Origin: Gammaproteobacteria bacterium
GTDB taxonomy: Bacteria; Pseudomonadota; Gammaproteobacteria; Nitrosococcales; Methylophagaceae
Direction of reading: 5' to 3'
DNA: 35,705 nt
NCBI GenBank assembly: GCA_014859375.1
Contig: JACUUH010000023.1
Span: 1-35,705, forward strand
Within the stretch, counting starts at the first letter, position 1; the number at the start of each line of letters is the position of its first letter. A program made the translations under genes and the position numbers. This document shows positions 1 through 35,705 of this stretch, piece after piece. The notes under the pieces are model-generated. The model saw only the letters and a program-made list of their open reading frames with translations. It was not told where the DNA came from and ran no database searches.

Positions 1-22
1 GCCGCTAAAAAAAAGGTGCTGG

Positions 23-52
23 ATGGCTGTGCTTATCCAGAACTGAGGTTAA
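23..52 (-). repeat. 30-bp dispersed repeat, copy A
   Basis: Read on the minus strand this 30-bp stretch begins TTAACCTCAGTTCTGGATAA and is identical to 27552-27581 on the plus strand. More diverged relatives with the core AACCTGAATCnnGGATAAG lie at 26303-26322 and 27482-27502. It lies downstream of secF. No transposase is adjacent, so it is a dispersed element or the remnant end of an insertion sequence. Confidence 0.6.
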
Positions 53-62
53 TTATAATCAG

Positions 63-1013
63 TTAAACCTGACTGCCATCTTCGTTAATTTGTTGATTTT
101 CATCTTTGTCAGGCGGCAATAAATCAGCTTTACTCACCCCCATTGCTAGCACAGTATTACTTGCGATATATATAGACGAATAGGTTCCAATTACAATACC
201 AAAAAGCAGGGCAATAGCAAAATCATGGATAACTTCACCACCAAATACAAACAATGACATAACCACAAGTAATGTCGTTAATGATGTCACGATGGTACGA
301 CTTAAGGTGTCGTTTAACGCTAGATTAACTATCTCCTCTGATCCGCCTTTACGCATGCGTAAAAAGGTTTCCCTGATTCTATCAAAGACCACAATGGTGT
401 CATTTAACGAATAACCTATGATGGCTAATATTGCCGCTAAAACCGTCAGATCAAAATCAAGTTGCAAGATAGAAAAGAAACCTAAAGTAATAATAACGTC
501 ATGTACCAATGCCACAACCGAACCAATCGCAAAACGATATTCGAAGCGTAAAGACACATAGATCAAAATACCGATCAAAGCATAAAGCATTGCTAGGCTG
601 CCCTGCTCAGTTAACTCTTCACCTACTTGTGGGCCAACAAACTCAACTCGGCGTATGTCAATTGCTGTGTCGTGTTGCACCTGCAACATTGCAACTACGT
701 TATTACTGAGCTCTGCCATATTGGCAGTTTCGACCACAGGAAGACGAATTAACACATCATAAATAGAACCAAAATTCTGAACCACAGCGCGATCATAGTT
801 TGCCGCTTCTAACATCGCTCGAATTTTGTTTAAGTCAGCCTCTTCCTGGTAGGCAAGCTCAATCATAGTGCCACCAGTAAAGTCGATACCAAAATTGAGA
901 CCTTGCGTGAACAATGATGTGACTGATGCAATGATTAACATTGCTGAGAATAGTGCCGCAATTTTGCGTTTTCCCATGAAATTAAACTGTGTTTTTTCTT
1001 TTAAGAATTGCAT
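63..1013 (-). CDS. secF: Protein translocase subunit SecF
   Basis: SecF partners SecD in the inner membrane and supports Sec-dependent export using the proton gradient. The protein carries the family signature GIDFTGGT after the first membrane segment and a C-terminal bundle of membrane helices with the SLNDTIVVFDRIRE motif. The frame is open to an ATG at 1058 inside secD, but that codon has no Shine-Dalgarno sequence. The ATG at 1013 follows AAGGTACCTGAC and gives 316 residues, close to the usual 300-325, so I chose it. It lies 11 nt after the secD stop, in the conserved yajC-secD-secF order. Nothing looks damaged. Confidence 0.95.
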   Translation of the reverse strand: MQFLKEKTQFNFMGKRKIAALFSAMLIIASVTSLFTQGLNFGIDFTGGTMIELAYQEEADLNKIRAMLEAANYDRAVVQNFGSIYDVLIRLPVVETANMAELSNNVVAMLQVQHDTAIDIRRVEFVGPQVGEELTEQGSLAMLYALIGILIYVSLRFEYRFAIGSVVALVHDVIITLGFFSILQLDFDLTVLAAILAIIGYSLNDTIVVFDRIRETFLRMRKGGSEEIVNLALNDTLSRTIVTSLTTLLVVMSLFVFGGEVIHDFAIALLFGIVIGTYSSIYIASNTVLAMGVSKADLLPPDKDENQQINEDGSQV

Positions 1014-1023
1014 GTCAGGTACC

Positions 1024-2877
1024 TTAAATTGATAACGTTGGACGTGTTTTATGTCCATAGATCACATTGACCAAAGAACGTGTACCCATAATCGCTGTAA
1101 ACATAGAGGTCAAAATACCCAACGATAAGGTCACTGCGAAACCTTTGATTGAACCTGTGCCAAAACCAAATAACACAATCGCGGCGATCAACGTTGTCAC
1201 GTTGGCATCAGCAATGGTTGAAAATGCTTTTTCATAACCAGCCTTGATACTGGCTTGAGGACTGTTTCCTACACGAAGTTCTTCTCTAATCCGTTCAAAG
1301 ATCAAGACATTGGCATCAACAGCCATACCTACCGTTAGCACGATACCTGCGATACCAGGCAAGGTTAATGTTGCCTGTAACATCGATAATAAAGCAACAA
1401 CTAACACTAGATTTGCGGCTAAAGCAAGGTTGGCTATTCCACCAAACACGCGATACCACACCACCATAAAAACCAGAACAAATGCAAAGCCAATCATGAC
1501 CGAAGCAAAACCTTGATCGATATTGTCCTGCCCAAGGCTTGGACCGACCGTGCGTTCTTCCACAATTTCAATCGGTGCTGCTAATGCACCGGCACGAAGT
1601 AATAATGCTAAATCACGGGCTTCGGTGGTTGAATCTAGCCCTGTAATTTGGAACTTTTTACTTAATTGGTCACGAATGGTTGCAACATTAATAACTTCAG
1701 GTAACTGACGACGTATTTTAACCATTTCACCATTAACTTGACGTGTTTCAGTTTTCGACTCAATAAACACGACCGCCATTGGATTACCAATATTGTCACG
1801 GGTGGCATTGCTAAATGCACGTGCGCCTTTACCATCCAGGGTAATTGATACAGCAGGCGAACCAGATTGCGAATCCAATGTAGATGCCGCATTAATAATA
1901 TGTTCACCGGTTAGCATGACTCGTTTATTCAACAAATATGGTCTGCCATCACGGTGATAATATAATTGTGAGCCCGCTGGTACACGACCATTAATCGCGT
2001 CTTGCACATCATGTTCAAAATCAACTAGACGAAACTCAAGTGTTGCCGTTGCACCCAGAATTTTTTTGGCTTGAGCCGTATCCTGCACACCTGGTAACTG
2101 AACAACAATTCGACTTTCACCTTGTTGCTGTACGGTTGGTTCGGCAACGCCTAATTCGTTGATACGATTGCGTAAGGTAATAATATTTTGTTGTAAGGCC
2201 AGTGATTGCGTTTCACGCAAAGCGACTTTAGTTAATGTAGCATTTAATGATGGCGTACCATTGTCATCAATTGCTTCCAATTGCAATTGATTGTATTCCC
2301 TTGCCATTTTTGCCTCAGCTAGATCACGATCTTCAGCAGTTCTAAACTCAAGCTTAACCTTATCAGAGTCAATCGCTATGTTCTTGTAACGAATTTTTTC
2401 ATCACGTAACAGTGTTCTAAAGTCGCTGGCATAACCATTTAAAGCTAAGCTCACAGCCGCATCCATATCAACTTCCATCAAGAAATGAACACCGCCTCGC
2501 AAATCCAAACCTAAATTCATAGGTTTTGCACCTAATGCACTTAGCCATGAGGGTGTTGTCGGTGCCAGATTCAAAGCAACAATATAATTGTCTGTTAATG
2601 AGCTTGATAACACATCTTTTGCTTTTAGCTGGGTTTCACCATCAGCAAACCTAACCAGCAAACGATCGTCATCAAGCTCTGCACGTTTATAACTAATTGA
2701 CTGAGCTTGTAGTGCTTTTTCAACATCCGCCATCAAAGCCAAGTCTACTTTGGCATTTCTACTGGCAGATACTTGCACAGCGGGATCATCTTCAAATAGA
2801 TTCGGTAGCGCAAACACAGCACCAATCACAATAATTGCGATGATTAACAAATTTTTCCACATGGGATAATGGTTCAT
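1024..2877 (-). CDS. secD: Protein translocase subunit SecD
   Basis: Large RND-like subunit of the SecDF-YajC accessory complex. The 617-residue length matches gammaproteobacterial SecD (about 615). Visible are an N-terminal membrane anchor (about residues 8-26), the GLDLRGGVHFLMEVD motif after it, a long periplasmic region, and a C-terminal six-helix block with GMAVDANVLIFERIREE. The start codon at 2877 follows a GGATATCC-type purine stretch. It sits between yajC and secF in the same direction and is almost certainly co-transcribed with them. Confidence 0.97.
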   Translation of the reverse strand: MNHYPMWKNLLIIAIIVIGAVFALPNLFEDDPAVQVSASRNAKVDLALMADVEKALQAQSISYKRAELDDDRLLVRFADGETQLKAKDVLSSSLTDNYIVALNLAPTTPSWLSALGAKPMNLGLDLRGGVHFLMEVDMDAAVSLALNGYASDFRTLLRDEKIRYKNIAIDSDKVKLEFRTAEDRDLAEAKMAREYNQLQLEAIDDNGTPSLNATLTKVALRETQSLALQQNIITLRNRINELGVAEPTVQQQGESRIVVQLPGVQDTAQAKKILGATATLEFRLVDFEHDVQDAINGRVPAGSQLYYHRDGRPYLLNKRVMLTGEHIINAASTLDSQSGSPAVSITLDGKGARAFSNATRDNIGNPMAVVFIESKTETRQVNGEMVKIRRQLPEVINVATIRDQLSKKFQITGLDSTTEARDLALLLRAGALAAPIEIVEERTVGPSLGQDNIDQGFASVMIGFAFVLVFMVVWYRVFGGIANLALAANLVLVVALLSMLQATLTLPGIAGIVLTVGMAVDANVLIFERIREELRVGNSPQASIKAGYEKAFSTIADANVTTLIAAIVLFGFGTGSIKGFAVTLSLGILTSMFTAIMGTRSLVNVIYGHKTRPTLSI

Positions 2878-2942
2878 TTCTGGATATCCTAATCGCTAAA
2901 ACAGTAAGTACGTTAAATATTAGAATTTAACATTCCCTGCTT

Positions 2943-3269
2943 TTATAGCTTTTTCAATGTGCCTTTTGGCAAAACTGAATTGATTGATTCACGACGCACC
3001 TTGACTTCGATGTTTTCTGCAAGTTGCACAGAAATTGCATTTTCATTGATGCTCACGATCTTGCCCATCAAACCGCCATCAGTCACGATCTCATCACCTT
3101 TAGTCAGGCTTTCTTGCATTGCACGGTGTTGTTTTGCTTTTTTAGATTGAGGACGAATTAACATAAAGTAAAACAATACTAATAAAACAACAGGAAAAGC
3201 AAAGTCCATAATACCAGGCGTTGCAGCTTCACCAGCGGCATAGGCAGGAGAAATTAAAAAGTCAAACAT
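2943..3269 (-). CDS. yajC: Preprotein translocase accessory subunit YajC
   Basis: Small single-pass inner-membrane protein that associates with SecDF. At 108 residues it has the standard length. There is one hydrophobic helix (about residues 20-38), followed by the typical RPQSKKAKQH basic cluster and a C-terminal soluble domain with GDEIVTDGGLMGKI. It lies between tgt and secD, which is the classical order in Gammaproteobacteria. Confidence 0.95.
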   Translation of the reverse strand: MFDFLISPAYAAGEAATPGIMDFAFPVVLLVLFYFMLIRPQSKKAKQHRAMQESLTKGDEIVTDGGLMGKIVSINENAISVQLAENIEVKVRRESINSVLPKGTLKKL

Positions 3270-3335
3270 GTCTCAATACTCATTGATTAAAAAGAATCGA
3301 ATTATGCCACAGGCAGGGGCTAACGTCATGATTGC

Positions 3336-4448
<1,113 letters not shown>

Positions 4449-4475
4449 CTAAAAATTGCCGGCAAAGAATACCAC

Positions 4476-4497
4476 TTTCAGCACAATAGAGCTGAAA
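4476..4497. promoter_or_regulatory. Inverted repeat between tgt and pyrF
   Basis: TTTCAGC and GCTGAAA form a 7-bp inverted repeat around an 8-nt AT-rich centre, inside the 88-bp space between the divergent tgt and pyrF starts. It could be an operator or a transcript hairpin. No known regulator consensus is recognised. Confidence 0.3.
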
Positions 4498-4530
4498 CTA
4501 ACGCATAATTCGACCACTTAAGGTAGGATC

Positions 4531-5253
4531 ATGTCATCACTATTTAGATGGAAACACCCAATGTCTGATTCAAAAATCATCGTTGCTTTAGATTATCCAA
4601 CTGCCGATGCCGCCTTATCACTCGCACAACAACTTGACCCACAGCGTTGTAAATTAAAAGTAGGTAAAGAGCTTTTCACCCGTTCAGGTCCTGCAGTAGT
4701 TGAGTCTTTGGTTAAACAAGGTTTTGATATTTTCCTTGATTTAAAATATCACGACATCCCCAATACTGTAGCCAAGGCCTGTGCTGCCGCTGCTGATTTA
4801 GGTGTATGGATGATGAATGTACATACATTAGGTGGTAGCGCGATGATGGAAGCTGCGCGTGATGCCATTGGTAATCACGCCGATCGCCCATTTTTAATTG
4901 GCGTCACCCTATTAACAAGCATGGATCAACACACATTTAATCAAATTGGTTTACAAGGCTCTATCCCTGAAACAGTAGTTCGGCTTGCTAATTTAGCAAA
5001 ACAAAGTGGTTTGGATGGCGTTGTCTGTTCTGCCCAAGAAGCCCCAATTCTCCGCGCGCAACACGGTGCAGACTTCCAGTTAGTGACACCTGGCATTCGC
5101 CCTGCTGATAGTGAACAAGGCGATCAACATCGTACAATGACGCCTCAACAAGCAATCGCTGCGGGTAGTAGCTACCTTGTAATAGGTCGCCCAATTACCG
5201 GTGCGGCCATTCCTATGGTCGCATTAGAACAAATAGAACAAGCATTAAATTGA
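4531..5253 (+). CDS. pyrF: Orotidine 5'-phosphate decarboxylase
   Basis: Converts OMP to UMP in the last step of pyrimidine synthesis. The catalytic [10 protein letters not shown] segment (DxKxxD) and the phosphate-binding VTPGIRP segment are intact, in a TIM barrel of about 230 residues. Two starts are possible. The ATG at 4531 follows AAGGTAGGATC, a good ribosome-binding site. The ATG at 4561 ([12 protein letters not shown]) matches the usual N-terminus better but has a weaker site. I kept the upstream one. Transcription probably continues through the small ORF at 5436 to the terminator at 5631. Confidence 0.95.
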
Positions 5254-5435
5254 TATGCTTACACTGTCAAAATATCAGCAGTGATAAAACGCTTGTAATT
5301 TGTCAGCAACACCTTAAAACTGCTACCTTTTGACTATAAAACACCCGTTTAATTTAGCCACTTGAGCAGGATTTTCAGTATTACGGAGCAGACACTGATT
5401 ATAATCCGTGCGCTTGCAGTGTCATTATCGAAAGC

Positions 5436-5606
5436 GTGATAACACTGTATTTCTGGTATGTGGCGTTGGCGAGTCTGTTGTCACTTTTAATGTTGTGGGT
5501 GCTAATGTTTCTGATGTTATCAGTTAAGATGTGCGTAGAGTGGTATCAACAAAAATATAACCACGAAAATGAAACCATGAGTTCATGGAACTGGTTGCAT
5601 AAATAA
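5436..5606 (+). CDS. Putative single-pass small membrane protein (56 aa)
   Basis: Unrecognised. A GTG-initiated frame encodes 56 residues. The first 30 are almost entirely hydrophobic (LASLLSLLMLWVLMFLMLSV), then comes a polar, charged tail ending WNWLHK. This is the layout of a one-helix membrane protein with a cytoplasmic tail. The frame stays open upstream to 5358 without a normal start codon, and the ribosome-binding site (GAAAGC) is weak, so the true N-terminus is uncertain. It ends 24 nt before a strong plus-strand terminator, which supports a transcript here. An overlapping frame at 5408-5527 is an alternative reading. Confidence 0.45.
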   Translation: MITLYFWYVALASLLSLLMLWVLMFLMLSVKMCVEWYQQKYNHENETMSSWNWLHK

Positions 5607-5630
5607 TGTCGGTTCATTTAACCGTTTAGG

Positions 5631-5659
5631 GGGAAAGGCGTGTAAGCCTTTCCCTTTTT
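5631..5659 (+). terminator. Rho-independent terminator
   Basis: A 9-bp perfect stem GGGAAAGGC / GCCTTTCCC with a 6-nt loop is followed directly by five T on the plus strand. It ends the pyrF-side transcript and faces the convergent peroxidase gene. The minus strand lacks a T tract, so it acts mainly in one direction. Confidence 0.88.
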
Positions 5660-5673
5660 GGTAAGAATAGTGA

Positions 5674-6165
5674 CTATTTATTGTGTTTATCCAACGCCCG
5701 TTTAATATATTTCTCTAGCTTATGTGGTTTGGTAATCGGTGCAAAACGACTGATTGGTTTACCATCACGACCGATTAGGAATTTGGTGAAATTCCACTTT
5801 ATTTTATTGCCGATTAATCCTGGCAAAGCATGTCGCAAATAAGCAAAGAGCGGATGACTGTTTGGTCCATTAACATCAACTTTTTCAGTGATTAGAAAGT
5901 CAACCCCATAGTTGATCAGGCAGCCTTCAGAAATCACTTTGGCATCGCCCGGTTCTTGCTGACCAAACTGGTTGCAAGGTACCCCGATAATGACCAGCCC
6001 TTTATCTGCATAGTTGTGATGCAAAAGCTGGAGTCCTTCATATTGGGGCGTGAAGCCACACTGACTGGCAGTATTAACCAGCAAGATGACTTTGCCTTTA
6101 TATGAAGACAGATTGATATCCTCACCCTTTAGGCTCTTGATTGTAAAATCGTAAATTTGAGTCAT
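5674..6165 (-). CDS. Glutathione peroxidase family protein
   Basis: Thiol peroxidase of the glutathione peroxidase fold, BtuE-like, expected in the cytoplasm. The peroxidatic cysteine lies in NTASQCGFTPQY (Cys36 from the chosen start). GVPCNQFGQQEPG supplies the conserved Gln and the usual resolving-Cys region, and KWNFTKFLI holds the Trp-Asn pair. The frame is open to 6207, but the ATG at 6165 follows AAGGAATAGTGCT and gives a normal N-terminus (MTQIYDF), 163 residues. It is a Cys enzyme with no selenocysteine codon. It stands alone between a convergent terminator and a divergent radical SAM gene. Confidence 0.9.
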   Translation of the reverse strand: MTQIYDFTIKSLKGEDINLSSYKGKVILLVNTASQCGFTPQYEGLQLLHHNYADKGLVIIGVPCNQFGQQEPGDAKVISEGCLINYGVDFLITEKVDVNGPNSHPLFAYLRHALPGLIGNKIKWNFTKFLIGRDGKPISRFAPITKPHKLEKYIKRALDKHNK

Positions 6166-6271
6166 AGCACTATTCCTTGTCGCGACGAAAGCTAGAGTAT
6201 GTCGCATGCGGGTTAATTACGTAAGTTGATTTTAAGCTATGGTGTTGACTGAATTAAGCTAAAATAGTTCG

Positions 6272-7783
6272 ATGAAATCAAGCACCCCGATCATTCTCAC
6301 CACGCTTAATGCCCGTTATATGCATACTGCATTTGGTCTGCGTTATCTTTATGCCAACCTCGGCAACTTACAGCAACACGCTAAAATCATTGAGTTTACG
6401 ATTCAGGAATTACCAATCAATATTGTTGAACGCTTATTGTCTGAACAGCCCAAAATTATTGGTTTTAGTGTCTATATTTGGAATGTTGCTGAAGTCACTA
6501 AAACAGTGGCTATGCTTAAACAAATTGCACCTGAGCTTACGATTATTTTGGGTGGTCCTGAAGTCAGCCATTTTCCCGATATGCCTGCTGTCGCAAAGTT
6601 GGCCGATTATGTTATTTCTGGTCAGGGCGAGGCGACTTTGCCTGAATTGTGTCAACAACTTTTAGCTGGCGAACTACCTGAACAGAAGTTTATTGAAGCT
6701 AAGCCTTTACCACTTGAACAGTTGGTTTTACCTTATCGCTATTATGATGATGACGATATTCGTAATCGTCTGATTTATGTTGAGGCCTCACGTGGTTGCC
6801 CGTTTAAATGTGAGTTTTGTTTATCGGCTTTGGATAAAACAGCAACCGCATTTCCATTAGCGCCTTTTCTGACCGAAATGAATACGCTTTTAGATCGTGG
6901 GGTGCGTAATTTTAAATTTATTGATCGTACTTTTAATTTAAAAATCGCCACAAGCATTCAGATCCTGGAATTCTTCCTGGAACGAATGACTGATGATTTA
7001 TACCTGCACTTTGAAGTGGTGCCGGATCATCTTCCCGATAAATTAAAAGAGGTATTACAACGCTTTCCTGCCAATAGTTTACAGTTTGAAATTGGGGTTC
7101 AAACCTTTGATCCGGATATTCAGAACTTAATTAGCCGCAAGCAAAATAACCAAAAAACCAAAGAGAATATTGTTTGGTTACGCCAAAATACTGGCGCACA
7201 TTTACATACTGATCTGATTTTTGGTCTGCCAAGTGACACGCTTGAAAACTTTGCTGAGAGCTTTGATCAATTAGTCGCACTTAATCCACATGAAATTCAG
7301 TTAGGGATTTTAAAACGTTTGCGTGGTGCGCCAATCAACCGCCATACAGATGTATTTGAACTACGTTATAACCCTGAAGCGCCCTACAATATTTTGACCA
7401 ATAAAGATGTCGATTTTTCAGCAATGCAGCGCGTGAATCGCTTTGCTCGTTATTGGGATATGATTGGCAACTCGGGTCGATTTGCCAACACGCTTCCACT
7501 GATACTTGCAGACAAACCGTTTCAACGCTTTATGGCATTATCTGACAGCCTGCATTCTACCGAGGGTAGCACCTGGAAAATTGCCTTAAAACGTTTATTT
7601 GAATTGTTGTATCGGGTGATGACCGAAGACTTTAATTTACCATCACAGCAGGTTAAAGATCATTTAGCTGTAGATTATGAGCGCGCCAAACTGAAAGGGT
7701 TGCCAAGCTATGAAATGGCCGCACCTGTAGTTAAAACCAAGAAACAAGGTGTCGCCAACAAGCGGCAGCTAATGCACGGCTAG
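6272..7783 (+). CDS. B12-binding-type radical SAM protein (DUF4080-like)
   Basis: 503 residues. The N-terminal ~130 residues form a Rossmann-like B12-binding domain (PKIIGFSVYIWN and ILGGPEVSHFPD). The radical SAM cluster motif CPFKCEFC follows (Cys176, 180, 183) with EASRG before it. The HLHTDLIFGLPSDT segment is the late barrel strand typical of this superfamily, and the C-terminal ~150 residues resemble DUF4080 proteins. The substrate is unknown; cobalamin-binding radical SAM enzymes include methylases and rearrangement enzymes. No obvious partner gene is adjacent. I am sure of the superfamily, not of the reaction. Confidence 0.88.
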   Translation: MKSSTPIILTTLNARYMHTAFGLRYLYANLGNLQQHAKIIEFTIQELPINIVERLLSEQPKIIGFSVYIWNVAEVTKTVAMLKQIAPELTIILGGPEVSHFPDMPAVAKLADYVISGQGEATLPELCQQLLAGELPEQKFIEAKPLPLEQLVLPYRYYDDDDIRNRLIYVEASRGCPFKCEFCLSALDKTATAFPLAPFLTEMNTLLDRGVRNFKFIDRTFNLKIATSIQILEFFLERMTDDLYLHFEVVPDHLPDKLKEVLQRFPANSLQFEIGVQTFDPDIQNLISRKQNNQKTKENIVWLRQNTGAHLHTDLIFGLPSDTLENFAESFDQLVALNPHEIQLGILKRLRGAPINRHTDVFELRYNPEAPYNILTNKDVDFSAMQRVNRFARYWDMIGNSGRFANTLPLILADKPFQRFMALSDSLHSTEGSTWKIALKRLFELLYRVMTEDFNLPSQQVKDHLAVDYERAKLKGLPSYEMAAPVVKTKKQGVANKRQLMHG

Positions 7784-7843
7784 GCTAAAATCACACATAA
7801 TTTACGCTGAACCGAACCCTAGATGATGAGGTTGTTAAAAATT

Positions 7844-7911
7844 TCCGTCACCGCGAGGCTGGAAGCCGTCGCGATCTAGAATACAACGTGATTGCTTCGC
7901 TATCGCTGCCA
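7844..7911. repeat. Dispersed intergenic palindromic repeat
   Basis: The sequence CCGTCACCGCGAGGCTGGAA, then GCCGTCGCGATCTAG and GATTGCTTCGCTATCGCTGCC, resembles the widespread gammaproteobacterial intergenic repeats of the form GTCATCGCGAGG...GTCGCGATC...GATTGCTTCGCT. It lies between convergent genes, as such elements usually do, and may act as a bidirectional terminator or transcript stabiliser. Confidence 0.5.
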
Positions 7912-7957
7912 ATAACAAACTGATGCATTGCATGGATTGGTTAGTCTAAATCGCGTT

Positions 7958-8569
7958 TTAAACAATCAATTTTGCCAAGGTTTTAAACTCTGGATGTTTG
8001 GCATCACCCAACCATTCAAACAAGGCAGATTCGACATTGGTGATCACTACGCCAGAAGAACGCATACGTTGCAAGGCGTTGTATTGATTGGCTTTTGAGC
8101 GTGAACTGACCGCATCTTCCAGCACATAAACCTGATAGCCCTGACCCAATAAATCCAAAGCGGTTTGCAAAATACAAATATGGCTTTCCATTCCCGTTAA
8201 AATAACTTTATTGCGTCCAATCTGTTCAAGATGTTGCTTAAAGGCAGCTGACTGAACACATGAAAAGCAGGTTTTCTCAATAACAGGCACATCGGCAGCC
8301 AGCATTGTTGTTATATCAAATTCAGTAGGGCCAAGTCCGTTAGGGTATTGTTCTGTCACCATAACAGGGACAGATAACACATTAGCTGCTGCTAATAATA
8401 TCGACATTTGCTCAATAATACGCGAGCGCACACCATCAGGCATTGCTTGCATTAATCGTTGTTGAATATCAACGATTACAACTACGCTATTTTTTGCGTC
8501 TAATAATTCGACTTTTTTTTCTCCTATCCATTTTATTCTTATATATTTTACTGGTTTAGCTCTAACCAC
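7958..8569 (-). CDS. Isochorismatase-family cysteine hydrolase
   Basis: A YcaC-like amidohydrolase fold. The expected triad is present: Asp34 in VVIVDIQQRL, Lys99 in EKTCFSC and Cys132 in GMESHICILQTALDL. The substrate is unknown. The start is problematic. The only standard start codon before the conserved region is a GTG at 8569, inside the end of the tolC-like gene, with no ribosome-binding site. A good TAGGAG lies at about 8520-8525 but is followed by eight A and a GTC codon rather than a start. The real N-terminus is probably near VELLDAKN. A sequencing or slippage issue in the A tract is possible. Probably co-transcribed with the tolC-like gene. Confidence 0.85.
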   Translation of the reverse strand: MVRAKPVKYIRIKWIGEKKVELLDAKNSVVVIVDIQQRLMQAMPDGVRSRIIEQMSILLAAANVLSVPVMVTEQYPNGLGPTEFDITTMLAADVPVIEKTCFSCVQSAAFKQHLEQIGRNKVILTGMESHICILQTALDLLGQGYQVYVLEDAVSSRSKANQYNALQRMRSSGVVITNVESALFEWLGDAKHPEFKTLAKLIV

Positions 8570-9879
8570 TGATTGATTTGAACCAGATCATCAACAGAGA
8601 TAATACCTGCAGCTTGTTTCAAGCGAAGGCTAGACAAAATATAGTCATAGCGCGAGTTAGCATAATCACGTTTGGCACTAAATAAATCACGACGCACGTT
8701 TAATACATCCACCGTTGTACGCGTACCAACTTCGTAGCCCGCTTCTGTTGATTCTAATGCTTTTTCATTTGAAACGACGGCTTGTTTAAAGGCTTTAACA
8801 CGACTGATACCTGAAATCACACCGTTATACGCTTCTCGGCTTTGACGCACTATTGCGCGGCGTTGTTGCTCTTCATTTTGCATTGCCTGATCAAGGCGAT
8901 GACTGGCTTCACGGATCCGTGACATTACTCTGCCACCACTATAAATCGGCAAGTTAAATTGTAATCCAATACTTCTTTGTTGTGTTTTGCTACTGCCACT
9001 GAAATTACTATCACTTTGTGAATCAAAACTTTTTTGCGCAACCAGATCAAGGTTGGGGTAATGATCACTTTTTTGCAGTTCAATATTCTGTCTAGCACTA
9101 TCAACATTGCTACTAGCTATCATCAATGTCGGGTTCTGAATCAATGCAGTTTGACTCCACTGATCAATATCTAAAGGGTCGGGATTAACCAATGGCGAGT
9201 CACCATCCAGTTCTGATAAGGTATCAATATAACGGCCTGAGGTTTCGCGTAGTTGTTCCTTGGCATTGGCTAGGGTATTTTCTGCTTCAATCACTGAAGC
9301 ATGAGCTAAATCATAGGCAGCTTGCGATTCACTGACATCTGTAATTGTAGCCATACCAACATCGAAACGCTGTTGGGTTTGTTCTAATTGCTTGGCAATT
9401 GCCTCTCGCTCGGCCAGGGCAAAGGTCAAATCATCTTGAGTACTCAATACGCCAAAATAGCGTTCTGCCACTCTGACAACTAATGCCTGTAGTACCGATT
9501 CATAACTGGCATCAGCCTGTTCGATAGCAATATCAGCTTGATCTTTTTGTACATAATTATGTCGACGATACAAAGGTTGTACCAAGCTCAGTGTATAACC
9601 ATGATCGTTAAAATCTATATTACCACCAGTAAAACGTTGGGCAGATGACTCGGTTCGGACTTTTGTCGTGTTGGCAGTTAAATCCACTTGTGGTAGAAAA
9701 TTGGCATTAGCCTGATTTTCTAATTCACTCACGGCCTGTCGTGATGCTGCTTCCGCCAACAATTGCGGATCGCTCTGCAACGACATGTTATAAACCTCGA
9801 GCAGATTTTCAGCCCAAGCTACACTAGACAGGCTCAAAAAAGCGGATGTAATTAATGCACTAATGGCAATTTTTTTCAT
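8548..9879 (-). CDS. tolC: TolC family outer-membrane efflux protein
   Basis: Outer-membrane channel for type I secretion or tripartite efflux. A Sec signal peptide is clear (MKKIAISALITSAFLSLSSVAWA, cut before ENLLEV). The 443-residue length and the two internally similar helical repeats fit the family. LQFNLPIYSGGRV and VGTRTTVDVLNVRRDL are conserved TolC signatures. It follows the rhodanese and PCMT-like genes in the same direction, an arrangement I associate with gammaproteobacterial tolC loci. No inner-membrane pump is adjacent, so it is likely the general-purpose TolC, unlike the CzcC-type protein at 29622. Confidence 0.9.
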   Translation of the reverse strand: MKKIAISALITSAFLSLSSVAWAENLLEVYNMSLQSDPQLLAEAASRQAVSELENQANANFLPQVDLTANTTKVRTESSAQRFTGGNIDFNDHGYTLSLVQPLYRRHNYVQKDQADIAIEQADASYESVLQALVVRVAERYFGVLSTQDDLTFALAEREAIAKQLEQTQQRFDVGMATITDVSESQAAYDLAHASVIEAENTLANAKEQLRETSGRYIDTLSELDGDSPLVNPDPLDIDQWSQTALIQNPTLMIASSNVDSARQNIELQKSDHYPNLDLVAQKSFDSQSDSNFSGSSKTQQRSIGLQFNLPIYSGGRVMSRIREASHRLDQAMQNEEQQRRAIVRQSREAYNGVISGISRVKAFKQAVVSNEKALESTEAGYEVGTRTTVDVLNVRRDLFSAKRDYANSRYDYILSSLRLKQAAGIISVDDLVQINQWLELNQ

Positions 9880-9984
9880 ATTCCTTCCTTAGGCTTGCTT
9901 AATAGCTTTCTACAATTATTAATGAAATTCGACAGGGCAAGTTAGCATACCAACTATTCTTAAATGAAAAGTGAGTTTTTACTA

Positions 9985-10308
9985 TCAATATACAGCCATG
10001 CTGGTATCAACATCAGTAGCCCAGGCATTCATGCCACCAACAAGATTTATAATATTAGCAAAGCCCATTTGTTCCAGAAATTGGCCAATCTGCTCGCTAC
10101 GTTTACCACTACGGCAAATTAAAATGATAGGGTCATTTTTATGTTTTTCAAGCATATTAAGTTGATTGGGTATGGTTTGCATCGGAATATGGATCGCATC
10201 TTCAATCATGCCATATTCCAGTTCATGTGCTTCACGTACATCAATCTTTACAGTCGAAACGCCTGTGGCTAAATAATCTCGTAGCTCAGTTGCTGTCATC
10301 TGTTTCAT
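9985..10308 (-). CDS. Rhodanese-like domain protein
   Basis: Single rhodanese domain of 107 residues, without signal peptide. The active-site loop is CRSGKRSEQ with Cys65, and the DVREAHELEYGMIEDAIHIP segment is the typical CH2-type motif. It probably acts as a cytoplasmic sulfurtransferase or persulfide carrier. It lies 35 nt downstream of the PCMT-like gene and 105 nt upstream of the tolC-like start, in the same direction. Confidence 0.9.
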   Translation of the reverse strand: MKQMTATELRDYLATGVSTVKIDVREAHELEYGMIEDAIHIPMQTIPNQLNMLEKHKNDPIILICRSGKRSEQIGQFLEQMGFANIINLVGGMNAWATDVDTSMAVY

Positions 10309-10325
10309 TCTTGTTTCTCTCGAAG

Positions 10326-10347
10326 TTAAAGTTAAAGTTAAAGTTAA
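10326..10347. repeat. Hexamer microrepeat GTTAAA
   Basis: Four near-perfect tandem copies of GTTAAA between the PCMT-like gene and the rhodanese gene; the last copy runs into the methyltransferase stop codon. It could vary in copy number by slippage without affecting the upstream protein. No function is evident. Confidence 0.6.
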
Positions 10348-11003
10348 AATTCAAATTCAGTTTGGGGTTCTGCATTGACCATTGGTGGAATGACTGTTTC
10401 AAACACACTTTCTGTTTGCCATTCTCGTTCTGATATTCGGGTAATCAGCTGTGCTGTCATCATCGTTGCCTCACCAACAACCGCAAGCATTCGGCCTCCG
10501 ACCTTCAAGGCATGGCAATAAGCTTCTGGCACTAAAACAAAGGCTGCTGTTATTACAATGACATCAACTCTGTCAGCTAGTGCCCAGGATTTTGAGGCAT
10601 CACCGATTGCAAACGTGACATTATTAATGTTGAGCTTTTCTAAACACTGTTGTGCACCTGCTGATAACTCAGGCAGGATCTCAACCGAAATAACCTGTTG
10701 CGCTAACTGTGCCAATAAGGCAGTGAAATAACCGTTACCTGTGCCTATTTCCAAAACGGTTTCATCTGTTTTAACATCAAGCGCTTGCAACATCCGCCCT
10801 TGAGTAACAGGAGATAACATGACTTGGCCAAATCCTATCGGCAAAGCCGTGTCAGCATAAGCAAGACCAATCAGATAGTCTTCGACAAACAGTTTACGAT
10901 CAATTTTATCTAAGGCATCTAATACACGTGGATTCAACACATCGCTCGGTCGAACTTGTTGTTCAAGCATATTAAAACGAGCATTATTTTGATTTTTCAC
11001 CAT
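10344..11003 (-). CDS. Protein-L-isoaspartate O-methyltransferase family protein
   Basis: SAM-dependent methyltransferase fold with motif I VLEIGTGNGYFTALL (residues 83-97) and a PCMT-like N-terminal region (NMLEQQVRPSDVLNPRV). At 219 residues it is the usual length. The segment before motif I reads GQVMLSPVTQGRML rather than the canonical isoaspartate-repair sequence, as in many PCMT-family paralogues near tolC. True repair activity is therefore uncertain. It is upstream of the rhodanese and downstream of glnS, all on the minus strand. Confidence 0.85.
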   Translation of the reverse strand: MVKNQNNARFNMLEQQVRPSDVLNPRVLDALDKIDRKLFVEDYLIGLAYADTALPIGFGQVMLSPVTQGRMLQALDVKTDETVLEIGTGNGYFTALLAQLAQQVISVEILPELSAGAQQCLEKLNINNVTFAIGDASKSWALADRVDVIVITAAFVLVPEAYCHALKVGGRMLAVVGEATMMTAQLITRISEREWQTESVFETVIPPMVNAEPQTEFEF

Positions 11004-11046
11004 CTTGATCCCTTGTTATCTCGCCCTTGTTATCTATCGGACTGTA

Positions 11047-12732
11047 TTATTGTTCACTATTTCCCCATGTATCTCTTAGGGTTACGGTTCTATTAAATAC
11101 CAGGTTGCCATTTCTGCATAACTCACTATCAGCACAGAAATAGCCTTCTCGTTCAAACTGATAAACAACACCTGGTTCAGTTGACGCTAAACTTGGTTCG
11201 ACCACGCTGTCAGTCAAGGTAATGAGTGAGTCTGGGTTAAGTAGCTCGGTAAAATCATCGACTGATTTATCACTATCGGGATGAGGTACTGTAAATAAAC
11301 GGTCGTACAGTCTGACCTCTGCTTTTACACCATGTTCAGCTGAAACCCAGTGAATGACACCTTTTACTTTTCGACCTTCAGGATTTGCACCTAATGTTGC
11401 CGGGTCATAACTGCAACGTAACTCGACGATCTCACCATTGTCATTTTTGATAACATCATCACAACGAATAACATAGGCATTTCGAAGGCGTACTTCTTTA
11501 TCTTTAACTAGGCGTTTAAATTTATTATTCGCTTCTTCTTTAAAATCAGCACGATCAATATAAATCTCACGCGTAAATGGGACAATTCGAGTGCCCATTT
11601 CTTGTTTTTGTGGATGATTTGGCGCAACTAATTGTTCGGTTTGTCCTTCTGGGTAATTAGTAATAACGACTTTAAGCGGATCAAGCACAACCATTGCCCT
11701 TGGTGCTGTTTCATTTAATTGTTCACGAATACAGGCATCCAAAATTTCCATCTCAACTGAGTTATCAGCTTTGGTGACACCAATGCGCTCACAAAACTCA
11801 CGAATAGCGGCAGCAGGACAGCCACGACGACGCATACCTGAAATGGTCGACATTCGGGGATCACTCCAGCCATCTACAAAGTTTTCGTCAACCAGGCGTG
11901 TCAATTTGCGTTTGCTGGTTATTGCATATTGCAAATTAAGACGAGAAAACTCAATTTGTTGTGGATGACATGGTACTTTCAGAACATCCAAGAACCAATC
12001 GTATAAAGGCCGATGATCAGCAAACTCTAAGGTACAAATAGAATGTGTAATGCCTTCGATTGAATCTGATAAACAATGGGTGTAGTCATACATCGGATAG
12101 ATACACCACTCAGTGCCTGTTTGATGATGAACAACGCCATGACGAATGCGGTAAATCGCTGGATCACGCATATTGACATTGGGTGAAGCCATATCGATTT
12201 TTGCACGTAATAACTTGGAACCATCAGCAAATTCACCCGCACGCATCCGATTAAATAAATCCAGGTTTTGTTCGATGCTGCGATCGCGATACGGGCTATT
12301 TTTACCTGGTTCTGTCAATGTGCCTCGGTATTCGCGGATCTCTTCAGCATTGAGGTCACAGACATAGGCATCGCCCTGTTTAATCAGCTGTACAGCATAA
12401 TCAAACAGTTTTTGGAAATAGTCAGATGAGAAATACAGACGGTCTTGCCAATCAAAGCCTAACCAACGCACATCCTGTTCAATCGCATTTACAAATTCTT
12501 CATTTTCCTTGTCTGGATTTGTATCGTCAAAACGAAGATTGCATAGGCCACCATATTGCTGTGCCAAGCCAAAGTTTAAGCAGATAGATTTGGCATGACC
12601 AATATGCAAATAGCCATTAGGTTCTGGTGGAAAACGGGTGTGTACTCGTCCTTCATTCTTACCTTCAGCAAGATCGGCATTGATAATAGTACGAATAAAA
12701 TTATTGGGTTTGGTGGTGACGTCGTCGTTCAT
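11047..12732 (-). CDS. glnS: Glutaminyl-tRNA synthetase
   Basis: Charges tRNA-Gln. At 561 residues it matches gammaproteobacterial GlnS (about 554). The class I HIGH-like motif [15 protein letters not shown] is at residues 35-49, the KMSKS-equivalent [11 protein letters not shown] is near residue 272, and the C-terminal half is the two beta-barrel anticodon-binding region. [20 protein letters not shown] is typical of GlnS rather than GltX. The start at 12732 is 85 nt from the divergent msrA. Confidence 0.97.
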
Positions 12733-12817
12733 TGTAATCTCTAGTGTTTATGCTTTTACACAAGGTAATAATATGCAGTATTGTATCATGTACTGAGCAC
12801 ACAAATAGTGAGATTTA

Positions 12818-13288
12818 ATGATGAGGATAGCGACGTTTGCAGCAGGGTGTTTCTGGGGTGTTGAAGCCAAATTCCGTCAATTAAAAGGTGTTGTTTCAAC
12901 GCGTGTTGGTTATTGTAATGGTCATATTCCTGATCCAAATTACAAATTGGTCTGTACTGGCACAACCGGTCATGCTGAAGCTATTGAAGTGACCTTTGAT
13001 CCAGGTATTATCAGCTACGATCAGTTACTGACTTTTTTCTGGAAAATGCATGATCCAACCACCTTAAATCGCCAAGGTCCAGATAGTGGCACCCAATACC
13101 GTAGTGCTATTTTTTATCACGATGATGAGCAGCAGCAAATAGCACTCGCATCAAAACAAGCGATGGATAATAGTGGTTATTTTAGTCAGCCAATCATGAC
13201 CGAAATCACTGCTGCAATCACCTTTTATCCTGCTGAAGACTACCATCAGTGTTATTTGGAAAAGCAAGGCTTAGCTGATTGCCACTAG
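12818..13288 (+). CDS. msrA: Peptide methionine sulfoxide reductase A
   Basis: Reduces methionine-S-sulfoxide in proteins. The catalytic GCFWG motif has Cys11, almost at the N-terminus, followed by the conserved VGYCNGHIPDPNY and GTQYRSAIFYHDDEQ segments. At 156 residues it is a short MsrA with no signal peptide. A C-terminal cysteine (LADCH) may serve as resolving residue. Its stop codon overlaps the stop of the convergent ABC permease in the tetramer CTAG at 13285-13288. Confidence 0.94.
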   Translation: MMRIATFAAGCFWGVEAKFRQLKGVVSTRVGYCNGHIPDPNYKLVCTGTTGHAEAIEVTFDPGIISYDQLLTFFWKMHDPTTLNRQGPDSGTQYRSAIFYHDDEQQQIALASKQAMDNSGYFSQPIMTEITAAITFYPAEDYHQCYLEKQGLADCH

Positions 13289-14070
13289 GGACGCTTGGTC
13301 ACTCTATGAAATAAGGGTTCGTGCACAGATTCACGCGAGAATCGCCAACATGCAATTAAAATTGCTACTGTCGAAAAACCGACCAGCACGGCGATATCTG
13401 TTGTGATAGAAAAATCAGTATCTACATTTGGTACCGCATGTTTTAGTAAATCAACGCCATAACTGAACGGATTGACTTGCACAACATAGTGCAAATAAGC
13501 GGGTAATTGATTAACTGGATATAAGGCACCACTTAAGAAAAACACTGGGAAGATAAAGAAATTCATAATCACAGCAAAGTTATCAATGCTCTTCGACCAC
13601 ACTGCAATTAAGCCGCCAATCGCAGCACAACAAATCGCTGTTAATAAAGCAGGTAATAACAACATCACAGCAATTTTAACGGATATCAACCCTAATATAA
13701 GTAGCAAAACCAAGAGTAAAATTGCCTGCACCATTGCAGTCAATGTGGCAGCGATTAATTTTGAAATGACGATCCAATAATGTGCAATCGGTGCAATCAT
13801 CATCATTCGCATCACACCAAACTCTTTGTCATAGACCAAGGTCAACGCCGATAACAATGATGCAAATAACAAGGTCATCGCCAAAATGCCTGGCACCAGA
13901 AAAGTTAAATAACCGTCCTGTTGAGGTCCTTGCAGCATACTGCCAACACCCGAACCGATAACTAGCAGCCAAATCATCGGCCGTACCATTGAACTAATTA
14001 AACGCGCGCGTTGACGAAATAATTTACTCATTTCGCGACCAACAACCGCTTTGACTGGTCGCCAACTCAT
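13285..14070 (-). CDS. ABC-2 type transporter permease (pqq-linked)
   Basis: Integral membrane half of an ABC exporter, 261 residues with about six hydrophobic segments. The ABC-2 signature is visible: an N-terminal RQRARLISSMVRPMIWLLVI start and the conserved FPVFFLSGALYPVNQLP loop. Its ATG overlaps the stop of the ATPase by 4 nt (ATGA), so the two are translationally coupled. It resembles permeases found in PQQ-dependent alcohol oxidation loci (the PedC type in pseudomonads). The substrate is not known; PQQ or an associated metabolite is an inference from position. Confidence 0.88.
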   Translation of the reverse strand: MSWRPVKAVVGREMSKLFRQRARLISSMVRPMIWLLVIGSGVGSMLQGPQQDGYLTFLVPGILAMTLLFASLLSALTLVYDKEFGVMRMMMIAPIAHYWIVISKLIAATLTAMVQAILLLVLLLILGLISVKIAVMLLLPALLTAICCAAIGGLIAVWSKSIDNFAVIMNFFIFPVFFLSGALYPVNQLPAYLHYVVQVNPFSYGVDLLKHAVPNVDTDFSITTDIAVLVGFSTVAILIACWRFSRESVHEPLFHRVTKRP

Positions 14071-15002
14071 GCTTGGTTTCCTTTACTCGGATGACACACT
14101 ACCCATAAATAGACATCATTTAAATTGGGACGACGCCATTGCATAGAAGAGATTGTGTCACCTAATGTCTTTTGTAACTGGAAAAAATCAACATCGTGAG
14201 CCGCGATTTTAAAACTCAATTGTTGATCTTCCTGAATTGGTGTCCCAAATATTGGTGATAGCTGGGCTATCGTTTGTTGCGGATCTGGCGAATTTATTTC
14301 TAAAATATATTCGGCTAATTGCTCAATTAATGTGCTCGGCTTACCACCCGATAAAAGTTGACCTTTCTGGAAAAAATCAACATGATCACAGGCTTCAGCT
14401 TCTTCCAAATAATGCGTTGTTAAAAACACAGTCATACCTTCATTTCGACGAAGCTGTTCAACAAAGCGCCAAATAGCACGTCGATTTGGCAAATCCAAAC
14501 CAATAGTCGGTTCATCAAGAAACAATACTTTAGGCTTATGTAGCACACCGCGAGCAATATCAACTGCACGACGTTGTCCGCCAGATAATGCCAGCAGTTT
14601 CTGTTTGCGTTTTTCCTGCAACCCAAACACCGACAATAACTCGTCTATACGTTGATTTGCTTGCTTGGGAGGCAGGTTATACATCGCAGCTGCAAACTGT
14701 AGGTTTTCATCTACCGACATGGTGCGATCAAGTGCCGAATCTTGAAACACTAATCCCACTGCTGTTCGAATTGCGACCGGATTTGCTGACACTTGCTTGT
14801 TATCAATCCACGCTTCACCTGAGGTCGGTGATGTCATGGTTGTTAGCATATGAATTGTTGTGCTTTTGCCAGCACCATTAGGCCCTAATAAGCCATAAAA
14901 TTGGCCTGCTTCGATGTCCAGATCAAGATTATTTACTGCCGTGGTTTGACTACCATAGTGTTTTGTCAAACCACGGGTACGTATCGCTAAATTAGAGTCC
15001 AC
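14067..15002 (-). CDS. ABC transporter ATP-binding protein (pqq-linked)
   Basis: Nucleotide-binding subunit, 311 residues. Walker A GPNGAGKS at residues 40-47, signature LSGGQ at 139-143, Walker B VLFLDEP with Asp163-Glu164, and the H-loop His197 in LTTHYLEEA. The C-terminal ~80 residues are the accessory domain found in DrrA/CcmA-type ABC-2 exporters. The start codon overlaps the end of pqqE by 11 nt and the stop overlaps the permease start, so the pair is tied to PQQ synthesis. Export from the cytoplasm is the usual direction for this class. Confidence 0.92.
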
Positions 15003-16176
15003 AGATTTGTTTGGAGTTTTTAGGGTTACGGAATACTAGAGGTTTAGCTTGCGTCGCTGGTTTCTCAGCTTCTAGTCGACCGCGTTCAAGTGCTTGTTCA
15101 ATTACATGATGGTGTGGTGATTTAGAGCACACTGGATCAGCATTTGTAGGATCACCTGTCAGCATAAATGCCTGACAACGACAGCCACCAAAATCTTTCT
15201 CTTTTTCATCACATGAACGACATGGTTCTGTCATCCAGTCAAAACCACGGAATCGATTAAAGTCATCAGACCCATTCCAAATTGCATCAATCGACATGTC
15301 TTTGACATTCGGTAATGACATACCAGGTAATTCACGCGCAGCATGACAAGGTAATGCCGTACCATCAGGCGTTACGGTTAAGAACACATTACCCCAGCCA
15401 TTCATGCAGGCTTTAGGACGTTCTTCATAATAATCAGGCACAACATAATATATTTTCATGTTGCCTTTTTGCTCTTGCTGATAGCGATGAGCAACTGCTT
15501 CTGCTCTTTCTAACTGTTCCTTCATTGGTAACAGTTGATCACGATTATGCATGGCCCAACCATAATATTGTGTGGTTGCAAGCTCGACATAATCAGCATC
15601 AAGATTGATGGCAAGATCAAGGATCTCTTCCATTTGATCGATATTTTGACGATGTGTTACAAAACACAACACCATTGGATAGCCGTTGGCTTTGACCGCT
15701 TTCGCCATTTCAATTTTGTGTTGAAAGGCATCGGTACCAGCAATAAGATTATTTAAATCTTCTGAACTTGCCTGGAAACTAACTTGAATATGATCTAAAC
15801 CAGCTTGTTTTAATTCGGCAACTTTAGACGCATCCATACCGACACCTGATGTAATCAGGTTGGTATAGAATCCCATCTTGCGTGCTTCCGTAATCAGCTC
15901 AACCAAATCTGGACGGGTTAGAGGTTCGCCACCTGACAGTCCTAATTGAGTCGCACCCATTGCTCTTGCTTGACGGAATACATCAAGCCATTGTTCCGTT
16001 GTTAATTCCTTCTTAACACTGGCAAAGTCCATTGGATTTGAACAATAGGGACATTGTAAAGGACAGGCGTAAGTAAGCTCTGCCAACAACCATAGAGGCT
16101 GACGGATCTGATCGCGGACACTACCAATTGATCCACCAATACTACCTGGGGCTTTATTCTGGTCTGATCCAGTCAT
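14992..16176 (-). CDS. pqqE: PqqA peptide cyclase (radical SAM)
   Basis: Radical SAM/SPASM enzyme that joins the Glu and Tyr side chains of PqqA in the first committed step of PQQ synthesis. The cluster motif CPLQCPYC is in [24 protein letters not shown] follows, and the SPASM cysteines appear in [26 protein letters not shown] and VCSKSPHH. At 394 residues it is of normal length. AGGAGG lies 10 nt before the ATG at 16176, inside the end of pqqD. The N-terminal 25 residues are Gly/Ser-rich and slightly longer than usual. Confidence 0.97.
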
Positions 16177-16438
16177 TGTTGTAGGCCTCCTCTAAAAATG
16201 TATAGACATCATCATCTAAATCGGCACCGTTAAAAGCAACTTTTAATTCTGCAATAAGTTCAGAAACGGTTTGTTTTTTTTCACTAATACGTTGCAAGAT
16301 TTCACCTGCGGCGCCATTTAATTTGATCATACCTTCAGGGTATAACAGCACATTACAATTTTGTGCTGGTTCAAATTGAAAACGATAGCCAAGTGCTAAT
16401 ACAGGAACGCTTTCAGCATTAAAGACTGGTTCAACCAT
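16154..16438 (-). CDS. pqqD: PqqA-binding chaperone
   Basis: Small peptide-recognition (RRE-type) protein that presents PqqA to PqqE. At 94 residues it has the normal length. The conserved [19 protein letters not shown] segment is intact. It overlaps pqqE by 23 nt and begins 3 nt after the pqqC stop, so the genes are tightly coupled. Confidence 0.95.
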
Positions 16439-16441
16439 AAT

Positions 16442-17206
16442 TTAGTCCCACTGCCATCTTTCGACATTAACTTCAGTGCAATAAGGTGGACGATTTTCAA
16501 CATAAGCCATCCACATGGCATCACACATAGTCCATAAAACATCCAGTTTAAACTGTAAAACGCCTAGCATAAACTCTTGTTGTTCACGTGTTTTGTAATA
16601 GTCCATAGTAATTTGCAGACCATTTAATACATCACGCGGTGCTTCGTGTAGACGTTTCTTAAAATAGCTATAGCCTTTCTCTTCAATCCAGGGATATTGA
16701 GAAGGCCAGTGATCAAGACGGTGTTTGTGAATAGTAGGTGCAAACAGTTCTGTTAAGGACGAACTTGCCGCCACTTGCCATGGCTGCTGTTTGGCAAAGT
16801 TGATGTAAGCATCAATCGCAAAACGTACCGCTGGTAACACATGTTGTTCAGACTCTAATTCTTCACGTGTTAGTCCAACGGCTTCCCCCAGCTGTAACCA
16901 CGCTTCAATACCACCTGGATCAGCTGGTTCACTACCATGACCTTCATGGCCATCATGATCCAAAATACGTTGCACCCAATGTCTACGTACTTCACGATCG
17001 GTACAGTTAGACATAATCGCTGCATCTTTTACTGGGATCGCTGTCTGATAGTAAAAACGGTTTGCCACCCAGCCCTGAACTTGTTCTTTGGTCATTTTAC
17101 CGTCATGCATTAATTGATGAAACGGATGATGAAAGTGATAAAGACTGGATTTTTCACGAAGTTTTGCTTCAAATTCTTCATGGGTCCAAGGTGTTCTATC
17201 TGACAT
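16442..17206 (-). CDS. pqqC: Pyrroloquinoline-quinone synthase
   Basis: Cofactor-less oxidase that closes the ring and oxidises AHQQ to PQQ in the last step. The 254 residues match the family. The conserved [11 protein letters not shown] start, [10 protein letters not shown] and [22 protein letters not shown] segments carry the active-site His/Arg/Tyr surroundings. It lies 36 nt downstream of pqqB. Confidence 0.97.
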
Positions 17207-17242
17207 GATTATTCCTCATACTATTTTTAATAGTCGGTATTT

Positions 17243-18157
17243 TTAGATCTCGAATTCCATGCCATCGTATGACGCTTCAATTCCGGCTGCTTCCAGCGTT
17301 TTACGCTGTGGCGATTCTTCATTCAAAATCGGATTGGTATTGTTAATATGGATCAGTATCTTACGTGGTCTTTCCATGCTTTTTAAAATATCCATAATGC
17401 CACCTTCACTCGATTGATCGAGGTGACCCATTTCTAATGCGCGCTTATCACTAATACCTTCGTGAGACATTTCATCATCCGTCCACACTGTGCCATCAAC
17501 CAATACACAGTCAGCATTACGCATATACTCAAGTACATGCGGTTCTGCTTCACCTAACCCTGGAGCGTAAAACAGGTTTTTACCTGTACGTGTATCTTCA
17601 ATTTTCATCCCGATATTATCGCCAGGAACTGTATTGTGACGATGCGGAGAATACGGTGGCGCTTCACTGTTTAATGGTACTGCGGTGAAAATAAGTCCTT
17701 GTGCACTTGGTATCGTAAATGAGGATTCATCGGTAGCAATTTCATGATGATTGATCCCGCGGAAATGCCCAAGAATATTAAAAAGAGGGTAAGCCGTTGT
17801 TAAATCTTGTCTTACTGCTTCAGTTGTGTAGATTTCCCAAGGCGCAATATGTTCGCGTAATGTTAACAAGCCAGTGGTGTGATCTATCTGGGCATCAGTA
17901 ATGACTATCGCGCTAATACCTGTATCTCGTACTGCCCTACCCGGCTGCAAAGCAGGAAAATCATCTATTTGTTTTTTAATATCAGGCGACGCATTAAATA
18001 GAATCCAATCTGTGCCATTTGCACTAATGGCAATCGATGACTGGGTTCGACGACGTGCTTTAATCGTGCCTTCACGTACACCTTTACAGTTAACACAATT
18101 ACAGTTCCACTGAGGGAAACCACCACCAGCACCAGACCCCATTACATGTATAAACAT
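17243..18157 (-). CDS. pqqB: PQQ biosynthesis hydroxylase PqqB
   Basis: Metallo-beta-lactamase-fold protein of 304 residues, needed for PQQ synthesis and thought to hydroxylate the cross-linked tyrosine intermediate. The N-terminal [20 protein letters not shown] segment with structural zinc cysteines, [25 protein letters not shown] and the C-terminal HINNTNPIL motif are all present. It follows pqqA copy 1 after a 120-nt leader with a hairpin at 18235-18259. Confidence 0.97.
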
Positions 18158-18234
18158 AATTACTCTTCCGTTGTGTTCAAACCAAATTAGATAATTCTGC
18201 TATCAAAATCATCTGATTTAATTTGATAAATTGC

Positions 18235-18259
18235 TTGGGGTTTCTCAATGAAACCCCAA
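18235..18259 (-). promoter_or_regulatory. Hairpin between pqqA copy 1 and pqqB
   Basis: A perfect 10-bp stem (TTGGGGTTTC / GAAACCCCAA, 5-nt loop) lies 19 nt past the pqqA copy 1 stop. No T tract follows on the minus strand, so full termination is not expected. A hairpin between pqqA and pqqB is known in other PQQ operons, where it makes pqqA transcript more abundant than pqqBCDE. I infer the same partial attenuation or processing role here. Confidence 0.7.
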
Positions 18260-18277
18260 ACAAACATCAGATCGCTA

Positions 18278-18349
18278 TTAACGGTTGCAGATGTACATTG
18301 TTACTTCAAAACCGAAACGCATGTCTGAATATTCTGGTTTAGTCCACAT
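18278..18349 (-). CDS. pqqA: PQQ precursor peptide PqqA, copy 1
   Basis: A 23-residue ribosomal precursor of PQQ, starting [10 protein letters not shown] and ending MYICNR. It contains the invariant E-V-T-M-Y (Glu15, Tyr19) that PqqE cross-links. An AGAGAG-type ribosome-binding site precedes the ATG. This copy is nearest to pqqB and is probably the first gene of the pqqBCDE transcript. Its codons differ synonymously from the other copies (GGT for Gly, GAC for Asp), while the peptide is identical. Confidence 0.96.
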
Positions 18350-18431
18350 AATATTTTCTCTCTTATAGTTAAAAGTTAATAAAAAACTGTATGCGTTATT
18401 TGATACAGCGAGATCAATCTTACTCGCTAGT

Positions 18432-18483
18432 GTTAGACCTTACTTCAGGAATAACCCCCACTACACTCAGGATTTTCCTGAAT
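18432..18483 (-). promoter_or_regulatory. Upstream element of pqqA copy 1
   Basis: Read on the minus strand the block starts with the palindrome CAGGAAAATCCTG, which continues into AGTG (core TCCTGAGT). TCTAAC follows further on. The TCCTGAGT core begins about 116 nt upstream of the start codon. The gap between the two sub-motifs is 10 nt longer than in copies 2 and 3, close to one helical turn. Probably a regulator-binding site; the protein that binds is inferred only. Confidence 0.55.
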
Positions 18484-18507
18484 AACCTTAAAGCAGGTTA
18501 TGAAAAT

Positions 18508-18545
18508 AAAAAAGGCCCTAATATCGTACGATATTAGGGCCTTTT
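18508..18545 (-). terminator. Strong terminator after pqqA copy 2
   Basis: An almost perfect 18-bp inverted repeat (AAAAGGCCCTAATATCGT and its complement) with no unpaired loop beyond the central bases. On the minus strand it is followed by TTTTTT. It closes the pqqA copy 2 transcript 25 nt after its stop codon and separates it from copy 1. The A tract on the other side means it could also act on plus-strand transcripts. Confidence 0.9.
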
Positions 18546-18569
18546 AGAGCTTTTTTACAATCTTAAATC

Positions 18570-18641
18570 TTAACGATTGCAGATGTACATTGTTACTTCA
18601 AAGCCGAAACGCATATCTGAATATTCTGGTTTAGTCCACAT
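18570..18641 (-). CDS. pqqA: PQQ precursor peptide PqqA, copy 2
   Basis: Encodes the same 23-residue peptide as copy 1, with the ExxxY pair at residues 15 and 19. GAGGTAATT in front of the ATG is a good ribosome-binding site. It has its own upstream element and possible promoter (18713-18775) and its own terminator (18508-18545), so it is a monocistronic precursor gene. Two or three synonymous changes separate it from each neighbour. Confidence 0.96.
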
Positions 18642-18712
18642 AATAATTACCTCTTTATTTATAAATATTTTAGTGTTAGTTATTCGCTTATTACCGATAA
18701 CCCACGATTCAC

Positions 18713-18741
18713 AGTTTACGCATGAAATTGAATCGTTGTTA
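18713..18741 (-). promoter_or_regulatory. Possible promoter of pqqA copy 2
   Basis: On the minus strand TAACAA and TAAACT are separated by exactly 17 nt, the same spacing as the equivalent pair before copy 3. The boxes are poor matches to the sigma-70 consensus, which fits a promoter that needs an activator. The position, about 72 nt upstream of the start codon, is plausible. Confidence 0.35.
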
Positions 18742-18775
18742 GAGGAAAACGCTCGAGATCACTCAGGATTTTACT
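18738..18775 (-). promoter_or_regulatory. Upstream element of pqqA copy 2
   Basis: Minus strand GAGTAAAATCCTGAGTGATC, then TCGAG and TTTTCCTCTAAC. It matches the copy 3 element base for base at most positions (TCCTGAGT, TCGAG, TTTTCCTCTAACA) with the same 23-nt spacing between sub-motifs. TCCTGAGT begins about 120 nt from the start codon. Confidence 0.55.
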
Positions 18776-18776
18776 C

Positions 18777-18810
18777 AAAAAAAAACCTGATACTTTTCAG
18801 TACCAGGTTT
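18777..18810 (-). terminator. Terminator after pqqA copy 3
   Basis: An 11-bp stem AAACCTGGTAC / GTATCAGGTTT (one A-C mismatch) with a 6-nt loop, followed on the minus strand by a run of nine T. It ends the pqqA copy 3 transcript 22 nt after its stop codon. Confidence 0.88.
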
Positions 18811-18831
18811 CTTTATTGTTTAAACCGTTTA

Positions 18832-18903
18832 TTAACGGTTGCAGATGTACATTGTAACTTCGAAGCCGAAACGCATATCTGAATATTCTGGTTTAGTCCA
18901 CAT
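18832..18903 (-). CDS. pqqA: PQQ precursor peptide PqqA, copy 3
   Basis: The third gene for the identical 23-residue peptide. It differs from the others at synonymous positions (GTT for Val16, TTC for Phe14). GATGAGGTGATTATC before the ATG is a good ribosome-binding site. It lies 140 nt after the response-regulator stop codon, in the same direction, with its own upstream element and terminator. It may be read both from its own promoter and from the sensor operon. Confidence 0.96.
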
Positions 18904-18970
18904 GATAATCACCTCATCGTTAGTTAGTTAAATTAAGCTTGACCGGCATTAACCGGTAACCACGATTGAT

Positions 18971-18999
18971 ACTTTACGCCTGGTCGCAAATAGATGTTA
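18971..18999 (-). promoter_or_regulatory. Possible promoter of pqqA copy 3
   Basis: Minus strand TAACAT and TAAAGT with a 17-nt spacer, at the position equivalent to the copy 2 pair. Weak boxes suggest activator dependence. This is inference from spacing and from recurrence in two of the three copies. Confidence 0.35.
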
Positions 19000-19034
19000 G
19001 AGGAAAATACTCGACGTAACTCAGGAATTTCCTT
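18996..19034 (-). promoter_or_regulatory. Upstream element of pqqA copy 3
   Basis: Minus strand TAAGGAAATTCCTGAGTTAC, then GTCGAG and TTTTCCTCTAACA. AGGAAATTCCT is palindromic. TCCTGAGT begins about 116 nt upstream of the start codon, as in copy 1. The block starts only 10 nt after the response-regulator stop. Confidence 0.55.
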
Positions 19035-19043
19035 AGTGCCATT

Positions 19044-19682
19044 TTAAGCTTCTAATAATCCGCTTCGAATGGCTAATCGTGCCAGTTCAGCAGAGTTCGA
19101 CACATCCAATTTTTGCTTAATACTGGTATGGTGTGTTCCTACTGTTTTAGGACTTAGGCTCAATATCTCGGCGATGTCATTGACAGTTTTACCTTCTGCT
19201 AACAAGCGAAATACCTCAAACTCACGTTGACTCAATACATCAAACACATTGTCTGAGCCAGTCAATTTTTGCATTGCTATTTGTTGTGCAATCGCTGGAT
19301 CAATACTCATTTTACCTTGCGCTACCAACATCACTGCTTTAAGCATTTGTTCTGGCGCACTGCGTTTAGGTATAAATCCTTTTGCGCCAGCTTGTAAGGC
19401 TCTGGATGTGAAGACACTATCTTCATGCACACTCAAAATGAGAATTTTTGCATCTGGATCGCGTGCAATAATCCGTTCGACAGCACCAATACCACCTATG
19501 CCTGGCATTGAAATATCCATGACAACCACATCTGGCTTATATTTTATGTAATCTTGTACCGCCTGCTCGCCACTGTTGGCTTCAGCCACCACAGTCACAT
19601 TATCACCATCCTCTAATAATCGGCGAAACCCCGCTCGCACTAACTCATGATCATCAACTAGCAATAAAGTCGTTTTCTTCAT
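19044..19682 (-). CDS. NarL/FixJ-family response regulator
   Basis: Cytoplasmic transcription factor of 212 residues. The receiver domain has acidic residues Asp10-Asp11, phosphoacceptor Asp56 in VVVMDISMPG and the conserved Lys in FIPKRSAPE. The LuxR-type helix-turn-helix is at residues 150-205 (LSQREFEVFRLLAEGK). It overlaps the kinase gene by 4 nt (ATGA), so the two form a pair. The class matches MoxX/FlhR-type regulators of methanol oxidation and ErbR-type regulators of PQQ-dependent alcohol oxidation. Together with the pqqA genes directly downstream, this suggests control of PQQ synthesis. Confidence 0.93.
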   Translation of the reverse strand: MKKTTLLLVDDHELVRAGFRRLLEDGDNVTVVAEANSGEQAVQDYIKYKPDVVVMDISMPGIGGIGAVERIIARDPDAKILILSVHEDSVFTSRALQAGAKGFIPKRSAPEQMLKAVMLVAQGKMSIDPAIAQQIAMQKLTGSDNVFDVLSQREFEVFRLLAEGKTVNDIAEILSLSPKTVGTHHTSIKQKLDVSNSAELARLAIRSGLLEA

Positions 19683-21394
19683 GATTTTTCTTCCTCTAAT
19701 GGGATAGTGACAACAATAGTAAGCCCTTGACCTAAGGCACTTGTTAGTTCAAACGTACCTCCCATACTACGAGCACGTTCACGCATTCCCAATAAACCAA
19801 AGTCTACGTCAGAATGAAAATCGTGTACTTCCATTCCTTTACCATTGTCGCTAATTTCAATGATTAACTGTTGTTTTAACAATTTATCATTAAATTCATT
19901 GGTCACAGAAATCTTAATTTCAGACGCATTGGCATGTCTGACAGCATTGGTGATGGATTCTTGTATCACACGAAATACGGTCATATTGATTGATTCATTC
20001 AGGTTATCTAATTTGCCAGAAAACTCGACTATAAAATTAATCTCCGGTTGACGCTGGCGCCAGGCTTCGATGCTACCTTCAAGTGTCGGCACCAAACCTA
20101 AATCATCAAGCGGACTCGGTCTCAGGCGGGTAATCATATTGTGCACAACATCATAGATGTGGCTGGCAACATCAATAATTGCTTGTGCGCTTGCATAAAT
20201 TTTAGGTTCAGTTTCTTGGGTTCGATTACGAATAAGCACCGCATCTGTTTTAATTGCAGTTAAACATTGACCCAATTCATCATGTAATTCACGGGCCAAG
20301 TGACGTCGTTCTTTCTCTTGCACTTCCGCCATATGCTTGGTCAATAACTGGGTTTCAATCAGTTGAAGTTTGGCCTTTTCAGCATATTTGTGTTGAGTAA
20401 TATCTCTAAATGTACAAATCACGCCCCGAACAATCAAATCAGAATCCACTAATGGCACTGAAGAGAATAATAATGATACTAATTCTCCCGATGTTTTTTG
20501 AAGCGTTGTTTCCAGATTTTCTACCGTATCGCAGTTTTCTAAAATACGCGCTATTTCAGCTCGTTGTTCACAAAAGCCAAGATTAGCTAATTCTTCGCCC
20601 AATAATTGCAGTGTTTGATCACTAAATAAGTGTTCAGCTGCTGGATTACAAAACGTAATATGACCGGTGTGATCAAGTGACAAAATAGCATCACCCGACT
20701 GTTTAACTAATACCGCCAGACGACGATTTTCTTCCGTGCTTAATTCTAGGGCTTGCCCCATTCGATTGAATGTTTGACTTATTTGATTCATTTCCGACAA
20801 GGTAGATCGAGGTAATCTTAGATGAAGTTCACCACGTTCAAAACCAGCTAAAGCGGTTAATAAGCCTTGTAGTGGACGCATTAACAAATCAACGCCCCAG
20901 TATAAAAATAGTCCGACAAATACCAAAATTCCTAGGCCTAATTGAGCAATACTGCGGATATCTAACCAGCGCTCAGCAATTTCCTGCAGCGGTGCGGCAT
21001 AAATAACCATGTGACCATTGCCAAAGCGTTTAGTTAAGGGTTTGACTCGTGGAAAAATGACATTGATAAACCAGTCAGGCGGCTGAATAGCAACATCCGC
21101 CTTTGGCTCACCTTCAAATAATAGTCCATTTGAATCAAACACCAGAATGTGAAGACTACGAATTTCACTTAATGCTTTAACCATTTCATGCATTTGCTCA
21201 TGCACGGGCAAATCACGGCTAAACGATACACCAATTAATGACACTGAAATTAGGCGTGCCGCTGCATTCATTGTCTCTTCGACTTCTGCTTGTACTGATT
21301 GGCGGGCATTAGAAATTAAAACCCACGTGCTCGCAAATAAGGAAATGGCTAACAATAAAGCAAAATATAAATTAACTTTTAACTTGAGGTTCAT
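19679..21394 (-). CDS. Membrane histidine kinase (HAMP-PAS-HisKA_3)
   Basis: 571 residues. Membrane helix 1 at 9-28, a ~120-residue periplasmic sensor region, membrane helix 2 at 150-168, HAMP at 170-222, PAS at about 225-335, HisKA_3 with the phospho-His371 in RRHLARELHDELGQ, and a GHKL ATPase domain with NAVRHANA and ISDNGKGM. This kinase class pairs with NarL-type regulators such as the one it overlaps. The start overlaps the SoxZ-like stop by 4 nt. The ligand is unknown; a methanol, PQQ or sulfur-related periplasmic signal is possible from context. Confidence 0.93.
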   Translation of the reverse strand: MNLKLKVNLYFALLLAISLFASTWVLISNARQSVQAEVEETMNAAARLISVSLIGVSFSRDLPVHEQMHEMVKALSEIRSLHILVFDSNGLLFEGEPKADVAIQPPDWFINVIFPRVKPLTKRFGNGHMVIYAAPLQEIAERWLDIRSIAQLGLGILVFVGLFLYWGVDLLMRPLQGLLTALAGFERGELHLRLPRSTLSEMNQISQTFNRMGQALELSTEENRRLAVLVKQSGDAILSLDHTGHITFCNPAAEHLFSDQTLQLLGEELANLGFCEQRAEIARILENCDTVENLETTLQKTSGELVSLLFSSVPLVDSDLIVRGVICTFRDITQHKYAEKAKLQLIETQLLTKHMAEVQEKERRHLARELHDELGQCLTAIKTDAVLIRNRTQETEPKIYASAQAIIDVASHIYDVVHNMITRLRPSPLDDLGLVPTLEGSIEAWRQRQPEINFIVEFSGKLDNLNESINMTVFRVIQESITNAVRHANASEIKISVTNEFNDKLLKQQLIIEISDNGKGMEVHDFHSDVDFGLLGMRERARSMGGTFELTSALGQGLTIVVTIPLEEEKS

Positions 21395-21708
21395 TGCACT
21401 TTGGTTTCCACTTTGCCTTTTGCCCCAAGGTTATCAACCCACCTGATCATAATAGTGTCACCACTGGCACCGCCAGCTAAAACAAACGAAAAATAGGGAT
21501 TACGCGACGTTGCCGTACCACATTTAATCGTCAATATTTCTTCTTTATTACGCCAGCATCGAATATCTTGAATAAAATGAGCAGGGATCAATTCACCTTG
21601 CTCATTGTTTGCACGGCCTGTGTCCATAGGATGAGCAAGTAAAATTCGAACGGTAGTATCTCCGCCTTTTAACTTGGCACGTAAGCGATCTTTAACAGCA
21701 AGTCCCAT
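21391..21708 (-). CDS. soxZ: SoxZ-like sulfur carrier subunit
   Basis: A 105-residue immunoglobulin-like protein. AHPMDTGRANNEQGELIPAHFI and FSFVLAGGASGDTIMIRWVDNLG are typical SoxZ segments. SoxZ forms a periplasmic heterodimer with SoxY, which carries sulfur on a C-terminal cysteine; like other SoxZ it has no signal of its own and would be co-exported. It overlaps both neighbours. No soxA, soxB, soxX, soxC or soxD is in the window, so ordinary thiosulfate oxidation cannot be assumed. Confidence 0.85.
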   Translation of the reverse strand: MGLAVKDRLRAKLKGGDTTVRILLAHPMDTGRANNEQGELIPAHFIQDIRCWRNKEEILTIKCGTATSRNPYFSFVLAGGASGDTIMIRWVDNLGAKGKVETKVQ

Positions 21709-22199
21709 TATGCACAGCCTCCAATATCAACTTCGACAAAACGTGTGGTTTTATAGAGTTTTCCGTCAGCACGTATGACTGCGATCACATTTGAATCTTC
21801 AGCAATTTTTATCATGGTTTTAAATGGTAATTTGATTGCTGAAGTAAAGTCCAAACTCATCGCAAGAGGAAAGGGGTTTTTTTCCACAACAATGGCAACG
21901 CGTTCAATATTGGCTAAATCACTATGGATTTCGATAGGAACAGAAGCCCCATTCACGGCATAACTTGGTGGCGAACCAACCTTAAATTTAACCACTGAAC
22001 TATCAACCACTTCCGCTTCACCCAATAAGGCTAATAAGGCATCTTCCATCGTTTCAGCAGTAAAGGCTTCCGTTGGCCAATGAGCTAATAGTATTCGAGG
22101 CAGTAGCAAACCACTTGTTGCAATTAAAGCTAAAGTCGATACTGATATCCCTTTTTTAAGGACATTGCGACGTTGAATATTGGTCGTATTATTCGCCAT
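21708..22199 (-). CDS. soxY: SoxY-like sulfur carrier with Tat-type signal
   Basis: 163 residues. The N-terminus has a twin-arginine signal (QRRNVLKKG, then a hydrophobic stretch ending PRILLA), as expected for SoxY, which is exported folded with SoxZ. The body matches SoxY (FKVGSPPSYAVNGASVPIEI). The C-terminus ends VDIGGCA instead of the usual GGCGG, so the carrier cysteine is the second-last residue and the two final glycines are lost. The gene touches the protease stop and the SoxZ start by one base each. SoxYZ-like carriers also occur with quinoprotein dehydrogenases. Confidence 0.85.
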   Translation of the reverse strand: MANNTTNIQRRNVLKKGISVSTLALIATSGLLLPRILLAHWPTEAFTAETMEDALLALLGEAEVVDSSVVKFKVGSPPSYAVNGASVPIEIHSDLANIERVAIVVEKNPFPLAMSLDFTSAIKLPFKTMIKIAEDSNVIAVIRADGKLYKTTRFVEVDIGGCA

Positions 22200-23641
22200 T
22201 ATTTTTCCATTTGAGCCAAAATCAGTTCAATTTCACGTAAACGTGAACTGATTTTTGCCAATTGATAATCATCACCTTTTGCATAACCTGCTGCTATTCG
22301 TAACTGATCCGCCGCCTGATGTAAGCGACCAGATGCATAATAATACTCTGCAAACCAGAGATGAGATTCACTTTTTTGTCCCATGTCTCCAGTTGTTCTG
22401 GCTAATTGCTGATATAAACGTCGTGACGAATTGCCCAGCTCTAATTGTCGTAATAATAAGTCTGTTGCTTTTTTAGGGTTATTGGCCTGAATTAGGGCTT
22501 CGACTTGATCTAATGATAAAGCCTGATCATCTGGATACAGACGCTGATTACGTTGATAAATATCTAATGCGGCTGATAATCGTCCGACTGCGATTTCAAT
22601 TTTAGCCAAGGCTAATTGGTAACTTAATCGATCATCATCGGCATCAATTAAAGGCTGTAAAACCTGCCTTGCCTTCGTGGTATTACCTGCGGCTAATAAC
22701 GCTAAACTATAGCCATAACGTATCGCCGATTCATTAGCAGCATTGCCTGATTTTAGCGCACCTTCATAATATCGAATTAACTGATCCAGATTATCTGTTG
22801 TTAACACTCGGACTTTTTCACGCATCAAATAAAAGTGCAATGTATCGCCCAATTGTCGTTTTAATGGATAGGTTACTGCCCGACCTCGTGCATCAGCAAT
22901 ACGTTCTGTGGTCACTGGATGTGTGCGTAAAAAGTCGGGTACAGCATCAGTCGAATAAAACCGGCTTGTTTGTTGCAAACGTTCAAAAAAGCTTGGCATT
23001 GCTTGTGCGTCAAAACCAGATCTAACCAATGTCAACATACCTAAATTATCGGCTTCGGCTTCATTGCTACGTGTAAAGTTAATTTGTGACTGAATACCAC
23101 CCGCCTGCACTGCCATGATTGCAGCGGTTCCAGCCCTAGGATCAGCCGCTCCTAATAAGGCAGCAGCAATCATCGCCACAGTCATAGGAACACTCATTTG
23201 TTGCTGTTTTTCAAAACTTCGCAATAAATGGCGTTGGGTAATATGGGCAATCTCATGGGCTAATACCGATGCAACCTCATCCTCGGTTTGACTGGTTAAT
23301 AACAATCCACTATGCACACCAATAAACCCACCGGGTGCAGCAAAGGCATTAACAGAAGGGTTAGGCACCATAAAAAAAGTAAAAGGCAAATTGGGGGCAT
23401 CACTATTTGCAACTAATCGATATCCAAGTAACTGTATGTAATTCACAATCTCAGGATCATCTATCAAATCAAAAGCATGTTGTAACTGCCAAAAATAAGA
23501 CAAGCCGATGGCATATTCTTGTTGTGGTGAAATCAATGCACCAGCACTATCACCAATTTCAGGCAAGGCAATATCGCTGGTAGCATTGAGTGATGATTGC
23601 CAGCAAACCAAGCCTGCTAAAAGGATAATAATTTTTTTCAT
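22199..23641 (-). CDS. BepA-like periplasmic M48 metalloprotease with TPR region
   Basis: 480 residues with a Sec signal peptide (about residues 1-20). The M48 zinc site is HEIAHITQRH (His129, Glu130, His133), and the third ligand Glu is in FTRSNEAEADNLGM. Residues 280-470 are helical TPR-like repeats. This is the layout of BepA/YfgC, an outer-membrane protein assembly protease. It is the first gene of a chain with soxY, soxZ, kinase and regulator that overlaps without gaps. It is periplasmic, so it is unlikely to trim cytoplasmic PqqA. Confidence 0.92.
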   Translation of the reverse strand: MKKIIILLAGLVCWQSSLNATSDIALPEIGDSAGALISPQQEYAIGLSYFWQLQHAFDLIDDPEIVNYIQLLGYRLVANSDAPNLPFTFFMVPNPSVNAFAAPGGFIGVHSGLLLTSQTEDEVASVLAHEIAHITQRHLLRSFEKQQQMSVPMTVAMIAAALLGAADPRAGTAAIMAVQAGGIQSQINFTRSNEAEADNLGMLTLVRSGFDAQAMPSFFERLQQTSRFYSTDAVPDFLRTHPVTTERIADARGRAVTYPLKRQLGDTLHFYLMREKVRVLTTDNLDQLIRYYEGALKSGNAANESAIRYGYSLALLAAGNTTKARQVLQPLIDADDDRLSYQLALAKIEIAVGRLSAALDIYQRNQRLYPDDQALSLDQVEALIQANNPKKATDLLLRQLELGNSSRRLYQQLARTTGDMGQKSESHLWFAEYYYASGRLHQAADQLRIAAGYAKGDDYQLAKISSRLREIELILAQMEK

Positions 23642-23743
23642 AGCTGATAGACAGTAAATGTTTAAGCGGGTTCCAGCAAGACAAGTGTATCGTTTCGGTT
23701 TATCATTAGTATAATTATTTGCTTATAAACTATAGGAAATACC

Positions 23744-23980
23744 ATGTCAGAATATGATGTAGAACTTGATACTTCAGGCTTAAACTGTCCACTACCCGTA
23801 CTAAAAGCGCGCAAATCCTTATCAACTATGGAAACAGGTCAACGTCTGCATTTAATTGCAACCGATGCTGGTGCCAAAATGGATATTCCAGCCTTCGTCA
23901 AAATGACAGGCAACGTGTTAATTGAAACATCAGAACACGATGGCAAACTACATTTTGTGCTGGAAAAAGGACAAGCGTAA
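23744..23980 (+). CDS. tusA: TusA-family sulfur carrier
   Basis: A 78-residue cytoplasmic sulfur-transfer protein with the CPxP signature in LDTSGLNCPLPVLKARKSL; Cys15 would carry the persulfide. A possible TATAAT -10 box is at 23710-23715. The stop overlaps the ATG of the next gene (TAATG). It is divergent from the BepA-SoxYZ chain. Such TusA-DsrE pairs take part in intracellular sulfur trafficking. Confidence 0.92.
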   Translation: MSEYDVELDTSGLNCPLPVLKARKSLSTMETGQRLHLIATDAGAKMDIPAFVKMTGNVLIETSEHDGKLHFVLEKGQA

Positions 23981-24444
23981 TGGCTAAGAAACTTGCAATT
24001 ATTGCTAGCAAAGGCACGCTAGATGGTGGCTACCCACCTTTTATATTGGCATCAACTGCGGCAGCACTTGGCTTTGAAGTAAAAATTTTCTTTACCTTCT
24101 ACGGCCTGCAACTTCTGACAAAAGAACTATCACTGAAAGTCTCACCATTAGGCAACCCAGCGATGCCGATGCCGGTGCCTGTACCAAGCATTATCCAGAT
24201 CATTCCTGGTCTTGAATGGTTTGCCACCTGGATGATGAAACGCAAACTCAAACAAAAAGGCGTCGCCAGCATCGAACAACTCCGTGAAATCTGTCTGGAA
24301 TCAGATGTTGAACTGATTGCTTGCCAAATGACATATGATCTATTTGATTTTAAACCAGACGATATGATCGAAGGCATCAACTTCGGTGGTGCAGCAACGT
24401 TCCTCGAATTTGCTGGTGATGCTGACGTAACCCTGTATATGTAA
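23980..24444 (+). CDS. DsrE2-like peroxiredoxin-fold sulfur protein
   Basis: 154 residues of the DsrE/DsrF-like superfamily. The N-terminus KKLAIIASKGTLDGGYPPFI and the loop PMPVPVPSIIQIIPG are typical of DsrE2-type proteins. The candidate active cysteine is Cys115 in ELIACQMTYDLF, with Cys105 close by. It is translationally coupled to the TusA gene, so the pair probably exchanges sulfur. Whether it is a soluble or membrane-attached carrier is unclear; the proline-rich hydrophobic middle could touch the membrane. Confidence 0.88.
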   Translation: MAKKLAIIASKGTLDGGYPPFILASTAAALGFEVKIFFTFYGLQLLTKELSLKVSPLGNPAMPMPVPVPSIIQIIPGLEWFATWMMKRKLKQKGVASIEQLREICLESDVELIACQMTYDLFDFKPDDMIEGINFGGAATFLEFAGDADVTLYM

Positions 24445-24542
24445 TTCAATGGATCAAGGAATCAAGGGGCAGCCACTGACCGAACCCTTGGAAATTAAAG
24501 ATAGCTAGACATTAAAAGGCTGCCAGCCAGACAGGATCAATC

Positions 24543-24605
24543 ATGACTCAGACACAACCCTGCTATCGCGATCACTCCCCTGCCATTTGCGGAGATGAAG
24601 CATGA
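24543..24605 (+). CDS. Possible 20-aa leader peptide before motA
   Basis: A short frame MTQTQPCYRDHSPAICGDEA with AGGA a few bases before its ATG. Its stop TGA overlaps the motA-like ATG (ATGA). It may couple translation to the next gene. Two cysteines are present. No homology is known to me and it may be chance. Confidence 0.3.
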   Translation: MTQTQPCYRDHSPAICGDEA

Positions 24606-25426
24606 ATGTCTCCACACTGTTCGGCATGGTTGCCGGTATCCTCATCGTCATGCTGTCCATTGTGCTTACCGCACAGGATGCCGACAGCTTCCTGAACCTG
24701 CCTGGGCTTGCCGTCGTGCTTGGCGGCACCATGGCCGCGACGCTACTGTCCTACCCGCTCGCAGAGGTGCTGAAGGTATTTCGCACATTGGGCACCGTTC
24801 TGCGCAATGAAAAACTCTACGCTGAGGACGATCAGCGTGAACTGGTCACCACCGCCCGCTTGCTGATGCAGGGCAAGCTTCAGGCGATCGAGAAGGAGAT
24901 GAATACGCTCAAAAATCCATTTCTACGTACCGGCATTCAACTGCTTATCGACCAGACCCCAACCGAGGACATCACCGAACTACTGCAGTGGCGCATCGCC
25001 AAATTGCAGGCGCGTGAACGGGCGGAAGCGCAGATCTATCGCACCATGGCGATGTACGCCCCCGCCTTCGGCATGCTGGGCACGCTGATAGGTCTGGTCA
25101 ACATGCTGCAAGGCATGAGCGACAGCAATATGACACAGATCGGCACCAATATGGCGCTGGCGCTACTGACGACGCTCTACGGTGTCGCGTTGGCAAACCT
25201 GTTCTTCAAACCAGTGGCTATTAAGTTCGAACGCAGGACCGAGGCACGGGTACAATTGATGGTGATGATCATGGAAGGCGTACTACTGCTGGCCCATGGC
25301 CGTAGCCCCGCCTACCTTCGCGAATATCTGCGCACCTTCTTCGCCCATATCGAGGACGAACTGTATCTTGATGATGCACCCGGTCAAACGGACGCAGCAG
25401 ATGCCGGCAGGCAGACAAAACAATGA
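24602..25426 (+). CDS. motA: MotA-like flagellar motor stator protein
   Basis: 274 residues with four hydrophobic segments (about residues 4-22, 30-50, 150-172, 182-204). LPGLAVVLGGTMAATLLSYPL and YAPAFGMLGTLIGLVNMLQGM are family signatures. It forms the ion channel with MotB and drives flagellar rotation. The gene is clearly richer in GC, especially at third codon positions, than the DNA before 24450, which suggests acquisition. GGAG lies 9 nt before the ATG. No other flagellar genes are in the window. Confidence 0.88.
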   Translation: MNVSTLFGMVAGILIVMLSIVLTAQDADSFLNLPGLAVVLGGTMAATLLSYPLAEVLKVFRTLGTVLRNEKLYAEDDQRELVTTARLLMQGKLQAIEKEMNTLKNPFLRTGIQLLIDQTPTEDITELLQWRIAKLQARERAEAQIYRTMAMYAPAFGMLGTLIGLVNMLQGMSDSNMTQIGTNMALALLTTLYGVALANLFFKPVAIKFERRTEARVQLMVMIMEGVLLLAHGRSPAYLREYLRTFFAHIEDELYLDDAPGQTDAADAGRQTKQ

Positions 25427-26187
25427 CTGAACCGGTGACACCTGAGCAGGGAGAGAGCATACAAACGGGCAGCGGATTGGTAACCACTGGCACGCTCTTC
25501 TCTGTGCTCTCTACCGACAACAAAACGTGTGGCGAGCAGGATGACTGGGTGATCACCTATATGGACCTCATCACGCTGCTGCTGACCGTTTTCATCGTGC
25601 TGCTCGCCTTTGCCGACCACAACAGCGAGGCTGGCTTCAACGAAGTTTCGCGCTCCATCGCCATGGCCTCGCAGGGGAAAGTAGAAACGATCTCGGAACC
25701 CGAGCAGCCGCATGCTGACCCCGACCAAGATGAATTCGAACATCTCGCCACAATGCTGCAGCGGCAATTCGATGCATCAGGACTCACCGATTCGGTCGAT
25801 ATTCAGCAAACCCTAGGCAAACTCCATATCCAGCTCAGCGATAAAATTCTGTTCGCCAGCGGCGACGCCAGCTTCACACCACAAGCCATGGCCACGCTTG
25901 AGCCCCTGCTTGCCATGCTCCTCGACAGTCAATACGATATTAGCGTAGAAGGCCACACTGACAATATTCCCATCAACACGCCGCGCTTTCCCTCCAACTG
26001 GGAACTGTCTGCGGCACGTGCCAGCAATGTGGTGAGGCATCTGATCGTTCAGGGCATTGCACCAGAGCGGCTGCGTGCGGTCGGTTATGCCGACAGTCGG
26101 CCGGTGGATGGCAATATCGATGCGGAAAGCCGCAGCAAGAATCGCCGGGTCACACTTATCCTGTCTAGGGAAGTCGAGCCGGACTGA
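25423..26187 (+). CDS. motB: MotB-like stator protein with OmpA domain
   Basis: 254 residues. One membrane helix at about 44-65 contains the ion-binding Asp48 in ITYMDLITLLLTVFIVLLAF. A linker follows, then an OmpA-type peptidoglycan-binding domain at 143-250 with VEGHTDNIPI and NWELSAARASNVVRHL. It overlaps the motA-like gene by 4 nt and shares its GC-rich codon use. Together they are a complete stator unit. They could serve a flagellum encoded elsewhere. Confidence 0.9.
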   Translation: MTEPVTPEQGESIQTGSGLVTTGTLFSVLSTDNKTCGEQDDWVITYMDLITLLLTVFIVLLAFADHNSEAGFNEVSRSIAMASQGKVETISEPEQPHADPDQDEFEHLATMLQRQFDASGLTDSVDIQQTLGKLHIQLSDKILFASGDASFTPQAMATLEPLLAMLLDSQYDISVEGHTDNIPINTPRFPSNWELSAARASNVVRHLIVQGIAPERLRAVGYADSRPVDGNIDAESRSKNRRVTLILSREVEPD

Positions 26188-26639
26188 CGCTCGTGCACCA
26201 GACGACATATCACATCATTAACCGATAGCATCGCCCTCCATTATCAGTCGCCACAGCAGGATACAACTGAAAATGAAAGCAAAACACCAACGTCACATTA
26301 GTCAACCTGAATCTTGGATAAGGTATAGTGCAATACTATATTTTTCTAATGTAATCAGGTTATTAAACTCAATACGTTCTATTTTTATTGGAATAAAGCT
26401 TACGCTGAGCCACTCAAGACGGAGATAGTGTTATCGTATCAGTATCTTGGTTGGAGCGCATTTCGAGACCGACGTTTACGATTAATAAAACAAGATTGGA
26501 ATGGCGCTTGTCAAAAAAATACACTTGTTGATGCAGGAGTCACTTAATGTTTAGCTATCTCAAATTTCGAGGGAATCGATTAGGGACACAATCGAAGTCC
26601 TCGAACCGCATTGATAAAAGTGAGAGGTGAGCCGCAGCC
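26188..26639. other. Gene-poor stretch with two tiny coupled frames
   Basis: AT-rich, unlike the genes on either side. It holds a diverged copy of the dispersed repeat at 26303-26322 and two small frames in tandem. The first is GTG-initiated, 39 aa at 26428-26547 (GGAG in front). The second is 27 aa at 26547-26630, with AGGAG in front and a TAATG junction. They could be remnants of a decayed gene or short peptides. I see no known domain. Confidence 0.3.
26303..26322 (+). repeat. Diverged copy of dispersed repeat
   Basis: CAACCTGAATCTTGGATAAG matches the core of the elements at 27482-27502 and 27552-27581. It lies just downstream of the motAB-like pair. Confidence 0.5.
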
Positions 26640-27317
26640 ATGATAAGACCAAAGGTGATTTTCTTCGACGTTAACGAGACGCTCCTCGACCTGAAGCCTG
26701 TAAAGGAAAGTGTGGGCAAAGCCCTGGATGGCCGCTCGGAGTTAGTCCCGCTCTGGTTCACAACGATGCTACAGTACTCGCTGGTGACGACGGTGGCCGA
26801 CCGCTATAGTGACTTCGGTGAAATCGCCGTCGCATGCCTGCGCATGGTCGCAAAAAATCAAGGGATTAATCTCGATGAAGCTGCGGCGAAAAAAGCTGTC
26901 ACCCCATTCCGATCCATGCCGTCGCATCCAGATGTCATCCCAGCACTCGAACGTCTTCGCGACGCGAAATACCGGCTGCTCACGCTAACCAATTCTTCCG
27001 ACGCTATGATCACCGACCAGTTGAAAAACGCAGGACTCGACAAGCTGTTCGAGGCCGCGCTGAGTGTTGAGAGCGTAGGCCTGTACAAACCGCACGTCGA
27101 CGTCTACCGCTGGGCAGCCCAACGGGTCGGGGTGGACGTGTCCGAGTGCTTGCTGGTCGCGGCCCACGGGTGGGACGTGGCTGGGGCAGCCTGGGCTGGC
27201 ATGAGGTCTGCATTTGTCGGTCGTCCTGGCCAGCAGCAGTTTCCTCTCGGGCCGACACCGGAGCTGGAGATCGCAACATTCAAGGAGTTGGCGGATAAGC
27301 TGGCGATGTTGAAATGA
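26640..27317 (+). CDS. Haloacid dehalogenase type II-like hydrolase
   Basis: 225 residues of the L-2-haloacid dehalogenase class within the HAD superfamily. Motif I FFDVNETLLD has nucleophile Asp10. Motif II is LTLTNSSD (Ser/Thr near 119), motif III Lys150 in GLYKPH, and motif IV AAHGWDVAGA with Asp179. The cap domain follows motif I, as in type II enzymes. Dehalogenase activity is possible, but phosphatase activity cannot be excluded. Codon use is GC-rich like the motAB-like genes, and the flanks are AT-rich and repeat-bearing, which suggests transfer. The purine-rich GAGAGGTGAG precedes the ATG. Confidence 0.88.
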   Translation: MIRPKVIFFDVNETLLDLKPVKESVGKALDGRSELVPLWFTTMLQYSLVTTVADRYSDFGEIAVACLRMVAKNQGINLDEAAAKKAVTPFRSMPSHPDVIPALERLRDAKYRLLTLTNSSDAMITDQLKNAGLDKLFEAALSVESVGLYKPHVDVYRWAAQRVGVDVSECLLVAAHGWDVAGAAWAGMRSAFVGRPGQQQFPLGPTPELEIATFKELADKLAMLK

Positions 27318-27481
27318 ACTCCCGTATATTCAGGTTTTCAATTGTATCTGATCCTGACCAATCCCCACGAAATATCAAGTAAAAACAACTGATTAACACT
27401 AAAATAAAGAGAACTGTCATAACGCTTGATGATCTGATCAATTACCAAAAATCACACATCAGAAAGCGCCATGTGAATAAA

Positions 27482-27502
27482 TTAACCTGAATCCGGGATA
27501 AG
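27482..27502 (+). repeat. Diverged copy of dispersed repeat
   Basis: TTAACCTGAATCCGGGATAA followed by G. It shares TTAACCT and GGATAAG with the exact 30-bp copy 50 bp further on. Confidence 0.55.
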
Positions 27503-27551
27503 AAACAGCGCCCACAAAGGGGATTAAGACGCTTTAACTCAATCAACATAT

Positions 27552-27581
27552 TTAACCTCAGTTCTGGATAAGCACAGCCAT
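27552..27581 (+). repeat. 30-bp dispersed repeat, copy B
   Basis: Identical over 30 bp to the minus strand of 23-52, so the two copies face each other across about 27.5 kb. No transposase is next to it. It may be the terminal repeat of a lost or non-autonomous element. Confidence 0.6.
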
Positions 27582-27838
27582 TAAGTTGTGTGCGGGTGTC
27601 TGCTCGCACGCGAGGTGGCTAAATGAAGCCAGACTGAAAGCTGAGGCTGATAAATTGGTTTTGCTGTAATGAACAACTACCAACCAGACACAGACCAACT
27701 GACGCCATCCACTAACGGCACCGCAGACGTGTTTTTTGATTGGTGGTACTTTTTGCACTTACATTGCACTTACGGAAAAGTTTTGAAATTAAAGAATAAC
27801 CGACTTATTCTATAATGCATTGTTTTTATTTATTTTTT

Positions 27839-27915
<77 letters not shown>

Positions 27916-27925
27916 AACGGCATGC

Positions 27926-27934
27926 ATTATAACA
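27926..27934 (-). promoter_or_regulatory. Extended -10 promoter of tRNA-Arg
   Basis: Minus strand TGTTATAAT (TGn plus a perfect TATAAT) ends 11 nt before the mature tRNA 5' end. No clear -35 box is visible at 16-18 nt. Confidence 0.55.
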
Positions 27935-28066
27935 GGACTGTGTTAGACCGACGATTTCAAAAACAGTCTGTTGATGGCTGACCGGCAGTAATGGGGCTGT
28001 TGTTGCTCGCCTGCACTCTGTCCCTGTAGTGATACTTGCTCAAAAATTTTGCCATAAAATCAAATA

Positions 28067-29047
28067 TCACGACATTAAGGCTTTAATGTGTGCAATAACG
28101 GCATTTGCATTACCCTCAATGTTATAGCCGCCCTCCAAAACCGACACAATTTTTCCACCAGCATGACCTTGTGCAATTGTTTTGACCATTTCTGTCAGTT
28201 CAAAAAAGCCTTTATCGCTAATATCATGACAGCCCAACAGATCATCTTTGCGGCTATCAAAACCCGCTGAAATCATCACCAAGTCGGGTTTGAAGTCATC
28301 GGCGACAGGCAATAATCTATCTCTAAACACAGAAATGATATCGTGATCTGTCGCTCCGCAGCCCAGATGAACATTGATATTAAACCCCTTGCCTTTTGCT
28401 TCGCCTGTCCTTTCTGGTAAACCAGTGCCCGGATAGGCAAACATATCATGTGTAGAGAAATACAACACACTAGGATCTGAATAAAATGCCCACTCAGTGC
28501 CATTTCCATGATGATAATCCCAGTCAATTATCAGTATTTTCTTTAGCTGATAGTGCTGTTGTGCATAACGCGCTCCAATCGCTACATGATTGAAGTAACA
28601 AAAGCCTTCTTCTTGACCTGTGTTTTTTGCATGATGGCCTGGTGGACGAGAGGCACAAAACGCATTAGTTACGTTGCCCATACAAACAGCATCTATTGCA
28701 GAAAGCACGCCTGAAGTGGCAAGTAAAGCCTGTTGATATGTCGTTGGCTGATGAGTTTTAATGTTATTCACATGTTCAACTGAATGAATCTTTGTCAGCC
28801 AGGTTTCAGCATCAACCGTTGGAGAAATCAACCTAAGTTGCTTGTGGAGATTTTCAGCTAATAGGTGTTGCTTTATTGCTTGATAACGCGCTGGAGATTC
28901 TGGATGCGCATCGGATATTTTATGTGCTAAGAAGCCATCATCGATGACCAAGCCAGTATTTCTAGGTTGCTCATTAGCTAGAACATCAGCGGTTAAAGCA
29001 CTGGATGCAGATAACTTAAGAAACTGTCTTCTACTAAATACAGACAT
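28067..29047 (-). CDS. Histone deacetylase-family amidohydrolase with Tat signal
   Basis: 326 residues, zinc deacetylase fold (class II HDAC / acetylpolyamine amidohydrolase type). The N-terminus SRRQFLKLSASSAL is a twin-arginine signal, so export to the periplasm is predicted. Catalytic features are intact: RPPGHHA with His138-His139, zinc ligands Asp177 and His179 in IDWDYHHGNGTEW, and the third Asp in ISAGFDSRKDD. A likely substrate class is acetylated polyamines or similar amides. It stands alone between the tRNA and the efflux operon. Most bacterial relatives are cytoplasmic, so the Tat signal is notable. Confidence 0.9.
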   Translation of the reverse strand: MSVFSRRQFLKLSASSALTADVLANEQPRNTGLVIDDGFLAHKISDAHPESPARYQAIKQHLLAENLHKQLRLISPTVDAETWLTKIHSVEHVNNIKTHQPTTYQQALLATSGVLSAIDAVCMGNVTNAFCASRPPGHHAKNTGQEEGFCYFNHVAIGARYAQQHYQLKKILIIDWDYHHGNGTEWAFYSDPSVLYFSTHDMFAYPGTGLPERTGEAKGKGFNINVHLGCGATDHDIISVFRDRLLPVADDFKPDLVMISAGFDSRKDDLLGCHDISDKGFFELTEMVKTIAQGHAGGKIVSVLEGGYNIEGNANAVIAHIKALMS

Positions 29048-29242
29048 GTCATTTTCCTCTCATAGTCAAACAGCATTTCAAACTCAATCTTAACAAAATC
29101 AGTTGATTTTAAAGACAATAATTTTCGCGTCAGATAACACATTAATATGGCGTGTATTGATGTCCCGCTCTTTCATTAAGTTGTTGCTGATTTGAATTTA
29201 AAAGGTTAATCTAAGCCTCCAATAATTCAGTCACATTACTAA

Positions 29243-29551
29243 ATGCGATCATTCTCTATCCTATCTTTAATTTTAATCCTATGTATGGCTTTCTCTGGCA
29301 CTGCAAGCGCATATTTGCATCTGGAGCAGCATGAGAGCGATCACCATTCTGAGCAACATGGCTTGGATCATGTGCATTTCAATGACATTGAAACAGAGCA
29401 TGACCATCACTTTAATCTGCATGTATTCGGTGATTTGGTTGAGCATGATTCTATTTCAATTGATAGTCACCGTGACATTATCTTTGGCGAGTCCAATACC
29501 CGTCTAATTTTCCGTAGTTATATTCCACCTATCCCACCACCAAACGCATAA
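29243..29551 (+). CDS. Secreted His-rich protein of efflux operon
   Basis: Not recognised as a named family. It is 102 residues with a Sec signal (MRSFSILSLILILCMAFSGTASA). The mature part is rich in His, Asp and Glu: HLEQHESDHHSEQHGLDHVH and TEHDHHFNLH. This suggests periplasmic binding of divalent metal. The C-terminus ends in a proline-rich YIPPIPPPNA. It is the first gene of the czc-like operon, 70 nt upstream of the outer-membrane factor, so a metal-capture or metal-sensing role is a reasonable inference. Confidence 0.8.
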   Translation: MRSFSILSLILILCMAFSGTASAYLHLEQHESDHHSEQHGLDHVHFNDIETEHDHHFNLHVFGDLVEHDSISIDSHRDIIFGESNTRLIFRSYIPPIPPPNA

Positions 29552-29621
29552 TTTCATCGCTTTAAATCCTTTGATATTCGCCTATCAGGCATAGGCATAG
29601 GCATTGCTATGAGAGTTAATC

Positions 29622-30893
29622 ATGAAATTACATACATTATTAGGACGCTTGCAATACAGCGTTCTGGCGATAGGGCTATCTTTACCTAGTATCGCTACCG
29701 CTATTGATCTACCTACTGCGGTCAGAAAAACACTGGAGAATAGTCCCCAGTTACAACGTTATCCTTTCCATATCAGAGCACTGGATGGCGAAGCTATTCA
29801 GGCCGGATTAAAACCAAATCCGACCATCCATGTCGATATAGAAAATGTACTCGGTACAGGTGACAGCCGTTTCCTTGCTGGCACTGAATTAACAGTGTCA
29901 TTAAGTCAATTGATTGAGCTTGGTAACAAACGCGAGAAACGAATCGACATCGTCGATCAGAAATCTGCCGCTATTCAGCGCGACTACGAAGTAAAACGCT
30001 TAGATGTGGTCGCTGATATGATGCGACGTTTTTATGACGCATTAAGACTGCAATATCTCATTGACTGGAATAAAACACGCATTCAATCAGAACAATCAGC
30101 GCTGGATGTTATCACTCGTCGAGCTCAAGCTGGTGTTGTTGGTCAAGCAGATGTGATGCGTATGCAACTAAGACTTGCCAAGTCAAAAGTAAAGCACGCT
30201 GAATTAAAACAGCAGCACCAACAGGCATTGATCGTTCTGGCTACCCATTGGGCCGCATCTGCTGACTTTGAAAAGACTGAAGGTCAGCTAGAACAAGTGC
30301 CTGAACTACCAAGCGAAACCATGCTGATGTCAGCGCTAGAGCAGACGCCAGACTACTTGCTCGCACAGGCTGAAACACGAATCAACCAGGCTCGGTTATC
30401 ACTTGCTCAAGCTGAAAGTCAGGCTAACATCACGGTCGGTGGCGGTATCAGACGCATGGAAGCGATTGATGATAATGCCTTTGTCTTTAATTTTTCTATG
30501 CCCTTGCAATGGCATAACCGTAATCAAGGCAACATCGCCCTTGCTCAAGCACAGTATGAGGAAAAATTGGCAAATCAAGACATCTTGATAGGTCAACTTG
30601 AACTGACACTAGGTCAAATTCGCTCGGCCATGAACACCAGACTTAATCAAATACAACGGCTTGAAACCGAATTACAACCTGTTGCCAACTCACTATTAGC
30701 TGAGATCCAACAGGGTTACCAATTAGGTCAATACACTGTTTTGCAGTGGGTCGATGCTCAAGATGAACTTTTCTCTATTGAACGTGACGTGATTGAATCT
30801 CAATATGCTGTCCACATGCAATTTCTCGAATTAGAACGCCTGAGCGGCAATAGCCTAATCAACGATGCTAAAGCGCCCGCTCACAAGGAATAA
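29622..30893 (+). CDS. czcC: CzcC-like outer-membrane efflux factor
   Basis: TolC-superfamily channel of a heavy-metal RND pump. It has 423 residues with an N-terminal signal ending ATA near residue 27. GLKPNPTIHVDIENVLGTG and LTVSLSQLIELGNKREKRI are characteristic of CzcC/CusC-like metal efflux factors. It consists of long amphipathic helices with many Gln and Ala. The stop lies 4 nt before the start of the adaptor gene. Confidence 0.9.
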   Translation: MKLHTLLGRLQYSVLAIGLSLPSIATAIDLPTAVRKTLENSPQLQRYPFHIRALDGEAIQAGLKPNPTIHVDIENVLGTGDSRFLAGTELTVSLSQLIELGNKREKRIDIVDQKSAAIQRDYEVKRLDVVADMMRRFYDALRLQYLIDWNKTRIQSEQSALDVITRRAQAGVVGQADVMRMQLRLAKSKVKHAELKQQHQQALIVLATHWAASADFEKTEGQLEQVPELPSETMLMSALEQTPDYLLAQAETRINQARLSLAQAESQANITVGGGIRRMEAIDDNAFVFNFSMPLQWHNRNQGNIALAQAQYEEKLANQDILIGQLELTLGQIRSAMNTRLNQIQRLETELQPVANSLLAEIQQGYQLGQYTVLQWVDAQDELFSIERDVIESQYAVHMQFLELERLSGNSLINDAKAPAHKE

Positions 30894-30897
30894 ACCA

Positions 30898-32127
30898 ATG
30901 AAAACCTATCTGTTTATATTAACTCTATTATTACAAAGTCCTGCTTTTGCTGCAGGCAGCCATGGTGATCACGGTCATGACGATACTGCGCCAGAAGCAA
31001 TACCCGAAGGCCCACACGGTGGCAAGTTGTTGCAAAGTGATGGACTTAATCTGGAAATCACTATTTTTGAAACAGGTATTCCGCCGGAAATGCGTGTTTA
31101 TGCCTATCAACCAGATGGTAGCGCCATTTCACCTGATGACATTGAGATGACTGTCAGACTGAATCGAACTGGTGGTCAACACGATCTTGTCGACTTTAGC
31201 AGCGAACGTGATTATCTGGTTAGTGATATGGTTATTACCGAACCTCACTCGTTTGAAGTAGAGGTCGTGGCACAGTATCAAAATAAAGATTATCACTGGC
31301 ACTTTGAAAGTTTTGAAGGACGAGCAGAAATCCCTGATCGTCTGCTTGAACTGACTGACGTTGAAACAGAAACAGTTGGACCACAAACCCTGACTATCAC
31401 TAATAGTGTTTATGGCGTGATTAGCAAAGCTGAAGATCGGGTGTTTCATGTACATGCCCCTTATCCTGGGATTATTGAAACCGTAAATGTCAAAACGGGT
31501 GATAAAGTAAAGAAAGGCCAACGTCTACTGACCGTTCGTAACCAACAAACACTACAAAGTTACACCATAAACAGCCCATCATCTGGCGAAATCACCTTAC
31601 GATTAGCCAAACAGGGTGATCATTCTGATATGGGCACGCTGATTGAGATTAGTGATTTATCCAAGGTCTGGGTTGAAATGTCGATGTTTCCCAATGACAT
31701 TGAGCAAATTACTCAAGGCATGACCGTTACCGTTAACGATCTGCATGGTGAGCATACTGCCGAAGGTAAACTGGATTATCTATCGCCTCAAATGACTGGC
31801 GGACACATAGCTCGTGCCAGAGCGACAATTAATAATAGCGATGGTGTCTGGCGACCAGGCATGCATGTTAAAGCTAAGGTCATGATTGAGCGTATCGACG
31901 TACCACTCGCCGTTAAACGCACAGCTCTGCAATCTTTCCGTGATATGTCGGTAGTCTTTGGCCGTTTCGGCAATGTATTTGAAGTCAGAATGTTAGAACT
32001 TGGCCGCCAAGATAAGGAATACGTTGAAGTAATTAGCGGGATCAATGCAGGCACTGAGTATGTGACCAACAACAGCTATCTGCTCAAAGCAGAAGTCTTA
32101 AAAGATGGCGCAAGCCACGATCACTAG
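30898..32127 (+). CDS. czcB: CzcB-like periplasmic adaptor
   Basis: Membrane-fusion protein linking pump and outer-membrane channel. A signal peptide MKTYLFILTLLLQSPAFA precedes a His-rich start of the mature protein (GSHGDHGHDD) that may bind metal. Lipoyl-like halves (VHAPYPGIIETVNVKTGDKVKKGQ and YTINSPSSGEITLRL) and the beta-barrel segment follow. The frame opens at 30865 within czcC, but the ATG at 30898 follows AAGGAATAAACCA and starts the signal peptide, giving 409 residues. Confidence 0.92.
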   Translation: MKTYLFILTLLLQSPAFAAGSHGDHGHDDTAPEAIPEGPHGGKLLQSDGLNLEITIFETGIPPEMRVYAYQPDGSAISPDDIEMTVRLNRTGGQHDLVDFSSERDYLVSDMVITEPHSFEVEVVAQYQNKDYHWHFESFEGRAEIPDRLLELTDVETETVGPQTLTITNSVYGVISKAEDRVFHVHAPYPGIIETVNVKTGDKVKKGQRLLTVRNQQTLQSYTINSPSSGEITLRLAKQGDHSDMGTLIEISDLSKVWVEMSMFPNDIEQITQGMTVTVNDLHGEHTAEGKLDYLSPQMTGGHIARARATINNSDGVWRPGMHVKAKVMIERIDVPLAVKRTALQSFRDMSVVFGRFGNVFEVRMLELGRQDKEYVEVISGINAGTEYVTNNSYLLKAEVLKDGASHDH

Positions 32128-35274
<3,147 letters not shown>

Positions 35275-35283
35275 GGAGGATAT

Positions 35284-35625
35284 ATGTGGTACTACCTCAC
35301 TAAGCTGTTAATTAGTGCCAGCTTGATTGTTGTTATCTCAGAACTGGCAAAACGAAGTTCTGTGCTGGGAGCAATTGTGGCATCAATACCACTTACCTCT
35401 GTTATCGCTATGATTTGGTTGTATCACGATACGGGTGATACAGGCAAAATCATTGCACTGGCATCGACTATTTTTTGGCTGGTCATTCCATCATTAGTGC
35501 TATTTATCGCACTGCCCATATTACTACGCTATGGTGTTCACTTTTATCTGAGCATTGGACTATCGGTGGGCCTGACCAGTTTGGCATATTACCTTATGTT
35601 AGTAATCATGAAACAGGCTGGCTAA
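35284..35625 (+). CDS. DUF3147-like small membrane protein
   Basis: 113 residues with four hydrophobic segments and the ELAKRSSVLGAIVASIPLTS motif of DUF3147 proteins. AAGGAGG precedes the ATG, 9 nt after czcA, so it is the last gene of the efflux operon. DUF3147 genes often follow RND metal pumps; the function is unknown. Confidence 0.85.
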   Translation: MWYYLTKLLISASLIVVISELAKRSSVLGAIVASIPLTSVIAMIWLYHDTGDTGKIIALASTIFWLVIPSLVLFIALPILLRYGVHFYLSIGLSVGLTSLAYYLMLVIMKQAG

Positions 35626-35659
35626 TATTTCACGGAGGTCAAATATTTCACGGAGGTCA
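35624..35659 (+). repeat. 18-bp tandem direct repeat
   Basis: Two exact copies of AATATTTCACGGAGGTCA directly abut at 35624-35641 and 35642-35659. The first begins in the stop codon of the DUF3147-like gene and the second runs into the palindrome at 35655. Confidence 0.85.
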
Positions 35660-35695
35660 GGTCTTGCAACTCACACCAAAATGCAAGACCTGACC
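35655..35695 (+). repeat. REP-like palindrome ending efflux operon
   Basis: GGTCAGGTCTTGCA and TGCAAGACCTGACC form a perfect 14-bp stem with a 13-nt loop. TGCAAGACCTGACCC is typical of repetitive extragenic palindromes associated with REP-type tyrosine transposases in Gammaproteobacteria. Located right after the operon, it may end or stabilise the transcript. Confidence 0.75.
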
Positions 35696-35705
35696 CTCTT
35701 CATTC

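Follow-up and report, generated by a model that had tools for sequence, protein, structure and literature searches.

Three pqqA genes as probable separate expression units with a common upstream palindrome and a candidate two-component regulator in a Methylophagaceae genome

Several methylotrophs carry more than one pqqA gene, as a rule with a single pqqBCDE set; this is seen in Methylophilaceae, Methylovorus, Hyphomicrobium, Methylorubrum and strain RH AL1. The accessible portions of the published reports give 3-12 pqqA copies for Methylophilaceae (PMC4109929), five for Hyphomicrobium, including those of a pqqABCDE and a pqqADE cluster (PMC9851590), three for strain RH AL1 (PMC10848612), and orphan copies for M. 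extorquens (PMC11317620, PMC6520949), among which pqqA2 and pqqA3 respond to the neodymium source. In the literature searched, much of it accessible in part, the abundance of pqqA in methylotrophs has been noted before but without explanation. Two regulatory systems come closest to the one described here. According to the available excerpts, MxaY controls the lanthanide switch in M. buryatense (PMC5018670) and has a LapD/MoxY domain (PMC6115532), and AgmR likely co-regulates the pqq operon with the ped genes in Pseudomonas (PMC12997753). The locus analysed here differs from those multi-copy systems in that three tandem promoter-terminator units, all encoding one identical peptide, lie between a two-component system and pqqB.

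The DNA studied (hereafter, the window) is a stretch of 35,705 nucleotides that makes up contig C74 of a 2.35-Mb draft genome of 106 contigs, 96.7% complete, whose nearest named relatives by PqqB comparison are Methylophaga-type organisms and metagenome-assembled Methylophagaceae. The pqqB, pqqC, pqqD and pqqE genes adjoin pqqA on the same strand, all of them over their profile cut-offs, making this a pqqABCDE cluster (Table 1), and a search of the window for regulatory RNA families returned only a tRNA at Rfam gathering scores. We propose, with a probability of roughly 0.65, that the three pqqA genes are complete expression units co-activated by the adjacent NarL-type regulator and its kinase through a common box. 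Judged from sequence, the locus would be a module with several copies of the precursor gene, under the control of a two-component system like MxaYX.

Table 1. Features of the pqqA region, in order of transcription (window positions)
Feature	Positions	Strand	Details
Sensor kinase	19679..21394	-	PAS, HisKA_3 and sub-threshold LapD/MoxY periplasmic domain; proposed partner of the regulator
Response regulator	19044..19682	-	NarL/UvrY-like; proposed box activator; directly before unit 1
Unit 1 box	19020..19036	-	CTAAGGAAATTCCTGAG; 15/17 to consensus; second TCC (in TTTTCCTCTAACA) 22 bp on; -10-like TAAAGT
pqqA, unit 1	18832..18903	-	regulator-proximal; promoter class A; 23-residue precursor
Unit 1 terminator hairpin	18781..18812	-	14 bp, then T-run; -17.6 kcal/mol; z -6.0
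Unit 2 box	18762..18778	-	TTGAGTAAAATCCTGAG; 14/17 to consensus; second TCC (in TTTTCCTCTAACA) 22 bp on; -10-like TAAACT
pqqA, unit 2	18570..18641	-	promoter class A; peptide identical to unit 1
Unit 2 terminator hairpin	18510..18545	-	16 bp, T-run; -24.2 kcal/mol; z -5.1
Unit 3 box	18466..18482	-	TTCAGGAAAATCCTGAG; 16/17 to consensus; second TCC (in TTATTCCTGAAGTAAG) 22 bp on; -10-like TAAGAT
pqqA, unit 3	18278..18349	-	pqqB-proximal; promoter class B; peptide identical to unit 1
Unit 3 hairpin	18231..18263	-	between pqqA and pqqB; 14 bp, no T-run; whole fold -27.4 kcal/mol; z -5.5
pqqB	17243..18157	-	TIGR02108, 409 bits
pqqC	16442..17206	-	TIGR02111, 348 bits
pqqD	16154..16438	-	TIGR03859, 92 bits
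pqqE	14992..16176	-	TIGR02109, 568 bits

A preliminary description of this region had reported three reading frames that encode the same 23 residues and differ at synonymous positions, which is exactly what we find, on the minus strand. The peptide scores 50.7 bits against the PqqA profile TIGR02107 (cut-off 20) and 42.1 bits against PF08042 (cut-off 21.1) in every copy, and each copy reads EVTMY at the E-x-x-x-Y core, whose Glu and Tyr are the residues with a role in the PqqA precursor, which is consumed stoichiometrically, one per PQQ. At E <= 0.001 the whole assembly gives no PqqA match beyond these three. Pairwise comparison of the copies shows 3, 4 and 3 nucleotide differences; they come from five variable sites, and at all five the change is synonymous. 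As 12 of the 69 sites of the consensus are synonymous, P is 1.6e-4 under neutrality, and the pattern is not chance. Over the 61 complete, N-free copies of the genus (62 were collected and one with an N was dropped), pS is 0.28, pN is 0.0102 and pN/pS is 0.036. Together with the array of G017, the nearest family genome by its regulator (97% identity), which has the same three copies with units matching by position, these figures bear out the earlier claim that purifying selection has kept all three genes. The repeats extend beyond the genes, with 96-nt repeats over the genes and separate repeats upstream, because each pqqA copy brings its own promoter region and hairpin.

Sequence identity among tandem copies may also stem from a recent duplication homogenised by gene conversion, with no adaptive meaning. 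At residue 4 (K or T), the class A and class B copies (promoter classes, defined below) of one and the same genome carry the same amino acid in 14 of 16 genomes, with a permutation P of 0.003 that is uncorrected for relatedness, and unit 2 of G017 shares with its own unit 1 two synonymous bases that are absent from unit 2 of the window. Against this, with codon 4 excluded, copies of one genome differ at third positions nearly as often as copies of different genomes do (2.62 versus 2.75 differences), the units match by position in G017, and the flanks are strongly diverged. Conversion as the main force is weak and disfavoured, and we consider this account very unlikely.

The preliminary description also held that most clusters have one copy, which fails for this family. 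Genes for PqqA are present in 20 of 29 genus genomes and 47 of 57 Methylophagaceae genomes, and all 47 bearers carry 2-9 PqqA matches, none of them a single one, in counts that include a few matches cut by contig ends and one decayed copy. Multiple copies are therefore the rule in the family, and what had seemed surprising is ordinary. Decay of extra copies in relatives, which was to speak against the earlier reading, turned up once among the genus matches, in an orphan copy of G027 with a stop codon, and in no array copy.

The order of elements is the same in all three units: a palindrome, a further TCC half-site and a -10-like hexamer come first, followed by a leader of some 60 nt that contains a ribosome site, then pqqA and a hairpin. 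The palindrome, TCAGGA-AAA-TCCTGA, starts 133-137 nt before the start codon, and the box of unit 2 touches the T-run of the unit 1 terminator. The distance from TCC to TCC is 22 bp, or two helical turns, which puts the second half-site about where a -35 element would be. In unit 1, the -10-like hexamer occupies roughly -73 to -68 relative to the start codon, and the transcription start expected from it places the 22-bp half-site at around -40 and the palindrome at around -64, a layout that would suit an activator-dependent promoter. A sigma-70 scan of 1.5 kb on both strands gave 3 sites against 5.4 expected and marked none for units 2 and 3; the only site on the minus strand (18931-18902) overlaps the unit 1 start and is distinct from the promoter proposed here.

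The same arrangement recurs across the genus, where we collected 62 pqqA copies with their flanks, leaving out the divergent PqqA of pqqADE clusters and copies cut by contig ends. A palindrome around AAGGAAAATCCTGAG starts 109-138 nt before the start codon in nearly all of them; it scores at least 13/17 in 58 of the 62 copies, as against 3 of 1240 mononucleotide shuffles, on a 17-position consensus drawn from the same copies that were scored. The remaining four comprise one copy at 12/17, two at 11/17 and one (L054 of G002) without a box. The copies fall into three promoter classes. Class A has TTTTCCTCTAACA, then typically GCGTAwAGTG, and class B has TATTCCTGACGTAAG, then typically GTGTAATAT; class B adjoins pqqB in 16 of 17 copies, and in the remaining one (G009) the contig ends there. 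The 14 copies of class C all lie outside the main array. The second TCC follows the first after 22 bp in 46 of 48 class A or B copies (assignment to either class itself required a TCC motif no more than 32 nt from the box), and after 23 and 31 bp in the other two, the class A copy with 31 probably being misplaced. Within one genome, class A and class B copies share only 37% ungapped identity over the last 60 nt before the start codon, yet box and spacing are kept.

The three classes, with their different second half-sites and leaders, raise the question of whether the copies answer different conditions, the box being one of several inputs. The cited title of a 2015 paper by Ge says that multiple pqqA genes respond differently; that work reportedly found PqqA availability to be rate-determining in Methylovorus and may treat a pqqA2 promoter. 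The response of the orphan pqqA2 and pqqA3 of M. extorquens to the neodymium source, given in the accessible part of that literature, points the same way, but the box is common to all classes. Such a division of labour is possible, and on balance doubtful; it is compatible with co-activation through the box, the two not being mutually exclusive.

The ends of the units differ as well. A stem containing G+C followed by a T-run, as in an intrinsic terminator, stands after units 1 and 2; a terminator consensus scan found that of unit 2 and missed that of unit 1. The stem after unit 3 is present, with at most 4 T in 8, and does not qualify as an intrinsic terminator. With an intrinsic terminator at their ends, units 1 and 2 are expected to give short transcripts of pqqA alone, and since the hairpin of unit 3 has no T-run, part of its transcription can enter pqqBCDE. 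A hairpin with a T-run was found across the genus in 25 of 31 class A copies (the strict hairpin search missed the other 6), in 11 of 13 class C copies (the contig ends too early for a 14th) and in 5 of 17 class B copies, a distribution by which the distal copies look monocistronic and short, and the pqqB-proximal copy can run into pqqBCDE. Folding of the three leaders is no more stable than that of shuffled sequences (z -0.99, -1.06 and -0.22), and for this reason we claim no riboswitch.

To what extent the box belongs to pqqA can be read from its distribution over the 57 family genomes. The pattern AGGANAATCCTGA occurs at 118 sites, as against 10 for the reversed pattern, and 87 of the 118 are followed by ATGTGGAC after 86-116 nt, as against none for the reversed control; these reversed-pattern counts are the independent control, the box-score shuffles being mononucleotide and the consensus coming partly from the same sequences. 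The figure of 87 is a lower bound, because the window's own exact site (unit 3) lies 117 nt away, outside the gap limits. The ten pqqA-less genomes of the family hold two sites in all. The other 31 of the 118 sites fall outside the gap pattern, and part of them was looked at singly: three loci are promoters of pqqADE or pqqD-pqqE, one of which (in G009) has two boxes 23 bp apart; one TonB receptor gene has the site in its promoter in four genomes; 15 sites lie inside long reading frames and look like chance; L219 and L222 (pqqA-less genome) stand near gene starts or between genes, with no known PQQ link; and two more are L265, upstream of pqqB, and L267. The palindrome also stands at orphan pqqA copies in relatives.

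On an account by plain gene dosage, the copies would be kept only for more precursor, and the shared upstream sequence would merely have been co-duplicated. The labile copy number (2-9 matches), the stoichiometric use of PqqA and the decay of the orphan copy in G027, which implies that unneeded copies are lost, all agree with it. Passive copying fits poorly with box and spacing kept between class A and B promoters so diverged, and the box at pqqADE, with a variant at the receptor gene, goes beyond it, so we think dosage alone unlikely. No such site is described for the multi-copy methylotrophs in the accessible parts of the papers cited above, and the literature searched, from which subscription papers were mostly absent, yielded no account of a comparable pqqA operator.

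The best candidate for a protein that acts at the box is encoded next to it. The gene order soxY-soxZ-kinase-regulator-(pqqA)n-pqqBCDE is intact in several relatives and disrupted in others. An ortholog of the regulator (at least 80% identity) is present in 43 of the 47 pqqA-bearing family genomes and in 0 of the 10 pqqA-less ones, and paralogs reach at most 51% identity among the matches listed. The pair resembles MxaY/MxaX (MoxXY) in its NarL-type regulator and perhaps in its kinase, whose periplasmic part scores below the LapD/MoxY cut-off (PF16448, 23.3 bits against 25); it differs in lying beside pqqA instead of mxaF and in its proposed target, a precursor gene. The regulator also falls below the cut-off of the UvrY/GacA equivalog NF007018 (206.2 bits against 280). 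AgmR is a LuxR type regulator. The likeness to AgmR/ErbR of Pseudomonas lies in a regulator linked to pqq control, but Pseudomonas has one pqqA in one operon, and the portions of that literature at hand describe neither a box nor multiple units.

Four pqqA-bearing genomes have no regulator at 80% identity: G002 (82% complete), G022 (69%), G046 (83%) and G050 (99%). Eight pqqA copies were read in G050 and G046, and all keep recognisable boxes. The boxes of G050 without the regulator are the main result against the regulator being necessary; contig C2 of that genome begins 648 bp before the pqqB-proximal pqqA, and a contig break beside pqqA may explain the absence. Alternatively, a paralogous NarL-type regulator, for example a GacA-like one or the one adjacent to XoxF (50% identical to the pqq-linked regulator), could bind the box instead, the adjacent pair serving some other purpose. 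This agrees with the boxes of G050 and G046 and with paralogs below 52% identity in all 47 pqqA-bearing genomes. However, the pqq-linked regulator tracks pqqA closely, adjoins pqqA in two proteobacterial classes, and keeps the TVGTH recognition helix. In genomes with TCCTGA arms, its GerE helix reads LSPKTVGTHHT(N/S)(I/V)(K/R)QKL; TVGTH is altered in the XoxF-linked paralog and in a Methylomonas homolog. We regard binding by another regulator as rather unlikely.

Further evidence for the pairing of the adjacent regulator with the box comes from outside the family. Through named PqqB-relative loci we took 20 further genomes, of which 18 were used, two Methylophaga appearing identical to G048 and G039. 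The regulator is 52-60% identical in 9 of 9 betaproteobacterial genomes, as against 37-49% in the nine others (Methylococcaceae, Oceanospirillales-type and further genomes). The palindrome CT(A/C)ATGA-NNN-TCAT(G/T)AG is matched at 13 or 14 of 14 positions in 15 of 23 betaproteobacterial pqqA copies, at -111 to -148; these are the copies read of 26 matches. The same search finds it in 1 of 1150 shuffles and in 0 of 10 control copies (11 rows, one copy having two start codons; a copy of G076 escaped the pattern). The other 8 of the 23 have no good palindrome, among them all three of G063 despite its regulator (54%). In G064 and G066 the regulator gene precedes a pqqA of the same strand by 150-175 nt, and the GerE helix of the TCATGA genomes reads LSP(R/S)T(V/I)GTHLYNIKQKL. 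By eye, several betaproteobacterial copies have an extra TCATGA at about 14 bp and not at 22. This match of helix and operator across two classes is, at the level of sequence, the best evidence that regulator and box belong together, although two clades cannot prove it.

A variant of the box stands at the gene for a TonB-dependent receptor. This receptor is found (E <= 1e-60) in 42 of 47 pqqA-bearing and 1 of 10 pqqA-less family genomes, including the window genome (contig C56), where the box is not visible because the contig starts 65 nt before the gene. At about 78-112 nt in front of the start, receptor promoters have a variant box like AAGGA-NNN-T(T/C)CTGATG. Of the 26 promoters read, 18 match a permissive pattern that was drawn up once the consensus scores had been seen, one (L298) with a misassigned start codon. 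Against the pqqA consensus, 10 of 21 upstream regions reach 12/17, compared with 7 of 420 mononucleotide shuffles; these 21 are the loci of 30 in which a start was found (none was in 9). No 22-bp half-site was seen in the promoters read, and a TTGATTTGGATCA element further up resembles an FNR site. The pqqA-less genome G021 has the receptor with a box-like sequence and no regulator ortholog, which speaks against a tight link.

The nearest solved structure to the receptor is the PQQ importer PqqU (YncD), with a profile score of 132 bits against 78 for the next other receptor. The receptor stands apart from PqqU at about 19% identity and 65.5 bits to the NCBIfam equivalog NF041535, far below the cut-off of 1200. 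Foldseek also places PqqU first, only narrowly, with other TonB receptors scoring nearly as well, and fold comparison does not decide the ligand (model pLDDT 67). For PqqU itself, the accessible part of the source gives Q84, Y99, Q121, R304, R365 and R536 as the PQQ-contact residues (PMC12124388); the receptor aligns with PqqU too distantly for its counterparts of these to be named with confidence.

A single PQQ alcohol dehydrogenase of the window genome passes the cut-off. The structures nearest to it are of the lanthanide XoxF type (top PDB match 7o6z, 814 bits, with lanthanide-dependent XoxF among the matches that follow), and the earlier assignment of the host to the methylotrophs is thereby borne out. 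Its gene has a MoxJ-like protein and a cytochrome c as neighbours, and another two-component pair also adjoins it. None of the nine pqqA-less genus genomes has a true PQQ alcohol dehydrogenase; 2 give no match and 7 give weak matches only, of a kind that control genomes give too. By eye, no box was seen upstream of the XoxF-like gene, the best site in its 8-kb locus (13/17) lying elsewhere in that locus, and for this reason we do not claim XoxF for the regulon. With an XoxF-like enzyme as the single dehydrogenase over the cut-off, lanthanide status would be a reasonable signal.

Co-activation of the three units may then proceed as follows. On the model of MxaYX, the kinase would sense methanol status, lanthanide status or both, and the phosphorylated regulator would bind the palindrome and the third half-site, activating all pqqA copies together, both in the window and at the orphan copies of relatives. 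Units 1 and 2 would yield short pqqA-only messages, the distal units adding precursor and no added enzymes, and transcription of unit 3 would partly read into pqqBCDE. Precursor, of which one PqqA is used per PQQ, would in this way be supplied in excess of the catalytic enzymes, and it is possible that the extra copies raise the PQQ supply. The preliminary description was sound on selection and on the methylotrophic host, and overlooked that the copies are separate units with an operator in common, as well as the regulator. Multi-copy pqqA was already known; the anatomy of the units, the common control site, the candidate regulator and the linked receptor gene look new.

A wider reading, which we hold tentatively and think somewhat doubtful, is that two proteobacterial classes have a conserved PQQ regulon: a single NarL-type regulator would switch on, through its box, many scattered pqqA units and, in Methylophagaceae, an outer-membrane receptor distantly related to PqqU. 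The arms of the box are TCCTGA in Methylophagaceae and TCATGA in Betaproteobacteria. On this wider reading, PQQ would be made and recaptured as one response, the many pqqA genes serving export and recycling of the cofactor; what is recaptured would perhaps be PQQ-lanthanide complexes, and the pqqA copies would not only fill one dehydrogenase. With a short, specific operator and a named candidate regulator, the proposed co-activation is directly testable. If it is right, the box would provide a genome-readable signature for PQQ demand, tie precursor supply to the methanol/lanthanide signalling family, and point to a receptor that may return PQQ, free or metal-bound, to the cell.

In the window's array (18278-18903) and among the 61 complete, N-free pqqA copies of the genus, several codons have an invariant third position (ACT at codon 3, CCA at codon 5, CGT at codon 11 and GAA at codon 15; 61/61 in each case), a pattern that may reflect either strong codon bias or a constraint acting on the RNA. 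The open frame of 101 codons that runs antisense to two of the window's pqqA copies is probably not a gene.

Several relatives carry a second cluster, in the order pqqA-pqqD-pqqE (loci L046, L051, L060 and L175), which encodes a divergent PqqA with the core FEVTAY and has boxes, the proposed operator palindromes, of its own. Upstream of this cluster lie ATGATCTAGATCAT-type elements similar to the FNR-like TTGATTTGGATCA elements found 5' of the gene for the distantly PqqU-like TonB-dependent receptor (upstream regions of L294-L322).

Peroxiredoxin-like and glutathione reductase-like genes adjoin or separate the pqqA units of several relatives (L058, L062, L064, L066, L068, L070 and others); the profile test of such genes covered the L039 pair only. 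Beside the window's sensor kinase gene, SoxY and SoxZ are encoded separately rather than as a fused SoxYZ-like carrier, with SoxZ, and not SoxY, scoring over cut-off ('true SoxZ'). The MoxJ-like protein looks like an unusual fusion, its C-terminal half matching ankyrin-repeat proteins.

Coordinates of individual features in the window, the source genome (G000) and a relative (G027)
Feature	Location	Positions	Strand
Decayed orphan pqqA	G027, contig C86, locus L075	about 2393-2443	minus
Antisense open frame	window	18577-18882	plus
SoxY and SoxZ genes	window	21391-22199	
MoxJ-like periplasmic protein, adjoining XoxF-like gene	G000, contig C55, locus L273	937-2634	minus

Since contigs of Methylophaga-type genomes end near pqqA copies (C41 and C43 of G048, apparently the same genome as G057; C5 and C7 of G049; C2 of G050), copy numbers drawn from draft assemblies may be lower bounds. 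The orphan pqqA of G027, lying away from the main array, combines an in-frame stop with a degraded box, which argues that pqqA copies are both born and lost within the genus.
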